Positions 1-64,000 of a DNA stretch of 64,000 bases are shown here, one piece after another. This stretch comes from Sphingobacteriaceae bacterium (GTDB lineage: Bacteria > Bacteroidota > Bacteroidia > B-17B0 > Aurantibacillaceae), in NCBI GenBank assembly GCA_002319075.1, contig NVQB01000001.1:3720001-3784000 (forward strand), read 5' to 3'. Positions within the stretch are counted from its first letter, which is position 1. Every line of letters starts with the position of its first letter. The position numbers and the translations under genes were made by a program. The notes under the pieces were generated by a model that worked only from the letters and a program-made list of their open reading frames with translations, was not told the DNA's origin and made no database searches.

Positions 1-1
1 T

Positions 2-526
2 GAAGAGAAAAAGGCGATTCACAAACCATATCACGATCTTCAATACGGATTTCCAATACACGATGATAATGAACTTTTTTGCCGGCTTGTTCTGGAAATT
101 AACCAGGCGGGACTTAGTTGGGAGACCATTTTAAAAAAAGAAAAAACTTTCAGGCTTGCTTACGATAATTTTAATGTGAAAAAAGTAGCGGCTTACAAAG
201 AGAAAGATTTTGAGCGACTCATGGCCGATCCCGGAATTATTCGTAACAAACTAAAAATAAATGCGGCCATCGAAAACGCGAAAACCCTTTTGTCTTTGCA
301 AAAAGAATTCGGATCGTTCGAAAAATGGTTGGAGTTGCAGCATCCAAAAAAATTAGAAAACTGGGTGAAGCTTTTTAAAAAAACCTTTCGTTTTACAGGT
401 GGAGAAATTGTAAATGAATTTTTAATGAGTACGGGTTATCTTCCGGGCGCGCACTCTGAGTCCTGCGGGGTCTACAAAAAAGTTACAAAGGCAAAGCCTT
501 TGTGGATGAAACCCTCTAAAAAATAA
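2..526 (+). CDS. tag: DNA-3-methyladenine glycosylase I, 5' end cut by the window
   Basis: Base-excision repair enzyme that removes 3-methyladenine from alkylated DNA. The reading frame is open from base 2 and the first visible residues already match the Tag family: YHDLQYGFP, then LEINQAGLSWETILKK, then a GIIRNKLKI segment. The GTG at 176 that would give a 116-residue protein is therefore an internal codon, not the start; the true start lies before base 1. The family's C-terminal zinc ligands are visible as HSESC (His-x3-Cys, as in E. coli His175/Cys179); the N-terminal Cys/His ligands must be upstream. The stop abuts the stop of the convergent next gene with no spacer. Confidence 0.95.
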   Translation, partial: EEKKAIHKPYHDLQYGFPIHDDNELFCRLVLEINQAGLSWETILKKEKTFRLAYDNFNVKKVAAYKEKDFERLMADPGIIRNKLKINAAIENAKTLLSLQKEFGSFEKWLELQHPKKLENWVKLFKKTFRFTGGEIVNEFLMSTGYLPGAHSESCGVYKKVTKAKPLWMKPSKK

Positions 527-2935
527 CTATTTGTTTATTTTTCCCCGCGCATCCTGTTCCCCGATTTCTCTTTTCTCTGCTTTTACTTTTCCGAAATTAT
601 AAGAGAGGCTAATATTTAATCTCCTTGTATCATTGGAGTTAAAACGTTGCCATTTTTGGTTTTGAAAGTCGGCTGTAGAACTAAAGGTTTCCGAAAAGAA
701 AATATCGTTAACACCTATTGAGCAGGCCATAGCATTTTTAAAAAACGATTTTTTTATGGCGATGCTTGCTGCGCCTCTTGCTTTGTAGCGCGTGGCAATT
801 CCCAACCATGGTCCCCAATAGTAAGTGGTAAGTTCTAATTTTAAATCGTGTGGTAAAATAAAAGTATTATTCAGCCATTCGTAATGCGGAATGGCAGATA
901 GCGAATAGGCCTGGCCGTTTAACTTACCGGCGTACCCTACATAATAAGTGCCAAAATTAAAACTTAGGGTCCACCATTTTTTTAGCTCTTTCCGTATAAA
1001 AAATGAGTAGCGGAGTACCTGGAAATAATCAAGATTCGTGAGGTGTTCAGTACTGACTTTGGTTAGATCGTTTTGCGAAGTGAAACCGCTAATAGCGGTT
1101 TCATAGTGCGTGAATGTGAGGGAGTTAAAAACGCTGCCTTTGTATGAGTAGTTTAAATTAAAATTATGGGCGTAAGCTTGTTTTAAATAAGGATTTCCCT
1201 GGAAGTAATTTAGAACATCGAGAAAAAATATATAAGGATTGAGATTGTTATAATCGGGGCGCCCAATGCGTTTGTTATAACCCAGCGAAAAAATGTGATT
1301 CTTAGAGTGATTGTAATCCATGCTGATAGCAGGAAACAGGTTGAGGTAATTTCTCGTATAAAGCAAAGGCTGATTTTTGGTGCGGGTTTTAATAGCCGTT
1401 TGTTCTGCTCTGAGGCCCAACTGAAAATTAAATTTTTTAATTTCTTTGCTAAGATTAAAATAGGCTGCAGTGACCTTTTCAAGGTAGTTAAAAGTGTTTG
1501 TAAATGCTGTGTCCGTTCTGTATTCGCCTGATAGCAGATCTTTTCGCTGAAGTTTATAATCGCTTTTTATGTCCTGCAAATTATACTTAACGCCCATTTC
1601 AAGGTTTAGTGTTTTGGATAATTTTTTTTCAAAATCAAGTTTGGCAAAAAATAATTTTATATCAAGCCGGTTGTCGTTTAGAAATTCGTTAGGGGGCAGG
1701 GCAGGGGTATTCAGTGAGTCCAGAAAAATGTTTTGGAATTTTCCTTTGTAACTGTCATAGTTGGGAGTATAAAAATCGGTAGAAAATTTAAGTTTGGTGC
1801 CCGTTGTGTCAAATGTGTGTTCAGCATTTAAGTTGTAATTATACATCAGCCAGTCATTGGGAATTGTTTTTTCAAGTACTAATTGCCGGTATCCAAGACT
1901 ATTATCACTAATGGAAGTACTGGCTTTTTCAAAATTATTTCCATAGCCCTTCATTACCTGCACCTTTGCGCCAACTAGTGTATTTTGACCTGCATCCCAA
2001 TCGAGTCCAATGTCTGTTACTGTATTTCTGTTATCATGATCGTCGGTAACGCGCTGATTTAAATAGGTAGTTTGACCGTTGTAGTTTATCTCCTTATCAA
2101 AGGTGGAAATATTATGCGTCATTCCCTGGTTGCCGTTAAAGCTGCTGAAGAAGGTGAATTTTCGTGCTTTGTAGTTTAAATAAAAACCGCCGTTAGTGTT
2201 CTCATAAAATCCTTGTGAGTAAGTACCATTAATGCTGCCGCTAAAGCCTGTAACTTTTATTTTTTTTGTCTTAATAGAGATAATGCCGGCACTACCCGCC
2301 GCATCGTATTTAGCAGGAGGATTATTTATCACTTCAATTTTTTCGATAGATGATGCGTTTATACTTCGCAGTAAATTCATCAATTGAGCACCAGCCATTT
2401 GTTGACGGCGATCATCCATATAAACGAGTGCACCGGGTTTTCCTTGGATAGAGATGACATCGTTATCGACCGAAACCCCCGGAAGGCGTGCCAGAAGGTC
2501 GTACAAGCTGTTGCCGGTCGCCAGTGGACTTCCGTCAATATTTACTGTTATATTTCCCCCTTTAAATTCTATCGGCGCCTTAATATTGAGTACGCTTACT
2601 TCATCCAGATTAATCCCCTTGTTTTTCAGGACAATCACTCCGAGGTCTTTATCAGCTAATGAGTCATAAAAAAAAGCGGAACTAGCGCTTTCTCTATAAC
2701 CTGGAAAATTTATTTTTACAAAATAGTTTCCTGCTTTTACAGATTCGAATCTAAAATTGCCTTTTGCATCACTGAGATTTCCTTTAACCACGGTACTATC
2801 TTTTGCATTAAGAAGGCCTACGGCGCAGAATTCTACTGGTCTTTGGAGACTATCGCTCAGACTGCCAAAGATGGAACTTTGTGAAAAAGCAGAAAGGCAA
2901 TTAAGCGTGAAAAACAGGAAAAATTTATAGTTCAC
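527..2935 (-). CDS. Outer-membrane beta-barrel protein with carboxypeptidase-like regulatory domain (TonB-receptor-like)
   Basis: Likely an outer-membrane receptor or transporter of 802 residues. A signal peptide (MNYKFFLFFTLNCLSAFSQS) is followed by a CarboxypepD_reg-like Ig domain at about residues 22-105, a plug-like domain at about 120-225 (GSPLATGNSLYDLLARLPGV, GKPGALVYMDDR, EKIEVINNPPAKYDA) and a long barrel region in which aromatic-rich strands alternate. This is the layout of the Bacteroidota outer membrane beta-barrel family (OMP_b-brl_3), which lacks a partner SusD gene, and none is present here. The substrate cannot be read from the sequence. The start is GTG at 2935; no better ATG is seen. 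The gene stands alone, convergent with tag and divergent from the sulfotransferase-like gene. Confidence 0.88.
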   Translation of the reverse strand: MNYKFFLFFTLNCLSAFSQSSIFGSLSDSLQRPVEFCAVGLLNAKDSTVVKGNLSDAKGNFRFESVKAGNYFVKINFPGYRESASSAFFYDSLADKDLGVIVLKNKGINLDEVSVLNIKAPIEFKGGNITVNIDGSPLATGNSLYDLLARLPGVSVDNDVISIQGKPGALVYMDDRRQQMAGAQLMNLLRSINASSIEKIEVINNPPAKYDAAGSAGIISIKTKKIKVTGFSGSINGTYSQGFYENTNGGFYLNYKARKFTFFSSFNGNQGMTHNISTFDKEINYNGQTTYLNQRVTDDHDNRNTVTDIGLDWDAGQNTLVGAKVQVMKGYGNNFEKASTSISDNSLGYRQLVLEKTIPNDWLMYNYNLNAEHTFDTTGTKLKFSTDFYTPNYDSYKGKFQNIFLDSLNTPALPPNEFLNDNRLDIKLFFAKLDFEKKLSKTLNLEMGVKYNLQDIKSDYKLQRKDLLSGEYRTDTAFTNTFNYLEKVTAAYFNLSKEIKKFNFQLGLRAEQTAIKTRTKNQPLLYTRNYLNLFPAISMDYNHSKNHIFSLGYNKRIGRPDYNNLNPYIFFLDVLNYFQGNPYLKQAYAHNFNLNYSYKGSVFNSLTFTHYETAISGFTSQNDLTKVSTEHLTNLDYFQVLRYSFFIRKELKKWWTLSFNFGTYYVGYAGKLNGQAYSLSAIPHYEWLNNTFILPHDLKLELTTYYWGPWLGIATRYKARGAASIAIKKSFFKNAMACSIGVNDIFFSETFSSTADFQNQKWQRFNSNDTRRLNISLSYNFGKVKAEKREIGEQDARGKINK

Positions 2936-3052
2936 AAGGTCGGGTTAAGCGTTATGTAGTTATACACGCCAAACAAAAGCAGGTTCAAAATCCCGTTATT
3001 TTTTTTGATTTTGAGCAAAATAAAGCGGAACTTGTTTCACTAAATCTCTTTT

Positions 3053-4810
3053 ATGTTTTTAATACGTCTATCCTTCCTTGTTTCTTTGTTTTTTTTAAAT
3101 TCTTTTACTACAAGAGCATCGGTTTGGCCTAAGGATGGCGCGAAACTGAATGCCACATTTGTATATCTTGAAGAAGAGATTCAGGATAAAGCAGTTAGTT
3201 ACGAACTGACGGTTTATAAAGGACAAAATGGTAAAAGCCTGGTTTCTACAATTAACAGCGCTTTACCCTCAGGTCACCTGAGCGGATTAGACTGGAACAC
3301 TCAGTATGTTTGGATCGTTAAAGCCTTCGACGGAAATAAAAATCTGATCCACACGAGTTCCGAGCATAACTTTACAATTGAGAAATACCTCGTTTCATTT
3401 CAACAGGCAGAAGAAACCAACATAAAAATTAAGGTTAATAACAAAGAAAAAAATGCCGGTGGTTTTATTGGGATCGATCATATTCGTGGCTTTGTGAATC
3501 GTGAGGGCCAGCCCGTGTGGCAAATTCCAAATATAGCAAGGTTTACAGATGACGAAACATTATTCAGAGACATAAAGATTACAGAGGACAATACGGTTAC
3601 TTTTTTAACCCCGGAAAAAGGAATAGAGATAAGTCTTGATGGTGAAATTTTATGGTCGACGCCTGCACCATTTGTTTTCAAAAAAGATACGGTTATGTAT
3701 CACCATGAATTTCAAAAAACACCCCGCGGCACTTACATGATTTTGGCTAACCGTAAAGTGAAACGTCCAATGCCGGGACAATACAAGCCAGAGCAAATCA
3801 AATACAATTCTGAAATAAGTGTGGTGAATGGAGTTGTATATAAGAAAACACAAATGACGGTTTTGCTTGAATTTGATAAAACCGGAAAGTTGATTTGGTT
3901 TTGGGACGCAGATACCTATATTGTTCAGGCCGATCTGATGACTAAAAAATATCCCAACGGAATGCCGGTATTTTCTACACATTCCAATGCTTTTTGTGAG
4001 AGCAAGGACGAAAAATTCATTTATGTAAGCTTTCGTGATATTAGCCGCGTTGTGAAGATTGATAAAAAAACAAAACAAGTGATGAAGGCATACGGCGAAA
4101 ATTTTACTTCGGCCAAAGGCATGGTAGCTACGAACGATTTTAGACGACAACATGATGGAACGCTTACTGATCGCGGCACACTTTTGATCTTTGACAATTC
4201 AGAGCAGTTGAACGAGACAGATTCACCCGTTTCTTCCTTTATAGAAATGAAAGAAAATCCAGGTCCAAAAGATAGTGCTGTAATCTGGCGTTTTCCTATG
4301 AACTTTGATAAAGACATGACTTTCCCTTTCAGTTCAGGGGGGGGGAATATGGTTGAGCTTCCTAACTCCAACTTTCTTTTATGCGCAGGCGTGCTCAACC
4401 GCGTTGTAGAAATCTCACGTGATAAAGAAATTGTGTGGGACGCTATTCCGCTGATGAAATTAAAAAATCAAACGCAACAAGGCTGGAAACCTTTTCCACA
4501 GTACCGTTGCAGTTGGGCTCCCGCTTTTAAAGATTACCATTTTTTTGTTTCTTTAAAAGATTCGGTACAAAAAGATATGCTTTATATCTCTATTTCAAAT
4601 TCCGGTAGCGCTGATGATTCTTATAAGGTAGAACTGATTGCAGGTGAAAAAGTGCTGTCAGCTTTAACCAGTGTAACTGTTTTGTCTCAAGCAAACGTGC
4701 TGCAAGCTCTGCAAATAAAACCTGCTCAGGCCGGCTTAAAAAACCTTTCGGTTCGCATTACTTCTTCTCATGATAAACGCATCATGCAAGTTGTAAAAAT
4801 CAAAGAGTAA
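3053..4810 (+). CDS. Aryl-sulfate sulfotransferase (ASST) family protein, exported
   Basis: Predicted periplasmic beta-propeller enzyme of 585 residues in the arylsulfotransferase family, whose known members move sulfate from one phenolic ester to another without PAPS. A signal peptide covers about residues 1-22. Histidines sit in conserved contexts: YHHEFQKTPRG, FSTHSNAF and RRQHDGTL, with LIWFWDAD and GNMVELPNSNFLL typical of the propeller blades; known ASSTs use a catalytic His with supporting His residues. The C-terminal ~90 residues form an Ig-like tail. A run of nine G at 4337-4345 lies inside the conserved Ser-Ser-Gly-Gly-Gly-Asn segment. The physiological sulfate donor is unknown and there is no adjacent DsbA-like partner. 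Confidence 0.85.
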   Translation: MFLIRLSFLVSLFFLNSFTTRASVWPKDGAKLNATFVYLEEEIQDKAVSYELTVYKGQNGKSLVSTINSALPSGHLSGLDWNTQYVWIVKAFDGNKNLIHTSSEHNFTIEKYLVSFQQAEETNIKIKVNNKEKNAGGFIGIDHIRGFVNREGQPVWQIPNIARFTDDETLFRDIKITEDNTVTFLTPEKGIEISLDGEILWSTPAPFVFKKDTVMYHHEFQKTPRGTYMILANRKVKRPMPGQYKPEQIKYNSEISVVNGVVYKKTQMTVLLEFDKTGKLIWFWDADTYIVQADLMTKKYPNGMPVFSTHSNAFCESKDEKFIYVSFRDISRVVKIDKKTKQVMKAYGENFTSAKGMVATNDFRRQHDGTLTDRGTLLIFDNSEQLNETDSPVSSFIEMKENPGPKDSAVIWRFPMNFDKDMTFPFSSGGGNMVELPNSNFLLCAGVLNRVVEISRDKEIVWDAIPLMKLKNQTQQGWKPFPQYRCSWAPAFKDYHFFVSLKDSVQKDMLYISISNSGSADDSYKVELIAGEKVLSALTSVTVLSQANVLQALQIKPAQAGLKNLSVRITSSHDKRIMQVVKIKE

Positions 4811-4817
4811 AAGAGAG

Positions 4818-5504
4818 TTATTCCTTTAGCACTTTTAAGGTCGTTCTCCTGTTTTTAGCTTTACCCGCATCGCTCGTGTTGTCGGCTACTGGCAGGGTTT
4901 GACCGTACCCTTTAGCACTGATACGGGATGCTTCGACCCCTTTATTCACTATAAATTTTTTCACCGCTTCGGCGCGTTGTTGCGAAAGTTTTAAATTTTC
5001 GGCAGGGTCGCCAACATCATCCGTATGCCCCTGTATTTCTATTGTCATGGTTGTTTTTAATTTCAGCACTTCGGCAAGATCATTCAGGGCTTTATTCGAG
5101 CTGGGTTTTAAAGTAGCTTTCCCACTATCGAAATAAACATTTTCAAGAACATATTCTTTCGGTGGATCAATACGGATTTTCACTTCATAGCTCGCTTCTT
5201 TGTCGGCGGGTATAGTCATCCTGGTATAATCCTGATCGCTTGTAAAGGTTTTGTATTTTAACACATAGCTTGCATCTACAGGCACAAGGATTTCAAATTT
5301 GCCGCCTTTGTCGGTATTTATTTTCACCACGCTTTTTGTCTTTTCATTAACAAATGAAATAGTTTCGTTGCCCAAGGCTTTACCCTTAAAATTAGTTACT
5401 GTTCCTGTTAAAAGAGCCAGGTTGTCTGTAGCCACAAGCTTTTGAGCGGATGTAGAAAGCCAATAGGAAAGGAAAAAAAAGACTGAAAAAAAATAGTTTG
5501 TCAT
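4818..5504 (-). CDS. OmpA family protein with Ig-like regulatory domain
   Basis: Exported 228-residue protein expected to hold the outer membrane to peptidoglycan. It has a signal peptide (about 1-20), a carboxypeptidase-regulatory-like Ig domain (about 30-110) and a C-terminal OmpA domain (about 115-228). The OmpA signature is clear: NVYFDSGKATLKPSSN, then IEIQGHTDDVGD with the peptidoglycan-binding Asp, then RAEAVKKFIVNKGV and KNRRT. There is no N-terminal barrel, so this is the short OmpA-like type common in Bacteroidota. It converges on the sulfotransferase gene with a 7-bp gap, so the two share a 3' region with no obvious hairpin. Confidence 0.9.
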   Translation of the reverse strand: MTNYFFSVFFFLSYWLSTSAQKLVATDNLALLTGTVTNFKGKALGNETISFVNEKTKSVVKINTDKGGKFEILVPVDASYVLKYKTFTSDQDYTRMTIPADKEASYEVKIRIDPPKEYVLENVYFDSGKATLKPSSNKALNDLAEVLKLKTTMTIEIQGHTDDVGDPAENLKLSQQRAEAVKKFIVNKGVEASRISAKGYGQTLPVADNTSDAGKAKNRRTTLKVLKE

Positions 5505-5662
5505 GGTTTATACTTTAAAACGTTAGCTGGTAAACTCCCCTCTATAATCTTTAAGATAGGAAATAGATACAAAACCTGAGTTTACAATTTGTGTTTTGAA
5601 TTTCACATAAATTTAATACCTTGTGAGGACAGTAAATAGTTAGAAACAAAAATTATAAGCCC

Positions 5663-7435
5663 ATGAAGAAACTCAGTAACCTTATCGGTATCATTTTATT
5701 ATTTAGCAGTGCTTTGAATGCACAGAATATAAGCGGCACGGTGAACAACTACGCCGCCGTTAAAAATCTTACAGGAACAAACATCGGCGTGAATGCGACA
5801 ACGGGTTTTGCTTTTGGAGATAAAGTTCTTCTTATTCAGATGAAGGGAGCCGTTATAGATTCTACTAATAGCGCGAACTTTGGTAATATTATAAATTTGG
5901 GTGGCGCGGGTAACTATGAGTTTGCTACAGTTTCCACCGTTGTAGGCACAGTGATTACATTAAGCAGTGCTCCTACAAAAACTTACAATGTTCTAAAAGG
6001 TTTTGTTCAGCTTGTGAAAGTTCCAAAATTTTGCAATCCAACAGTTGTGGCTCCGATTACCTGTCCGGCCTGGAATGAAACTGTGGGCACAGGCGGTATC
6101 ATCGCATTCGAAGCGGGTACGCTCACTTTAAATGCCCCGGTAAACGCAAATGAAGCTGGATTTGCCGGTGGAAACTTCGCCTTGGGATCTTTTGGTTGCA
6201 GCAATGGAAATTATTTTGGGGTGCAGGGAGTGGATGGAGGTCAGAAAGGGGAAAGTATCTCAGGCTATATGCCCTATAAAGACGGGCGCAAAGGAAAACA
6301 AGCAAACGGCGGTGGCGGCGGCAATTCAGGTAACTCTGGCGGCGGCGGCGGCGGAAATGGTGGGGTTGGTGGTTTGGGTGGAAATGAATACAGCGGTTGT
6401 GGAAGTTATGACGACAGAGGTAACGGGGGATTAGGAGTTGGTACAGGATTAAATGTGATGTACCTTGGCGGCGGCGGTGGCGGAGGTTACGAAGATAATG
6501 GCCAGGTGGCAACATCTGGAGGTCGTGGCGGGGGAATTGTTTATATAAAAGCAAATGCGATTTTTTCCAATAACGAGGTAATTTCGGCAAAAGGTGAAAG
6601 TGTTACTATCATAGCGAGTGATGAAGCCTCTGGTGGTGGTGGAGCGGGTGGAAGTGTTTTTATTGAGTGCACGACGATTACCGGAACATTGCAAGTAAAT
6701 ACAGATGGCGGTTCTGGTGGAAGCAACAACAATGTACTGTTTCAAGCAGATGCTCATGGTACGGGCGGCGGCGGCGGCGGCGGTGTATTCGCCTACAGCG
6801 GAGCTACACTTCCTTCAGGGGTAACAGTTAGTTCAGTGGGTGGTGCAGCCGGTACAGTAAATAACCCACAGAGTTCACAATACAATACTACTTATGGCGC
6901 AACAGCAGGCGCTACGGGAGTTTCTTATGCTAACCTGCCTACCACGCCGGGAATTGTTGTGCCCGTAATGACGGTATCTCAAAATACTATTGTTTGCGCA
7001 AAACAAAGCATTGTGCTTACAGCTGGAGGTGTGCAAACATACAGCTGGAGCACCGGTGCAACGACACCTTCTATTTCAGTGTCTCCAACAGTTAATACTT
7101 CCTACACCGTTACAGGCAGCGGCACTAATACAAACTCGTGCAAGGTTGTTTCTGTGATCTCGCTAACGGTTATGAACTGTACGGGACTCGAAGCATTTAC
7201 TACCGACGAGACCTTAAAGGTTTATCCAAATCCAACAAGTGGTAAAGTGAGTTTTGAAACTAAAAATAAAATCAGTGTACAAATCACAGACAATATTGGT
7301 AAAGTTATCCTTGAAAAAGAATTTGAGGAAGGAACTTACACGCTGGATCTGAGCGCATATGCTACCGGTATCTACCAGGTAAAGGTTTTGGGAACTTCTG
7401 AATCTAAAATTATTAAACTGGTTAAAACAGAATAG
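5663..7435 (+). CDS. Glycine-rich secreted protein with T9SS type A sorting domain
   Basis: A 590-residue surface or secreted protein. The signal peptide ends near LNAQN. Residues about 190-390 are extremely rich in glycine in short runs of 4-7 Gly, a composition seen in adhesive or coat-like proteins. A single Ig-like module follows (VSQNTIVCAKQSIVLTAGG to about residue 510), close in wording to the repeated modules of the 1130-residue protein at 46053-49445. The last ~75 residues are a type A Por secretion domain (LKVYPNPTSGKVSFE, YATGIYQVKV, KIIKLVK), removed during export through the T9SS. The poly-Gly runs are encoded by GGC triplet tracts. Function is not known; no enzymatic domain is seen. 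Confidence 0.85.
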   Translation: MKKLSNLIGIILLFSSALNAQNISGTVNNYAAVKNLTGTNIGVNATTGFAFGDKVLLIQMKGAVIDSTNSANFGNIINLGGAGNYEFATVSTVVGTVITLSSAPTKTYNVLKGFVQLVKVPKFCNPTVVAPITCPAWNETVGTGGIIAFEAGTLTLNAPVNANEAGFAGGNFALGSFGCSNGNYFGVQGVDGGQKGESISGYMPYKDGRKGKQANGGGGGNSGNSGGGGGGNGGVGGLGGNEYSGCGSYDDRGNGGLGVGTGLNVMYLGGGGGGGYEDNGQVATSGGRGGGIVYIKANAIFSNNEVISAKGESVTIIASDEASGGGGAGGSVFIECTTITGTLQVNTDGGSGGSNNNVLFQADAHGTGGGGGGGVFAYSGATLPSGVTVSSVGGAAGTVNNPQSSQYNTTYGATAGATGVSYANLPTTPGIVVPVMTVSQNTIVCAKQSIVLTAGGVQTYSWSTGATTPSISVSPTVNTSYTVTGSGTNTNSCKVVSVISLTVMNCTGLEAFTTDETLKVYPNPTSGKVSFETKNKISVQITDNIGKVILEKEFEEGTYTLDLSAYATGIYQVKVLGTSESKIIKLVKTE

Positions 7436-7459
7436 TTTTTTAAATATTGAAACAAGATA

Positions 7460-7499
7460 AAGCCCTTGCATCCTAAAAATTGGGAGCAAGGGCTTTTTT
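7460..7499 (+). terminator. Rho-independent-type terminator
   Basis: Ten-base perfect stem, AAGCCCTTGC at 7460-7469 paired with GCAAGGGCTT at 7486-7495, followed by a T run. It lies 24 bp after the glycine-rich T9SS gene and before the convergent membrane-protein gene, and would end transcription of the former. Confidence 0.85.
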
Positions 7500-7513
7500 G
7501 TTTGCCGATTTGT

Positions 7514-8023
7514 CTAAGCTTTTCCAGCCAGTTTTAAAAGTTTTACGCAAAGAGGAATTAAGGCAAAAGAGAGCAGTAAAAAGAAAGTAACCCTCAAATA
7601 ATTTAAATTTTTCCAAAGTAGAGTTTTGTCAACCAGGTTTTCAACCGTGTTTTGTGTTTCAGTTATTTTTTCAAAGTTCATAATGTGGGGAGCGAAGTAA
7701 AGAATCGTCCAAACACGAACCGCGAAGTGAAGAGCAAAAAGAATCAGCAATCCATTTCTTATAGGATCCAGTCTCCAGCAAAAAACAATGGCGAGTATAA
7801 AAGTGATTTCGTGAATGGAATGCAGTACGATCCAGAATATTTTTAAACTTGCTCCGTTTTTATCTGCCAGCCATTTAAAAGATTCGGGCGGCGCAGCTGT
7901 CCACTTAGGAACTATGACGGCGGTTTCAAAAATTTGTGCGCCGTTCATTAAGAAGTACAAAAGGGTTGTCGCAAAGAGCCAGATCTCCGCTCTTACGATG
8001 TAGTTGGCGTTAAGATTTTCCAT
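7514..8023 (-). CDS. Four-helix membrane protein of unknown function, MarR-linked
   Basis: A 169-residue hydrophobic protein with four likely transmembrane segments (about residues 12-32, 65-82, 88-112 and 142-165). The pattern, including the VVPKW..PESF segment after the first helix and RVWTILYF, recalls DUF1772/anthrone-oxygenase-like membrane proteins, but I do not claim membership. It starts 4 bp after the stop of the MarR gene at 8028-8486, so the two are almost certainly cotranscribed and this protein is the likely target of that regulator. Confidence 0.65.
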   Translation of the reverse strand: MENLNANYIVRAEIWLFATTLLYFLMNGAQIFETAVIVPKWTAAPPESFKWLADKNGASLKIFWIVLHSIHEITFILAIVFCWRLDPIRNGLLILFALHFAVRVWTILYFAPHIMNFEKITETQNTVENLVDKTLLWKNLNYLRVTFFLLLSFALIPLCVKLLKLAGKA

Positions 8024-8027
8024 GACT

Positions 8028-8486
8028 TTATTTTTTGCTAAGTTTTTCCTGGGTTTCTTTCATGATCTTTGTAGCATTCACAAAATATTTTTCAATGATC
8101 TGAAATTCCTTTTCAGAAAAAGATGAAATAAGTTTGGACGTTTTTTCCTGCACGTCTTTAAAAAGGGGTTCCATGACTTTGTTGGTGTTTTGTTTATTTG
8201 CTACAATGATCACTTTCCTGCGGTCATCTTTTACAAATTCTCTTTGCACGAGTTTTTTCTTTTCAAGACGATCAATCAGCCCGGTAACAGCGCCAGTGGT
8301 TAAACCCGTCACTTTTGAAAGTTCACCGGCCGTCATTTGTCCTTTTTGAAGAATTAATCCAAGGTATTTGTGATCCGTTCCCGAAAGCCCGGCTTTTCGG
8401 GCAATTGCTTCATGCATTAAAATGGAATTGTCAGAATAATTGCGGCTTATGCTCCTGAAATGTTGAATGCGTTCTTTCACTGTCAT
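8028..8486 (-). CDS. MarR family transcriptional regulator
   Basis: A 152-residue winged-helix repressor. The DNA-binding core is plain: GQMTAGELSKVTGLTTGAVT as the helix-turn-helix and KKLVQREFVKDDRRKVIIV as the wing with the DxRR motif. Dimer helices occupy both ends. It is the first gene of a two-gene operon with the membrane protein at 7514-8023, and an inverted repeat over its own promoter at 8504-8522 suggests autorepression. The inducing ligand cannot be told from the sequence. Confidence 0.9.
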   Translation of the reverse strand: MTVKERIQHFRSISRNYSDNSILMHEAIARKAGLSGTDHKYLGLILQKGQMTAGELSKVTGLTTGAVTGLIDRLEKKKLVQREFVKDDRRKVIIVANKQNTNKVMEPLFKDVQEKTSKLISSFSEKEFQIIEKYFVNATKIMKETQEKLSKK

Positions 8487-8503
8487 TTGTTTTATTTAAT
8501 AAG

Positions 8504-8522
8504 TATCTTAGTGACAAAGATA
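8504..8522 (-). promoter_or_regulatory. Promoter and likely MarR operator
   Basis: On the minus strand TATCTTTG (8515-8522) matches the Bacteroidota -7 element TAnnTTTG about 30 bp upstream of the MarR ATG. The same bases form an inverted repeat, TATCTT-7 bp-AAGATA, of the size MarR dimers bind. Overlap of the two suggests autorepression; binding itself is inferred. Confidence 0.6.
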
Positions 8523-8610
8523 AATAAATATTGCTTCACGCTACACAGAATGCTAAAAAAATCCGGATCCGGTAATAAGGGAGTTATTTATCTTTCTTAC
8601 GGATTAACAT

Positions 8611-9174
8611 TTATTTCTTACAGTAAGCCCTAGATTCCTCTACGGGGTATTTTTTGTCGAGGTCGATGTCGTTGAAGCTTTTAGTATTGCCCCAGGCAAA
8701 TAATTTCTCGAAGACAGGAAGTAACTTTTTATGCTTTATTCTGTTGAGAAAATATATTTCGTGCTCTTTTTCTTTAATGCCCATCTCGTATAAAACCTGA
8801 TTATGTTCTATGATACCCAATTCATGAAAGTAATGCATCATACGGAAATATTCACAAACGTTTCCACTTTCAAGGCGTCCGGCAAAATAGTAAGGCATAA
8901 ACCAGCCGATCACGTAACAAGATGCGGAGATTATTTTACCGATCACATGAAATCTGAATTCATAAAATTTGGAGACAGGGATTTCATAATGCTTCATAAT
9001 TTCTAAAACCTCCCTGCGGTGTCCCCATTCGTCGTCCTCGATTTGTTTGATGGAAATTTTTTCAGCCGGATCTTTTACCGAAGCAGCGTGGCCTTGATAG
9101 GCGAATGCTGCGGCTTTTTCTGCAGAGTAAGCCTGTTGTAATAATTTTATCAGCTTTTTATGTTGAAGTTTCAT
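8611..9174 (-). CDS. Ferritin-like di-iron protein (COQ7-like)
   Basis: A 187-residue four-helix-bundle protein with a full carboxylate di-iron set: Glu19, Glu49-x-x-His52, Glu102 and Glu135-x-x-His138. This spacing is that of the COQ7/demethoxyubiquinone hydroxylase branch of the ferritin-like fold, though a hydrophobic segment around residues 77-98 suggests membrane contact. Whether it hydroxylates a quinone precursor is uncertain because many Bacteroidota use menaquinone and lack the ubiquinone route. It is a single gene with no operon partner in sight. Confidence 0.7.
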   Translation of the reverse strand: MKLQHKKLIKLLQQAYSAEKAAAFAYQGHAASVKDPAEKISIKQIEDDEWGHRREVLEIMKHYEIPVSKFYEFRFHVIGKIISASCYVIGWFMPYYFAGRLESGNVCEYFRMMHYFHELGIIEHNQVLYEMGIKEKEHEIYFLNRIKHKKLLPVFEKLFAWGNTKSFNDIDLDKKYPVEESRAYCKK

Positions 9175-9348
9175 AAATTAAAAGAGGTTTGCAAAGCTAC
9201 CCGGGCGTTTAGGTACGCAGCATAAAAGTACAGTTTAATTACTTACTCCGTCTTCAACAAATCAATTTGCCTCCAAATTGGTTATTTGCTTAAGTTGGGT
9301 GTGAAATTCTCTTACCTTTAAATTAAAATTCCTTCGAAGTTTAAACCC

Positions 9349-10059
9349 ATGAAAAAAACCTTTGTTTTATTAAGCCTGCTTTTATTAGTGGGCTGTAAAA
9401 AAAAATCTTCTGAAAGTGCCGAAGAAACCGCAACAACTACCACTGGCAGCACAACAAGTGGTGGAAGCACAACCGGCAATCCTTTTGTTAACCCAGCCTT
9501 TGCTGTTGAATTAACAAGTACAAATACCGATCATAGTTACAGTTATTCCAGCGCGCGTTTTTATGAAAGCTCTGCCAGCGCTGTTCTTATTGATCAGGTA
9601 AAATCGGATAATAAAATTATGGGACAGTATCCCGGCGACGAATACCGTTATGCAAATGCGTCTTCAAATTATACGGCCGCAGTTCTCTGGGATCTTTCGT
9701 CCAGCAGAGAGCATATTCCTGACACTTCTTTTTATTCACCAGCGTTTCCAGGCATAGGGTTTACAAAAAATACTTCCCTTACCTATGATAGCACGAAAGA
9801 TTTTACGATTGCCATTGATCCGGGTGCTTGCGACAGTATGTTCATTACCTTAGGAACAATCACGAAGAAAATTCGGGGAAAAAGCGGTGTAAACTCTGTC
9901 ACTTTTAAACCAGGTGATGGTGTAAAGGCTAACACATTTGATACTGCCGAAGTGGTTGTAGAAGTAGCTACTATGAATTATTCGGTTTTTACTGTTCGTG
10001 CCAGAAAATGGCGGGTAATGAGCGTGACGACTGCACAATCGCACTATAAGTACAAATAA
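9349..10059 (+). CDS. Putative lipoprotein of unknown function
   Basis: A 236-residue exported protein. The N-terminus (MKKTFVLLSLLLLVGC) ends in a lipobox with Cys16, followed by a basic KKK and a Thr/Ser/Gly-rich linker to about residue 45 that would space the domain from the membrane. The remaining ~190 residues look beta-rich and contain two Cys-poor halves; I recognise no family. It stands alone between the di-iron gene and the convergent histidine kinase. Confidence 0.75.
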   Translation: MKKTFVLLSLLLLVGCKKKSSESAEETATTTTGSTTSGGSTTGNPFVNPAFAVELTSTNTDHSYSYSSARFYESSASAVLIDQVKSDNKIMGQYPGDEYRYANASSNYTAAVLWDLSSSREHIPDTSFYSPAFPGIGFTKNTSLTYDSTKDFTIAIDPGACDSMFITLGTITKKIRGKSGVNSVTFKPGDGVKANTFDTAEVVVEVATMNYSVFTVRARKWRVMSVTTAQSHYKYK

Positions 10060-10126
10060 AACCTTTTATAAGCGGAGTTTTATTGCACTAATTTCTATCA
10101 TGGGTTTATTTTATCCAAAAGGGAAG

Positions 10127-12085
10127 TTAAAGGCTCGCTTCTTTTTGATGTAAAGGAAGTGTGATAATAAAAGTCGCGCCCTTATCGGGCTTTCCAGCAG
10201 CCGTAATGCTGCCTCCGTGACGCTCTACGATTTTTTTGCAAAGTGCTAGTCCAAGGCCTGTGCCTTCATATTTGTCTTTAGAGTTAAGTCGCGTAAAAGT
10301 CTCAAATATCTGTAAAGCATTTTCAGGCTCAAACCCTATGCCATTATCTTTTAAAGTTATATGGACCAAATCGTTCCATGTGTTATCCATCTCAGAGGAG
10401 AGCGAAATTTGCGGTGCCAAACCTTTTTGTGCAAACTTTATGGAATTATTAATGAGATTATAGAACAGTTGATAAATAAGTACAGGTGCACCTTCCAGCT
10501 TTGGAAGATTATGAAGGTGAATTTTTCCATTTGTTTTTTGTAAAGAAACTTCCAGATCATTTTCAATATTTTTTATGACTTCATTCAGATCAATTAGTTC
10601 AGGTTTTTGCTCGCCTGCATTGGTGGTGGAGTAAGCTAACACGCCATCAATCATGGTAAACATACGATCAGTTGCCACATTAATCCTGTCGATAAAGCGT
10701 GCAGAAGAGTCGTCTAAAGTATCGTGCAGTTGATCCTTTAGTCTTCCTATAAATGTTTTGATTTTTCTCACAGGCTCCTTTAAGTCATGCGATGCTACGT
10801 GGGCAAACTGCTGCAAGTCTTCATTAGAGCGCTGCAGTTCTTTTGTACGGGCATTCACTTGTCCTTCCAGGTTTTCTGCTAAAACTTTATAGCGTTTTTC
10901 ACTTTCTTCCAGTTTTTTTCTCGCTACAACCTGTTCTGTCACGTCTATGGCTACCTGAATCATACCAACTATTTGCTCGTTTTCTCTTAAAGGACGGTAG
11001 GCTATGTTGTAAAAATAATCCTGCATAACGCCGCTGCGACTATGAGCAACTTGCACTTCAAGCTGGGTGAAAGGAACGCCCTGTTCAAAAACTTTTTCCA
11101 CCTGCTCCCATATATACTGTCCTCTGAGTTCAGGCATTACGTTGATTAACGGATGCCCTATAATTTCTTCTCCGCGACCTATCATTTGCAGCATGCGCTT
11201 ATTAATTTGTTCGATCACAAGATCATGCCCCATCAAAACCATTGTGGGAGCCGGGGTTTGATCAATCATTGATCTAAGCCGCGTCTCGCTTTGCAGAAGT
11301 TTTCCCTCAATCCTTTTAAAGTCGGTTACATCGCGTGTTGTGCCGGCAATAGCTTCCACCTCTCCTTGAGCATTAAAAACAGGCACCAGGATATAGTCGT
11401 ACACACGACTTCCTAATTCAGCGTGGGGAAATGCGACCGTGCCACGGATGGATTTTTTCGTTGCAATGATCTCGTCAATTTCGCGTTCATGCATCTGTGC
11501 ATGCCATTCTTCATAGCCGTTTTCGCGCAGCCCCTTGCCTATGGCGTCTTCTGCGGTTTTGCCCCACATAGTGAGTAACGCTTTATTGGCATAAGAAAAT
11601 TTATAAGCCAGGCTGAATACATAAACAAGATCAGGAGTATTATTGGCTATGGAATCGTAAAGTCTTTGTTGTTTTTCTGCAACATCCAGAGAATTCTTTA
11701 AAGCCAGTTCAGCCTTTTTAGATTCGGTTCTATCCTCTGTGGTTACTACTAATAAATCTCCTTGTTTTACTGCAGTGAAATGAAACCAATTTTTTACCCC
11801 TTCTCCTTCCTGCCAGGTTTCAAAGCTCCCTGTTTCACCTGTCTCAGCTACCTTTATAAATTTTTCAAGAACTCCATTGACTTTCATGCCTGGAAAAATA
11901 TCGCCATAGAGTTTTCCTTTGTATTCTATGTTGCCAATCCAATTGCGTGTATAAGCATTAAAAAGCAGAATGGAGAAATCTTTCACTTTTCCTTTTTCAT
12001 CTTTCGCCGTCTTCATAACGGCAATTCCGTTGGGTGCTGAATCGAAAACGGTTTGTAAGAGATCTTTATTTTCTGTTAATTCCAT
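10127..12085 (-). CDS. PAS-domain sensor histidine kinase
   Basis: A 652-residue kinase without transmembrane segments. Three PAS/PAC modules occupy about residues 8-125, 140-260 and 270-395, with typical PAC endings such as AIAGTTRDVTDFKR. The phospho-acceptor is His433 in FAHVASHDLKEPVRK (HisKA), followed by the N box (LINNSIKFAQ), G1 (DNGIGF), F box and G2 (GTGLGLALCKKIVERHGG). The HDLKEP form is typical of phytochrome-like and soluble PAS kinases. No response regulator is next to it, so it is an orphan kinase here; the signal sensed by the PAS domains is unknown. Confidence 0.92.
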   Translation of the reverse strand: MELTENKDLLQTVFDSAPNGIAVMKTAKDEKGKVKDFSILLFNAYTRNWIGNIEYKGKLYGDIFPGMKVNGVLEKFIKVAETGETGSFETWQEGEGVKNWFHFTAVKQGDLLVVTTEDRTESKKAELALKNSLDVAEKQQRLYDSIANNTPDLVYVFSLAYKFSYANKALLTMWGKTAEDAIGKGLRENGYEEWHAQMHEREIDEIIATKKSIRGTVAFPHAELGSRVYDYILVPVFNAQGEVEAIAGTTRDVTDFKRIEGKLLQSETRLRSMIDQTPAPTMVLMGHDLVIEQINKRMLQMIGRGEEIIGHPLINVMPELRGQYIWEQVEKVFEQGVPFTQLEVQVAHSRSGVMQDYFYNIAYRPLRENEQIVGMIQVAIDVTEQVVARKKLEESEKRYKVLAENLEGQVNARTKELQRSNEDLQQFAHVASHDLKEPVRKIKTFIGRLKDQLHDTLDDSSARFIDRINVATDRMFTMIDGVLAYSTTNAGEQKPELIDLNEVIKNIENDLEVSLQKTNGKIHLHNLPKLEGAPVLIYQLFYNLINNSIKFAQKGLAPQISLSSEMDNTWNDLVHITLKDNGIGFEPENALQIFETFTRLNSKDKYEGTGLGLALCKKIVERHGGSITAAGKPDKGATFIITLPLHQKEASL

Positions 12086-12350
12086 TGTGCTTTTACAATC
12101 TGAAAAAAAATTGGTAATTCACTGATTTACATTAGCGAACTTAAAAGTGATTTATGTATTATTTTTTGGGTCGTCACTGGGCTAGGTGGTTTTACTTCGC
12201 AATTTCTGTACAAATCATCGAAAGAAAGTTACGGGATTTGTGTCAAAAATGAATTTCTGGTATGAAATATTTTGCATAAAAAGGTAATTTAATACCTGAT
12301 GCGAAAATGATGCCAGCGCAATCAGTGCTGAGATGACTATTGCGCCATTT

Positions 12351-13094
12351 TTAATTAATAATTTGCCCGTCGCTATTCGCCAGCTTTTCACGCCACTTCT
12401 GAATTTCTTCAGGTGATTGTCTCAGCCATTCTTTGGCTTCTCCAGTAATTTTCAGAGCTCCGTTTGTGCGATAGGAACGGGTTGGATTACCGGGAAATTT
12501 TTTGTCCGTAACGTTGGGATCATTTTCAAAATTCTCTGTAGGTTCTATAATATATACGCGTTCAGGTGTATCTCCATTAGCCAACGCGGCCGCAAGTCCG
12601 GCGCTATTTAAAAGGGCGGTAAAATAAATATGATTCATGGTTAAATCAGATTTGTAATTCGATCCCTTACCTGGAGTTAACAGATCCCCGGTTTTCAGGT
12701 CCGCCCTGGTTCCGTGGTAAAAAGGGCCTTTGTCAGTGGGTTTATCATTACTGGCCTGAGCGAGCTCGTGATTCTTTTTAGCGTTTTCAAAATCCTTTAG
12801 GTCTTCGCAACATTTTGCAATAGTTGAATAAAGAAATGGAAACGCGGATTTAACCGAATCGTCATTTATTTTCAAGCCCATTTCTAATACAGACTCTAAC
12901 CATCTTAATTTTTCGCGAACTTCTTTTTGATGCCGCGCGATATAATATGCCGCGATAAATTTTTCGAAGTCCTGGGTCGCCTCGTTATACGCTTGAAGAA
13001 ATAAACGCAGTGCTTCTTCAGGTTTGTTCTGTGTTTCCAGGTCCATTCCCTGCAGGCAGAGTTTTACTATGGGGTTACGCGGGTCAAATTGCAT
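12351..13094 (-). CDS. arr: TPR-linked NAD+-rifampin ADP-ribosyltransferase (Arr family)
   Basis: Arr enzymes inactivate rifamycins by adding ADP-ribose from NAD+ to the drug's hydroxyl at C23. Here residues about 123-247 are a complete Arr domain: GPFYHGTRADLKTGDLL with the conserved His127, NHIYFTALL, ERVYIIEPT, and the family signature NDPNVTDKKFPGNPTRSY. Residues 1-118 form a helical TPR-like region (EEALRLFLQAYNEA, LYSTIAKCCEDLKDFENAKK) not present in the ~140-residue mobile Arr proteins. Nothing nearby suggests a resistance island, so this looks like a resident chromosomal gene. Whether the extended protein modifies rifamycins or another substrate is not known from sequence. Confidence 0.88.
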   Translation of the reverse strand: MQFDPRNPIVKLCLQGMDLETQNKPEEALRLFLQAYNEATQDFEKFIAAYYIARHQKEVREKLRWLESVLEMGLKINDDSVKSAFPFLYSTIAKCCEDLKDFENAKKNHELAQASNDKPTDKGPFYHGTRADLKTGDLLTPGKGSNYKSDLTMNHIYFTALLNSAGLAAALANGDTPERVYIIEPTENFENDPNVTDKKFPGNPTRSYRTNGALKITGEAKEWLRQSPEEIQKWREKLANSDGQIIN

Positions 13095-13124
13095 GTACTA
13101 GGTTTTTAAGGGTATTTTTTCTGG

Positions 13125-13553
13125 TTATTTTGTTTGCGCCTCAAATCCGTCTTGTATTGCTTCGCGCAACACATCCACATTTATATCTTTCAGAGATTTG
13201 AATTTTATACAATACCCTGTAACTTCAGCTTTGCCTATTTTTTTGCCATAAGTAGTTACCAGGAATTTTTTATCTTCTATACCCATGATGTATAGGGAAA
13301 TTCCTGATGTATTGGCACTTAACCCAACTTGATAAAACTCACGCGTTTTGCCACCGGCGTACTTCATGGTCTGAAGTCCGTAGCCAATATTCGGATTCGA
13401 AACAGTTTTGCCTTCTTCGTTTTTGCCATCGAGAAACCATAGTTTGTCTGTTGGCATTAGTTTCAGAATTAGACTATGCAACTCCTGCATGTCGCCGCGT
13501 TTTGCTTCGGGCTGACTGGCAATGTATTCTTTGATTTGTGTTTTTACGGTCAT
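13125..13553 (-). CDS. DUF1801 family protein
   Basis: A 142-residue cytosolic protein of the DUF1801 (YdhG-like) family. Typical features are the N-terminal VKTQIKEYIASQPEAKRGDMQ helix pair, the YGLQTMKYAGGKTREFYQVGL strand region and a C-terminal helix with LKDINVDVLREAI. The family has a compact alpha/beta fold of unknown function. It lies 30 bp upstream of the Arr gene on the same strand and may share its transcript, but nothing ties the two functionally. Confidence 0.75.
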   Translation of the reverse strand: MTVKTQIKEYIASQPEAKRGDMQELHSLILKLMPTDKLWFLDGKNEEGKTVSNPNIGYGLQTMKYAGGKTREFYQVGLSANTSGISLYIMGIEDKKFLVTTYGKKIGKAEVTGYCIKFKSLKDINVDVLREAIQDGFEAQTK

Positions 13554-13620
13554 AGATAATAATCCTGGTTATGTATGAGTGCTAAATAAAATGTGTAAAA
13601 AGTTTTTGACGAAACGTGAC

Positions 13621-14460
13621 TTAGTTACCGGTATTTTTCGAAATCACTGAAGTTTGAGAAAATCCACTTTTTGTTTTTAAGTCAATATTAAAATTATCAA
13701 GTTTCATGCTCATGTCCATTTTAGTGTCGGTTTGATAGTTGACATAATAATTATTTGCGATGTCATAAAGTAGTTTTCCTTTTCCGCTGCCGGTAGCATT
13801 AATCGTGTACTTGGTTATGGTGGTTTTCATGGTGTAAACATTTACTACATCAAAGTCTGCAACACCATTGTTTACACTTAAGAGTTTGTAGGTAGTGGTA
13901 ATAATCATTTCAAGCGTTACACCTGCTACAGGAATGTTTAAAGGTGTTTCTATCGAGAATTTTTCGCCTACTTTAACCTGGCGCTCTGGTAAATCCAACT
14001 GTGAAAACATGCTTTGCATTGTTTGAAGCAAGGTTTTTTTAAGTTCTTCGTTAATGCCCTCTGAAACTACAGAGTCGAGTGTAGGCATCGCTCCCATAGA
14101 ACCATGTCCGTAAAGTAACAGGCCATCCGGAATATCCTTTTTTCCGTCACTGCTGCTGGTTGTCACAATTTCTATAGTTAATGGAAAATTTTTCCCATCA
14201 GTGGATTTACCAGTTTTGAAAAGGGTTTCCATTTTTGAACTTTTGTTCGTTATAGTTGGATTTTCAATGCCTTTGTCTTTTAAGCTACGAAGAAATTCTT
14301 TAGAGCCCGAATAGGTTATTTCATTATATGATGTTTGTTCGATGGTATTACTGTATTTTGTTTCAGGATTGTATTGAATTTTAAAAGTTATGCTATTTTT
14401 CGATTGACTGTAAGAGTAAATCTGATTGACTAAAAGCAGCGCCAGAAGGATTTTTTTCAT
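13621..14460 (-). CDS. Exported protein of unknown function (DUF6263-like)
   Basis: A 279-residue protein with a signal peptide (MKKILLALLLVNQIYSYSQS). The mature part is beta-rich, with alternating Thr/Lys/Val strands, a conserved-looking PERQVKVGEKFSIETPLNIP segment and a terminal stretch on a long-lived 'GSGKGKLLYDIANNYYVNY' motif. The overall look agrees with Bacteroidota exported proteins annotated as DUF6263, which is a tentative call. No catalytic motif or anchor is seen. It is likely periplasmic. Confidence 0.6.
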   Translation of the reverse strand: MKKILLALLLVNQIYSYSQSKNSITFKIQYNPETKYSNTIEQTSYNEITYSGSKEFLRSLKDKGIENPTITNKSSKMETLFKTGKSTDGKNFPLTIEIVTTSSSDGKKDIPDGLLLYGHGSMGAMPTLDSVVSEGINEELKKTLLQTMQSMFSQLDLPERQVKVGEKFSIETPLNIPVAGVTLEMIITTTYKLLSVNNGVADFDVVNVYTMKTTITKYTINATGSGKGKLLYDIANNYYVNYQTDTKMDMSMKLDNFNIDLKTKSGFSQTSVISKNTGN

Positions 14461-14611
14461 GTGTCGTTAAAAATGGGTTAGGGATTTATATCAGTTACCA
14501 GTTGGAATAATAAATGTACGATAGTGCGGGGTAATTCCAAAATGGATTTCTCACATTCGCATTTTGTCGTTCTGCTTAATGCGGGATTTGTTATGAGAGA
14601 AACTTTGCGTT

Positions 14612-15379
14612 TCAACTGATCATTAACAATCGTCGCAGCCCGTTTTTTTCCAGCGGCGCGCGGTGAACACAAGGGAGTACTTTGCTTTCAGGATGATCGA
14701 CTGCCAGTTTCCATAAGTTACCAAGGCCCAGGCCGATCGGCTGTGCATCAGGCTTAGGAAGGTAGTGCAGATCATAAAAATGTTCGGTTAAAAATGCTTC
14801 AAATCCTGCTACTTCTCCTCTGTATATTTTTCTAAGTTCCTCACGGATTTCAGGGACAAGTATTTTTTGTGTGGCTTGCGAATTCGGTAAAAGTTCACTG
14901 GGCTCGCCATAGTAAGTACATAAAAAAGTATCGGTGGGCACTGGAGAACGATCCACATGAAAAGAATAAACATCGGTTGGAAAAAAAGGATAGCTTTCGT
15001 CTCTCTCATAGTTTTTGATCACATTAAGAATGGGAGAAGTTCCCCGCGACTGCAACAGCTTTAGATCATTTAAAAGAATTTCACGGGCAAGTTTTCCTTT
15101 TTCGCTCAACTGGAGTTTCATCAATTCCGGGAGATCAAGAGTACTCATGTTTTCGGAGAGAGCGATTTTATTTGCAATTTCAGAAAAATCACCATCCAGT
15201 TTGCGCTTCCAGCAAATCGCATTTATTTCTCCTTCGAACGGTGTAGATAGAAGCGCATCAAAATTGGAGACATAGTGAATTTGATTTGCAGAAGTCGATA
15301 AATCAATCATAATAGCTGGTAGTGTAAATCCATTTAAAAAATATGCAGTAGTGAGTTTGGGTGCGTAAGTTTTTGCCAT
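14612..15379 (-). CDS. DUF1826 family protein, possible Fe(II)/2-oxoglutarate oxygenase fold
   Basis: A 255-residue cytosolic protein that I place in DUF1826 from the segments FPTDVYSFHVDR, PTDTFLCTYYGE and CVHRAP. The C-terminal half carries His141-Val-Asp143 and, about 95 residues on, His239-Arg240 with a further Arg at 249-250. HxD..H..R is the ligand pattern of non-haem Fe(II)/2-oxoglutarate oxygenases on a double-stranded beta-helix, and the strand LCTYYGEPSELLPN between them fits that fold. This reading is inference; the family has no assigned activity that I know of. It stands alone, with a 226-bp AT-rich gap upstream. Confidence 0.65.
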   Translation of the reverse strand: MAKTYAPKLTTAYFLNGFTLPAIMIDLSTSANQIHYVSNFDALLSTPFEGEINAICWKRKLDGDFSEIANKIALSENMSTLDLPELMKLQLSEKGKLAREILLNDLKLLQSRGTSPILNVIKNYERDESYPFFPTDVYSFHVDRSPVPTDTFLCTYYGEPSELLPNSQATQKILVPEIREELRKIYRGEVAGFEAFLTEHFYDLHYLPKPDAQPIGLGLGNLWKLAVDHPESKVLPCVHRAPLEKNGLRRLLMIS

Positions 15380-15605
15380 GGGTAAATTGGTTGTCTAAAG
15401 ACACTATAACAACATTAATGATGGTAGTCGTGGATAAATAAGCAAGCCTTGTTTTTGCTAAGCAATTTACAAATTTGCCTGCTCTTACACAAGCCATATG
15501 CGGTGTTTACAACCTTTTAAGTGTAGATTTTTTTTTACAAAAGCGGCTCTGTGACTTCGTTCAGAGGTTTTTTATAATGGCTTGCTTACAAAAAAAGGTA
15601 TTTGC

Positions 15606-16184
15606 TTATTTTTTCTTTTCTAACAAGAATTTAATTCGCTCTAGTTGAATTCTATGATTTCGCTGTAAAATTATAGGATAGAGATTTCCGATTACATTAA
15701 TAAAAGTCGTCAGGAAAAAAATAGCCACGTGCCCTTTAGCTAGTAAGACTATTGAGACTATTACAATTAAATTGAATGAAGCTAAATGTCCAAACTCTGA
15801 TTGCCTGGTTTGGGTATCAAAATTTTCAAGCCCTGCTCTTAATCCATCAAAGTATTTTTTTCTATTATTTTCTTTTCCCCAATAAAGTTTGATAAGTAGA
15901 TATTTAAATATTTTAATGCCTAATAAGTTGTAAATAAAAGTCAGTTGTTTTGAGTTCTTTATCTGGTAATATGAATTTGGTAACAGTTTATTTGTCAAAA
16001 AAACAAACCCCGGAAATGCGAAAATACCAGTTATAAACAAATTCAGAACTATGGAAATAGAAATGATTTCCAGGCTACTAAATGCTGCTGGCTTTGAATT
16101 AACCAGTAATTTAATTAAATCTACAGAACGATAAGTGAGAAAAATTGAAAACAATGGAAATGCTATTTTTTTAAACATATTCAT
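15606..16184 (-). CDS. Membrane protein, possible CrtO-type acyltransferase relative; last unit of the cassette-like array
   Basis: A 192-residue protein with about four hydrophobic segments (residues 5-28, 38-62, 80-95 and 128-165). The C-terminal NVIGNLYPIILQRNHRIQL resembles the end of the glycosyl-4,4'-diaponeurosporenoate acyltransferase (CrtO) family of small membrane proteins, where an N..YP..LQR.NR pattern recurs; no carotenoid genes are nearby, so function is open. The start may be Met1 or Met3. The ATG lies 22 bp below a palindrome, TTAGGTT-T-AACCTAA (16206-16220), at the end of repeat R1, so this gene forms the 3'-most unit of the array at 16.2-19.35 kb. Confidence 0.55.
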   Translation of the reverse strand: MNMFKKIAFPLFSIFLTYRSVDLIKLLVNSKPAAFSSLEIISISIVLNLFITGIFAFPGFVFLTNKLLPNSYYQIKNSKQLTFIYNLLGIKIFKYLLIKLYWGKENNRKKYFDGLRAGLENFDTQTRQSEFGHLASFNLIVIVSIVLLAKGHVAIFFLTTFINVIGNLYPIILQRNHRIQLERIKFLLEKKK

Positions 16185-16255
16185 TCCGTTTTTGGTTAAT
16201 TTAATTTAGGTTTAACCTAATCTTTAAGTTGTTTTTTAAGTTCCTGCTTAAAGCA

Positions 16256-16425
16256 CCGGAACTTAGCGCGGCGAAAAAAATCACAGGCGCTCAAATGTTG
16301 CAATGTCGTTCCAATAGCCATCGGGAGTGAAGTTAAAAGAAAATATGTATTCACAAAAACCTTTAAGTATGTGGCCGCAGATATGCAAAGTAATGGTCCG
16401 TTGGAGCTTGAACTTCTGTTAGCTA
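16256..16425 (-). repeat. Array repeat R1
   Basis: First of four related spacers between single genes. It carries the shared block TAGCCATCGGGAGTGAAG followed by TTAAAA (about 16315-16338), the GC-rich end CGGAACTTAGCGCGGCG (from 16257) and, at the far end, TTCTGTTAGC (16414-16423). It is the most diverged copy: the hairpin arms that are clear in R2-R4 are not obvious here. Confidence 0.7.
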
Positions 16426-16448
16426 TCTCGTGGTCGCACTCACATACT

Positions 16449-16949
16449 TCAGGCCACAATTTTATTAATCGAGTCTGTGTCGAAACCATGGGCTTTTAAT
16501 ATTTTAAGCGCTTTTTGTTTATCGTTGATTTTTGCTTTGTCAAACTCGTCAAGAAGTCCACTCACGAGCAACCGTTCCTTAACAGTCATTCCAATAAAAT
16601 TTATTGATTTGTTGGAAATTGCAATGTCGATCCATTTATGGTTAACAAGAGTTTGATATTGGCCCCATTGCGGCGTGCCATTTTCTCTGCCTTTCACTTT
16701 TGTAGGCATAATGAAATCGTCTTGACAACCCGTGCATGGTTCTGAAATAATAATCCAGTCGTCTTCATGAATATTGTAGGTCTCAGCGCAATGATTTTCG
16801 GCCTCCTCGATCGTATCAAAAGTATAGTCTGAGATAGAGGACGTGTCATTTACACAATCAAAACCAAAAAGATAGACGGTGTCTGAGGAAACATAAGTGA
16901 TGAGTTTTTTAATTTTGTCAAATGTGTCTATGAATGCCACTTTTCTCAT
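16449..16949 (-). CDS. Cassette gene, hypothetical cytosolic protein
   Basis: A 166-residue protein with no signal peptide or membrane segment. The N-terminal half (about 1-70) is acidic with YTFDTIEEAENHC, then EPCTGCQDDF with a CxxC pair, a middle HKWIDIAI segment and a helical C-terminus (LLDEFDKAKINDKQKALKIL). I recognise no family. It is a single-gene unit between repeats R1 and R2. Codon use is slightly richer in rare codons than the flanking housekeeping genes, as expected for acquired cassettes, but this was judged by eye. Confidence 0.65.
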   Translation of the reverse strand: MRKVAFIDTFDKIKKLITYVSSDTVYLFGFDCVNDTSSISDYTFDTIEEAENHCAETYNIHEDDWIIISEPCTGCQDDFIMPTKVKGRENGTPQWGQYQTLVNHKWIDIAISNKSINFIGMTVKERLLVSGLLDEFDKAKINDKQKALKILKAHGFDTDSINKIVA

Positions 16950-17002
16950 TGTGTTCTGTTTTACGGAATGTCTGTCCTCCGCCTCCCGATTTCTATTGTA
17001 AG

Positions 17003-17159
17003 CGATGCCGCTCCTCTTTACTAGTAGCTATCGCGAGTGAAGCTAAAAATAAATTACGCAAAAGCAAAACTGTTTCACACCGAAGGCGCCAAATTTAAAT
17101 TGCTTTTGCATGCGCGATGCGGTCTCTCGTCCGCGGTGGCGACAGTTTGCTGTTATAGG
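17003..17159 (-). repeat. Array repeat R2
   Basis: Contains TAGCTATCGCGAGTGAAGC (17025 on), the counterpart of the shared block, a perfect 10-bp inverted pair GCAAAAGCAA (17058-17067) / TTGCTTTTGC (17100-17109), and TTTGCTGTTATAGG at its outer end. The arm sequence differs from that of R4 yet stays self-complementary, so structure rather than sequence seems conserved. Confidence 0.75.
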
Positions 17160-17216
17160 CTGCAAAAGTCATCTATTCTTCAATAACGCATTGTTTGTCT
17201 CGGTTAAAATTTTGAA

Positions 17217-17825
17217 CTATTTAATTTTTAGAATAAAAGATCTATCTAAGAAATAAGTAGTATTACCTCTCCGATAATAGAGATTTTGTATTAAACAGAT
17301 AGCATTTTCACTAATAGGGCTTTGTCCACTCACAGATTTAGATAGACGAGGGATGTCAAGTCTGTTTGTTAAGTTATAATATGTAAGTGTGTCATTAGAT
17401 ATTATATATGCTGTCAATGCGCAAAAATCAATTCGCTTATTTTTCGATTTAATATAAATATTTATTTCGTTTTTCGTATAGTCTAAAGGAATGCTATCAA
17501 TATAAGAATACAAAGCCATTTCGGACGGAAGACAATTAGGCGAATTCGAAGCTGAAACCACTTGTTCATCATATCCTTCGTCTGGAGATATCAAATAGTG
17601 ATATTGCTTTCTGTCGGTGCATTTGAATGAGACTGTTTTTTTTGCACCTTCTTGTTTATATTCACTCGGAAGTAGTATCGTCGCCGGCTGAATATTAGGA
17701 TAAAATACAGAAGCTTTTTCAAGACGAAATTTATGCTTACCAATAAATAAAGTGTCTGAAAAGTTTTTCTGACCGAATGCAGTTGTTGTCAGGACGACTA
17801 TGTAAATTACTATTTTTTGTCGCAT
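17217..17825 (-). CDS. Cassette gene, exported hypothetical protein
   Basis: A 202-residue protein with a signal peptide (MRQKIVIYIVVLTTTAFGQ). The mature part has no recognised domain; two Cys residues (CTDRKQYH and SPNCLPSE) and a third pair near the C-terminus (DFCALTAYI, NAICLIQNLYYRR) could form disulfides in the periplasm. It is the only gene between repeats R2 and R3 and has the low-complexity AT-rich codon use of its array neighbours. No function can be assigned. Confidence 0.65.
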   Translation of the reverse strand: MRQKIVIYIVVLTTTAFGQKNFSDTLFIGKHKFRLEKASVFYPNIQPATILLPSEYKQEGAKKTVSFKCTDRKQYHYLISPDEGYDEQVVSASNSPNCLPSEMALYSYIDSIPLDYTKNEINIYIKSKNKRIDFCALTAYIISNDTLTYYNLTNRLDIPRLSKSVSGQSPISENAICLIQNLYYRRGNTTYFLDRSFILKIK

Positions 17826-17875
17826 ATTTTTTGTCTTCTGGCCTTTGGTCTGTCCGCCGTTGTTACCTCTAAGGG

Positions 17876-18050
17876 ACCGCAGCTAGGCGCCGGCGAAAAA
17901 CGCTTTCGTACATGCTAATCCCATAGCCATCGGGAGTGAAGTTAAAATATTTTGAGCAAAAGCAAACACTATTTCTGTCCGCGAATCGGCCCGCTTTAAT
18001 CAGTTTGCTTTTGCATCTTAGAATATCCGGCTGGCGCCACTGCAACGTGT
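17876..18050 (-). repeat. Array repeat R3
   Basis: Best-preserved spacer. Ends carry CCGCAGCTAGGCGCCGGCG (17878 on) and CTGGCGCCACTGCAACG (18031 on), which can partly pair. Between them lie ATAGCCATCGGGAGTGAAGT (17923 on) and a perfect 12-bp inverted pair GCAAAAGCAAAC (17956-17967) / GTTTGCTTTTGC (18003-18014). Confidence 0.8.
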
Positions 18051-18068
18051 GAGGTGGAGCCATTATTG

Positions 18069-18587
18069 TCAAGGATTGGTGTCAAAGCCATAAAATAAAA
18101 AGCGGTTGTCCTTTTTTATGAATAGAAAAATATGTCCGCCGCCTTCATGTCTTGGAGATATTTCATTTGGTTTAAATGTAAAGAAGAATATTTCATACAA
18201 TATGAAAGATTCTTCTGTCTTTTGTGATACGTTTTTTGGTTGATGCTCTTTGGATAAAAATCCGAAAATATCTTTTTCGTCCGCTTTTATAACCGTCTCA
18301 AGTTTTGAATCCTTAAACCAACTGTAAAATGAATTGATGAACGAATCAACAGGCACAACATAATTTGTCGCAGGAGTGTCCCGCATTGTGCATGGAATAC
18401 AATGAATTAATGGGAGAGAATTGTTTTTTATCTCGAGGATATTTTTGTCCGTAAGATATTTAGAATATTTAGTCCAGGTATCTAGAAGAGAAATAGAGTC
18501 GGTGGCACTTAATTTAATGTTCCCTTGTCCAAAGAGTTTGATTGTCCAAAAGAATATGATGATGAGTATGTAAATTCGTCGTGTCAT
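18069..18587 (-). CDS. Cassette gene, exported hypothetical protein
   Basis: A 172-residue protein when started at the ATG at 18587, which gives a proper signal peptide (MTRRIYILIIIFFWTIKLFG). A longer frame to 18665 adds 26 residues that are encoded in the repeat and hide the signal peptide, so I reject that start. The chosen ATG lies 8 bp after GTTAG at the repeat boundary. The mature protein has a CIPCTM motif (CxxC) near residue 70 and a C-terminal RHEGGGHIFLFIKKDNRFLF segment that recalls small secreted stress or immunity proteins, without a family match. Function unknown. Confidence 0.65.
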   Translation of the reverse strand: MTRRIYILIIIFFWTIKLFGQGNIKLSATDSISLLDTWTKYSKYLTDKNILEIKNNSLPLIHCIPCTMRDTPATNYVVPVDSFINSFYSWFKDSKLETVIKADEKDIFGFLSKEHQPKNVSQKTEESFILYEIFFFTFKPNEISPRHEGGGHIFLFIKKDNRFLFYGFDTNP

Positions 18588-18710
18588 AGGTGCAGCTAAC
18601 GTTTTTGGGCTTGGCGAAGTGAAAAACCTTATATCCGCGTTTGATTTTATGTCAAGTGTCTTCATTTATTTTTTTTCGTTTTCGGTAGTCTTACCATTAC
18701 CGGTATCGTA

Positions 18711-18889
18711 CCGCAGAAAGACGCCGGCGAAAAAACAATTTGACACTGTGCTGATGCCGATAGCTATCAGGAGTGAAGTTAAAATAAAATACGCATTCGC
18801 AAAAAACTAAAAAGGTCTGCGAAGCAGGCAATATATTTTGCAAATGCATGCACACATGTCCGCTGGCGCCACGATTGCTGTTAGCGGGT
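18711..18889 (-). repeat. Array repeat R4
   Basis: Carries CCGCAGAAAGACGCCGGCG (18711 on), ATAGCTATCAGGAGTGAAGT (18760 on) and the arms GCATTCGCAAAA (18793-18804) / TTTTGCAAATGC (18836-18847), complementary at 11 of 12 positions. The outer end is GCTGGCGCC..GCTGTTAGCGGGT. TTAGCGGGT (18881-18889) is the inverse of ACCCGCTAA at 19356-19364 on the other side of the adjoining gene. Confidence 0.8.
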
Positions 18890-18895
18890 CGTGCT

Positions 18896-19344
18896 TTATA
18901 ATTTCAGGTCATAAATTTGGTCATTGTCTATGTCGTACTGAACAGACCACCAGCAGTCTTTTGTGTCGTCATTTGTGAACTCGACTTTTTTCCATTCGTC
19001 GTGTCCGCCGCAACGTACAGCAACGAATTCAATTTTAATAATTTTGTCGCCCTCTATACTTGTCCTTCCGAAATAACGTCTTTTATACCATTTTAATTGA
19101 TCTTGGAGTGGAACTTTTTTGTCAAGGCTAGTTGTATAAATTTTTTGGTTGTCCGCTGTTTTCGCGTCAAGATATTCTAATAGTCTCTGCTCTGCCTTTT
19201 CAATTTGTCTGGTTGACGGTTTAATGAAATGTCTTTTTCTCGAGGGTCGTTGTCGAACGTAACGGAGTCTGGTCGACTTATTTTTGAGTCGGTGCAACTT
19301 ATAAAAAGTCCGATTGTCAATATGATGAGTGTCTGTCTAAGCAT
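18896..19344 (-). pseudogene. Cassette gene, lipoprotein interrupted by a frameshift
   Basis: The downstream frame (18896-19297, up to 133 residues) has no natural start: it would open on a TTG and its first ~20 residues are Arg-rich shadow sequence. An ATG at 19344 in another frame encodes a clear lipoprotein signal (MLRQTLIILTIGLFISC) and runs 55 residues to a TAG at 19177. Re-reading one A in the A5 run just before HFIKPSTRQ joins them as ..DPREK + RHFIKPSTRQIEKAEQRL.., giving a plausible ~149-residue lipoprotein ending at DLKL. Either the gene is broken, the homopolymer was miscalled, or recoding occurs. The product is of unknown function; it heads the array and lies 8 bp after a GTTAG boundary. 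Confidence 0.65.
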
Positions 19345-19473
19345 GCCCACTAACTACCCGCTAAACGCCACTTTATCATTTACAAGAATTTCAATTAATT
19401 AAAATTGACTCTCCTTCGGGTAAACTAAAAATATAAAATTATTTTGTGCTTTTTTTTTAGGATAACAAAAAAC

Positions 19474-19881
19474 CTACCGCCCCTTAATCCTAACTTTTCT
19501 ATCCCGGCCCCAGGCAACAAAAATCGCAAGAAAGGCAAAGAAAATATTGATCCCGATCTGCGAACTTTCTCCGCGGTTGATGTGAAAAATACTCGCACCG
19601 ATCATAAGTGCTAAAATAAAATAAGCCGTCACAACCACCAGTTGTGGACGAATGCGAAGCAAAGAAGGAAGAAGTATTCCGAGGCCCGCCAGGAAATCTA
19701 CAAAGGCGCTGAACTTTACAAGGCCCGCATTTTTAGCCGTCCACGGCCACATCACAGCTAGTTCGTCTGCTGGCTTAAAAAGTTTCGTGCAGGCAGCCCA
19801 GAGTAAAGTTGCCGCTAAAAGTGCTTGTGCCATCCAGAGAAGAACATTTAAGAGTTGAGATGTTTTGTTTTCTGTTGTCAT
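19474..19881 (-). CDS. DoxX-like family membrane protein
   Basis: A 135-residue protein with four transmembrane helices. The first carries LWMAQALLAATLLWAACTKLF, followed by VKFSAFVDFLAGLGILLP, RPQLVVVTAYFILALMIGASIFHINRGE and INIFFAFLAIFVAWGR, which is the DoxX_2-like arrangement with the conserved His-Ile-Arg region after helix three. Roles proposed for the family include quinone-linked redox and membrane homeostasis, none shown here. The stop of its upstream neighbour dnaB is 35 bp away on the same strand, so the two may be cotranscribed. Confidence 0.8.
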   Translation of the reverse strand: MTTENKTSQLLNVLLWMAQALLAATLLWAACTKLFKPADELAVMWPWTAKNAGLVKFSAFVDFLAGLGILLPSLLRIRPQLVVVTAYFILALMIGASIFHINRGESSQIGINIFFAFLAIFVAWGRDRKVRIKGR

Positions 19882-19915
19882 GAGCTCTGATTTTTAGCGG
19901 TTAATTTAAAAAACT

Positions 19916-21505
19916 CTAGAACGGTGGTTCATTAAAATCTTCAATGTCATTTCTCTTAATGATATCCGGAGCAGGCGTATCTTCAATACGATCCCAGTTT
20001 TTAGAAGCAACCGTTTTGGTACCGTTGTTATTTAAGAAGTCATCGTTTTGTTGTAAAGGACCAGGATTATTCTGATTGTAAATAATATCCTGACCTTCTG
20101 TATAATCTAAATCGGCAAACTTCGCGTACTGACCAATAAAACGCAGCTTCACAGTTTCCAAAGACCCGTGCCTGTTCTTGGCAATAATCACTTCCGCGCG
20201 CCCACGCGTAGGTTCGTTGTTTTCGTCAACCTCCAAACCGTAATACTCCGGACGGTAAATAAACATTACCATATCGGCATCCTGTTCAATAGCTCCCGAT
20301 TCACGTAAATCACTCAATTGCGGACGTTTGCTGCCTCCCGGTCTGTTCTCTACCTGGCGACTCAACTGCGATAAGGCAATGATTGGAATCTCTAACTCCT
20401 TAGCCAAACTTTTTAAACCACGCGAGATCTGAGAGATCTCCTGTTCACGGTTTCCTTTAGCATCCGGACCCCCACTCATTAACTGTAAGTAGTCAATAAT
20501 GATCAGCTCTACTTTATGGTTCTCAACCAAACGACGCGCTTTAGCACGCAATTCAAAAATAGAGAGGGCCGGCGAATCGTCTATGTATAAAGGCGCTACA
20601 GCCAACTTTTTAATACGTTCGTTCAATTGAACGAATTCATGATTATCTAAATTTCCTTTTAAGATCTTATCCTGCGAGATCTCTGTTTCACTGGAGATCA
20701 AACGTTTTACCAACTGAAGACTGCTCATCTCTAAGCTGAAGATCGCAACCGGCTTATTAAATTCTACCGCCGCATTTTTCGCCATCGAAACAACGAAGGC
20801 CGTTTTTCCCATACCGGGACGGGCCGCAAGAATCAATAAATCTGATTTCTGCCATCCCCCTGTAATACGGTCCATGGCCGTAAAACCGCTGGGCACACCT
20901 AAGAGACCATCTTTTTGGTTCGCTGCACTTTCAATTTCGGTGATCGCTTTTGCAATAAGCGTACTCATCTTATCGTGTTGTTTACGCACGTTAGAATCGA
21001 GAATTTCAAAAATATTCTTTGTTGTCTCGTCCAGTAATTCAAATACATCGGTACTGTCTTCGTAAGCCGATTTAATAGTTTCGGTGCTTAAACGAATAAG
21101 TTCGCGTTGTAAATATTTTTGCGCCACAATACGGGCATGAAATTCAATATTAGCAGAAGAAGCAATACGGTTGGTAAGAGCCGATACATAGTACGAACCA
21201 CCCACAATCTCTAATTCTCCGGTACGCTTTAATTCCTGCGTCACTGTCAGAATATCCACAGGTTCTGAACGGTTAAACAACGAAATCATAGCGGCAAATA
21301 CCCGGCTGTTTTGCTCTTTGTAAAAAGCTTCCGGACTTAAAATATCAATAACGGTACTCAATGCTTCTCTTTCAAGTAACATGGCACCTAGTACAGCTTC
21401 CTCAAGTTCTACAGCTTGTGGCGGTAATTTTCCTATTTCATTCGTGTTGGGGGCAGATGAAGTTAAAATGCGTTTACGTGTTTTATTCTGATTATCCTGA
21501 TTCAT
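19916..21505 (-). CDS. dnaB: Replicative DNA helicase DnaB
   Basis: Hexameric 5'-3' helicase that opens DNA at the replication fork. The 529-residue protein has the N-terminal DnaB domain (about 25-130: PPQAVELEEAVLGAMLLE), a linker and a RecA-like ATPase: Walker A ARPGMGKTAF, Walker B LIIIDYLQLMSG, the KELEIPIIALSQLSRQVE segment and the arginine-finger region RGRAEVIIAKNRHG. The Asn-rich C-terminal tail (about 470-529) is longer than in E. coli, common in Bacteroidota. No intein is present, unlike in some dnaB genes. It has its own upstream AT-rich region and no other replication gene nearby. Confidence 0.97.
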   Translation of the reverse strand: MNQDNQNKTRKRILTSSAPNTNEIGKLPPQAVELEEAVLGAMLLEREALSTVIDILSPEAFYKEQNSRVFAAMISLFNRSEPVDILTVTQELKRTGELEIVGGSYYVSALTNRIASSANIEFHARIVAQKYLQRELIRLSTETIKSAYEDSTDVFELLDETTKNIFEILDSNVRKQHDKMSTLIAKAITEIESAANQKDGLLGVPSGFTAMDRITGGWQKSDLLILAARPGMGKTAFVVSMAKNAAVEFNKPVAIFSLEMSSLQLVKRLISSETEISQDKILKGNLDNHEFVQLNERIKKLAVAPLYIDDSPALSIFELRAKARRLVENHKVELIIIDYLQLMSGGPDAKGNREQEISQISRGLKSLAKELEIPIIALSQLSRQVENRPGGSKRPQLSDLRESGAIEQDADMVMFIYRPEYYGLEVDENNEPTRGRAEVIIAKNRHGSLETVKLRFIGQYAKFADLDYTEGQDIIYNQNNPGPLQQNDDFLNNNGTKTVASKNWDRIEDTPAPDIIKRNDIEDFNEPPF

Positions 21506-21836
21506 AAATTTTGTGTGGAGGGCAAAAGTGCGAAAAAAAGAGCCATATTAAATTTACGAAAATCCCATCTTTCTTAATAAGTTGTGCATAAGTATTGTTT
21601 CTATGTCAAAGCCCATGAGCAGTGGGGTTTAAGGCTTCCTGCTTCTGTTAATAAGATAAAAAGTCAATTTTGAACAGCAACTGTGTTAGGTAAATGTTAA
21701 TTGTTTAAGCGCTTTCATTTCCAGGTATTTAAACGTTTCCGAAAGATTTAATTTGTATTTGAAATGAAAAAACTCTATCTCTTTAAGCTAAAATACCCTC
21801 ATCAGTAGAAATTATTCAGATGCTTAAGGAGAATTA

Positions 21837-22050
21837 TGGGGGCGCCTCCCCCTGAAGCAGAAAGGCCTTCTTCTCTCTTTTCGTTTGGGCCTTTCCCTTC
21901 AGGGGGCCCGGCCCTCTGCTGTATCCCGCTTGCCTGGCCTAAGAGCGGTTCGTTTTGTGCAGGGTCTTTGCCCTAAGGGTCAAAGCCGCTGCCAAAATAC
22001 CGCTCTAAGGCTAGTCTGCACGGGGATGCCGCGCCGGTCCGTGGCGCTAA
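21837..22050. other. GC-rich structured intergenic element
   Basis: A sharply bounded GC-rich island in an AT-rich 802-bp gap. It holds a long hairpin, CCCCCTGAAG (21848-21857) with CTTCAGGGGG (21897-21906), nested around AAAGGCC / GGCCTTT, and a second pair AGAGCGGT (21942-21949) / ACCGCTCT (21999-22006). Both ends carry GGCGC-type sequence. The wording (CTGTATCCCGC.., GGGATGCCGC) recalls a GC-rich element scattered between genes in many Bacteroidota genomes. The 70-codon ORF across it (21885-22097) is an artefact of base composition. The flanks 21506-21836 and 22051-22307 show nothing else. Confidence 0.6.
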
Positions 22051-22307
22051 AATCCATCAAGAAACAAATTTCGATAATAGGTAAAAACTTTGGATAAAGT
22101 TCAGTGCTGGTCCATCACACTTCTGACCTCGTAAACCAAGATCATGCTCTTAGTTTAATAGCTAAAAGAATAACAGAGATATAGTTTTATATCCTTTGAA
22201 GCAAAGCTTCAAATCCTATGGATCCCTGAATAAGCCGTTGGTCGGTCAATCTATGCTATCTATGTTTTTATGTGGTTAAATTTTTGAGTAAGAGTAATAA
22301 ATAAGCG

Positions 22308-22736
22308 TCAAAGCAATACATGCACCTTAGTCTTTCCGGGAACAAATTCGGAAACACATTTCTGCGGGCTCAGCAATTTCATTTGCAGGGCAATATTTTC
22401 AAGTTTACTCTCGAGCAACATTTTTTTATACTGCCAGAGCTTTAATTCCTGTTCCTCCTGTAGCGATAATTTTTTTTCAGATGAATTAAGACGCATCGAA
22501 GAAAAATTCAGAATCTGTTCATCGGTATTTATAAAATCGGTGACGCCAAGTTGAAATACTTCGCAGATCCTAAGAATGATCTGGTCCGAAAAATGTTTTT
22601 TTCCGTTTTCAAGATCGCTGTATTGCTGTTGACTCGATAGATTTAATGAACAGGCCAGTGTAAATTGTTTTATCTTATTAGTTTCCCGCAGTTGTTTTAA
22701 ACGGGCGGCGTAAATTTTGTCTCTCTTGCTAAGCAT
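22308..22736 (-). CDS. XRE-type helix-turn-helix regulator, divergent from the peptide locus
   Basis: A 142-residue DNA-binding protein. Residues about 10-66 form a Cro/C1-type HTH (ARLKQLRETNKIKQFTLAC, then SSQQQYSDLENGKKHF and ICEVFQLGVTDFI), followed by a coiled-coil-like helix (about 90-125) that may serve for dimerisation. There is no ligand domain. It is transcribed away from the precursor-peptide gene, sharing a 334-bp control region, and is the obvious candidate for control of the locus at 23.0-30.5 kb. Confidence 0.8.
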   Translation of the reverse strand: MLSKRDKIYAARLKQLRETNKIKQFTLACSLNLSSQQQYSDLENGKKHFSDQIILRICEVFQLGVTDFINTDEQILNFSSMRLNSSEKKLSLQEEQELKLWQYKKMLLESKLENIALQMKLLSPQKCVSEFVPGKTKVHVLL

Positions 22737-22907
22737 ATTTTTTTTACGGATTTTCTTTGTAAAATAATTTTATCTCTAAAACCCATTGCTTTTTTGCTTG
22801 CCGTGCTTTTTTAAGAAAATAAGTATTAGCATGCAGTTTGGGCATTTGGGTAAGCACAAATTCTAAGTTAAAATTAAAACATTTTTTTTAGTTTAAAGAT
22901 GCCTTAC

Positions 22908-22929
22908 GGGTTTTTTCCGTGAAAAACCC
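22908..22929. promoter_or_regulatory. Inverted repeat upstream of the precursor peptide
   Basis: GGGTTTTT (22908-22915) and AAAAACCC (22922-22929) are perfectly complementary across a 6-bp loop, lying between the divergent XRE gene and the precursor. It may be the XRE operator or an RNA hairpin in a ~150-nt leader; I cannot decide. No convincing TAnnTTTG element was found close by. Confidence 0.4.
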
Positions 22930-23070
22930 CCGGGGGAAAATTGCTTTTAACTTTTTTGTGATCGTAACTTGCAAGCGGTTAAAAGTTTTGTAGGTACCCA
23001 AAATGTTAATCGGGCGGAAGCGAAAAGCCTGCATGAGCAAAGAGTAGCAAATTATTTAAAATCAGTAAAA

Positions 23071-23229
23071 ATGGAAATTAAAAAACTAAGCTTAGCTGAA
23101 TTAAAAGCTAAAGCAAATGCCGTAACAACTGCAGAAGCCTTAAACGCAATTAAAGGTGGTGCCCAAGTTAAATGCCATTACCCAATTATTGAACCGATAA
23201 AATGCGAGTTACCTACAATGAAAGAATAA
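23071..23229 (+). CDS. Ribosomal-peptide precursor with double-glycine leader
   Basis: A 52-residue small gene product. The leader (MEIKKLSLAELKAKANAVTT then AEALNAIKGG) is a typical Bacteroidota GG leader for processing by a C39 peptidase. The 22-residue core has two Cys and a two-fold internal repeat: VKCHYPIIEP followed by IKCELPTMKE, both matching (V/I)-K-C-x-(Y/L)-P. A longer frame from TTG 22969 adds 34 residues of no leader character; the ATG at 23071 is preferred because it yields a standard leader. The core is rich in Pro, Lys and Glu with no Ser, one Thr and no aromatic but one Tyr, so lanthionine chemistry is unlikely. The dedicated exporter is encoded at 26933-30450. Confidence 0.8.
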   Translation: MEIKKLSLAELKAKANAVTTAEALNAIKGGAQVKCHYPIIEPIKCELPTMKE

Positions 23230-23292
23230 TTTGCTAGAATTTTGACAGGGAGGTGCAACCGCATCTTCCTGTTACTTTATCCCCCGGTTGTT

Positions 23293-24435
23293 ATGAATTA
23301 TTTTTGTGTGTTAATATTCATTACCTGTATCCTTACAAGCTCCGCGCAAACTGAGTCTTCTTTGCTGATAGGGGCAACCACCGAAAAAAAAACATACAGC
23401 GCCAATTTCACAGCCATAAAAAATCTTCTTGAAACTTACAATGCCGCCATTCTTGAAAACCCGACCTATGTCGGCAGCGAATGGGCTCCCAAAGTCTTAA
23501 ACGAATACACTATTCCAGATTACTTGCTTAAACAAGAAATCTCAGCGTACAGATCCAAATTCCAGATTAAGCCAAACCTTATGTACATTTTTAAAATGGA
23601 CAGTTGTTGGGTTGCTCAAATGGCTTATCATTTATATGACGGCACTGAATTTAAAGGTCTGCTTTGCGTTTATAACTTCGGAGTTACAAAAATTCAAAGT
23701 GACTTTAAGCTGGTCCCTTATGCTCAGCTTCAAAAATTTAAACAGGGCAAAACAAAAACCATCTCTTATTACAGTCACGAAAATTCAGTTCTTTCAGCCA
23801 GTAACATCGATAGTCTTGAGAATTATAATAATTTCCTGTCAAGAGTTTTAAAAACCCCCGTAATTTCTTTTAAATGCTATAACTATCTGAATTTTGCGGA
23901 ACTCAACATTTGCAATGGATTGATAGCAGGAAATTTTTCACATGCCATTTCTGAAAATGCTTATACGGATATTTATAACAGCATTATTCATACCACCAGT
24001 TTTGAAAGCCTTTTTCACGAAAGTACGCATCTTTACAACCATCAGTTAAATCCAGTTATGCACCCCTGCATCGATGAGGGTTTGGCTTGTTATTTTGGTT
24101 CCTGTCAGAAAAAGCCCTACACTTTTCACCTGGCTGTTTTGCAGAACTATTTGCAACTGCACCCGGAAATAAACTTAAACAACACACTCTACTACCACAA
24201 AGATTTTATCAGCCAGGAGAGCAGTTTCGAAACGGATATGGGCAGTCTGCTTGCAGCTATGGCCTTTGGCCGATGGGGTTACGCGGGTATTCTGAAACTC
24301 ACTTCCATAAATTCCGGCAATGAAGAATTTTATGCCGGCATTACTAACTTATTTAACGTAAAACGCGAAGACCTCAATGTGTTTTTGCGCGATGAATTAA
24401 AAAAATACACCAATGGCAGCAATAAAAGCGATTAA
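23293..24435 (+). CDS. Exported HExxH (gluzincin-like) metallopeptidase-type protein
   Basis: A 380-residue protein with a signal peptide (about 1-19, ending SSAQ) when started at ATG 23293; a TTG at 23242 would add 17 residues and bury it. Residues 242-246 are His-Glu-Ser-Thr-His with Glu262 in the IDEGLACYFG segment 16 residues later, matching the HExxH...E zinc site of gluzincin peptidases in order though with shorter spacing than thermolysin. The two hundred N-terminal residues are unfamiliar. It starts 63 bp after the precursor stop and its own stop overlaps the next start by 23 bp, so it is in the peptide operon. It might trim the exported peptide or act as immunity; neither is shown. 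Confidence 0.7.
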   Translation: MNYFCVLIFITCILTSSAQTESSLLIGATTEKKTYSANFTAIKNLLETYNAAILENPTYVGSEWAPKVLNEYTIPDYLLKQEISAYRSKFQIKPNLMYIFKMDSCWVAQMAYHLYDGTEFKGLLCVYNFGVTKIQSDFKLVPYAQLQKFKQGKTKTISYYSHENSVLSASNIDSLENYNNFLSRVLKTPVISFKCYNYLNFAELNICNGLIAGNFSHAISENAYTDIYNSIIHTTSFESLFHESTHLYNHQLNPVMHPCIDEGLACYFGSCQKKPYTFHLAVLQNYLQLHPEINLNNTLYYHKDFISQESSFETDMGSLLAAMAFGRWGYAGILKLTSINSGNEEFYAGITNLFNVKREDLNVFLRDELKKYTNGSNKSD

Positions 24436-25624
24436 CCTGGAGCGCATCAACACGGGCAAAGCACATTTTGCCGAGCTCATAAAAATTTTATTCTATAAAG
24501 CCAACAGCGATCTTATAGAACTTTTAGATCTGGACAGAGATGAGATTTTCCTGGATCCTTTGATTTACGCTTATTTTAGTGATGCAAATGGCGCAGAGAA
24601 AACAACCTTAGAACAATTGATATATGGCTATATAGCCGATGATCTAAAGCCAGAACGCATTCCTTTGCTCTTTGATGAAGAGGGGATGACTTATCTTCCG
24701 GAGATAGGTTATTTCAAAGCTTTGGAAAACATTAAACCTTTTCAGCGCTATTATTTTTCAGGCAAAAATTCCGGAACCTATACGATCTCTTCCCAGGGGG
24801 GTGAGCCTTTAAAACTAAGATTCTTTTCGCGCCAGTTTGCAGATGCAGAAAATAAAATAGAACTCATCCGCTTTCAGCATCCTTTGCTTAAATCTTACTT
24901 CACATCCAACTGGCCGGGTAACGAAAGAGAAGGTCAGCCTGCAGACATTGAAGTGAACGAGATCACCCAATATCATACGGCGAATGTAAAAGATGCTCTC
25001 CATTTTCTAAAGACGAACTACAACGCGATCTATGAAACACTGGTAGCGACTAACAGGCGGTTTATGATTTTTCAAAATATGGATTGTCTCTGTTTTACCC
25101 ATCAGAATTTACTCGGTATTTCTTTTTTCAGTACTTCCCATGAACATACGCGTGTCTTTTTTATGGAAGAAATCCTGCACCAGGGTTCTCACAATATTTT
25201 TAATACCATGCACGATGATAAATTCCGTTACTTTAAATTAAATGTGGAAGAGGAGCGTCTTGGTGATCACATCGGTTTGCCGGAAGAGCATCGGACAATC
25301 TATAATGTCTTCCATGGCCTGGTGACGGTTACGCACAGGCTTATCTGTTACAAAGAAATGGTCGAAAAAAATCAGCTAAAAGATTCAGAAATGCACGAGC
25401 TTTATGGGCGTTATTGCGATCAATACAAAAGATTCAACACTGGAATTGAATTGTTGGAGAGCGATAAAGTTTACACCGAACAGGGCAAAGAGCTTTTTAA
25501 CGAAATGAGAACGAAAGGCAGCGAAGCTCTGGACTATTTCAAAGATAAAGCAACCGTCTACAATCTCAGTAACCAACCCTGGGAATTTAACTACCTTTTA
25601 TTTAAAGAACTCAACACTTTATAA
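24413..25624 (+). CDS. Putative peptide-modifying enzyme, HEXXH-motif family relative with HQxxH
   Basis: A 403-residue cytosolic protein. It resembles the 'HEXXH motif-containing putative peptide modification protein' family (TIGR04267), recently described, from memory, as 2-oxoglutarate-dependent peptide hydroxylases. The helix ARVFFMEEILHQGSHNIF-like segment places His256-Gln-Gly-Ser-His260 where the family has HExxH, and EEHRTIYNVFHG (His301) matches the family's downstream R..(G/N)V.HG metal ligand. Replacement of Glu by Gln suggests a metal site that is not a protease. It follows the metallopeptidase gene with an overlap of 23 bp and precedes the amidohydrolase by 3 bp. The probable substrate is the 52-residue precursor. 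Confidence 0.65.
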   Translation: MAAIKAINLERINTGKAHFAELIKILFYKANSDLIELLDLDRDEIFLDPLIYAYFSDANGAEKTTLEQLIYGYIADDLKPERIPLLFDEEGMTYLPEIGYFKALENIKPFQRYYFSGKNSGTYTISSQGGEPLKLRFFSRQFADAENKIELIRFQHPLLKSYFTSNWPGNEREGQPADIEVNEITQYHTANVKDALHFLKTNYNAIYETLVATNRRFMIFQNMDCLCFTHQNLLGISFFSTSHEHTRVFFMEEILHQGSHNIFNTMHDDKFRYFKLNVEEERLGDHIGLPEEHRTIYNVFHGLVTVTHRLICYKEMVEKNQLKDSEMHELYGRYCDQYKRFNTGIELLESDKVYTEQGKELFNEMRTKGSEALDYFKDKATVYNLSNQPWEFNYLLFKELNTL

Positions 25625-25627
25625 TTT

Positions 25628-26932
25628 ATGATCAAAAACTTTTTTCTCATCCTGTTTCTGAATTGTGCTTTGGCGTTTGGCCAGACTAAAATTATATTTT
25701 CCAATGTGAACGTGGTGGACGTGGAGAACGGAAGTCTTATTAAGAATACGAATGTTATAGTGGAAGAAGGAAAAATTAAAACTATCTCTCCCGATCTCAA
25801 AAAAGTAAAAATTTCTAAATATAAAGTGATAGACTGTTCAAATAAGTACATGGTGCCTGGTTACATTGATTCTCACGCCCACCTGCCTTCGGGTGAAAGT
25901 CCTTATGACTATGACACTTATTTTTTATCTTATTTAGCGAATGGTGTAACTAGTTTAAGAGTATTAAGATTTGATGCAAAGAACGAGACCTTTCGTGATA
26001 GCGTCACTAAAAAAAAATATCTCGGAACAAATTTATTTTTGACTCAGCCACCGATTACGAAGTTTCTGGGTTACGATGCTTTCAAAAAACAAGTAGATAC
26101 CTACAAAAGCCGGGGTTACGATTTTGTGAAATATTTATGTTGTCTGAATAAAAAACAGTTGGACAGTATTTCTATGATCCTGAATGAAAAATCTATTCCT
26201 CTGGTAGGACACGTGCATAACGAGGGAGCCCTCTTTACTATACAGCATAAATTCAGGAGTTTGGAACATCTGGAACCTTTTGTAAAACCCCTAAAAAGAG
26301 ATTCTGCTGCCACCTACGATCTGGCCAAGGCCATGAAAGAAAACAATACATTTATATGTCCTACTTATTTCTGGTACTATTATTCCTGGGATCAATTTTC
26401 AAAAGAAGAGATCTATGCATATCCGGAATTAGAGTTTGTTCCCGCATCGGTAACGGCTTTGTGGAAAAAGGAATTTGAAGAATACGAGGCTTCTTTTATT
26501 ATCGCAAAGAGAGAGCAGTATAAAACAGAACGAGAAGTTTTTAAATCGGATCTTCAAAAGTTTGATCGTTTTGCAAATTACCTTAACAAAAGTGGAGTTA
26601 AATTGTTAGTGGGATCGGATGATCAATCCTTCGGAGTGCCCGGATTTGCTTATCACCGGGAGATAGCTTATTTCAAAAATGCAGGGATTCCGAATGCAGA
26701 TATTCTTAAAGGCATGACCAGTTACGGGGCAGAATGTCTTTCGCAAGACAAAACCTTGGGAAAGATAAAAGAAAATTATAAGGCAGATCTGGTTATATTA
26801 AATGATAATCCTCTGGACAATACAGAACATCTGAAAAATATCTCGGCAGTGGTAAAGTCCGGAGACTACTACGAGATCAGCCAGCTCCGATCAAAATTGA
26901 AAAATGCAGTGACTAAAGCGAACGGTAAATAA
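25628..26932 (+). CDS. Exported metal-dependent amidohydrolase
   Basis: A 434-residue amidohydrolase-superfamily enzyme with a signal peptide (MIKNFFLILFLNCALAFGQ). Metal ligands are visible: His83-Ala-His85 in IDSHAHL, Lys168 in DFVKYL (candidate carboxylated bridge), His195/His197 in VGHVHNEG, His214 in SLEHLE and Asp331 in LVGSDDQS. The layout is that of imidazolonepropionase- and prolidase-like subgroup III members that cleave Xaa-Pro or Xaa-Arg dipeptides or cyclic amides. Its position, 3 bp after the modification enzyme and directly abutting the exporter (TAA then ATG at 26933), is unusual and suggests a role in maturation or immunity for the exported peptide. Confidence 0.85.
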   Translation: MIKNFFLILFLNCALAFGQTKIIFSNVNVVDVENGSLIKNTNVIVEEGKIKTISPDLKKVKISKYKVIDCSNKYMVPGYIDSHAHLPSGESPYDYDTYFLSYLANGVTSLRVLRFDAKNETFRDSVTKKKYLGTNLFLTQPPITKFLGYDAFKKQVDTYKSRGYDFVKYLCCLNKKQLDSISMILNEKSIPLVGHVHNEGALFTIQHKFRSLEHLEPFVKPLKRDSAATYDLAKAMKENNTFICPTYFWYYYSWDQFSKEEIYAYPELEFVPASVTALWKKEFEEYEASFIIAKREQYKTEREVFKSDLQKFDRFANYLNKSGVKLLVGSDDQSFGVPGFAYHREIAYFKNAGIPNADILKGMTSYGAECLSQDKTLGKIKENYKADLVILNDNPLDNTEHLKNISAVVKSGDYYEISQLRSKLKNAVTKANGK

Positions 26933-29140
26933 ATGGCAAAAAAAATTCAGTTTTATAAACAGTTAGATCAAATGGATTGCGGTCCCACCTGCCTGCGAAT
27001 GGTGGCTAAATTTCATGGCATGACGGTTTCTGTGGATGACCTGAGAGACAGAGCCTACATCACGCGGGAAGGTGTTTCCTTCTCCGGACTCGCCGAGGCC
27101 GCTGAGGGCATTGGCTTTAGCGCTATGGCATTTAATATTGGCTTTGAGTCTTTAAAGAATGATGTTCCCTTGCCATGTATCGCATACTGGCGCCAACGTC
27201 ATTTTGTTGTAGTGCACGCTATAGATAAAAAATATGTGCATGTGGCAGACCCTGCTTTCGGAATGATCAGGTACTCGCATGAAGATTTTAAAAAGAGTTG
27301 GTTGCCTTACCGCGGAACAAGACAAGAGGACGAAGGATTGATCATGGCTATAGAACCGGGCTCTGATTTTTCTCCGGATATTTTTGCAGAAAAAGTAACT
27401 ACAAAAAATAAATTCGCTTTCCTTTTTAAATATTTCAAACCTCACAATAAATATATTGTTCAATTATTCTTAAGTCTGATCATTGGAACACTTCTTCAAT
27501 TGGTATTTCCTTTCCTCGCGCAAGTGGTGGTAGACAAAGGGGTAAATCTCCGTGATCTTAATTTTATTTACCTGATCCTGATCGCACAATTAACCTTATT
27601 TATTTCAGGAACGCTTGTAGATATCATAAGGGCCTGGATCCTTTTGAATATAACTTCCCGCATTAATATTCAACTGGTCTCTGATTTTATTAAAAAACTG
27701 ATGCGCCTTCCAGTTTCTTTTTTTGAGTCTAAAAACATGGGCGATCTTTTAAACCGGATGCAGGATCATCAACGCATTGCCAATCTTTTATCGACGAGTT
27801 CTCTCAGCGTTATTTTTGGCATCGTTAATATTATTTTATTCGGCATGGTGCTGGCTTTTTTCAACATGACCGTTTTTTTTGTATTTCTTGCGGGTTCTTG
27901 TTTATATGTGACCTGGGTAATGCTGTTCATGAAAAGGCGCGCCTTACTCGATTACCAGTACTTCGATCAGTCCTCTGGAAATCAAAGCGGTTTCTTATCG
28001 ATCATAAATGGAATGCAGGAAATTAAACTGAACAATTCTGAAAAGAAACACCGCTGGCAATGGGAAGCTTCGAAGATCCGCCTCTTTAACCTGAGTGTGA
28101 AAAATTTGTCACTCGCTCAAATACAAAACATTGGCGGCGTTTTTATCAATGAAATAAAAAATATCATCATTACCTTTCTGTCAGCCAGAGCTGTTATAAA
28201 CGGTGAGTTAAGTATTGGTGGAATGATGTCGGTACAATACATCCTTGGTCAATTGAATTCTCCAATAAACAACCTGATAGTTTTTATCCAGACCCTGCAA
28301 ACCGCTCTCATAAGCGTAGAGCGTGTTTCAGAAATTCATGATAAGGAGGATGAGGACGATGTGACGCAAACAAAGCTAACCACTTTAAAAGCAGACAAGT
28401 CGATTATTTTTCAGAATGTGAGTTTCAGATATGGGGCCAGCAACATGCCTTTGGTTTTAAATAATCTGAATTTTATGATCCCGCAGGGCAAGGTCACAGC
28501 CATTGTGGGTGCAAGTGGCAGTGGTAAGACAACCCTGCTTAAAATATTACTTCGCTTCTATGCTGTGAATGAAGGAACTATTCTGGTGGGAAATAGTAAC
28601 ATCCATAATTATAACATTCAGTTCTGGCGAAGTAAATGTGGGATCGTGATGCAGGATGGGTTCTTGTTTCCGGATAGTATCGCGAAAAATATAGCTGAAT
28701 CGGAAGTGGACAATGCTATTGACAAAGAAAGACTTTATCATGCCGCTCATATTGCCAACCTTACTGAATTCATAGAAAGTTTACCGATGGGCTATAATAC
28801 AAAAATCGGATCAAACGGCGCCAATTTGAGTGGCGGACAAAAACAAAGAATTTTAATTGCCAGAGCCGTTTATAAAAATCCTGATTTCCTATTCTTTGAT
28901 GAAGCAACCAGTGCCCTGGATGCGAACAATGAAAAAGTGATCATGCAAAACCTGGAAGAATTTTACAAAGGTAAAACCGTTATCATAGTGGCCCATCGTT
29001 TAAGTACTGTTAAGAATGCCGATAAGATCATTGTCCTCGAAAAGGGGGCTATTCGCGAAGAGGGCAGTCACATTAACCTTGTGGACAAACGTGAATTGTA
29101 TTATACCTTAATTAAAAATCAATTGGAACTGGGAAACTGA
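26933..29140 (+). CDS. Peptidase-containing ABC exporter (C39 family, PCAT)
   Basis: A 735-residue exporter that removes GG leaders and moves the core peptide across the inner membrane. The N-terminal C39 peptidase (about 1-125) has oxyanion Gln10, catalytic Cys16 in QLDQMDCGPTC, His90 in RQRHFVVV and Asp106 in VADPAF, so it should be active. Six transmembrane segments follow (about 155-440), then an ATPase with Walker A GASGSGKTT, signature LSGGQ and Walker B FLFFDEATSALD. It abuts the amidohydrolase and its stop overlaps the HlyD start (TGATG at 29138-29142), so the two are translationally coupled. The likely cargo is the peptide at 23071-23229. Confidence 0.93.
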   Translation: MAKKIQFYKQLDQMDCGPTCLRMVAKFHGMTVSVDDLRDRAYITREGVSFSGLAEAAEGIGFSAMAFNIGFESLKNDVPLPCIAYWRQRHFVVVHAIDKKYVHVADPAFGMIRYSHEDFKKSWLPYRGTRQEDEGLIMAIEPGSDFSPDIFAEKVTTKNKFAFLFKYFKPHNKYIVQLFLSLIIGTLLQLVFPFLAQVVVDKGVNLRDLNFIYLILIAQLTLFISGTLVDIIRAWILLNITSRINIQLVSDFIKKLMRLPVSFFESKNMGDLLNRMQDHQRIANLLSTSSLSVIFGIVNIILFGMVLAFFNMTVFFVFLAGSCLYVTWVMLFMKRRALLDYQYFDQSSGNQSGFLSIINGMQEIKLNNSEKKHRWQWEASKIRLFNLSVKNLSLAQIQNIGGVFINEIKNIIITFLSARAVINGELSIGGMMSVQYILGQLNSPINNLIVFIQTLQTALISVERVSEIHDKEDEDDVTQTKLTTLKADKSIIFQNVSFRYGASNMPLVLNNLNFMIPQGKVTAIVGASGSGKTTLLKILLRFYAVNEGTILVGNSNIHNYNIQFWRSKCGIVMQDGFLFPDSIAKNIAESEVDNAIDKERLYHAAHIANLTEFIESLPMGYNTKIGSNGANLSGGQKQRILIARAVYKNPDFLFFDEATSALDANNEKVIMQNLEEFYKGKTVIIVAHRLSTVKNADKIIVLEKGAIREEGSHINLVDKRELYYTLIKNQLELGN

Positions 29141-30450
29141 TGGAAGAGCTGAAGGGAAAAATAAATGATGTAAACGAAGAAAGCGAATTCGTGCGGGACG
29201 TGCTGGAAAAACAACCCTCCTGGATGTTGCGGTTTGGACTTATTTTATTTTCTTCCACCGTTCTTCTTGTTTTTGTTTTTCTCTATTTTATAAAGTACCC
29301 GGATGTATTAACCGCAGATATCACGCTTACCACTTTGAACCCACCTGTAATTATGGTTGCTAAAAACAATGGTAAACTTGTAGCGCTTCTTGTGAAAAAC
29401 AAAGACCTGGTTAAGAAAGAGCAGACTATCGCCGTGATAGAGAACACAGCGAATTACCTGGACGTTCTGAAGCTTTCAAAAAGTTGTGAAACCCTGGCAA
29501 ATCAACTGAAAACAAAAGATACACTGACATCTTATTTCATAAAGGAAGGTTTAAAAGTAGGGGAGTTAACGCCCACTTATTTGCTTGCTTTAAAATCTAT
29601 AAAAGATCTGAGTCTTTACAACACTGTAAATTCATACAAGAGACAAATAGAATTATTGCAAAATGATTTGTTTAACTACAACGATCTTCTCGCCAAATAT
29701 AAACGCCAGGAGGCAATCAATAAAGAACAACTAAAACTATCGCAGACCGATTATAACCGCGACAATTCTTTGTTTGAAGACAAAGCAATTTCTGCCCGGG
29801 AGTTGGAAAACAAAAAAAAGGAATATTTGACGGCTCAAAACAACAACGAACAAATACAGATCACCATCTCCAATTGTTTGATCCAGATGAATACTATTGA
29901 AAAAAATATTCTTCAGTTAAAAATTCAGGATTACCAGGATCAGTCGCGTTTTAAAAATGAACTTCTACAGAATTTAAAGAGCCTGCAATCGGAAATAAGT
30001 AGCTGGAGACAACTCTATTTGATAGAAAGTCCGGTAGAAGGCCACATCTCTTTTTTTAATGTGTGGACTATTAACCAGAATCTCAAAACCGGTGACGAGC
30101 TTCTCGCCATTGTTCCCTACCAAAGCGAGCACTTTATCGGTAAATGTTCTTTGCCTGTTTTAAATTCGGGGAAGCTCCAGGTAGGTCAGCATGTAAATAT
30201 CAAATTAAATAACTACCCCTCTGAAGAAAGCGGCATGCTTCGGGGCACGGTTGAGAATATTTCAGAAATGCCTAACAAAGATAATTTCGCCATCGATGTA
30301 AAGTTGAATGAAGGCCTGGTGACGTCTTATAAAAAGAAATTGGTTTATAAGCAGGAAATGAAAGGCAAAGCGGATATTATTACTGAAAATGTTTCTGTTC
30401 TGGAACGAATTCTCTTCACTTTTAAAAGACTCCTCGATAAAAATACCTGA
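29140..30450 (+). CDS. HlyD family periplasmic adaptor
   Basis: A 436-residue membrane-fusion protein that links the PCAT exporter to an outer-membrane channel. It has one N-terminal transmembrane helix (about 30-52: FGLILFSSTVLLVFVFLY), a barrel-like domain that begins PVIMVAKNNGKLVALLV, a long alpha-helical hairpin (about 100-290, including QEAINKEQLKLSQTDYN) and a second barrel segment (VEGHISFFNVWT, GTVENISEMPN). No TolC-type outer-membrane factor is encoded in the window, so it must be supplied from elsewhere. It ends the peptide operon; a 2-hydroxyacid dehydrogenase starts 74 bp later. Confidence 0.9.
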   Translation: MEELKGKINDVNEESEFVRDVLEKQPSWMLRFGLILFSSTVLLVFVFLYFIKYPDVLTADITLTTLNPPVIMVAKNNGKLVALLVKNKDLVKKEQTIAVIENTANYLDVLKLSKSCETLANQLKTKDTLTSYFIKEGLKVGELTPTYLLALKSIKDLSLYNTVNSYKRQIELLQNDLFNYNDLLAKYKRQEAINKEQLKLSQTDYNRDNSLFEDKAISARELENKKKEYLTAQNNNEQIQITISNCLIQMNTIEKNILQLKIQDYQDQSRFKNELLQNLKSLQSEISSWRQLYLIESPVEGHISFFNVWTINQNLKTGDELLAIVPYQSEHFIGKCSLPVLNSGKLQVGQHVNIKLNNYPSEESGMLRGTVENISEMPNKDNFAIDVKLNEGLVTSYKKKLVYKQEMKGKADIITENVSVLERILFTFKRLLDKNT

Positions 30451-30524
30451 GTTTACCGCCAGGCTGATCAATGCTTCGTTTAATTATTTAAATTTACCGG
30501 AGTGTTTAAAAAGTCTTTGCATTT

Positions 30525-31472
30525 ATGAAAGTCCTCCTGGCAGATTCCAATCATCCTGTGCTTTATGAAACCCTCAGCGCCGCGGGCATTCAATGCGATC
30601 ACTATTGGACTAAGTCAACAGAAGAACTCCTTCAAATTCTACCGGAATATGAAGGACTTGTGATAAGGAGTAAGTTCAGGCTCACCAAAGAAGTTCTGGA
30701 AAAAGCCACGCACCTTAAGTGTATCGGCAGAGTGGGAGCAGGTATGGAAAACATTGACGTTGCTTTCGCTACTTCAAAACATATTGTTTGTCTTTGTGTG
30801 CCGGAAGGTAATCGTGATGCAGTGGGGGAGCAGGCGATCGGAATGTTGCTCATGCTTTTAAATAATTTAAAAAAGGCAGACGCAGAAGTTCGCCAGGGCA
30901 TTTGGATCAGAGCCGAAAACAGAGGTTTTGAAATAAAAGATAAAACCGTTGGCATTATTGGTTATGGCAATATGGGTTCCGCCTTAGCAAAAAAATTATC
31001 AGGTTTTGAATGTAAAATTCTTGCTTACGATAAATACAAAACACATTTTGGCAATGACTATGTAACCGAATCATCGCTTGAAGATCTCTTTGAACAGGCT
31101 GATATCCTGAGTATTCATCTACCGCTCACCGACGAGACTCAGTATATGATCAATAGCAGTTTCCTTAAAAGCTTTAAAAAAGAAATATATGTCATAAACA
31201 CAGCCCGCGGCAAATGTGTAAAAACCGATGATCTCGTAGGGGCTTTAAAATCGGGAAAAGTAAAAGGCGCCTGTCTTGATGTATTAGAATATGAAAAAGT
31301 GTCTTTCGAAGGGATAGCTACAGATCAAATGCCTGCTCCCATGAAATTTCTGATAGATTCGGAAAAAGTAATTTTAAGCCCACACATCGCTGGCTGGACG
31401 CACGAAAGCAATTATAAAATGAGTAAACTTATTGCGGAAAAAATGATCGCTGTATTGCACCAGAATACTTGA
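30525..31472 (+). CDS. D-isomer 2-hydroxyacid dehydrogenase
   Basis: A 315-residue NAD(P)-dependent oxidoreductase of the phosphoglycerate-dehydrogenase-like family. The nucleotide-binding domain shows GIIGYGNMGSALA (GxGxxG), the catalytic Arg/Glu/His are represented by TARGKCVK, DVLEYEKV and SPHIAGWT, and IGRVGAGMENIDV is a standard substrate-side segment. It lacks the C-terminal ACT domain of long SerA forms. The exact substrate (3-phosphoglycerate, pyruvate or other) cannot be assigned. It lies downstream of the HlyD gene on the same strand but the 74-bp gap leaves open whether it is in the peptide operon. Confidence 0.85.
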   Translation: MKVLLADSNHPVLYETLSAAGIQCDHYWTKSTEELLQILPEYEGLVIRSKFRLTKEVLEKATHLKCIGRVGAGMENIDVAFATSKHIVCLCVPEGNRDAVGEQAIGMLLMLLNNLKKADAEVRQGIWIRAENRGFEIKDKTVGIIGYGNMGSALAKKLSGFECKILAYDKYKTHFGNDYVTESSLEDLFEQADILSIHLPLTDETQYMINSSFLKSFKKEIYVINTARGKCVKTDDLVGALKSGKVKGACLDVLEYEKVSFEGIATDQMPAPMKFLIDSEKVILSPHIAGWTHESNYKMSKLIAEKMIAVLHQNT

Positions 31473-31483
31473 TCTCACTGCGC

Positions 31484-31507
31484 CTTAGTGATCTTAGTGT
31501 CTTAGTG
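31484..31507 (+). repeat. Cluster of three CTTAGTG heptamers
   Basis: CTTAGTG occurs at 31484-31490, 31493-31499 and 31501-31507, just after the dehydrogenase stop. The same heptamer recurs in groups at 34603-34635 and 34833-34865 after pyrB. This kind of short gene-end repeat is familiar from Bacteroidota intergenic DNA; its role is unknown. Confidence 0.6.
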
Positions 31508-31983
31508 CTAGATCTGTATTAGGATAAACTAAAAATTCAAGGTGTAAACCGGACTAGCTACACTATTAGAACGATGCCCTTTAAGATCTATCACAAATCC
31601 CGTGAACTTAATAATCTTTTGCGCATCATTTATGCGAAACTCTCTTAGCGGAATAAAAATCTCCCCTTTAATAGACTTTCCTTTGTAGTAACCATTATCC
31701 GGCTGTACAATAGTATTGGTGATTCTGAAAGTATCCTGGGTAATAGGGTCTTTATCTACATCAAACTTACCTGTTGCTGTGTTGTAAAAGAAAGGAATAA
31801 AAATAACATTCGGTCCCTGGGTGTTATTGTCCATAAAAATATCGCCATCACCATCCTCATATCCCAGGGAGAGCACAGCTGTATCCCTACCTGTAAATTC
31901 AGATTTTTGGGCATGCAAAAGATCTTTGTATTCAATTACAGGCACAGGATCTTGGATCAGGCGCAAAATCTGTGGAGTAAAAT

Positions 31984-32976
31984 TTAGGCAAATAGTTTAG
32001 AGAGTCTAAATAGGAAGAAATTTACATCTGTAACTCCTCGGTATTGCGCTCTAAAAGCTTTGATTTTCGCATTAAATGATTCGGCTGAGGCATTAGTACT
32101 TCTGTTATTAAAGTAGTTTAGTATTCTTTTGTAATTGTTTTCAATGGTTCTGGATAGGGTATTGAAGGTCTTGAACCCAGATTGGGCAACCTCTTCATGC
32201 CATTTGGCTAATCTTGTAAACGCATATATTTTCTCTTTTGTATTGCTGTAGATCCAGGATAATTTTTGAGCCAGACCATACGCTTTTTTAATATCAGGAT
32301 AACGATCAAAAAGTATGTTAGCTCTTTGGGATTGTTCTAAAGTCCAGTTGTGTTCGGCTTTGTAGAGTAAATAGCGGCTTCTTGCGAGTAGTTGTTTGAG
32401 AGTCTCACCATTACTTAAAATTTCAGGGACATAAGCTCTTTTGTTTTTCCGGGATTCGTCAATGCCATTATTTTCAGCCTCTATAGCTTCCCAACGATGT
32501 CTTATTCTTATTTCCTGGAGTGCTTCGGTAGCTAACTGTTGAACATGGAAGCGATCAATAACCATACTTGCATGAGGAAAACATTTTTTTACGATTAACC
32601 CCATGCTACCCGCAAGATCCAGTGTGACTTCACGAACTCTCTTTCTAAGATGTAAGGGGATACTTTGTAGCAATGAGATTATGCTCTCCGAGTGAGTCCC
32701 CTTTAAAATCGCAACTATGGTACCCTTCTTCCCTTTTGCCGCTTTGTTGGAGAGGATTGTGTAAAGCTCTGAGTGTGATAAACAGGTCTCATCAATGGAT
32801 AAATAAGGACCAATGTTTTCAGGAAATATAATTCCTTGTTCGGCTTTATTCTTGTATTTCCAATCGTTATAATCACTTAATTTCTTACGATAGTAACGCT
32901 GAAGCTTTTTGCCATTAATGCCGTAAAATGAGCCTATAGTTTTAATGCTATGCGCATGCGTATCAACTAATTTCTT
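31984..32976 (-). CDS. ISL3/ISAon1-type transposase, C-terminal (DDE) frame
   Basis: Open from just after a TAA at 32977-32979 to 31984, 330 codons, with no ATG, GTG or TTG until TTG 32673; the homology begins well before 32673 (GINGKKLQRYYRKK, SIDETCLSHSELYTILS), so translation must enter from the upstream frame. The DDE triad is suggested by Asp in SIDET, Asp in VTLDLAGSM and MVIDRFHV, and Glu in ASAESFNAKIKAFR. A helix-rich insertion separates the last two, as in ISL3 DDE transposases. The upstream frame (32963-33319) overlaps it by 14 bp in a +1 relation. The frame seems otherwise intact. Confidence 0.85.
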   Translation of the reverse strand, partial: KKLVDTHAHSIKTIGSFYGINGKKLQRYYRKKLSDYNDWKYKNKAEQGIIFPENIGPYLSIDETCLSHSELYTILSNKAAKGKKGTIVAILKGTHSESIISLLQSIPLHLRKRVREVTLDLAGSMGLIVKKCFPHASMVIDRFHVQQLATEALQEIRIRHRWEAIEAENNGIDESRKNKRAYVPEILSNGETLKQLLARSRYLLYKAEHNWTLEQSQRANILFDRYPDIKKAYGLAQKLSWIYSNTKEKIYAFTRLAKWHEEVAQSGFKTFNTLSRTIENNYKRILNYFNNRSTNASAESFNAKIKAFRAQYRGVTDVNFFLFRLSKLFA

Positions 32977-33319
32977 TTAAAAAAGCCGCAAAATCGTTTG
33001 TGATTCGCGTCCCTTTTGTAATGATATCCCAATTACGAAAAACTACACTTCCGGTCTCCTCATTAAGCCAGCGACGACGCTTGACATGCAGAAAAACATT
33101 GTGCCCCCGAATCGGAAAATCTTGTATAGTTACCTGATCAAAAAAACCTTTTGAAGTTAATCGGACAGTCGCGTACTCAGCAGGAATAGTGCTTATCTCT
33201 TGTAAATACAAATCAATGCGCTCGCTTTCTGAGTCTTTTTTATAACCTGTGAGTTCAAAATAATCGCAAATCCCCTCAGGTAATACTATTTTTAAAAAGT
33301 CATTGTAGGATGGGTCCAT
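32963..33319 (-). CDS. ISAon1-type transposase, N-terminal region frame
   Basis: A 118-residue protein matching the 'ISAon1 family transposase N-terminal region' type: it starts MDPSYNDFLKIVLPEGIC and has a basic HVKRRRWLNEETG segment near residue 80-90. It supplies the presumed end-binding part of a split transposase. The stop (TGA at 32963) overlaps the C-terminal frame, and the overlap holds the run TTTTTTAAAAGAAA, where a +1 slip from AAA to AAG would join the two. Start ATG 33319 lies 66 bp inside the right inverted repeat. Confidence 0.8.
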   Translation of the reverse strand: MDPSYNDFLKIVLPEGICDYFELTGYKKDSESERIDLYLQEISTIPAEYATVRLTSKGFFDQVTIQDFPIRGHNVFLHVKRRRWLNEETGSVVFRNWDIITKGTRITNDFAAFLKEIS

Positions 33320-33515
33320 AGTTAGTTTTAGTCCCCGTAAAATTCAGATTATTTTTTCTTCCCCACAACTTTTGCGCCTGATCCAGGATCTTTCGTTTTA
33401 GGTTTTACGCAGGAATAAGCAATCAGGCCACTCAAAAATATAATGAGAATATAACGCATCTTTTAAGAATCAATATCTAAATTTACAAAATTAAATAGTT
33501 TAAGGACTTTACCGG

Positions 33516-34508
33516 TTGTTAAAAAACGAAAATAATATCTTTGAAATTAGCTCTGCAGAAGACTTCTTAAAGCAAGCCCTTGAAATTTTTCAGTTTCAAT
33601 ACCGGGAAAATTTGATCTATAAAAAATGGGTTGATCTTTTAAAAGTAAAACCCTCTCAGGTAACAACTCTTGCCGGAATTCCTTTTTTGCCAATAGAATT
33701 TTTCAAAAAATTTGAGGTGGTTTCGTCTCCGGTAAATTCTGAAACCGTTCAGTTTACAAGTAGCTCTACCACTTCACAAACGCCTTCTACACATTTCGTA
33801 AATCAAATAAATCTTTACGAAAAAAGTTTTTTAAAAAGCTTTGAGCTCTTCTACGGCAGTCCGAAAGACTATTGCATTCTGGCACTATTGCCAAATTACC
33901 TGCAGCGTAGCGGGTCTTCGCTGGTTTACATGTGCAAAGACTTAATAGAAAGGTCAGAACACCCGTTCAGTGGGTTTTTTCTGGACAATGTGGACGAGTT
34001 GATTGAGAAGATAACTACATTAAAAACTGAAAATCAAAAAATTTTGCTCATTGGGGTCTCTTATGCTTTGATGGATCTTTGTGATAAAAATGTAGCACTC
34101 AATTCTAATTTCATTGTAATGGAAACAGGTGGTATGAAAGGCACAAGAAAAGAGTTATTAAAGCCGGAACTACACACTTATTTAAAAAATGGCTTTAGAA
34201 TAGATACTATTCACAGCGAGTATGGAATGACGGAATTATTAAGTCAGGCCTACAGTAAAAAAGAGGGGTTATTTGAAGCTCCGCCCTGGATGGGCTTTAT
34301 GACGAGAGAAGTAGACGATCCTTTAAAAATAAGAACCGATCACAAAACAGGGGGCATTAATGTGATTGATCTCGCAAATAGGTATTCCTGTTCTTTTATT
34401 GCGACAAAAGATCTCGGGAGAATTAATGCCGATGGAAGCCTTGAATTAATGGGGCGTTACGATCATAGTGATGTGAGGGGATGTAACCTCATGATGGGAG
34501 ATTTTTGA
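33516..34508 (+). CDS. LuxE-like acyl-protein synthetase family protein
   Basis: A 330-residue adenylate-forming enzyme of the acyl-protein synthetase (LuxE) family. In luminous bacteria LuxE activates fatty acids and passes them to a reductase; here no luxC or luxD is present, so another acyl target is likely, such as an acylated polysaccharide or lipid. Family features include GIPFLPIEFFKK, QFTSSSTTSQTPS (ATP-loop-like Ser/Thr-rich), METGGMKGTRKEL and IHSEYGMTELLSQAY with the adenylate motif. The start is TTG at 33516; no ATG fits upstream. The promoter would lie between the split lipoprotein gene and this one. Neighbours give no pathway. Confidence 0.8.
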   Translation: MLKNENNIFEISSAEDFLKQALEIFQFQYRENLIYKKWVDLLKVKPSQVTTLAGIPFLPIEFFKKFEVVSSPVNSETVQFTSSSTTSQTPSTHFVNQINLYEKSFLKSFELFYGSPKDYCILALLPNYLQRSGSSLVYMCKDLIERSEHPFSGFFLDNVDELIEKITTLKTENQKILLIGVSYALMDLCDKNVALNSNFIVMETGGMKGTRKELLKPELHTYLKNGFRIDTIHSEYGMTELLSQAYSKKEGLFEAPPWMGFMTREVDDPLKIRTDHKTGGINVIDLANRYSCSFIATKDLGRINADGSLELMGRYDHSDVRGCNLMMGDF

Positions 34509-34523
34509 TAATGAACCACTACG

Positions 34524-34691
34524 ACAATAAGGTCACTGAGTTGTACTGAGAAAATTACCGAGTTGTAATGAATTTTAATTATGAGATCAGAACACAAAAA
34601 GACTTAGTGCTCCTTGGGTTCTAAGTGCCTTAGTGGTAAAACAGCACTAACCTTGGCGGCCAGCGAGTAAGAACATCACCGCCATACGCAC
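34524..34691. repeat. Duplicate of the pyrB 3' end and tail, copy 1
   Basis: This 168-bp block repeats 34754-34921 at a distance of 230 bp with only a handful of differences. Its right part encodes the last 14 residues of PyrB (VRMAVMFLLAGRQG) with two synonymous changes and the same stop; its left part carries CACTGAGTTGTACTGAG and the CTTAGTG heptamers. Between the copies a third, diverged piece (about 34700-34736) again encodes VAVRMVVMFLLAG. No protein is expressed from copy 1. Confidence 0.85.
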
Positions 34692-34753
34692 CCACAACCT
34701 GCAAGTAAAAACATCACGACCATCCGCACGGCTACAGATTCTTAACCGATATT

Positions 34754-34921
34754 ACAATAAGGTCACTGAGTTGTACTGAGAAAATTACCGAGTTGTAATG
34801 AATTTTAATTATGAGATCAGAACACAAAAAGACTTAGTGCTCCTTGTGTTCTAAGTGCCTTAGTGGTAAAAAAGCACTAGCCTTGACGGCCAGCGAGTAA
34901 GAACATCACCGCCATACGCAC
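34754..34921. repeat. Duplicate of the pyrB 3' end and tail, copy 2 (in pyrB)
   Basis: The 168-bp unit that includes the live end of pyrB (34877-34921) and 123 bp of downstream sequence. It matches copy 1 at 34524-34691 almost base for base, with differences such as G/T in CTCCTTG[G/T]GTTC and A/C in GGTAAAA[A/C]AGC. Confidence 0.85.
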
Positions 34922-35803
34922 TGCCACACCATTTTCCACCTGTTCAAGAATAATAGATTGTTTGCTGTCTGCTACATCGCTGGTAATTTCAACACCGCGG
35001 TTAATCGGTCCAGGATGCATCACGATTATTTTCTTAGATAGGCTGTCGAGTAATTCCTTATCAAGACCATACAGCATGGTATACTCCCTTAAAGAAGGAA
35101 AATATTTTATGTCCTGGCGCTCTAATTGAATGCGCAGCATATTTGCCACATCGCACCAGTCAAGAGCTTTTTTTAAATTTGGTTCTACCTCTACACCTAA
35201 AGAAGTAATGTATCTTGGAATAAGAGTAGGTGGCCCGCAAACTTTTACAATGGCTCCTAATTTTTGAAGACAGAAAATATTTGAAAGTGCCACACGTGAG
35301 TGTAAAATATCTCCAACAATCACAATTTTTTTACCTTTCAGGTCTCCTAATTTTTCCTGCATAGAGAATGCATCCAGCAAGGCTTGTGTAGGATGTTCGT
35401 GCGCGCCGTCTCCTGCATTTACAATTTTCGCGTCAATTTTTTTTGACAGGAACATTGCTGCGCCAGGACTCGCGTGACGCATCACGATCATGTCCACTTT
35501 CATGGCCAGGATATTGTTTACCGTATCTACAAGCGTTTCTCCTTTTTTTACAGAAGAGTTGGAGGCTGAAAAATTTATAACATCGGCACTTAAACGCTTT
35601 TGAGCCAATTCAAATGACAAACGGGTACGTGTAGAATTTTCGAAAAATAAATTCGCAACTGTTAGATCGCGAAGAGAGGGAACTTTTTTAATGGGACGAT
35701 TAAGTACTTCCTTAAAATTTTGAGCAGTACTTAAGATTAATTCAATATCGTTTTTTGTAATTTGTTTTATTCCGAGGAGATGATTGACGCTTAAATGGCT
35801 CAT
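34877..35803 (-). CDS. pyrB: Aspartate carbamoyltransferase catalytic subunit
   Basis: Second step of de novo pyrimidine synthesis: aspartate plus carbamoyl phosphate to carbamoyl-aspartate. The 308-residue product has the phosphate-binding FFENSTRTRLSFELAQ motif, HASPGAA, ERQDIKYFPS in the 240s loop and HPGPINRGVEI. I start at ATG 35803 (MSHLSVNHLLGI), which gives the family's usual length; the longer frame to 35854 adds 17 residues of no similarity. No pyrI-like regulatory subunit follows. It is downstream of a DinB-like gene and pyrR on the same strand. Its 3' end is duplicated downstream. Confidence 0.95.
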   Translation of the reverse strand: MSHLSVNHLLGIKQITKNDIELILSTAQNFKEVLNRPIKKVPSLRDLTVANLFFENSTRTRLSFELAQKRLSADVINFSASNSSVKKGETLVDTVNNILAMKVDMIVMRHASPGAAMFLSKKIDAKIVNAGDGAHEHPTQALLDAFSMQEKLGDLKGKKIVIVGDILHSRVALSNIFCLQKLGAIVKVCGPPTLIPRYITSLGVEVEPNLKKALDWCDVANMLRIQLERQDIKYFPSLREYTMLYGLDKELLDSLSKKIIVMHPGPINRGVEITSDVADSKQSIILEQVENGVAVRMAVMFLLAGRQG

Positions 35804-35889
35804 TTTCTTTTTTGAATCCTTCCCGACGACGATCAGGTTAGGGTGAATTTTCAAAAGTTAAAAGTAACTTTTATATTTTACATTCTAAA

Positions 35890-36402
35890 TTATTTTTTCA
35901 GGTAGCGGTCTTTAATCACATTCATATGATGTATCGCGTGTCCGCAGGTTAGGAAGCCAATTGCCAGTACCGTAGTCTTTCCTATGGCAGTATTCCCGGC
36001 ATTTAACAAAGTACCTGGTGAAAAACCTTTAAATAAGGATAGGGTAGCTTTTCTAACTGTTTCAAATTCCTGTAGAATGTCCTCAAGCGTTCTTTCGCTC
36101 AGTTCTGCATTAGCGGCATAGTCATTCTCTTCAAAAGATAAAGGTTGCTGAGCATCTCTGCGGGCAAAACGCAATGCCCGGTAAGCGAAAATACGTTCTG
36201 TGTCTACCAGGTGCATAATTACTTGCTTAATGGTCCATTTGCCGGGTGCATAAGCGTAATCTTCCATCTCTTTGGGGATAGAGGAAATGAAATTCTGAAG
36301 ATCTTCCCAGTTACGCGTTAAAGCAAGGTTCACATCTTCCTGGTTCACCAGTGGAATATACTGGCCATAGTATTCCGGATAGGTTCCTTTTTCTGGTCTC
36401 AT
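35890..36402 (-). CDS. DinB-like four-helix protein
   Basis: A 170-residue protein of the DinB/YfiT-like putative metalloenzyme superfamily. The expected triad of His ligands is visible: His in VIMHLVDTERIFAYR, and GHAIHHMNVIKDRY near the C-terminus (HxxxH). Members are thought to act as thiol-dependent metal enzymes or stress proteins; no substrate can be given. It lies between pyrR and pyrB on the same strand, with a 119-bp gap to pyrR that holds a strong hairpin. No functional link with pyrimidine synthesis is evident. Confidence 0.85.
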   Translation of the reverse strand: MRPEKGTYPEYYGQYIPLVNQEDVNLALTRNWEDLQNFISSIPKEMEDYAYAPGKWTIKQVIMHLVDTERIFAYRALRFARRDAQQPLSFEENDYAANAELSERTLEDILQEFETVRKATLSLFKGFSPGTLLNAGNTAIGKTTVLAIGFLTCGHAIHHMNVIKDRYLKK

Positions 36403-36486
36403 TTTTTAGTAGTGAGTAATTAGTAGTAATAATAAGTACTTAGTATTCTGGTTAAAAATACCTAAGAAAATGTTCTGCTTTTGTGT

Positions 36487-36524
36487 ATAACACCGAAGCG
36501 AACTTTGTTCTGCTTTGGTGTTAT
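36487..36524 (-). other. Hairpin at the pyrR stop codon
   Basis: ATAACACCGAAGC (36487-36499) pairs with GCTTTGGTGTTAT (36512-36524), 12 of 13 positions, overlapping the pyrR TAA. No T-run follows on the minus strand, so a Rho-independent terminator is doubtful; it may protect the mRNA end or pause transcription between pyrR and the DinB-like gene. Confidence 0.55.
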
Positions 36525-37054
36525 TTGTCTACCAGCGTTACCTTATCTGCGCCATCTGTTTCTTTCCACTCTACGCGCACATTTTGTGTGGAAATGGAAT
36601 CGATAGTGATACCAATGTATTTTGCCTGGATGGGAACATTCCTGGAAAGCCTTCTGTCTACCAATACCAGTAACTCTACATCCTTCGGACGGCCGAATGC
36701 CAGCATAGCATCCAGTCCGGCACGTATGGTTCTGCCTGTAAAAAGAACATCATCTATCAATACCACATTTTTATCTTCAATAATAAAATCAATATTGGTG
36801 CGGTTGGGAATGAGTTCTTTTTTCCGGAAATCGTCGCGGTAAAAAGTCGTGTCTAATTCTCCACAATGAATGTGTTTTGATTTTAAAATGCTTTGCAACT
36901 CCTTCTGAATGCGGCGTGCGAGATAAATACCGCGCGGCTGCAATCCAATAATTACCGTTTTACTAAAATCGTTGTGTACCTCAATTAATTGGTGGCACAG
37001 GCGTTTAAGGGTAACATCGAATTGGGTTTTTTCTAATAGGATTTTTGGACGCAC
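36521..37054 (-). CDS. pyrR: Bifunctional pyr operon regulator / uracil phosphoribosyltransferase
   Basis: A 177-residue type I phosphoribosyltransferase. The PRPP loop is NVVLIDDVLFTGRTIRAGLDA (two Asp, Thr-Gly-Arg-Thr), with the QPRGIYLARRI helix typical of PyrR. In Firmicutes PyrR binds leader RNA to attenuate pyr genes; here it is cotranscribed with pyrB. I did not find a PyrR-binding-loop leader in the 94-bp upstream gap, so regulation by attenuation is unproven. Weak uracil phosphoribosyltransferase activity is expected. Confidence 0.92.
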   Translation of the reverse strand: MRPKILLEKTQFDVTLKRLCHQLIEVHNDFSKTVIIGLQPRGIYLARRIQKELQSILKSKHIHCGELDTTFYRDDFRKKELIPNRTNIDFIIEDKNVVLIDDVLFTGRTIRAGLDAMLAFGRPKDVELLVLVDRRLSRNVPIQAKYIGITIDSISTQNVRVEWKETDGADKVTLVDK

Positions 37055-37147
37055 GGTAAAAACTTTTCAGATTATAAGGTTTAAAGATAAATATTTTCTG
37101 CAATCTAAAGAGCTTTGCTGAACTTTGCTTTTTAACCTGTGGAAGTT

Positions 37148-37600
37148 TTATTCTTTGTTCTTGCTGTCAAGAATAATCGTCACCGGACCTTCATTTACGA
37201 GGCCTATTCTCATATCAGCGCCAAATACGCCCGATTTACAAGGCTTTCCTAGTGCAAGTCCTAGTTCAGAAAGAAAGCTTTCGTAAAGAGGAATGGCTTG
37301 ATCAGGTCGCGCCGCTTTAATGAACGAGGGACGGTTTCCTTTTTTTGTGGAAGCATGTAAAGTAAACTGGCTCACCACTAAAATCTCGCCACCCACTTGT
37401 TTTACATCGAGATTCATTTTTCCGTCCGCATCTGAAAAAATTCGCATGTTCACGGCCTTTGCAACCAGGTAAAGCAAATCTTCTTCCGTATCGGCTTCTT
37501 CAATTCCAGCTAAAATTAAAAGACCTTTTTGTATAGAAGCGTGAATCTGACCCTCAATAGTAACACTGGCCTCTGCAACTCTTTGAATTAGCAATCGCAT
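37148..37600 (-). CDS. dtd: D-aminoacyl-tRNA deacylase
   Basis: Hydrolyses D-amino acids from tRNA, keeping them out of proteins. The 150-residue protein has the chirality-selecting segments of the family: VVSQFTLHASTKKGNRPSF (SQFTL) and NEGPVTIILDS (the Gly-Pro cis motif). Length and both motifs match bacterial DTD exactly. It precedes the enoyl-CoA hydratase on the same strand by 30 bp and probably shares its message. Confidence 0.96.
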   Translation of the reverse strand: MRLLIQRVAEASVTIEGQIHASIQKGLLILAGIEEADTEEDLLYLVAKAVNMRIFSDADGKMNLDVKQVGGEILVVSQFTLHASTKKGNRPSFIKAARPDQAIPLYESFLSELGLALGKPCKSGVFGADMRIGLVNEGPVTIILDSKNKE

Positions 37601-37630
37601 GATTTATAATGAACCAAAATTAATCAGCCG

Positions 37631-38389
37631 CTAAGCTTTCTGTTTGAATTTATTAATAGCGTTTATAGTGAATTCACTTAAAACCAATTTACCACTCATG
37701 CCTGCGCGTTCAACCAGTAAAGTATCCCAATTCTCGGTGCCTTCCCACATGATTTTTTTTAGCATAGCCATAGCTTCGGGATTGCTCGCGGCGAGTTTGT
37801 TGGCTAATGCATCAATGCCTTTGTCCATCTCCTCAATGGTAGTAAATAACTCCGCGTATAAATTTTTTTCTTTGGCCCATTGCGCTGTTTGAAATTCGGT
37901 AGCGTTAATGGTTAACTGACAGAAGGCTGCTGTTCCCACTTTACGTTCAACGGCTGGTCCAACTACAAATGGCCCGATACCAACTGCCAACTCACTTAAT
38001 TTTACAGCAGCTGCATCGGTTGCAAAAGTATAATCAGCGCTGGACGCAATACCCACGCCACCACCCACAGCCTTGCCCTGTATGCGCGCTATAACAAACT
38101 TAGGAGCTTTACGCATAGCATTAATAACCATGGCAAAACCAGAAAAGAAGTGTGTTCCTGTTTCTAAATCTTTAATCGAGATTAATTCATCAAAACTGGC
38201 GCCTGCGCAAAAGGTTTTATCGCCTTCGCTTTTTAACACGATAACTTTGGCAGCATCATCTTTTCCTACTTTTTCAATTTCTGCAGCGAGGTTACGTAAT
38301 TGCGTCCCCGGCATTGAATTGCTTTGAGGATGAAAAAAAGTGATTGTTCCTATCCCGTTTTTTATTTCTGATTTTACGAAGGCTTCCAT
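37631..38389 (-). CDS. Enoyl-CoA hydratase/isomerase family protein
   Basis: A 252-residue crotonase-fold protein. The oxyanion-hole segments are visible: KTFCAGASFDEL and GKAVGGGVGIASSADYTFAT. The catalytic Glu positions of true hydratases are not both obvious (ELAVGIGPFVVGPAVERKVG holds one), so the actual reaction could be isomerisation or a related crotonase step. No beta-oxidation partners are adjacent. It is upstream of dtd and separated from the E2 gene by a hairpin. Confidence 0.85.
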   Translation of the reverse strand: MEAFVKSEIKNGIGTITFFHPQSNSMPGTQLRNLAAEIEKVGKDDAAKVIVLKSEGDKTFCAGASFDELISIKDLETGTHFFSGFAMVINAMRKAPKFVIARIQGKAVGGGVGIASSADYTFATDAAAVKLSELAVGIGPFVVGPAVERKVGTAAFCQLTINATEFQTAQWAKEKNLYAELFTTIEEMDKGIDALANKLAASNPEAMAMLKKIMWEGTENWDTLLVERAGMSGKLVLSEFTINAINKFKQKA

Positions 38390-38415
38390 TTTATTTCGAG
38401 TTTCAAGTTTAAATG

Positions 38416-38447
38416 TTTCGGGTTCTGTGTTTACACAGAACCCGAAA
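38416..38447 (-). terminator. Strong hairpin terminator candidate between PDH E2 and hydratase genes
   Basis: Perfect 14-bp stem, TTTCGGGTTCTGTG (38416-38429) and CACAGAACCCGAAA (38434-38447), with a 4-base loop. On the minus strand it lies 24 bp after the E2 stop and before the hydratase gene. A short A/T-rich tail follows; a T-run is weak. Confidence 0.7.
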
Positions 38448-38470
38448 TAAAAATAGCTACTATAGAATTG

Positions 38471-40171
38471 TTATACGATCATCGTCACCGGATTCTCGAT
38501 AAAGATTTTAAGTGTCTGTAAGAATTGTGCGCCGGTTGCGCCATCTACCGTGCGGTGATCGCAGGCAAGACTCAACATCATGGTGTTGCCAGGAACTACC
38601 ATGTTGTTTTTCACAACCGGTACTTGTCTTATTGCTCCTACCGATAGTATACAAGAGGCCGGAGCATTGATGATGGAAGTAAAGGATTCAATACCAAACA
38701 TACCCAGGTTGGAAACTGTAAAAGTATTTCCTTCCCACTCTGCAGGTTGTAGTTTTTTATCTTTTGCGCGTTTACCAAAATCTTTAGCTTCCGCTGAAAT
38801 TTGCGATAAAGATTTTTGATCGGCAAAACGAATTACCGGAACCAATAAACCGTCTTCTACAGCTACTGCCATACCGATATGGATATGAGAGTTGAAACGT
38901 ACTTTATCTCCCATCCAACTTGTATTAACTTGTGGATGTTTGCGTAAAGCCGCTGCGCAAGCCTTTATAACTAAGTCATTAAATGAAACTTTAGTGTCAG
39001 GAATGGCGTTTATTACATTACGGGCAGCCATGGCGTTATCCATGTCTACTTCGATATTGAGATAAAACACCGGAGTGTTTTGAGTGCTTTCTAATAAACG
39101 ACGGGCAATGGTTTTACGCATTTGCGAAGCGGGTTCATCTCTGAATTCTTCTTTTCCTAACGGTGCAGAGCTTGTTGCTGTTTTGGCTCCTGAAGCAGAG
39201 GCCGCTGCAGGTTTGTAATTTTCAATGTCTGCTTTTGTAATACGGCCGTTTTCAGCAGTACCTTTTACTTTACCGAGGTCAATTCCTTTTTCTTTAGCTA
39301 ATGCTTTTGCCAAAGGCGACGCCTTTATTCTGCCGTCGGCGCTGGTATGTGTTTCTTCGTCTTTCCCGACTGCGCCCGAAGCGGCATCTGTTTTTTTAGC
39401 ATCTGAGTCTTTTTCTTCAGACGCTTCTTTCTTTTCAGGAGTTTCCTTTTTCTCTGCGCTTTCTGAAGATGCTTTAGATGAGCCTCCACCAGATTGAACG
39501 GATGCTAAAATTGCCTTTACATCTTCATCGCCTTTTCCTAATATCCCAATAATGCTATCTACCGGGGTCGCTTTGCCTTCTTCAATACCCTGGTAAATCA
39601 AAACACCATCCTGGAACGATTCAAATTCCATGGTAGCTTTATCAGTTTCAATATCTGCTAATAATTCTCCGCTTTTTACTTTATCGCCAACTTTTTTATG
39701 CCATTTCGCAAGAACACCTTCCGTCATAGTATCGCTGAGTTTCGGCATACGCACCACTTCTACCCCTGCAGGTAAAGCTTTTGGGGCACTGCTTTCAGAC
39801 TTTTTCTCGTCCTTCTCTGCTACGCTCGAAGTGACAGACTCTTTAGATGTAGATTCTTTTTTAACCTCTTGTTTGTTGTCCGACTGCTTACTTTCTCCAG
39901 AGCCTCCGTCAAGGAGTCCGCTAATATCTTCCCCTTCTTTTCCTAAAATAGCAATGATAGAATCTACGGGAACAGCTTGTTTTTCCTGTACGCCAATGTG
40001 CAACAAAACACCATCCTGGAAAGATTCAAATTCCATAGTTGCTTTATCGGTTTCAATATCGGCAAGCAATTCTCCGCTTTTTACTTTATCCCCAACTTTT
40101 TTATGCCACTTAGCAATAACACCATCGGTCATGGTATCACTTAATTTGGGCATTTTTACTACTTCGGCCAT
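38471..40171 (-). CDS. pdhC: Pyruvate dehydrogenase E2, dihydrolipoamide acetyltransferase with two lipoyl domains
   Basis: Core of the pyruvate dehydrogenase complex, passing acetyl from E1 to CoA. The 566-residue protein has two lipoyl domains (about 1-80 and 140-215), each with the lipoylated Lys in DIETDKATMEFESFQDG, an acidic/Lys-Ser-rich linker, a peripheral-subunit-binding domain (about 285-320: IKASPLAKALAKEKGIDLG) and a catalytic domain ending DHRTVDGATGAQFLQTL with the active-site His. The two lipoyl segments are nearly identical at the DNA level (39560-39750 and 39945-40160). It directly follows pdhA on the same strand by 66 bp. No E1-beta or E3 gene is in view. Confidence 0.95.
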   Translation of the reverse strand: MAEVVKMPKLSDTMTDGVIAKWHKKVGDKVKSGELLADIETDKATMEFESFQDGVLLHIGVQEKQAVPVDSIIAILGKEGEDISGLLDGGSGESKQSDNKQEVKKESTSKESVTSSVAEKDEKKSESSAPKALPAGVEVVRMPKLSDTMTEGVLAKWHKKVGDKVKSGELLADIETDKATMEFESFQDGVLIYQGIEEGKATPVDSIIGILGKGDEDVKAILASVQSGGGSSKASSESAEKKETPEKKEASEEKDSDAKKTDAASGAVGKDEETHTSADGRIKASPLAKALAKEKGIDLGKVKGTAENGRITKADIENYKPAAASASGAKTATSSAPLGKEEFRDEPASQMRKTIARRLLESTQNTPVFYLNIEVDMDNAMAARNVINAIPDTKVSFNDLVIKACAAALRKHPQVNTSWMGDKVRFNSHIHIGMAVAVEDGLLVPVIRFADQKSLSQISAEAKDFGKRAKDKKLQPAEWEGNTFTVSNLGMFGIESFTSIINAPASCILSVGAIRQVPVVKNNMVVPGNTMMLSLACDHRTVDGATGAQFLQTLKIFIENPVTMIV

Positions 40172-40237
40172 ACTTTTATTTAATTAGAAATGGAAAATTA
40201 AAACTTAATTCGTTGTTGATTTATATGCGTCTGAAAA

Positions 40238-41251
40238 TTATTCTATAATGTATGGGTAGTTTGGTTCGGCATAAACATCTTTGTAAAGTTCTTCCGGTTC
40301 AGGGTATGGACTTTCTTCCGCAAACTGAACAGACTCTGTTACCAGGGCTTTTACGCGTTCTTCTGCCGCTTCAATGCCTGCATCATCTATCCATCCGTTT
40401 TTCTTCAAAGTGTTTAATACTTTTTCAATGGGATCCTGAGTTTGATATTCTTTTACTTCGTCCTTAGTACGGTAAGTCTGAGCATCGCTCATACTGTGCC
40501 CTTTGTAACGGTAAGTTTTCATTTCTAAAAATGTGGGACCGTCACCGCGACGGGCGCGTGCAACAGCTTCTTCCATAGCTTCGTGAACAGCTTCTACAGT
40601 TAAACCATCTACTGGTTTTGAAGGCATATCGTAAGCTAAACCAAGTTTCCAAAGTTCATGCACATTACTGGTACGTTCTACTGAAGTTCCCATGGCATAC
40701 ATGTTATTTTCTACGATGAACACAACCGGTAATTTCCAGGTCATGGCCATGTTAAAAGCTTCGTGTAAAGCACCCTGACGCACTGCACCGTCGCCCATAG
40801 AGCAAACGCACACATTGTCGGTACCATTATATTTTTCAGCGAAGGCAATTCCAGCTCCTAGTGGCACCTGACCTCCAACAATACCATGCCCTCCAACGAA
40901 ACCATGTTCTTTACTGAAAATGTGCATACTTCCACCTTTGCCTTTGCTGCAACCTGTGATTTTAGCATACATTTCAGCCATAACGTATTTTGGATGTAAG
41001 CCTAGTCCAATAGGATGAGCGTGATCACGGTAGGCCGTAATGTGTTTATCACCTTTTTTGGTAGCGCTTACAGTGCCTGCTACGATTGCTTCCTGACCTA
41101 TATAAAGGTGGCAAAACCCCTTAATTTTTTGTTGAACATATACCTGCCCGGTTTTTTCTTCGAACTTGCGCATTAAGAGCATAGATTCGTACCAATGCAA
41201 GTATTGGTCTTTTGTAAACTTTAATTTTTTTTCTGTAGCGGTTTTAGCCAT
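40238..41251 (-). CDS. pdhA: Pyruvate dehydrogenase E1 component, alpha subunit
   Basis: A 337-residue thiamine-diphosphate enzyme subunit that decarboxylates pyruvate. The ThDP motif begins at CSMGDGAVRQGALHEAFNMA and ends with NNMYAMGTS; YRDHAHPIGLG and YRYKGHSMSDAQTYRTKDE (with the phosphorylation-loop-like region) are typical of E1-alpha. The beta subunit must be encoded elsewhere. It is upstream of pdhC on the same strand, and a palindrome 48-68 bp before the start may control the pair. Confidence 0.95.
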   Translation of the reverse strand: MAKTATEKKLKFTKDQYLHWYESMLLMRKFEEKTGQVYVQQKIKGFCHLYIGQEAIVAGTVSATKKGDKHITAYRDHAHPIGLGLHPKYVMAEMYAKITGCSKGKGGSMHIFSKEHGFVGGHGIVGGQVPLGAGIAFAEKYNGTDNVCVCSMGDGAVRQGALHEAFNMAMTWKLPVVFIVENNMYAMGTSVERTSNVHELWKLGLAYDMPSKPVDGLTVEAVHEAMEEAVARARRGDGPTFLEMKTYRYKGHSMSDAQTYRTKDEVKEYQTQDPIEKVLNTLKKNGWIDDAGIEAAEERVKALVTESVQFAEESPYPEPEELYKDVYAEPNYPYIIE

Positions 41252-41298
41252 AGCGGTTAAATATATGAAGACACAAAAATAACAGAAAAATGATAAAA

Positions 41299-41319
41299 AC
41301 TCACTTTAATTAAGTGAGT
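41299..41319 (-). promoter_or_regulatory. Palindrome upstream of pdhA
   Basis: ACTCACTT (41299-41306) and AAGTGAGT (41312-41319) are perfectly inverted, about 50 bp before the pdhA start. Size and place fit an operator for the pdhA-pdhC pair; the regulator is unknown. Confidence 0.45.
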
Positions 41320-41481
41320 AGTCACCTAAGTTTACGCAATCGTTATTGCTGATCTGCATTTTTAGTTAACCTGCACTAAATGAGCGCTTTCGGAATTTGT
41401 ATGAAAAAATAGTTTTCTTGTTTTTTGCAGGAATTACAGTGGGAATTTTTTTTGGAAGAAAAAACTTTGCAAGCTCATAAA

Positions 41482-41510
41482 CAAAAAAAATGGGAGTTTA
41501 AAAGCTCCCA
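41482..41510 (-). terminator. Terminator of the LytTR/histidine-kinase operon
   Basis: Read on the minus strand: TGGGAGC...CTCCCA stem (41491-41510) followed by eight T (41483-41490). It lies about 170 bp downstream of the LytTR gene stop and before the pdhA promoter region. The rest of the 426-bp gap shows nothing else. Confidence 0.75.
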
Positions 41511-41677
41511 AATTTCGGTTGTGTGAAAACCTGTCTATTTACCCCAATTTAAAATAAAAGATGTCAATCTATATCTTAAACGAATATAATATTACGAAGC
41601 CCGAAAATTTGAAAAAATGGGACAAACAACGCTTTAAAGGCTGTGAATGATTTGGGGGTATAAGGGCATTAGGAAAT

Positions 41678-42400
41678 TCAGGAGGAAAATTGTTTTCCGA
41701 AAAATGCATGTACTTCAGATTGGTAGGTTCTGCCGATTGGTAATTCAATGGTATCTAATAGCACCTTTTGAGCATGAATTTCGGTAACCGCGGTTTTATT
41801 AACGATGTAAGATTTATGAATTCTGACAAAAGAATTGGCATTTAATTGTTTTTCGAACTCACTTAAAGCATCGCGGATAACCCGCCGTTTGTTGCTTGTA
41901 AGATTAATTAAGGTGTAGTTTCCAGATGCTTCCAGCCAAACAATTGTGGGGTAGGGAAGTTTTATCAGGGCGCGACCTTCTTTTACAATTAACGATTCTT
42001 CGTCTTTGTGTGCTTCATTTTTTTCGCTGGAATTAAAAAGGGCAAGCTCTATGGCTATGAGCAAATCCTCGTTCTTAAAAGGTTTTACAATGTAAGCGTT
42101 AGGATGTGCATGTTTGGCCCTGCTAACAATATCGGCACTTTTATGCGAGGTGATAAAAATGTAGGGGATATTATAGGTAGAATGTAAAAGGTTACCCAGG
42201 TCAATGCCGTTTTTCCATTGTCCTAATTCTATGTCGGTTAGTACCAGTCCTGGTTTCCTGATTTCTATCTCTTCAATAGCTTCTTCTACGGACACAGCGA
42301 TGCGAACACTTTTGTATCCTGCATTTAAAAGAATATCGTGAATTGTTTCCGCTATCAGTAATTCATCTTCTACAATTAATATGTCGTTTACTAGTTCCAA
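41678..42400 (-). CDS. LytTR-type response regulator
   Basis: A 240-residue regulator. The receiver domain (about 1-120) has the acidic pocket in IVEDELL, phospho-acceptor Asp in LVLTDIELG and Lys in AYIVKPFKNEDL. The C-terminal LytTR DNA-binding domain (about 140-235) shows IVWLEASGNYTLINL, LSEFEKQLNANSFVRIHKSYIVN and LPIGRTYQSEV. Such regulators control cell envelope or quorum-type genes in many phyla. It starts 3 bp after the kinase at 42404-44311, so they form a two-component operon. Confidence 0.93.
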   Translation of the reverse strand: MELVNDILIVEDELLIAETIHDILLNAGYKSVRIAVSVEEAIEEIEIRKPGLVLTDIELGQWKNGIDLGNLLHSTYNIPYIFITSHKSADIVSRAKHAHPNAYIVKPFKNEDLLIAIELALFNSSEKNEAHKDEESLIVKEGRALIKLPYPTIVWLEASGNYTLINLTSNKRRVIRDALSEFEKQLNANSFVRIHKSYIVNKTAVTEIHAQKVLLDTIELPIGRTYQSEVHAFFGKQFSS

Positions 42401-42403
42401 ATT

Positions 42404-44311
42404 TTAGTTTTCTGGTGAGAAAGTTAAGGTAAAAGTTGCACCTGGAGTGTTTACTTTGGTTAAAATTGCGCCTATTTGTTTAGCCATTATGTTTACAAGT
42501 CTTAATCCCAGGCTTTCCTTTCTTGCTGAGAGATCTTCCGGCATACCTTTTCCACTGTCTTCAATTTTTAAAATCCACGAGCGGTCTCCTTCATTTGAAG
42601 CCTTCAAAGAAATCTCTATTTTTCCGCGATCTTCTTCTTTAAAGGCATATTTAATAGCATTGGTCACCAGTTCGTTTATGATAAGGGCAATGGGAACAGC
42701 TATTTTGGTTGGAAATTGAACGGGGTGAACATCTACCCGCATTTCTACGTGTTGTAATTTGCTAGCCAAAACATCGCGGTGAAAATTGAGCACCTGGTTA
42801 AGATAATCTTTCATATCTATTTCGAGGTGTGAGTCTTGCTGATACAAAAGTTCATGTAGCACTGATAAAGATTGTATGCGGCTTTGACTTTGCTTTAAAT
42901 ACCCGAACAGGCGCTCATCGGCTACGTTATTGGCTTGCAGGGTAAGCAAACTGGAAATGATTTGTAGATTATTATTAATTCGGTGATGCACTTCCTGAAG
43001 GAGTGTTTCTTTTCTTTGTGCTTCTTCTGCTAAAAAAGTGGCTATTTGTGTTTTGTTTTTAACCGACCGGCGCAAAACGAAAACTAAAATAATGGCCAAA
43101 CCCAGTATGACGAAGAGAAATAAACGGAATTGTTTTTGTGTTTGATTTTCTGCTTCAAGAACCTGTAATTGTTCCTGATGAATAGCATTTTCTATGGCTT
43201 GTTTTTTTTCGAACTCGTAATTCATCTCTAGGCGCACATTTTGTTCGGTATTTGCCACATTTATAATGGTATCACGTGCGCTGATAAAGGCTTTAAAATG
43301 TTCAAGTGCTTTTTTCTCCTTTCCCCATGCGCTATAAAGATCGCTCAAAGCATTTTCAATATCCTTTATAGCATTAATAGATTGAATTTCCTGCGAAAGT
43401 TTAAGTGCGCGCAAAAGAAAGGACTCGGCGATAGTAAATTTTTTTTGAAGCGAGTACACAATACCGATGTTTCCGGTAAAACTGGCAATATGATCTTTGT
43501 TGCCGTATTCTTCAGCAAGTTTAAGTGCCTGCTCGTAATAGGGTAAAGAAGTTTTATAGTCTTTGTTGTCCTGGTAAATGCTTCCAAGATTGTTGAGATT
43601 CATAGCAATGCCACTTTTGTTTTTGATGTGCTCATTCATCTCAAGGGCTTTTAAGTAAAATTCAATTGCTTTTTCGGTTTTCTTTTGTTCGCTGTAAACG
43701 GTTCCTATGTTGCCCAGTTGTATGGCCAGGCGCGTTGAATCTTTAATCTCCTGTGCTATTTTTAAAGATCTGAAATAATATCCCAGTGCTTTTTCTGAAA
43801 GTCCCTGTTCGGCGAAAACATTTCCAAGATTGGAAAGTTGAATAGCTACTCCTGCTTTATAGTTTAATTTTTCATATTTGGTCAGCGCTTTAAAATAATT
43901 TTCAGCCGCCTTTGAAAGATTTCCTTCCATCAGGTAAGCGTGCCCCAAACCTCCGAAAACTTGCGACATGCCATAATCATCCCCAATGTCCATAGAAATT
44001 TTTAAAGCTTTTTTAAAATAATCAAAGGGCAAATTGGGTTTTCCGTGCAGATTATAAAAAATACCCAGATAATAATATGTGCGCGCCAGTGTTTTCTCTT
44101 TCCATTTTGGTGGTAAAGTGGCTGCGTTATCCAGGTTATTAATAAGTGAAAGCGATTGTTCGCTTAGAAGTATTGCAGAATCTACATTGACATTTCTTAA
44201 ACTCCAGGCCCTGGAATTGTTTTTACTGATCAGACTTGTGTCGTTGTCTGCAAAAATGTTAGTTCTGCAAAGTAAAAAAAAAGCTAGTATGAATAACCTG
44301 AACGCAGACAC
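42404..44311 (-). CDS. TPR-containing histidine kinase (HisKA_2 type)
   Basis: A 635-residue exported-sensor kinase. It has a signal peptide (about 1-21), six or seven TPR repeats (about 70-345, LANLGNVFAEQGLSEKALGYY-type), a coiled coil, one transmembrane helix (about 395-415: FRLFLFVILGLAIILVFVL), and a kinase core with LLQEVHHRINNNLQIISSLL (HisKA_2, acceptor His), ELVTNAIKYAF (N box) and EDSGKGMP (G1). The periplasmic TPR region would sense a ligand or partner. It is cotranscribed with the LytTR regulator, an arrangement common in Bacteroidota. The signal is unknown. Confidence 0.92.
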   Translation of the reverse strand: MSAFRLFILAFFLLCRTNIFADNDTSLISKNNSRAWSLRNVNVDSAILLSEQSLSLINNLDNAATLPPKWKEKTLARTYYYLGIFYNLHGKPNLPFDYFKKALKISMDIGDDYGMSQVFGGLGHAYLMEGNLSKAAENYFKALTKYEKLNYKAGVAIQLSNLGNVFAEQGLSEKALGYYFRSLKIAQEIKDSTRLAIQLGNIGTVYSEQKKTEKAIEFYLKALEMNEHIKNKSGIAMNLNNLGSIYQDNKDYKTSLPYYEQALKLAEEYGNKDHIASFTGNIGIVYSLQKKFTIAESFLLRALKLSQEIQSINAIKDIENALSDLYSAWGKEKKALEHFKAFISARDTIINVANTEQNVRLEMNYEFEKKQAIENAIHQEQLQVLEAENQTQKQFRLFLFVILGLAIILVFVLRRSVKNKTQIATFLAEEAQRKETLLQEVHHRINNNLQIISSLLTLQANNVADERLFGYLKQSQSRIQSLSVLHELLYQQDSHLEIDMKDYLNQVLNFHRDVLASKLQHVEMRVDVHPVQFPTKIAVPIALIINELVTNAIKYAFKEEDRGKIEISLKASNEGDRSWILKIEDSGKGMPEDLSARKESLGLRLVNIMAKQIGAILTKVNTPGATFTLTFSPEN

Positions 44312-44495
44312 AACGTGAGTATAGTGGATTAATTCAAATATACGGAATAAAATAAATTTTAGTTTTTTTAAAGATTAAACCTGTATAACGGAAAGAACTT
44401 GTAAAATAGCATAACTCCACATTCTCACAGGCAGCGTCTTAAAACTCTTTTATTACAGCGAAGCGATGCGCTAAAGAAAACTTTATTTTACGGAA

Positions 44496-45539
44496 ATGTT
44501 TATTGAATTAAATTATAAAGTCTACAAGCTTGAGTTTAAATATCCTTTTGGTGTTTCATCTAATACGCGTAAGGAAACCTCAAGTGTTTTTATAGAATTA
44601 AAAACCAGTGAGTTTATAGGGTACGGCGAAGCGTGTTTGCCGGCATATCTGGGGGAAACGGTAGAAGGAACTATTTCTTTTTTTGAAAAAGCGAGACCTC
44701 TTTTGGAAAGGAGTTCTGCCCCGATTAGTATACCTCTTTTATTACACCAAATAGATGTATTAGAGGAAGGTAATAATGCGGCAAAAGCGGCCATTGATTT
44801 AGCCTTGCATGATTTGCTCTGCAAAACGCTGAATAAAACCATCGCCCAATTTTATGGGTTTAAACAAGATAAATCTAAATCTACTTCTTTTACAATTGGA
44901 ATTGACCGTGAAGAAATTCTTATTCAAAAATTAAAAGAGGCTTCGGACTACACTATTCTTAAAATTAAAGCTGGAACGAAAGATGATAAAAACCTTATTT
45001 CGACTATTCGTAAGCACAGCAACAAACCCTTGTATGTGGATGTTAATCAGGGATGGACGGATAAACATTACGTTCTGGAAATGATCTTATGGATGAAGGA
45101 ACAAAATGTTATCCTTGTTGAACAGCCTATGCCAGTAGCTATGAAAGAAGAGATGGTCTGGGTTACGGAGAGAAGCCCACTGCCAACCATTGCCGACGAA
45201 AGCGTAAGGCGTTTGAAAGATCTGCAGGATCTGGATGGTAGCTTTAGCGGAGTAAATATTAAACTGATGAAATCTACGGGAATTCATGAGGCCTTAAAAA
45301 TGATTGACTTCTGCACAAAAAACAAACTCCTTATTTTGTTAGGTTGTATGGCGGAAAGTTCATGTGCAACGGGAGCAATGACCCAACTTATGGGTTTTGC
45401 AAACTATATAGATCTCGACGCCCCCATGCTTTATAAGAACGATCCTTTCAGGGGACTTTGTTACAAAGATGGAAAAGTGTATACCTCCGACCTTCCGGGT
45501 ATTGGCGTGGAGCCGATTCCGGATTTACTAAAATTCTAA
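44496..45539 (+). CDS. Dipeptide epimerase (enolase superfamily)
   Basis: A 347-residue muconate-lactonizing-like enzyme of the L-Ala-D/L-Glu epimerase type, which epimerises dipeptides during peptidoglycan recycling. Active-site features: TILKIKAGTKDD with the KxK pair, DVNQGW, EQPMP and IADESV as metal ligands (Asp, Glu, Asp), GVNIKLMKSTGI with the second catalytic Lys, and GCMAESS near the end. Substrate specificity beyond dipeptide cannot be told. It stands alone on this strand, with a hairpin downstream. Confidence 0.9.
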   Translation: MFIELNYKVYKLEFKYPFGVSSNTRKETSSVFIELKTSEFIGYGEACLPAYLGETVEGTISFFEKARPLLERSSAPISIPLLLHQIDVLEEGNNAAKAAIDLALHDLLCKTLNKTIAQFYGFKQDKSKSTSFTIGIDREEILIQKLKEASDYTILKIKAGTKDDKNLISTIRKHSNKPLYVDVNQGWTDKHYVLEMILWMKEQNVILVEQPMPVAMKEEMVWVTERSPLPTIADESVRRLKDLQDLDGSFSGVNIKLMKSTGIHEALKMIDFCTKNKLLILLGCMAESSCATGAMTQLMGFANYIDLDAPMLYKNDPFRGLCYKDGKVYTSDLPGIGVEPIPDLLKF

Positions 45540-45608
45540 TACGCAGTTTAACATGCGGTAGCCTTGGGCTTTACGTTCAATCGGAATGCTGTAAAATTGA
45601 AAGAGCCT

Positions 45609-45643
45609 GCAAAATGCCAGCCTGCAATAAACCGGCATTTTGC
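45609..45643. terminator. Hairpin between convergent genes
   Basis: GCAAAATGCC (45609-45618) and GGCATTTTGC (45634-45643) are perfectly complementary across 15 bp. It lies between the stops of the epimerase (+) and the small exported protein (-) and could terminate either; no long T-run follows. Confidence 0.65.
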
Positions 45644-45664
45644 TAGCTTGCTCTGAGGTATGTT

Positions 45665-46018
45665 CTAACTGTCTAGTTTACCCAGGCTGTAAAATGTAAG
45701 TCCTCTGCGAGATTTGGCAACCTGACCATTTGCTGAAAATGTCCAAATGCTGTGAAATTTTTTAGTAGAATCACTGCCCTTTAAAATCACTTTTTTTCCT
45801 TTCAGGGTCCAGGTCCCTTTAACACTAATTTTATTGTCTTGCATCGAAAAATCCTGGTAATAAAAAGTCTGATCTGAGTTTAGTACCAGTTTAATTTGCG
45901 CAGGATCTGATGCGGTAACACCATAGGTTCCTATAAACTCTGTAGTGTTTTTGTTTGTAAATGACGACATTAAAATAATTGTCGCTAGTACGGTCAGGAT
46001 TTTAATTGTTTTTGTCAT
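45665..46018 (-). CDS. Small exported protein, lipocalin-like in appearance
   Basis: A 117-residue protein with a signal peptide (MTKTIKILTVLATIILMSSF). The mature ~95 residues run FIGTYGVTAS, LVLNSDQTFYYQDF, KGTWTLKGKKVILK, a pattern of antiparallel strands that recalls lipocalin-like or NlpE-type domains common in Bacteroidota exported proteins. No lipobox Cys is present. It is 34 bp downstream of the 1130-residue T9SS protein on the same strand and may be cotranscribed. Confidence 0.6.
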   Translation of the reverse strand: MTKTIKILTVLATIILMSSFTNKNTTEFIGTYGVTASDPAQIKLVLNSDQTFYYQDFSMQDNKISVKGTWTLKGKKVILKGSDSTKKFHSIWTFSANGQVAKSRRGLTFYSLGKLDS

Positions 46019-46052
46019 GGTTATATGGTTTTAATTTATGGGAGTGTTATGA

Positions 46053-49000
46053 TTACCTGCTTACAATTATTTTTTGTTTAAATAAACGTTGTCCATCCTG
46101 TGAGCTTATATAATAAAGGCCTTCGGCTAATTCACGAATGTCAACTTTATAGTCAGAAGATGCGTTAACAGAAATAAGTCTTACTGTTTGTCCTAAAGCA
46201 TTAATAAGTTTCAGATCTATTTCTGAATTGGATTTAATGGAGAAGTTGCCATTGTTAGGATTTGGATAAATGGCCAGGATACTCGCAGATTCTTTTGTTT
46301 CGTTAATTCCTGCGCAGGTAAAAACGTTCTGAGTGTAAACTTCGGTTTTAAAACAGCCCGTATTGTTGCTTCCTGTAACCGTGTAAACTGTCGTAACGTT
46401 TGGTGTAATAAAAATGTAGGCAGCAGGGGTGTAACCGGCCCACGTATAACTTAGCGCGCCTGTAGCTAATAACGTGGCGGTCTCACCCACGCACATGGCC
46501 GTGTTCGTGCTTAAAGTCTGTATAACCGGAATTGTTTTTACTGTTACAGTACTTACCGCGTTGTTGGTATTGGTGCAACCGAGTGTATTAGTTCCGGTAA
46601 TTGTATAGGAAGTTGTAGAGGCGGGCGTAACTACCGAAGCACCATTTGAAAAAGTATAGGTACTCGCACCACTTGGGCTCATTGTAAAAGAACTTCCTTC
46701 GCAGATAGAACCACTATTTACAGAAATCAAAGGTGACACAAAAACGGTTATATAACTCAGGGCTGTGGCGGTGCATCCTTCAGCGCTTATTCCGGTAACA
46801 GTGTAAGTGGCATTGCTGGTTGGACTTACAACAGCCGTTCCCCCGGAAAAGTTGTAGCTGTTAGTTCCGGCTGGTGCTAAAGTGAAATTTGTGCCCTGGC
46901 AAAGCGTGCCACTGTTAACGGTTATGGTAGGTGTTATAAAAACGGTTACCTGGCTTATTGCTGTGTTATAGCAGCCGAAAGCACTTATTCCTGTAACCGA
47001 AAATTGAGAAGAGGAAGCAGGATTTACAACCGGACTTCCGCTCCAGAAGCTATAGCTGCTTGCTCCCGTGGGCATGAGAGTAAATGATTTTCCTGAGCAG
47101 ATAGACCCGCTGTTTACTGAAACGGTAGGTGTAATATAAACTGTTACAGAACTTACTGCTGAATTTGTACAGCCCGTTACACCTGTACCAGACACACTAT
47201 AGGTAGTGTTAGCGTTAGGCGCTACGGTATTGGTAACACCTGAATAAGTGTAACTGACCGCTCCCGCAGGGGATAAAGTAAATACAGAGCCAGAACAAAT
47301 GCTTCCACTATTTACCGAAATGGTAGGGGGTTGCAGCACAGAAACATTACTCGGTACACTCGCGCTGCAACCAAGCGAGTTAGTAGCAGTAGCAAAATAA
47401 TTTGTTGTTGTAACCGGACTAACCACGCTCGATCCTCCGGAAATGCTGTAGGCACTCGTGCTCACCGGTATAATGGTAAAACTTGTGCCGGAACAGATAG
47501 TGCCGCTGTTTACACTGATGGTTGGAACAGGGTTAACGGCGAGTGTCATGGAAGTTGTATTGGAGCTTGGACATCCCTGTGAGCTTAGTCCAGAAACCGT
47601 GTAAGTAGTTGTTACTGTCGGACTAACGCTTGTTATACCACTTCCCGAAGAGTATTGGGCAGCACCGATTCCGGTAAAGGTAAATGCACTGCCTGTACAA
47701 ATTGTTGCGTTAGATACAGAAATGGTGGGCAAGCTATAAACGGTTACAGAACTTACCGCCGTATTGGTGCCAATACATCCAAAAGCACTTGTTCCTTTTA
47801 CACTGTAAGTACTATTGGCGGTAGGGGTTACTACTGCAGAACCGGTAAGATAGGTGTAGGTAGCGGCTCCGCTGGCATTCAGACTAAAGGATTGTCCTGT
47901 GCAAATACTTCCGCTGCTTACGGTAATAAAAGGATTGGGGTTTATAGTAACCGGTATAGTAGTTTGCGAGGTACAACTTACATTGTTGGTAAGTGTGAGT
48001 AAAAGCGTATAGGTAGCGGCACTTCCATAAGAATGCGAGGGGGATGAAAGTGTAGAGGTATTAGCAGCACCTGATGCAGGATCACCGAAATCCCAGGTGC
48101 GGCTGGAAATGCTGGCGCTGGGGGATGATGAAATGGAGAAAGTCGTATTTAAACAGGTGTTCGCCAGCGTGAAATTAAGGCTTGGCGCAGGATAGATGGT
48201 GAAACTTTGGTCAAGGGTGTCAGAACAACCTGTGCTTGAAATACCAATAGCAGAGGCGGTATAGGTGCCTGATGAGGGGTAAGTGAAGCTTGTTTCTGTA
48301 GACGTTCCTGTTGTTAGTCCGTCATAATTCCAGCTGTAACTGCTTTGACCTGTGCCCGTATAAGAAAAACTGAATGCTGTGGAGCAAACGTTTAATGCCT
48401 GTGCAGTAAAGCTTACAGTGGGAGTGGGTGCAACACTTATTGTCTGAGTGTTTGTAGATGAGCAACCATATTCTGTTGTAAGTGTCAAAACAACCTGGTA
48501 ATTTCCTGGTGCAAAAGTAAAAGAAGGACTGGATGATGTGCTGGCATAGAGCGTTGAGGAGCTGGAAGATAAAAGCCATGAATAATTTGTAATGCTCCCG
48601 GAAGCAACCGAAACATAAGGCGTGAAAGCGATTAATTTGCGGCTACAAAGATTTGTTGTGCTAAAACTGATTGCGGGACTGGCGTATACGGTTACCGTTT
48701 CAACTGTGCCAACCGTGCATCCTGAAGCTGCGGTTGCAGTAAGTGTTATACTGTAAATTCCAGCGGAAGTAAAGGTGGCTGATGGATTTACAAGTGCTGA
48801 GTTTGATGCGTTTCCGAAATCCCAATGGTAGGAGGTGATGCTTCCCGGTGCGGGTATGGTGGACGTGTTTGTAAATGTTGTGGAGGTATTCAAACAGATC
48901 GGAGAAAAATCAAAAGAAAGAGCAGGAATGGGTGAGACAGTTAAAATATGTACCGCCGAATCTATACAGCCTTCGGATGATTCGGCTACTAAGGCCACAG

Positions 49001-49445
49001 AATATGTTCCCGGAGCGCTATAATTGTAGGTAGTTGATGGGAAAGATAGAGAGCTGTTTCCATCACCAAAATTCCAGGTTTGAGAGATCAGAGATCCGGA
49101 ACTTACGGATGCATTTCCGTTAAAAGTATAGGAGCTGCCGCAGAGTGCAGGGGCATTTGTACTGAAAGTTACAACAGGTTTATCGGCAACAGTAATAGAA
49201 TAAGTCAATACCGGGCCAAAAGCGCCGAAAAGGTCAATTGTCTGGCAACTATAGCTTCCTGTAACCACCGGATTAATGCACGTTGCGGTCTGACTACTGA
49301 TGCCTGGTCCATCCCATATTCCGGTAGAGTATCCTGAGATACAGAGCTGAGAGCCACTACAAAGGGTTGCCGTAGATTGTGCGAAAGTAAAAAAGGGGGT
49401 AAAAATGCTGAATGAAAAAAGAAGCAGAAAGAGTTTGTATTTCAT
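46053..49445 (-). CDS. Large PKD/Ig-repeat secreted protein with T9SS type A sorting domain
   Basis: An 1130-residue cell-surface or secreted protein. After the signal peptide (about 1-23) come about five PKD-like domains (about 85-500, with WNFGDG and WDFGNA motifs), then roughly nine 60-70-residue Ig-like modules (about 505-1045), each with the wording SVNSGSICSG.. and VSP..TTYTVTG, and a type A sorting domain (about 1060-1130: LAIYPNPNNGNFSIK to FKQKIIVSR) for T9SS export. Such proteins often act as adhesins. The Ig modules are close in sequence to the single module in the glycine-rich T9SS protein at 5663-7435. No catalytic domain is seen. Confidence 0.88.
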   Translation of the reverse strand: MKYKLFLLLFSFSIFTPFFTFAQSTATLCSGSQLCISGYSTGIWDGPGISSQTATCINPVVTGSYSCQTIDLFGAFGPVLTYSITVADKPVVTFSTNAPALCGSSYTFNGNASVSSGSLISQTWNFGDGNSSLSFPSTTYNYSAPGTYSVALVAESSEGCIDSAVHILTVSPIPALSFDFSPICLNTSTTFTNTSTIPAPGSITSYHWDFGNASNSALVNPSATFTSAGIYSITLTATAASGCTVGTVETVTVYASPAISFSTTNLCSRKLIAFTPYVSVASGSITNYSWLLSSSSSTLYASTSSSPSFTFAPGNYQVVLTLTTEYGCSSTNTQTISVAPTPTVSFTAQALNVCSTAFSFSYTGTGQSSYSWNYDGLTTGTSTETSFTYPSSGTYTASAIGISSTGCSDTLDQSFTIYPAPSLNFTLANTCLNTTFSISSSPSASISSRTWDFGDPASGAANTSTLSSPSHSYGSAATYTLLLTLTNNVSCTSQTTIPVTINPNPFITVSSGSICTGQSFSLNASGAATYTYLTGSAVVTPTANSTYSVKGTSAFGCIGTNTAVSSVTVYSLPTISVSNATICTGSAFTFTGIGAAQYSSGSGITSVSPTVTTTYTVSGLSSQGCPSSNTTSMTLAVNPVPTISVNSGTICSGTSFTIIPVSTSAYSISGGSSVVSPVTTTNYFATATNSLGCSASVPSNVSVLQPPTISVNSGSICSGSVFTLSPAGAVSYTYSGVTNTVAPNANTTYSVSGTGVTGCTNSAVSSVTVYITPTVSVNSGSICSGKSFTLMPTGASSYSFWSGSPVVNPASSSQFSVTGISAFGCYNTAISQVTVFITPTITVNSGTLCQGTNFTLAPAGTNSYNFSGGTAVVSPTSNATYTVTGISAEGCTATALSYITVFVSPLISVNSGSICEGSSFTMSPSGASTYTFSNGASVVTPASTTSYTITGTNTLGCTNTNNAVSTVTVKTIPVIQTLSTNTAMCVGETATLLATGALSYTWAGYTPAAYIFITPNVTTVYTVTGSNNTGCFKTEVYTQNVFTCAGINETKESASILAIYPNPNNGNFSIKSNSEIDLKLINALGQTVRLISVNASSDYKVDIRELAEGLYYISSQDGQRLFKQKIIVSR

Positions 49446-49575
49446 AGATAATGCTTTAGGGTTGCGGCTTATGGGATCTTTATCAGGACTTAAAGATATT
49501 AAAATTTTGTTTTCTTCCGCAAAATAGAAACCATCACTTCTTTGCTTAACTTAGGGTTCAGCAAATAGAAGAAGT

Positions 49576-49902
49576 ATGCAAAACAATGAACTTATAAAAG
49601 ATTTAAAAGAAACCTTTTCACTCATGACTCAACAAAGTAGCCAAACCACGCTTGCTGAAGGTGTGAGAAGCGCTGTGAGGACTATTAACCGGCTGAGTAC
49701 AGACAAATCAGCGCTAAATCTTCATCTTAAAAAAATAGCGGCCGATTTAACAGCACTTTACGCAAACCAGCTCCAATACTGGGAATTGCTTAGTAAAACA
49801 GAAAATCCCGGACTAAAAGTGAAGCCTGAATTTGATGAAAGTTTTTTTAATTCTCTCGCTATTTTAAGGCAAGAACTCTTCCAGGCATTGGAAAAGCTCT
49901 GA
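49576..49902 (+). CDS. Hypothetical helical protein
   Basis: A 108-residue, mostly alpha-helical cytosolic protein (heptad-like IKDLKETFSLMTQQ, LSTDKSALNLHLKKIAADL). No family is recognised. It is the only gene between the large T9SS protein and the MBOAT gene, 75 bp upstream of the latter on the same strand. Confidence 0.5.
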   Translation: MQNNELIKDLKETFSLMTQQSSQTTLAEGVRSAVRTINRLSTDKSALNLHLKKIAADLTALYANQLQYWELLSKTENPGLKVKPEFDESFFNSLAILRQELFQALEKL

Positions 49903-49976
49903 AAATTCTAAAAAAATACCCCCTTACGACTCTCTTAAATCGCTAAATAATCTTATTTTTGTGGCCCTTAACGCGT

Positions 49977-51389
49977 ATGGTTTTTAGTGGTATCACGTAT
50001 CTCGTTTATTTTCTCCCGGTATTCATTTTATTGTACCATCTGGTTCCGCATAAATTTAAAAATGCGGTTATTCTTGCTGCCAGTATTTATTTTTACAGCT
50101 GGGGCGGACCAAAATTTATCTTCGTCATTCTTGGAACAACCTTTTTAGATTTTTTGCTGGTAAATGCCATGCAAAATCAAAAGACACAAAAGTCTAAACG
50201 AGTTTATCTCATAGTTTCGCTTTGCCTTAATCTCGGTTTACTATTCTATTTTAAGTACTGTAATTTTTTTATAGAGAATATCAATGCCTTGCTAGGTTCG
50301 GAGATCTCCTGGATGAAAGTGGTATTACCAATCGGAATTTCGTTTTACACATTTGAAAGTCTAACTTATGTAATAGACGTGTATCGCGGAGTTCATAAGC
50401 CTTTGAAAAATGTTTGGCATTACCAGACATACATTTTGTTGTTTCCGAAATTAATAGCTGGCCCGATTGTAAGATATCACGACATAGCGGATCAGATTAC
50501 TAACCGCGAAAAAAATTACACTGCCGAAATTAAATTAAGTGGTTTCTTGATATTTTGTCTGGGTCTGGCGAAAAAAACAATTCTGGCAAATACTCTGGGT
50601 ATGCAGGCTGATGCGGTTTTTAAATTACCCGCAGAACAAATAGATACTGCAGCTGCCTGGGTTGGAGCCCTGGCATATACCTTCCAGATTTATTTTGACT
50701 TTAGCGGATATAGCGATATGGCCATTGGTCTTGGAAAAATCATGGGATTTAAATTGCCGGAGAATTTTAATAATCCTTACATCTCAGGAAGTATTACCGA
50801 ATTCTGGCGCAGGTGGCACATCACCTTAGGAACCTGGATGCGTAACTACCTTTACATTCCTTTAGGTGGGAATAAGGTATCGGATGCCAAGCTTTACCGT
50901 AACTTAATTATTGTGTTTTTATTTTCTGGTCTCTGGCATGGAGCGAGCTGGAACTTTGTGCTATGGGGTGCATATCATGGATTTTTCCTGGTACTTGAAC
51001 GCTTGTTCCTCGGCCGTGTTTTTCAAAAGCTTGGTAAATTTATTGCGATTCCTGTTACTTTTTTAATTGTAGTAAGCGGTTGGGTTTTGTTTCGCAACGA
51101 AGATCTGCACTATGCTCTGCACGTCATTAAACAAATGTATGCTTTCGATTTTTTCCACGGTAAATTTACAGTGAATAATGATTTTGTAACAATGGCCATT
51201 GTGGCTTTATTAATTTCTTTCTTCGCAGTAACTGCAAAAACAAAACACCTGCAGGATAAACTTTACGGTGAAAAATTTACTGATACCGGAAAATGGGTGG
51301 CAGTGCTGGGAGGAATTGTTTTGTATTACGTTTCTCTGAGTTATGTTTCTGCACTTAATTTTAACCCCTTTATTTATTTTAGATTTTAA
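49977..51389 (+). CDS. MBOAT family O-acyltransferase (AlgI-like)
   Basis: A membrane-bound O-acyltransferase that moves acetyl groups to the periplasmic side for sugar-polymer decoration. I start at ATG 49977 (MVFSGITYLVYFLP), giving 470 residues; a TTG at 49959 would add six. Nine to eleven transmembrane segments are likely. The MBOAT core shows FWRRWHITLGTWMRNYLYIP and SGLWHGASWNFVLWGAYHG, with the catalytic His in WHGASW. The AlgX-like partner starts in the stop codon of this gene, so they form a two-gene O-acetylation unit like AlgI with AlgJ/AlgX. Confidence 0.92.
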   Translation: MVFSGITYLVYFLPVFILLYHLVPHKFKNAVILAASIYFYSWGGPKFIFVILGTTFLDFLLVNAMQNQKTQKSKRVYLIVSLCLNLGLLFYFKYCNFFIENINALLGSEISWMKVVLPIGISFYTFESLTYVIDVYRGVHKPLKNVWHYQTYILLFPKLIAGPIVRYHDIADQITNREKNYTAEIKLSGFLIFCLGLAKKTILANTLGMQADAVFKLPAEQIDTAAAWVGALAYTFQIYFDFSGYSDMAIGLGKIMGFKLPENFNNPYISGSITEFWRRWHITLGTWMRNYLYIPLGGNKVSDAKLYRNLIIVFLFSGLWHGASWNFVLWGAYHGFFLVLERLFLGRVFQKLGKFIAIPVTFLIVVSGWVLFRNEDLHYALHVIKQMYAFDFFHGKFTVNNDFVTMAIVALLISFFAVTAKTKHLQDKLYGEKFTDTGKWVAVLGGIVLYYVSLSYVSALNFNPFIYFRF

Positions 51390-52705
51390 TGGCGGCTAAA
51401 CTAAAAACATATTCCATTCACTGTGTCATTGCTTTTTTAGCTATTGCATACCCCTTGTTAATGACCTTTGCTAAAGGAGAGGATAATAAACCTAACCTTA
51501 CCGGAATTGTTATCAGTGATGAGAAACCAGTGTTTTCCTGGGCCGATTGGTTTAACGGCACCTACCAGGCAGAACGCGAGGACTATAACGACGATCACTG
51601 GGCATTTAAAGAAAACATGGTACGTCTTAACAACCAGTTTTATTATACCGCATTTAACCAGATTCGCGTAAATAATTTTGTGAGCGGGAAAGAAAATTAC
51701 CTTTTTAGTGAAGGCTACATCTTTGCTGCATTTGGTGACGATCTGATGGAGGAGAAAAAAGTAGTGTCACTTCTCGAGAAAGCAAAAGTTGTTCAGGATA
51801 CTCTGAAGAAAAAGGGCATAGATCTTCTTTTTGTTTATGCTCCAGGCAAAGGATCGGGAAGTATTGAATATGTAGAAGATAAATATGTTCATGAAATTAA
51901 AAAAACAAATTACGACTATTTCGTATCACATGGTAAAGATCTTGGTATAAACACGCTGGATCTTTATGAGTGGTTTGAAAAATCAAAGCCCACTTCAAAA
52001 TATCCCTTGTTTCCAAAGTTTGGCCATCACTGGAGTTTCTATGGCGAATGTCTTGCAGTAGATACCATTATTAAATACATAGAAAAGCTGCACAATTGTG
52101 ACATGCCAAACATCAGCTGGAAAACAATTGATGTGGTCGATACTTCTCGCAGCCGCGATGCTGACGTGTTAAAGAGTATGAATCTCTATTCTGATCCTCC
52201 GCAAAATATGCAGCTGGCTTATCCCAATTATGTGTTTGAGGAAGATAGCACGAAAAACGTTACACGTGTTCTTACAATTTCGGATAGTTATTGGTATGGC
52301 CCGGTGTACATGGGGATTGGGCAAAAAGCTTTTGGTTTTGGTGAATTCTGGTACTACAATAACCGCGTGGTGCCAAACCGTGTTGCAGGTGAAAAAACAG
52401 AAACCTGGGAGTTGGATCTTAAAAAAGAAATTGAAAGTAACCAGGTTATCATGCTTCTCTATGCAGACGGTAATCTTCCGGGTTTTGGAAACGGGTTTAT
52501 TGAGAACGCCTACGAATTGTACACTTCTCCAAAAACCTATGCTGAAAGAATTGAACGCAATAAACAAATACAGACTTACGCAAAACAGATTCGCACTATT
52601 CCAGGTTTACTTAAAAAATCTACTTTAAAAAGCACGCAATTGCAAATTAGTCTTGATAGTGCCATAAAAATAGATGCTGTGAAAATGGCTGGATTAAGCA
52701 AATAG
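51389..52705 (+). CDS. AlgX/AlgJ-like SGNH O-acetyltransferase partner
   Basis: A 438-residue protein with an N-terminal membrane anchor or signal (about 10-30) and a periplasmic SGNH-hydrolase-like domain. DHHW-type features are visible: YNDDHWAFKENMVRLNNQF, LFVYAPGKGSG, FGHHWSFYG (conserved His pair) and LTISDSYWYG with the candidate nucleophile Ser. It would take the acetyl group from the MBOAT partner and place it on a polysaccharide. The polymer is not identifiable; no glycosyltransferase genes are near. It overlaps the MBOAT gene by the TAATG junction. Confidence 0.85.
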   Translation: MAAKLKTYSIHCVIAFLAIAYPLLMTFAKGEDNKPNLTGIVISDEKPVFSWADWFNGTYQAEREDYNDDHWAFKENMVRLNNQFYYTAFNQIRVNNFVSGKENYLFSEGYIFAAFGDDLMEEKKVVSLLEKAKVVQDTLKKKGIDLLFVYAPGKGSGSIEYVEDKYVHEIKKTNYDYFVSHGKDLGINTLDLYEWFEKSKPTSKYPLFPKFGHHWSFYGECLAVDTIIKYIEKLHNCDMPNISWKTIDVVDTSRSRDADVLKSMNLYSDPPQNMQLAYPNYVFEEDSTKNVTRVLTISDSYWYGPVYMGIGQKAFGFGEFWYYNNRVVPNRVAGEKTETWELDLKKEIESNQVIMLLYADGNLPGFGNGFIENAYELYTSPKTYAERIERNKQIQTYAKQIRTIPGLLKKSTLKSTQLQISLDSAIKIDAVKMAGLSK

Positions 52706-52742
52706 AGCGCAAACCCATCAAATGAATATACAAACCACTACC

Positions 52743-54896
52743 ATGAAGAATAAAGTTTTAATCCTCCTTTTAAGTTTATGTTTTTTCGTAAGCAAAGCCG
52801 ACGAAGGAATGTGGATGCCACAATTGATAGATGCCTTAAACTTTAAGGACATGAAAAAAAATGGCTTTAAATTAACAGCCAAAGATATCTACAACATTAA
52901 CAAAGCCAGCATGAAAGATGCTGTAGTAATTTTTGGGGGAGGATGCACGGCCGAAGTTATTTCCAACAAGGGATTAATTCTTACAAATCATCACTGTGGG
53001 TTTTCTTCCATAGCGGGATTGAGTACGGTAGAAAAAGATTATCTGAAGGAAGGTTTTTTTGCGAAGGACCAGGGAAAAGAAATTCCCTGCAAAGGTTTAA
53101 GCGTAACCTTTATTAAAAGAATTGAAGATGTAACAGCCAGGGTAATGGCAAATGTAAAGTCTGATTTTTCGGAATCACAAAAAGATTCTGCAATTCAGTC
53201 TAACATGAAAAGTCTGGAGGCAATTGCGGAAAAAGGAAATCATTATGACGCGTTTGTTCGTGCGTTTTACTACGGTAACGAATATTACATGTTTGTAACT
53301 GAAGTTTTTAAAGATATTCGCCTGGTAGGAGCTCCTCCTGAAAGCATTGGCAAATTTGGAGGCGAGACAGATAATTGGGTTTGGCCCAGACACAATGCTG
53401 ACTTTAGCATGTTTCGTATTTATGCTAACAGTGAAAATAAACCCGCAGAATTAAGTGCTGATAATGTTCCTTACGTTCCGGCGTATTCTTTCCCTATTTC
53501 TTTAAAGGGGGCCGACAAAGATGATTTTACCATGGTGTGCGGCTTTCCGGGAAGAACACAGGAATACCTGACATCTTATGCGGTTGATCTTTTAGTAAAT
53601 CAACAAGATCCTATTCGCGTGAAGCTTCGTGAAAAAAGACTGGATGTGATGGAAGAGTCTATGAAGAAGAACGATACACTTCGACTCATGTATGTTAACC
53701 GTTATGCGGGTGTTGCCAATGCTTATAAAAAATGGACCGGCGAAATGATCGGGCTCAAAAAATCGGATGCGATTACCAAAAAGAAAAAATTTGAGGAAGA
53801 CTTTTTAAAAAGCGTTCAGAATGACAAAGTGAAATCTGAAAAATATTCGGCACTTCTTAAAGAGTTTGAAAAAATATACGACGACTACGCGCCTCTAAGT
53901 AAACAGTACGATTATTTCTCAGAATGTCTCTGGGGTATTGATGGGCTTCGCATGACGAGCCAGTTTCTTCCTGTTTTTACAGAATTAAAAAAGAAGCAGG
54001 CTGGAAAGGAAAATAAATTTGCTGAGGTTTTAAAGTCGGGCACACCTAATATTCCGTTTACCAATTTTGATAAGGAAACAGATCGTAGGTTGTTTAATGC
54101 TATGATGGACATGTATATTGCCGATGTAGATCGCGCGATAATGCCTGATCACCTGGATTCTTTACTCACGGCTTTTAATAACAGTACCCAAGCTTTAACG
54201 GATTACATTTACAACAATTCCGCTTTTATTGACAATGCAAAATCAAAAGCGATGTATGCTGATTTTGAGGCGAACGCTGCGACCTACGAAAAAGATCCCA
54301 TGTATGTTCTTACAGCCGCAATTTATTATCATTATCAAAAAACGGTGATCCCACAGATTACTTACTACGACAAACAAATTCAGGCTCTTCAAAAAGAATA
54401 CATGTTGGGTTTGAAAGAAAACGTAAAAGACAAAAAGTTTTATCCGGACGCGAACGGAACCATGCGTGTGTCTTTTGGAAAAGTATCCGACTACAAGGGA
54501 AAAGACGGGATACAGTATTTGCACTTCACTACTATTGATGGCTTGGTTGAAAAAAACAAAACAGGTGCAGAGGATTTTTATGTGAAGCCGCGTTTGCTTG
54601 AACTTTACGAGAAAAAAGATTTCGGACAGTACGCAGATAAAAACGGAAAATTAAGAACTGCATTTATTGGCAGCAATCACACTACCGGCGGGAATAGTGG
54701 GAGTCCGGTTTTAAATGCCAAAGGTGAATTAATCGGAACAAACTTTGATCGTAATTGGGAAGGCACCATGAGTGACATCATGTATAATGGCAGCTTCTGC
54801 AGAAACATTACTTTAGACATTCGTTTCACTTTGTGGATGGTAGATAAATATGCCGGCGCCGGCTATTTATTGAATGAGATGAAGATTGTGAAATAA
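52743..54896 (+). CDS. S46 family dipeptidyl-peptidase, DPP11-like
   Basis: A periplasmic serine dipeptidyl-peptidase. I prefer the ATG at 52743 (717 residues), which gives a signal peptide (MKNKVLILLLSLCFFVSKAD), over 52722. The chymotrypsin-like triad is represented by LTNHHCGFSS (His), the Asp in the barrel region and NHTTGGNSGSPVLN (Ser). After it, TNFDRNWEG carries Arg where DPP11 enzymes have the Arg that reads Asp/Glu at P1, while DPP7 has Gly; so I favour the acidic-specific type. Members let asaccharolytic Bacteroidota feed on peptides. It stands alone after the O-acetylation pair. Confidence 0.92.
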   Translation: MKNKVLILLLSLCFFVSKADEGMWMPQLIDALNFKDMKKNGFKLTAKDIYNINKASMKDAVVIFGGGCTAEVISNKGLILTNHHCGFSSIAGLSTVEKDYLKEGFFAKDQGKEIPCKGLSVTFIKRIEDVTARVMANVKSDFSESQKDSAIQSNMKSLEAIAEKGNHYDAFVRAFYYGNEYYMFVTEVFKDIRLVGAPPESIGKFGGETDNWVWPRHNADFSMFRIYANSENKPAELSADNVPYVPAYSFPISLKGADKDDFTMVCGFPGRTQEYLTSYAVDLLVNQQDPIRVKLREKRLDVMEESMKKNDTLRLMYVNRYAGVANAYKKWTGEMIGLKKSDAITKKKKFEEDFLKSVQNDKVKSEKYSALLKEFEKIYDDYAPLSKQYDYFSECLWGIDGLRMTSQFLPVFTELKKKQAGKENKFAEVLKSGTPNIPFTNFDKETDRRLFNAMMDMYIADVDRAIMPDHLDSLLTAFNNSTQALTDYIYNNSAFIDNAKSKAMYADFEANAATYEKDPMYVLTAAIYYHYQKTVIPQITYYDKQIQALQKEYMLGLKENVKDKKFYPDANGTMRVSFGKVSDYKGKDGIQYLHFTTIDGLVEKNKTGAEDFYVKPRLLELYEKKDFGQYADKNGKLRTAFIGSNHTTGGNSGSPVLNAKGELIGTNFDRNWEGTMSDIMYNGSFCRNITLDIRFTLWMVDKYAGAGYLLNEMKIVK

Positions 54897-55008
54897 CCAC
54901 ATCCCGATTACGCTCGATGTGGCATTTCATTATGTCAATTAGAGCAGCCTAAATACCCTGTGGATATTGAGGCTGGCAGATGCGCGCTTATGTGAAGTAG
55001 GGCACAAA

Positions 55009-55764
55009 CTATAAGTCCTTACAATAAATCAGCATCCCTTCTCTTAAAAACTTCGCGAGACCTTCTTTATGTTTCTCGTAATTCTTTTTGAAACGGTCGT
55101 CATTTACGTAAAGATCTGCAAGGCCCTGGTAAATCTCAGGAGTAACGGTGTAAAAACCTCCCATCATTTTGTAGTGTCTTTTAATGAGGGCCTGAACTTT
55201 TTCATCATCGGGTTTTAAATTCATAAGTTTAGAAAGTTCCTTAGTGATTTCTTCACCCTCTGCTAATAATTTGTCAAGACCCTCTTTGCCCATTTGTTTC
55301 ATGCGCAATTTCGATTCATTCATAATGTCTGAACCATATTTTTCTGTGGCTTCTTTTTCATAAGCTTTTAATTGCTCTTTATCAAAGCCGTGATACATAT
55401 CTTCTGCTTTCATTTTTTTTAGTTTTGATTTTTGAGATAAAGACTTTAATGTTTTATCAATTGTTTGTAATAAGTCCATGGTACGTTTTTTGCGTTTGAG
55501 AAGTTCGTTTTTATGCGACTTTAAAGCAGATGCCGTATCAAAAGAAGGGTCATCTAAAATCTCTACTATCTTTGCAAGCGGTAAATCCAGTTCTTTGTAG
55601 AAAAGAATTTGTTGCAGGCGAAGGAGCTCTTCTTCGCCATAGTAACGGTAATTAGATTCCGTTCTTGTGCCAGGTTCTAATAAACCTATGTCATCGTAAT
55701 GATGCAGTGTGCGCACACTAACACCCGCTAACTTTGCCAATTGATTTACTGTAAACCTGCTCAT
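55009..55764 (-). CDS. MerR family regulator with TipAS ligand domain
   Basis: A 251-residue activator. The N-terminal MerR HTH (VNQLAKLAGVSVRTLHHYDD) and the R-Y-Y wing are followed by a dimer helix (about 75-120) and a TipAS-type C-terminal domain (about 150-245: LKPDDEKVQALIKRHYKMMG), which binds thiopeptides or other amphipathic drugs in Streptomyces TipA. Here the ligand is unknown. The operator over its own promoter (55781-55813) is of the standard MerR form, suggesting it activates itself; no other gene is in the unit. Confidence 0.92.
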   Translation of the reverse strand: MSRFTVNQLAKLAGVSVRTLHHYDDIGLLEPGTRTESNYRYYGEEELLRLQQILFYKELDLPLAKIVEILDDPSFDTASALKSHKNELLKRKKRTMDLLQTIDKTLKSLSQKSKLKKMKAEDMYHGFDKEQLKAYEKEATEKYGSDIMNESKLRMKQMGKEGLDKLLAEGEEITKELSKLMNLKPDDEKVQALIKRHYKMMGGFYTVTPEIYQGLADLYVNDDRFKKNYEKHKEGLAKFLREGMLIYCKDL

Positions 55765-55780
55765 AGAATTAATTTTCCTA

Positions 55781-55813
55781 CAAAACTAGGCTATAACGTT
55801 ACGTTAGAGTCAA
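55781..55813 (-). promoter_or_regulatory. MerR-type promoter with 19-bp spacer and palindrome
   Basis: On the minus strand TTGACT (55808-55813) is separated by 19 bp from TAGTTTTG (55781-55788), a Bacteroidota -7 element. The spacer holds the imperfect palindrome CTATAACGTTACGTTAGAG (55791-55809), the classical MerR-family arrangement. The MerR gene starts 17 bp downstream of the -7 element. Confidence 0.75.
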
Positions 55814-55981
55814 GAGAAATTTAATTTTTAAGCATAATTACCTGATTTTAAGTACGAATAATTTTATTTTACACGGTCAACCGATGCCTGTTTTCCATTC
55901 ACCGACGTTATTTCGCTCTTCACCGCCTGTATCCTTATGTTAGAAAGTAAAGCTTAAAATAAGCCAAAATATTTTCAGACC

Positions 55982-56015
55982 TTTGTATAAGTGAATGAAC
56001 ATTCATTTATATTTG
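55982..56015 (+). promoter_or_regulatory. Promoter with TetR-type operator
   Basis: TTTG (55982-55985) and TATATTTG (56008-56015) match the Bacteroidota -33/-7 pair with a 22-bp spacer. Inside the spacer is TGAATG-AA-CATTCA (55992-56005), a palindrome of the size TetR dimers bind. The TetR start at 56025 is only ~5-10 bp after the expected transcription start, so the message has a very short leader. Confidence 0.65.
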
Positions 56016-56024
56016 TACCCGCAA

Positions 56025-56612
56025 ATGAGAATCAGAGACGAAAATAAAGAAGCAGCTATTCGGGAAAAGGCAATGGAGATGATCGTGAAGGAGGGATTTG
56101 ATGGACTGAGTATGAATAAGCTTGCCAAAGCGGCGAACGTTTCGCCCGCCACCATCTATATCTATTTTAAGAATCGTGAAGAAATGGTTCAGGAACTTTT
56201 TAAAATAACACAAGAAACTTTTGCAGAATCTGCGTTGAGGGATTTTGATCCGGAGGCTTCACTGGAAGATGGGTTATGGATGCAATGGCGAAACAGATTG
56301 CGTTATGTTCTGGAATACCCTGTTTACTTTCAGTTTTACGAGCAGTTTCGCAATACGCATCTTATTAATCATAAAAGTGTAGACATGTCGGTGTTTAAGA
56401 ACAACATGCAGCAGTTCGTTAAAAACGCGGTTAAGAGAGGCGAGATGTCGAAAATGGAACCTGAAATTTTTTGGTCTATTGCTTACGGATCTCTTTATGC
56501 ATTAATAAAGTTTCATTTACAGGAGAAAAAAATGATGAATGAAGATTTTAAACTCACAGAAGCAAAATTAAAACAAACCTTAAAAATGGTCGTAAAGGCC
56601 CTTAAACCTTAA
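56025..56612 (+). CDS. TetR/AcrR family repressor
   Basis: A 195-residue repressor when started at ATG 56025; an in-frame ATG at 55995 lies inside the promoter and is rejected. The N-terminal HTH (EGFDGLSMNKLAKAANVSPATIYIYFKNREEMV) is standard. The helical ligand domain has no recognised specificity. It heads an operon with the HMA-like gene 14 bp downstream and the MFS transporter, a classic efflux arrangement, and probably represses itself through the palindrome in its promoter. Confidence 0.9.
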   Translation: MRIRDENKEAAIREKAMEMIVKEGFDGLSMNKLAKAANVSPATIYIYFKNREEMVQELFKITQETFAESALRDFDPEASLEDGLWMQWRNRLRYVLEYPVYFQFYEQFRNTHLINHKSVDMSVFKNNMQQFVKNAVKRGEMSKMEPEIFWSIAYGSLYALIKFHLQEKKMMNEDFKLTEAKLKQTLKMVVKALKP

Positions 56613-56626
56613 ATAGCATGGTATTC

Positions 56627-56851
56627 ATGGAAGAATTAACCCACATACTCATTTTTAAAACTAACATCAGCACGACAGAAGATAAACTTCGTGTGAAAGA
56701 GGTCTTAAGCAATACAGCGTTTGTAAACGAGTGGAGTGTGGATTGTGAAGACATTGATTGTGTTCTGCGCATCGTGTCGTATGAACTCAGTGCAGAGCAA
56801 ATAATTAATTTAATAAATCAGGCTGGCTTCGAATGCCGGGAGCTTGAATAA
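56627..56851 (+). CDS. Small HMA-like (ferredoxin-fold) protein without the metal motif
   Basis: A 74-residue protein from ATG 56627 (a nearby ATG at 56618 would add three residues). The HILIFKTNISTTEDKLRVKEVL..SVDCEDIDCVLRIV..INLINQAGFECREL pattern fits the beta-alpha-beta-beta-alpha-beta fold of heavy-metal-associated domains, but the metal-binding CxxC of the first loop is absent; two Cys lie instead in the centre (VDCEDIDC). It may be a regulatory or partner protein. It lies between the TetR gene and the MFS transporter in one unit. Confidence 0.65.
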   Translation: MEELTHILIFKTNISTTEDKLRVKEVLSNTAFVNEWSVDCEDIDCVLRIVSYELSAEQIINLINQAGFECRELE

Positions 56852-56914
56852 CGCTGGGGCACAGCAAAGTTTATATAAGGATTAGTAAACAAAAACCAGT
56901 TTAAAAATAAATAC

Positions 56915-58201
56915 ATGGAAGAACAAAGTATAGAAGCAGATAAAAAAAAGAAAAAAGGCAAAATGCAGGTAGATAAGTTTACATCTTACCAGGTATTTGT
57001 TTTGGTGATACTGGCCTTAATACAGTTTACTATTATTCTCGACTTTATGATTTTATCGCCGCTCGGTGATATTTTGATGAAGACTTTAAAAATTACCGAT
57101 GCCCAGTTTGGCTCTGTGGTGTCTGCTTACGCCCTTAGTGCCGGCGTATCCGGGCTCATTGCAGCGGGCTTTGCCGATAAATTCGATCGTAAAAAACTAT
57201 TGCTGTTCTTTTATATAGGGTTTATAGCAGGAACCTTTTTCTGTGGGCTTGCCTATAATTATGAAACACTTTTACTGGCACGTATACTAACAGGTGTTTT
57301 TGGCGGAGTAGTTGGTTCTATTGGAATGGCGATCATTACCGATGTTTTTGTTATTAATCAACGGGGTAGGGTAATGGGCTTTGTACAGATGGGTTTTGCC
57401 GCAAGTCAGGTACTTGGTGTTCCTATCGGGTTAAAATTAGCAACTCACTGGGGCTGGCAATCCACTTTTTTTATGGTAGTTGCCCTCGCTTTTGTTATTG
57501 GAGCCGCTGTTGTTGCCAAGCTCAAACCTATCAACGAACATTTAAAAATTCAGCAGGATAAAAATGCTTTTGAGCACTTGTGGCATACCGTTAGAAAAAG
57601 AGATTACAGAATAGGATTTCTTGCCACGGCTTTATTATCCATGGGTGGTTTTATGATCATGCCTTTCAGTACAGCTTTCCTTGTAAACAATATTCATATA
57701 GCACAGGATGATCTGCCTATGATATTTTTGTATACAGGAATTGCCTCTATAATTATCATGCCTTTAATTGGAAGATTAAGCGACTCTATTGATAAATTTA
57801 AATTGTTTTCTATTGGTACGCTTGTGGCTGCGATAATGGTACTGGTTTACACAAATCTTGCGCCAGTGCCGCTATGGACTGTCATCCTTGTAAATGTAAT
57901 TATGTTTATGGGTATTATGGGACGAATGGTTCCTTCAGTGGCCTTGAACTCAGCGATACCAGAGATGTACGACAGAGGAGCTTACATGAGCATCAATTCC
58001 TCCCTGCAACAAATGGCAGGTGGTTTTGGCGCTATCATTGCAGGGTTTGTAGTGCTGCGTCCTAGTCCAATCAGTCCGCTTCAGAATTTTGATATTCTTG
58101 GTTACATGATGGTGGGTGTGTTTTTGTTGTGTATGGTTTTTGTGTACCGCGTGAGCCAAATGATTAAAGCCCGGGAGTTAAAAGCGAAAGAAGCAGCTTA
58201 A
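56915..58201 (+). CDS. MFS transporter, drug-efflux type
   Basis: A 428-residue major-facilitator protein with twelve likely transmembrane helices and a Lys-rich N-terminus (about 8-20). The loop-2/3 motif is present as GFADKFDRKKLL, and the second motif is GRLSDSIDKFK in the second half. The DHA1-like wording suggests proton-driven efflux of small compounds. As the last gene of the TetR/HMA-like operon it is probably derepressed by its own substrate. A bidirectional terminator follows at 58215-58252. Confidence 0.9.
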   Translation: MEEQSIEADKKKKKGKMQVDKFTSYQVFVLVILALIQFTIILDFMILSPLGDILMKTLKITDAQFGSVVSAYALSAGVSGLIAAGFADKFDRKKLLLFFYIGFIAGTFFCGLAYNYETLLLARILTGVFGGVVGSIGMAIITDVFVINQRGRVMGFVQMGFAASQVLGVPIGLKLATHWGWQSTFFMVVALAFVIGAAVVAKLKPINEHLKIQQDKNAFEHLWHTVRKRDYRIGFLATALLSMGGFMIMPFSTAFLVNNIHIAQDDLPMIFLYTGIASIIIMPLIGRLSDSIDKFKLFSIGTLVAAIMVLVYTNLAPVPLWTVILVNVIMFMGIMGRMVPSVALNSAIPEMYDRGAYMSINSSLQQMAGGFGAIIAGFVVLRPSPISPLQNFDILGYMMVGVFLLCMVFVYRVSQMIKARELKAKEAA

Positions 58202-58214
58202 CAAATATGCCAGT

Positions 58215-58252
58215 AAAAAAAAAGGGATTCTTTTATAGAATCCCTTTTTTTT
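58215..58252. terminator. Bidirectional terminator
   Basis: AAAGGGATTC (58221-58230) pairs with GAATCCCTTT (58238-58247), extended by A and T runs on either side, so it can end transcription both of the MFS gene (+) and of the SPFH-protein operon (-). Confidence 0.9.
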
Positions 58253-58270
58253 ACAGAAGATGGTTTTAGA

Positions 58271-59488
58271 CTATTTGGTTTTATCCGAGTTAAGTAATTT
58301 CACTCCTAAAATGCTTTCCAGCAAAGAAGCGTCTTTATTATTTCCACCATTCATATAAGTAGAAGGCAAAACGATTTTGGAAAGAGCTTCCGCCACACCT
58401 ATTTTTGTTTCCTTTTCATATTGAGCGCGTTCCTGGGGCGTTAAACCTGCTGAAACCAGCCGTGAGTTAGCATAGGATTGTGCATCTGCATCCGTTTTTA
58501 CTTTTTGAGCCTCAAGAATGGCGGTTTGTGCTTCAAGTTCAGCTACTTCTTTTTGCTGTTGTGCTTGCGTGATAGCTTGCGCTTTAATTACTTCCTGTTC
58601 CCATTTAGCTTTAGCTGCCGCAGCTTTCCCTTGCAACTCAGTAGTAATAGCATCCTGCTCTGCTTTTTTAGAATTCGCAATAGCTGTTTGCACTTGCATG
58701 TAAGCTTGTTGTTGTACCTTGATTTGTTTTTCTACCTCTTCATCATAATCAATAGCGTTGAGCGCAAGTCCCTGCAGGCTAACATTGTATTGCTTTATGG
58801 CCGAAACTTCCTGACGCATAGGCTGATGGTTTTGCTCTACGATTTTTACCACTGTGATCGTTTTATCGGTATTCATCAAATCATCATGAACCTTAATGTC
58901 TTCTTGTTTGGTTCTGTAAACACCATTAATGGATTGATCTTCGATGTAAGAAAGTAAATCGTTACGTTTTTCTGCGGAAGATTCTTTCGAAGACATTAGA
59001 GGTCCTGTCATATAAACTGCTTTGGTCACAACTTGTCTGATAAGCTGTTGTTCAATTGCTAACTGGGAGCCAAAGTCTGTGTGCAATTTAAGAATTGCCT
59101 TGTCATCCTGTGGCATATACCAGCGAACCGAGCCGGAAATAGTTCCATGACCGCCATCATTAAACCGGATCTTAATGGAATTATCTTCAGAGCCTCCTTC
59201 ACGAGTTGGTTCCTTATTGGTTTCATCATGTTTATTACTAAACCAAAATTGATTAGATTTTTTATAATGTGTTGCTGTTCCAAAATTTTGCGCGGCCGGA
59301 CCAGGTGTTGTGTAAATGGAAATTTTACCACTGAATGCACTCTGAATAATTACAATTTCAGAGTTATCTACATTCTCTACCATGCGTCCTGAGAACAACA
59401 GGAATATTAGAAACAAAACGCCAAATCCCAGCATCAGGATTTTTTTTGTGTTTAGGTTTGCAATCGCGATTTTCAATTTTTCGAACAT
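58271..59488 (-). CDS. SPFH/band-7 domain membrane protein
   Basis: A 405-residue protein with one N-terminal transmembrane helix (about 16-34: ILMLGFGVLFLIFLLFSG), an SPFH domain (about 40-225) and a long Ala/Gln/Lys-rich coiled coil (about 245-360: EQDAITTELQGKAAAAKAKW). This is the stomatin/prohibitin/flotillin layout that forms membrane microdomain scaffolds and often protects proteases or other envelope proteins. There is no adjacent NfeD partner. It is cotranscribed with the small coiled-coil membrane protein upstream. Confidence 0.85.
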   Translation of the reverse strand: MFEKLKIAIANLNTKKILMLGFGVLFLIFLLFSGRMVENVDNSEIVIIQSAFSGKISIYTTPGPAAQNFGTATHYKKSNQFWFSNKHDETNKEPTREGGSEDNSIKIRFNDGGHGTISGSVRWYMPQDDKAILKLHTDFGSQLAIEQQLIRQVVTKAVYMTGPLMSSKESSAEKRNDLLSYIEDQSINGVYRTKQEDIKVHDDLMNTDKTITVVKIVEQNHQPMRQEVSAIKQYNVSLQGLALNAIDYDEEVEKQIKVQQQAYMQVQTAIANSKKAEQDAITTELQGKAAAAKAKWEQEVIKAQAITQAQQQKEVAELEAQTAILEAQKVKTDADAQSYANSRLVSAGLTPQERAQYEKETKIGVAEALSKIVLPSTYMNGGNNKDASLLESILGVKLLNSDKTK

Positions 59489-59495
59489 TTTATTT

Positions 59496-59786
59496 TTATT
59501 CTTTAGGTTTATTTAATAAGTTATCGGCCTCTTCTTTTAGTTGTTCTGCAGTTTTATAATGAGCATTCACTTCTTTCTGAACTTCTTTTATTTCCTCTAC
59601 CTGAACTTTTGCTTTTGTCATTTTTTCATCCAGTGTTTTTTCCTCTTTCGTAATAGGGTTTACAGTTTTATTTGTTTTTCGAAAAGATCCAAAAAAAGGT
59701 TTTCCCGCAATAAGGGGATAAAAAAATTCGGTTATAGACATCAGAACGATGCCCGCTAATGCGATTATCTCAAGTAGTCTCCACAT
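59496..59786 (-). CDS. Small membrane-anchored coiled-coil protein
   Basis: A 96-residue protein with an N-terminal transmembrane segment (about 5-28) and a charged C-terminal coiled coil (TKAKVQVEEIKEVQKEVNAH). No family is recognised. It starts immediately upstream of the SPFH gene on the same strand (7-bp gap) and is likely its partner in the membrane. Confidence 0.6.
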   Translation of the reverse strand: MWRLLEIIALAGIVLMSITEFFYPLIAGKPFFGSFRKTNKTVNPITKEEKTLDEKMTKAKVQVEEIKEVQKEVNAHYKTAEQLKEEADNLLNKPKE

Positions 59787-59978
59787 GGTATTAAGTTTGT
59801 GTATTTATGGGTCTGTGTGTTTTCCGGCAGCTTGTATTTTTCTGCCATCCGGTGGATAAATGTACAAATGTTTTTTAGCATCACAAAAAATGGCTGATCC
59901 ATGATTTTTAGACTGGTTCTAAAAAGAAAAATCCCGCTATGGAAGCAGGATAGATCATGTTACGAAACACCCAAATTA

Positions 59979-60288
59979 CTAAATCGGTTTCATTTGCGTA
60001 GAAACACCAATTCTGTTCCAGGCATTAATTGTAATGATGGCCATACTAATTTCAGTCACTTTATTCGCCTCGAAAACGACAATGGCTTTCTCATAAGTTT
60101 CATCAGTCAAACCTTTCTGATTAATTAAAGTGATTTCTTCCGTCATGGCGAGAATAATTTTTTCTTCTTCTGAATACAAATCAGTTTCGTACAACAACAG
60201 AGTCAAGGTAGGTGATATCCGCCGCAGAAAGCGGAACATATGTCTGAATATGTTTTATAAAGCCGGGAAAAATTTTTGAAGCGTCCAT
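59979..60288 (-). pseudogene. Remnant: start of a Crp/Fnr-like gene joined to the end of an AhpD-like gene
   Basis: ATG 60288, in the TAATG junction after the membrane-protein stop, opens MDASKIFPGFIKHIQTYVPL then SAADITYLDSVVV, the typical N-terminus of Bacteroidota Crp/Fnr-type regulators, but it stops after 35 residues at 60181. A second frame (59979-60239) then reads LYSEEEKIILAMTEEI to INAWNRIGVSTQMKP, the C-terminal half of a carboxymuconolactone-decarboxylase/AhpD-like protein, without its CxxC half. The most economical reading is a deletion that joined two adjacent genes out of frame. Neither product is likely to work. Confidence 0.7.
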
Positions 60289-60887
60289 TATTTGCTAGCT
60301 TCGTTTGCGTTCTGTTGCCTTTCTGCAAGTGTTTGTTGTAAAGCTTCTCTGGCTGTTTCTCTGATAGTTTCGTTTGTAAGAATTTTTTCCAGCTGCTCTG
60401 TACTTTTATGCTTATAGAGATTTTTATATTTATCTACCTCAATTTCTGTTTTTGTTCTTTTGTAATTAAAACTGTATTTTTCCTGCGACTTAGATTTTGA
60501 AATTTTGGGTAAATCTACATTTAGAAAAAGAAAAACAAGGAATAAATAAAAACAAGTAGGCTCAAAACTCAGGTTCATAGAACCTACATTCCAGCTTGTA
60601 TTTACAGGCATGGCAACCACATCAATAAAATTAAAAATGGCCAGGAAAAAGGTAATTACAAGACTGTATTTGTAAAACGAACGAAGCGCGAAGTAGATGA
60701 TAAAATTAATACAAACCGCTGCAAAAGCATAATAATGGCGGGTTGTAAGCGAAAAAAGATAAGAGCTTCCTTCAGATTCAATAATTCCTTGCCAAGATTG
60801 CACAAGCAGCTGAATACAAAGGAATAAAAGTAGAATAAGTGGAACAAGTAATTTGTGTTTACCGTAAAGTTCTTTAAAACTGGCCAT
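60288..60887 (-). CDS. Membrane protein of unknown function
   Basis: A 199-residue protein with four likely transmembrane helices (about 13-31, 50-68, 72-92 and 108-124) and a charged cytosolic C-terminal tail rich in Lys, Glu and Gln (YNKYKNLYKHKS-type, REALQQTLAERQQNANEASK). I recognise no family. Its stop overlaps the start of the Crp/Fnr-like remnant (TAATG), so the two were once translationally coupled. Confidence 0.6.
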   Translation of the reverse strand: MASFKELYGKHKLLVPLILLLFLCIQLLVQSWQGIIESEGSSYLFSLTTRHYYAFAAVCINFIIYFALRSFYKYSLVITFFLAIFNFIDVVAMPVNTSWNVGSMNLSFEPTCFYLFLVFLFLNVDLPKISKSKSQEKYSFNYKRTKTEIEVDKYKNLYKHKSTEQLEKILTNETIRETAREALQQTLAERQQNANEASK

Positions 60888-60903
60888 TGTAAAAATTAAA
60901 ATG

Positions 60904-61278
60904 CTATTCTCTGAACTTAATTAAAATATGTCTCACCGTATAAGCGGTTGCCGTTTTTTCAATCACTTGTAAAAAATGATAGCCGTAAATGGTGCGAAAA
61001 GGTTGTGAGATCATTCCTGCATCTAGTTTCACTACTTCGTTATCAAACTCAGGTACTAATCTTCCATATGGGATATTCAAAAGCATTCCTCCTCTGAAAT
61101 TAGTTCCGGGATCTTCAGAGTTGGTTAAAGCGAGTTTAGAAATATCGCTGCCATTTTTTACAAGTGTGTAAAGCGAATCAACAATTCTCCTGGCTTGCGC
61201 TTCTGTTCTGTTAATGGGTCGTGGTTGTGCGGAAAGTAAACCAACTGAAAAAATAAAAAAGGCGATAAGAAATTTCAT
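60904..61278 (-). CDS. Exported parvulin-type peptidyl-prolyl isomerase, permuted layout
   Basis: A 124-residue exported protein (signal peptide about 1-17). The parvulin core is clear: ARRIVDSLYTLVKNGSDISKLA, SEDPGTNFRGGMLL, VPEFDNEVVKL and GYHFLQVIEKT. In ordinary parvulins the strand (V/A)RHILI comes first; here it comes last (YTVRHILIKFRE), as in the second domain of a SurA-like chain or a circular permutation. It may therefore be a fragment left from a two-domain protein, or a genuine short variant. It would fold outer-membrane or periplasmic proteins. Confidence 0.7.
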   Translation of the reverse strand: MKFLIAFFIFSVGLLSAQPRPINRTEAQARRIVDSLYTLVKNGSDISKLALTNSEDPGTNFRGGMLLNIPYGRLVPEFDNEVVKLDAGMISQPFRTIYGYHFLQVIEKTATAYTVRHILIKFRE

Positions 61279-61368
61279 GAGCTTGACGAAAGAGTGTAAC
61301 TTGTTTTTCTTGTGTTACTAAAGTACTCTTTTTTACAAATGCAATCACTATCCAAATGTGAAAAATAC

Positions 61369-61752
61369 TCAAAGTTTTTTCAAGTAATCGAGTAGTTCTT
61401 TCTTATCTTCTCCGGATAGAGTCCAATGAACGCCCGTTTCGGCAAGACTTCCATCGCTCTTCAGGTCTTTGTCTAAAAAGCGATAAAAGAGTGAATCTGT
61501 GTAAGGAACCGTGTGTTTTTTGGGATCGCTTAAGCTTGACCATTTTACACTACAGTTTTTATTTCTCTCTCCTTGTTTACCATGACACCCCTGGCAGGAT
61601 TTTACAAAAGTGATTTGAGAATGTTCTTTGTCAAGTAATTTTTTGCCGTGCTTATTTTTGCCTGTTCTATAAATGGTTGCGCCATCTGAAAGGTAAATCT
61701 CTTTTGAACAACTAAACAGCAGTACTAAGCTTAGTATAAAAAGTACTTTCAT
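61369..61752 (-). CDS. Cytochrome c-type lipoprotein
   Basis: A 127-residue exported protein with a lipobox (SLVLLFSC) at Cys15 and one c-type haem site, KSCQGCHGK (CxxCH). No conserved Met ligand follows clearly; a distal HWTL His may serve. It is probably an electron carrier attached to the membrane. Its start overlaps the stop of the DUF1772 gene by four bases (ATGA), so the two are coupled. Confidence 0.85.
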   Translation of the reverse strand: MKVLFILSLVLLFSCSKEIYLSDGATIYRTGKNKHGKKLLDKEHSQITFVKSCQGCHGKQGERNKNCSVKWSSLSDPKKHTVPYTDSLFYRFLDKDLKSDGSLAETGVHWTLSGEDKKELLDYLKKL

Positions 61753-62237
61753 TTTTTAAGGAGAGCTACTATGCATAAAAGGAAGGAAAGTACTGAAGAG
61801 AAAGTGCGCCAGTGATGTAAATTGTTCCAGCTAGATTCAAATTTTTCGCGCATAATTTTTATGTCATTTTCAGAAGCGGTAACACTATTAAATTGATCAA
61901 GCGTAGTGTTTAAGGGTACATTTCCCAATAAAGTAATTCCCATTACTCCAATGATATAGACGAGTGTTGCCGAAAGAAGAAAATAAAAAGAAGTACCTGG
62001 TCCGTTTTTAAAACTAAAATAACTCGCCACAGGCAGAAGCACGAGGCTACCCATAAAACTTGTAAAAAAATAAGGATTTAAAATGGCCCGGTTTATGGAT
62101 TGAAAAGCCTGCAGGTATTCCTTATCCTGTAAGTTTCCCAAACCAGTAATAACAGAACAATCATAGCCATAAAATAATCCAGCCACTAGTCCGGTTAAAA
62201 GGATGGCAAAAATTAGCAGAGTAGTTGAAAGAGTCAT
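61749..62237 (-). CDS. DUF1772 membrane protein
   Basis: A 162-residue protein with four transmembrane helices of the anthrone-oxygenase-like DUF1772 type: LTGLVAGLFYGYDCSVITGL (first helix), SINRAILNPYFF, IIGVMGITLLGNVPLNTTL and the conserved WNNLHHWRTFSSVLSFL last helix with its WxxxHxxR. Function in bacteria is unclear; many are next to regulators. Upstream of the cytochrome gene with a 4-bp overlap, and 66 bp downstream of the AraC-type regulator on the same strand, so it may be a target of that regulator. Confidence 0.85.
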   Translation of the reverse strand: MTLSTTLLIFAILLTGLVAGLFYGYDCSVITGLGNLQDKEYLQAFQSINRAILNPYFFTSFMGSLVLLPVASYFSFKNGPGTSFYFLLSATLVYIIGVMGITLLGNVPLNTTLDQFNSVTASENDIKIMREKFESSWNNLHHWRTFSSVLSFLLCIVALLKK

Positions 62238-62303
62238 AGTTTTTTTTATAACCCAAAATTAGAGACAGTCTTGTAAGTAAAATTGTACAAATCCGACAAA
62301 AGA

Positions 62304-63089
62304 TTACTTTTCTTTCGGGGATTTAAATGCAGAGGGTTTTTTGCCGGTAAACTTTTTAAAGCTCCGTATAAAATGGGATTGATCTGCATAACCACCGTCA
62401 AAAACAATCTCAGAAAGACTCGTAAAGGCCTTGTCTGAGAGTTGATTGAAAGACGATTGAAATTGTATGATGGTGGCAAACTGTTTGGGTGACAATCCAA
62501 TGTATGCTAAAAAATGTCTTTGTAAGGTTCTTTCTGTAGTATGAAGATTATTACACAAAGACTTTATGGTAATTTTCCCCTGGCTGTTTAAAATAAGATT
62601 TACGGCCAGTTGAATTTTCTGTTGTGTATGATCAAGGCTTTCTATTATCCGTGCAGAAAGGAATGCGGCGATCTGGTTTTTTTGTTCCTCGGAATCGGTT
62701 GTCGCCGCTAATTTTTTTGCAATAGCATTTACTTGGCTACTCACCTGGCTCAAATCATAACACTCATCATTTAATTCTTTTGGATTTACTCCAAACAAAA
62801 TTTTTACAGCGAACGGATATAATTGAAAAATAATAAGTTTGTAGGACCCTTCAATTTCTATTTCAATAGGATGAACCGTTTGACCGTAAATAAAAAAATC
62901 ACTGAGCTTTTTATTTTTCGGAAAAAGACAGGCCCCCTTTTTCGTTTTTAAGAAAACAATTCCTGGGTAGCCATCTGCAAAGAAAGGCAGGAGTGTTTTT
63001 TTAGTTTGCAGAACCTGCTCTTCCAGCACAATAACATCCTTTACATAAAGGTCAAGATGGTGTGTTTTAATAAAACTTTGTATCCCCAT
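62304..63089 (-). CDS. AraC family transcriptional regulator
   Basis: A 261-residue activator. The N-terminal ~150 residues look cupin-like (VLLEEQVLQTK, SYKLIIFQLYPFAVKILFG) and the C-terminal ~100 residues form the double HTH of AraC: ITIKSLCNNLHTTERTLQRHF and LSEIVFDGGYADQSHFIRSFKKFTGKKPSAF. The ligand is unknown. It is the first gene of a minus-strand group with the DUF1772 and cytochrome genes and may control them. Confidence 0.92.
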   Translation of the reverse strand: MGIQSFIKTHHLDLYVKDVIVLEEQVLQTKKTLLPFFADGYPGIVFLKTKKGACLFPKNKKLSDFFIYGQTVHPIEIEIEGSYKLIIFQLYPFAVKILFGVNPKELNDECYDLSQVSSQVNAIAKKLAATTDSEEQKNQIAAFLSARIIESLDHTQQKIQLAVNLILNSQGKITIKSLCNNLHTTERTLQRHFLAYIGLSPKQFATIIQFQSSFNQLSDKAFTSLSEIVFDGGYADQSHFIRSFKKFTGKKPSAFKSPKEK

Positions 63090-63216
63090 AATTTAAAGGA
63101 AGTAATACTTCAAGGTAGAAAGTTAAAAGTAATTTGAAAAGAATCGTTGTCTGATGGAAATTATTTTATGCGCTTACAAAAGTTTTGCAGCATCTGAAAA
63201 TCTGTTAGAGATTTTT

Positions 63217-63774
63217 TTACACTAGTGAGGATGCATATTTTAAAGAAGATGTTTCCTTAGGTCTCTTATTGAAAGTCCTTCCAAGGTGGTCTTCAATTTT
63301 TTTAACGACCTCGTCCGTTTCCTGTGAAGAAGCATTTTTTCCAAACCTGAAAATTTTGTTCTCTGTTTCTAGCTCAATGCATGCGTTTTTCACAAGAATA
63401 ATCGGTTCTTTTTTTGGATTCTCGATAATTTTAGAATCTTTAATTTCTAAAAACCCTATAGTGTAAACATCACGCAATAAGAACTCATGCTTAACTTCAT
63501 TAAAAAAACTCTTATGCACAATGGTGATCTTGCTATAACTGACAATGATCTTTTCGGTAAAAAGAAATTTTTCGAAATACCGCTTTGAAACGAAAAGTGC
63601 GGCGAAAAAAAATGCGGAGATTAAAAGGCCAACAAGTAGAGTACTAGTAGAAAAAGTGATCGCAAGATACATGAGAGCGGAAACAGTACTAAAAAGGAGT
63701 AACAACTGAAGAATAAAACCAAATTTAAAAACAGGTTTTATCCTGGCTTGAAGTGTTATCGCGAGTGTGGCCAT
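63217..63774 (-). CDS. Small membrane protein of unknown function (PH-like core)
   Basis: A 185-residue protein with two transmembrane helices (about 18-40 and 45-65) and a cytosolic domain with alternating strands (KIIVSYSKITIVHKSFF, VKHEFLLRDVYTIGFLEI) that looks PH-like, as seen in bacterial YdbT/YdbS-type proteins. Family membership is a guess. It stands alone between the AraC gene and the window end; bases 63775-64000 show no further gene. Confidence 0.55.
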   Translation of the reverse strand: MATLAITLQARIKPVFKFGFILQLLLLFSTVSALMYLAITFSTSTLLVGLLISAFFFAALFVSKRYFEKFLFTEKIIVSYSKITIVHKSFFNEVKHEFLLRDVYTIGFLEIKDSKIIENPKKEPIILVKNACIELETENKIFRFGKNASSQETDEVVKKIEDHLGRTFNKRPKETSSLKYASSLV

Positions 63775-64000
63775 GCTTAGTAGGGGCTAACTATGGGTTT
63801 GGGTACTGTTTAAGAGGCTTGAAGGTAGAAAACGCTTTTAGTAAAAGCAAATACAAGTACAATTTATTTTCCTAAAAGGAATTAGTTTTAGAACTTAATT
63901 AAATTTTACAAATGAAACGTTAGTTTTAATAAACTACCAAAACCATTTTTTAGCCAGGATATTTCTTTTTTTATAGTGCAGCTCAAGTGTGTCGTTATTT

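Follow-up and report, generated by a model that had tools for sequence, protein, structure and literature searches.

The alpha-ketoglutarate HExxH (alphaKG-HExxH) peptide beta-hydroxylases, which are collected in TIGR04267 and include the HExxH domain of ChlB, PflC/PosC and PesO, are the closest described counterparts of the central enzyme considered here. According to PMC13060819, the RiPP residues that known members of this group hydroxylate are His, Asp, Phe, Gln and Pro. The present locus resembles these systems in the overall predicted fold and HxxxH site of one of its enzymes, the gene for which adjoins a RiPP-like precursor gene. However, it carries HQxxH in place of HExxH, scores below the curated cut-off, and occurs in Bacteroidota together with a C39-PCAT (a leader peptidase fused to an ABC exporter) and a candidate substrate motif, GG-x4-CH. 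Three other described systems bear on the comparison, namely the double-glycine (GG) precursors of Bacteroidota classed as 'rSAM-modified RiPP' (TIGR04149), the bottromycin amidohydrolase (PDB 6i5s) and the C39 PCAT plus HlyD exporters of double-glycine peptides.

In this study, a locus in a 64,000-nt stretch of DNA (the window) was analyzed by comparison with other Bacteroidota genomes and by structure prediction. The features are listed below, with all coordinates referring to positions within the whole window.

22308..22736, minus strand: XRE/HTH_3 gene, divergent from the operon, a probable local regulator (HTH_3 26.7 bits, cut-off 23)
23071..23229, plus strand: precursor, 52 aa, from ATG 23071 to the stop ending at 23229, with a 30-aa leader ending in GG and a 22-aa core
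23071..23160, plus strand: 30-aa leader portion of the precursor, ending in GG (sub-threshold TIGR04149 match; alignment with 24 other precursors)
23161..23226, plus strand: core AQVKCHYPIIEPIKCELPTMKE of 22 residues (monoisotopic mass without modification, 2569.31)
23173..23178, plus strand: codons of Cys35-His36 (core positions 5-6), candidate modification site, invariant in 25 aligned precursors
23293..24435, plus strand: putative secreted metallopeptidase, 380 aa, exported-looking, with a DEG downstream of its HESTH motif
24413..25624, plus strand: HQxxH protein, 403 aa, with an alphaKG-HExxH-type fold in its AlphaFold2 model, putative peptide-modifying oxygenase
25178..25192, plus strand: HQGSH motif (H256-Q257-x-x-H260) of the HQxxH protein; R294, H301 and R333 are also conserved
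25628..26932, plus strand: exported-looking amidohydrolase, prolidase/Xaa-Pro-dipeptidase-like (Amidohydro_1 58.1 bits)
26933..29140, plus strand: C39-PCAT (Peptidase_C39 117.9 bits, ABC_tran 113.7 bits)
29140..30450, plus strand: HlyD-type adaptor of the exporter (HlyD_3 41.0 bits, above cut-off; TIGR01843 94.7 bits, below the cut-off of 208.65)

The gene positions given in the initial annotation were borne out. It had counted four touching or overlapping genes after the precursor; there are five, and the tight packing holds from the HESTH gene onward, where successive neighbors overlap by 23 bases, are separated by 3 bases, abut and overlap by 1 base. The ATG start of the precursor is a choice, since the mechanically called reading frame is longer (TTG 22969); the HESTH gene was likewise started at its ATG, the mechanical frame beginning at TTG 23242. 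The terms 'exported' and 'secreted', as applied to the HESTH protein and the amidohydrolase, denote hydrophobic N-termini judged by eye. A promoter and terminator scan gave nothing beyond what shuffled sequences give.

A small leader-plus-core precursor gene thus adjoins candidate modification and export genes, the arrangement by which a RiPP locus is recognized. The locus is probably a RiPP biosynthesis and export operon of a new RiPP family, in which a divergent enzyme of oxygenase fold would modify a Cys-His site. The gene order, the fold of the model, the conserved residues and the conserved Cys-His pair were computed directly. In the proposed pathway, the HQxxH enzyme would bind the 52-aa precursor through its leader and oxidize core residues 5-6, the Cys-His pair, with beta-hydroxylation of the His as the most likely reaction; the PCAT would then cut after GG by means of its C39 domain, and the PCAT and HlyD proteins, with an outer-membrane channel encoded elsewhere, would export the peptide. 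Outside the cytoplasm, the putatively secreted amidohydrolase may trim it together with the HESTH protein, perhaps removing the variable tail.

Among 25 aligned precursors, the only invariant residues are the first Gly of GG, the Cys and the His, and the tails vary freely. A small peptide with Cys-His soon after a GG leader (once GR) was found at 21 of the 22 other loci that carry the HQ gene, the remaining one being a cut contig, and the exact spacing GG-x4-CH occurs at 18 of the 22. By comparison, 1,969 small open reading frames (25-110 aa) from the window and nine loci lacking the HQ cluster contained this motif once, in the window precursor itself; its occurrence at HQ loci exceeds chance. 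A precursor profile searched against the 5.65 Mb genome of origin at E values up to 10 gave one match and no further precursors, and the leader-and-core consensus had no match in plasmids. The leader is short and of the LSLxxLKxRA...LLxxIxGG type, as in TIGR04149, but the window precursor scores 14.7 bits against that model (cut-off 25), ten of its relatives gave no match at E values up to 0.1, and no radical SAM domain was found in the eight window proteins scanned. No model in the libraries scanned (Pfam, NCBIfam) matches the GG-x4-CH precursor family, whose partner enzymes form a divergent branch, as yet without a name, of a fold whose recognition as that of peptide oxygenases is recent.

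The HQ protein has homologues in 22 further Bacteroidota genomes; one of their genes is split and another is truncated by a contig end. Within 9 kb of the HQ gene, a PCAT is present at 18 of the 22 loci, and an HlyD gene lies near it at 17; L043, in which the HQ gene is split into two reading frames, and L046 have no PCAT within the stretch examined. The recurrence of precursor, HQ enzyme, PCAT and HlyD in other genomes upholds the claim of a RiPP-like locus with its own exporter. The amidohydrolase, whose combination with an HEXXH-type enzyme in one operon the initial annotation had called unusual, accompanies the HQ gene in nine of the 22 genomes, and the remaining modification genes vary from cluster to cluster. 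The expectation that the same neighborhood would recur was largely confirmed, although no other locus has the complete set: a close homologue of the exported HESTH protein is missing from all 22. The divergent XRE-type gene also recurs: HTH_3 genes lie divergently beside the precursor at five of the 22 loci (L044, L047, L048, L050 and L052) and a gene of this type in one degraded cluster, and AraC-type genes occupy the regulator position at L053 and L055, the regulator scan having covered these seven loci and the degraded cluster. No HQ match was obtained in 86 other genomes of the window's family, in an initial species-wide scan that used the window HQ protein as sole query, or in plasmids, phages and viral contigs; the order-level search reached only genomes of the window's own family. 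Two candidates were dropped, G471/L018 as a chance match with different surroundings and G256/L019 as a degraded remnant.

The GG leader, PCAT and HlyD together are the standard export set of double-glycine bacteriocins, and Rce1/CPBP-like membrane proteins are a type of immunity protein. The product might accordingly be an ordinary unmodified bacteriocin, perhaps with one disulfide, the HQ protein serving immunity or processing. The export set is present, the window core contains two Cys residues, and an Rce1/CPBP-like protein is encoded in seven of the 22 clusters. However, the Cys-His pair is conserved across the aligned precursors whereas the second Cys is not, and the HQ protein, with its predicted oxygenase-type fold, recurs with the precursor, a co-occurrence that is partly expected because the HQ protein was itself the search query. 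An unmodified bacteriocin is thus considered unlikely.

The 403-residue protein has no significant match in Pfam or NCBIfam, and sequence searches of the PDB with the protein and its profile gave none. Against TIGR04267 (cut-off 40 bits), it gave no match at E values up to 1, and its own genome none at E values up to 10; a scan of 296 Bacteroidota genomes with this model gave no matches, the control genomes being equally silent. Two relatives, in L017 and L046, match the model below threshold over the HxxxH region (20.9 and 19.6 bits). The AlphaFold2 model has a mean pLDDT of 73.1, with ten-residue blocks averaging only 36-77 in residues 1-190. In VIA, it superposes on 22ob (SjiH) with Z 20.9 (343 residues aligned, 4.5 Å) and on the solved ChlB domain, 8s5f_A, with Z 20.1 (278 aligned, 3.4 Å); the next entry has Z 7.0, and entries below the second rank (Z <= 7.0, several zinc peptidase domains included) were taken as background, absence from this list proving nothing. 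Foldseek likewise gave E values of 8.7e-7 and 3.5e-6 for these two alphaKG-HExxH-type structures versus 0.75 for the next. The modeled HQ protein adopts the alpha-ketoglutarate HExxH peptide hydroxylase fold; it would be a divergent alpha-ketoglutarate/iron enzyme whose metal ligands are probably H256, H260 and H301. Measured against curated TIGR04267 members, it shares the fold of a solved member and lacks both the score and the HExxH motif. The kinship to the HEXXH peptide-modification family put forward in the initial annotation therefore stands on the predicted fold and the sub-threshold relatives, not on any sequence match of the window protein. The Glu of HExxH is replaced by Gln in 20 of the 21 homologues that retain HxxxH (20 of 23 proteins overall), and the Glu is kept only in L014. 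Literature searches found nothing joining HQXXH with RiPPs, or HExxH, Flavobacterium and precursor peptide, and the matches listed for SjiH were unrelated papers.

With a candidate site narrowed to one nearly invariant residue pair and an enzyme that consists of one protein of about 400 residues, the chemistry is directly testable, and the system could reveal the effect of the HE-to-HQ change in the alphaKG-HExxH fold. Carnosine N-methyltransferases methylate the imidazole ring, and genes with domains resembling them (CARME) are present in three sister clusters (48.8-56.5 bits, cut-off 27), which hints that the His is the target; a literature search for such an enzyme with a precursor peptide returned only an unrelated paper. 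It is also conceivable, but doubtful, that HQxxH enzymes go beyond hydroxylation and couple the Cys sulfur to the His side chain, as a crosslink or a peptide-borne, ovothiol-like thiohistidine, and that this imidazole is also N-methylated in the sister clusters by their CARME-like enzyme; in that case, the replacement of Glu by Gln would mark a switch in chemistry.

A role for the HQ protein as a non-catalytic, leader-binding pseudoenzyme, with other enzymes of the cluster doing the chemistry, would suit the second, degenerate paralogues lacking HxxxH in L045 and L046 and the differing sets of modification genes. This is quite improbable, as H256 and H260 are conserved in 21 of 23 proteins and R333 in 22, and no other cytoplasmic modification gene is seen in the window operon. 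Less probable still is a zincin-kind zinc peptidase processing the precursor, for which the zincin-like HxxxH, the HE of L014 and the proteolytic activity of the related PflC when the leader is missing (described in PMC12636437) could be cited, and which was rejected on the Gln substitution, shared by the window protein and speaking against a peptidase, and on the fold ranking (peptidase chains at Z <= 6.8 against 20-21 for alphaKG-type structures), the C39 domain apparently already supplying leader cleavage.

Within the preferred reading, in which the HQ enzyme oxidizes the Cys-His site, the two exported-looking proteins would act late. The HESTH protein was assigned to no family at E values up to 1 (Pfam, NCBIfam); among 392 genomes, 13 contain a match to it, counting its own. 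Intermediates connect it with an exported 391-aa protein that four other clusters encode, homologues outside HQ clusters matching both; direct profile comparison of the two gave an hhalign probability of 0.2 %, and the AlphaFold2 model of the 380-aa protein was unusable (pLDDT 37.0). A Runella 469-aa protein proved thioredoxin-like and not akin to it. In the amidohydrolase, H83, H85, K168, H195, H214 and D331, which we take to be the metal ligands, are invariant among nine aligned sequences, the window's included, and the binuclear prolidase-like set (HxH, Lys, His, His, Asp) is complete. Its relatives in the PDB include prolidases and the bottromycin amidohydrolase 6i5s (E 2.2e-10), a sequence-related enzyme of a RiPP pathway; however, the window enzyme appears to be secreted, and 6i5s is outscored by entries that carry the name prolidase or amidohydrolase.

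The exporter shows all domains of the C39 PCAT plus HlyD systems and no evident difference from them. By its Pfam matches, the protein combines the C39 domain with an ABC membrane domain and an ATPase domain, and the sequence contains DCGPTC, HFVVVH and ADPA, of which the Cys, His and Asp, respectively, are presumably the catalytic residues of C39. This domain is the sole C39 match in the 5.65 Mb genome.

The locus is real: every gene listed in the initial annotation was found in the window, both by ORF calling and in the raw sequence, as follows.

22308-22736 (-), XRE regulator
23071-23229, 52-residue GG-leader peptide (precursor)
23293-24435, exported-looking 380-residue protein (HESTH protein)
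24413-25624, 403-residue HQxxH (HQGSH) protein (HQ protein), proposed peptide-modifying oxygenase
25628-26932, amidohydrolase
26933-29140, C39 peptidase-ABC exporter (PCAT)
29140-30450, HlyD adaptor

The XRE regulator, amidohydrolase, C39-ABC exporter and HlyD protein were recognized in a Pfam scan of the window proteins, whereas the exported HESTH protein had no family match at E up to 1 in Pfam or NCBIfam, and the HQGSH protein had no Pfam match and only one NCBIfam row, at a meaningless level (E 0.1; 12.1 bits where the cut-off is 160). The window exporter is the one C39 match in the 5.65 Mb genome, in which a precursor profile likewise gave a single match. A transposase-like ORF was noted by eye at 31984-32673, ∼1.5 kb downstream of the HlyD gene. 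The best reading is a new Bacteroidota RiPP family with two central features, a Cys-His motif in the core peptide and an enzyme from an HQxxH branch of the alphaKG-HExxH fold; the cluster is a variant within a known sort of system, not a new kind of system, and the reaction of the putative HQ oxygenase could yet surprise.

The assignment of the fold was made with a structure model of the HQ protein built from 13 sequences (mean pLDDT 73.1, pTM 0.77; mean pLDDT per ten residues 36-77 for residues 1-190 and 74-93 for the remainder). In a Foldseek search of the PDB (E up to 0.001), the model matched SjiH (22ob; 8.7e-7) and the HExxH domain of ChlB (8s5f; 3.5e-6), the next value being 0.75, and VIA gave Z values of 20.9 and 20.1 for the top two rows against 7.0 for the next. 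TIGR04267 matched the HQ relatives in loci L017 (20.9 bits) and L046 (19.6 bits) weakly, below its cut-off of 40. According to the main text of PMC13060819, alphaKG-HExxH proteins depend on iron and alphaKG, and members are known that hydroxylate His, Asp, Phe, Gln or Pro; oxidative backbone cleavage by PflC and PosC is also described in that of PMC12636437. The term 'bacteroid' does not occur in either main text, and literature searches on RiPP/HExxH terms revealed no publication describing these clusters.

When 87 genomes from the same family as the window were searched, the HQ protein had no match outside its own genome, and in a phylum sample seven of 392 genomes were matched: the window's own, four with an intact HQ gene, a remnant (G256) and G471, the last of which was judged to be a chance match. 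A five-sequence HQ profile matched nine of 397 Flavobacteriaceae genomes and thereby added seven. When one genome per species was scanned, the window HQ protein as a lone query gave no matches; the five-sequence alignment gave 14 HQ loci, including Runella zeae (35 % identity), several Flavobacterium, Kordia aestuariivivens, a Flaviramulus and two MAGs, one from the Saprospiraceae and one labelled Paludibacter. L048, L054 and L055 are on contigs equal in length to those of G846, G787 and G468, and each such pair was counted once, which leaves a final set of 22 genomes in addition to the window. Within this set, L043 has an HQ gene split into two frames, and that of L057 is cut by the contig end. 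A decayed cluster at L019 8837-11429 retains an HlyD piece, a short HQ-like piece, a Cys-His peptide and an HTH_3 gene.

Residues were counted over 23 HQ proteins (one from the window and 22 from 20 genomes, since L045 and L046 contribute two paralogues apiece; L043 and L057 excluded). H256 and H260 are each kept in 21, the exceptions being two degenerate paralogues, R294 in 21, Q257 and H301 in 20 and R333 in 22; Glu occupies position 257 in the L014 homologue. H256, H260, H301 and R333 are predicted to be the iron and alpha-ketoglutarate ligands. In the tree, the window protein pairs with that of Runella zeae (support 95/94).

A small peptide with Cys-His soon after the leader was found in 21 of the 22 loci; in the 22nd, L057, the contig begins inside the HQ gene. 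The form GG-x4-CH occurs in 18 loci, the spacing from GG to CH is nine residues in L045 and seven in L046, and L059 carries three copies with GR replacing GG. GG-x4-CH was present in one of 1,969 small ORFs from the window and nine loci without an HQ cluster, this one being the window precursor. In an alignment of 25 precursors (L015, L051, L045, L046, the remnant L019 and two of six L060 copies, all with CH, were left out), the sole invariant residues are Cys, His and the first Gly of GG, and the tails vary in length and sequence. Six tandem CH-motif peptides precede one HQ gene at L060 1821-3050. At L045 8313-10955 and L046 8673-11345, two HQ paralogues, one of each pair having lost HxxxH, flank one precursor with the longer spacing.

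The proposal of a RiPP-like locus with its own exporter stands in sharpened form. Homologues of cluster proteins were counted within 9 kb of each HQ gene (BLASTP, E ≤ 1e-4, alignment covering ≥40 % of the shorter protein): 18 of the 22 loci have a PCAT and 17 have HlyD. Among the four PCAT-less loci, the contig ends too early in L049 and L056, and the 20-kb stretches of L043 and L046 contain none; L059 stops just past its PCAT. The expectation that the same gene set would recur in other Bacteroidota held for the precursor, PCAT and HlyD and, in part of the loci, for the amidohydrolase, but not for the HESTH protein, a close homologue of which was found in none of the 22 loci. Amidohydrolase homologues accompany nine HQ genes, lying between HQ and PCAT in L040, L041, L042, L050, L051, L052 and L058, after HQ at the contig end in L049 and before HQ in Runella. 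All of the residues that we take to be metal ligands are kept in nine aligned amidohydrolases, including that of the window, and the solved relatives are prolidase-like, the bottromycin amidohydrolase among them.

HESTH protein matches were found in 13 of 392 Bacteroidota genomes, one of which is the window's. Since the stretches inspected around eight of these matches contained neither an HQ homologue nor a complete PCAT, the protein was probably recruited to the window cluster. In ten aligned members H242 and H246 are invariant and E262 is nearly so. An exported protein of 391 residues, with an HDxxH motif, lies near the HQ gene in four of the 22 loci.

Other neighbours include a TPR protein (12/22) and an Rce1/CPBP-like membrane protein (7/22). 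A regulator scan of L044, L047, L048, L050, L052, L053, L055 and the remnant L019 showed a divergent HTH_3 gene beside the precursor in the first five, arranged as in the window, and AraC-type genes instead in L053 and L055. Additional enzymes comprise CARME-type and other methyltransferases (L014, L016 and L059), an aldo/keto reductase (L014 and L016), a ThiF-type adenylating enzyme with an alpha/beta hydrolase (L015 and L049), an aspartyl-protease/PDZ protein (L051) and a thioredoxin-like protein (L047); such variable tailoring around one constant enzyme is to be expected in a RiPP family. In G252 (L017 3893-14057), a lantibiotic dehydratase and a LanC-like gene adjoin the HQ/PCAT cluster and its GG-x4-CH precursor, which suggests a hybrid or neighbouring lanthipeptide pathway. 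Finally, the G400 cluster (L014) may be mobile, because it is flanked by tyrosine integrase-like and mobilization-like genes (3096-4340 and 16383-17399), as judged by eye.
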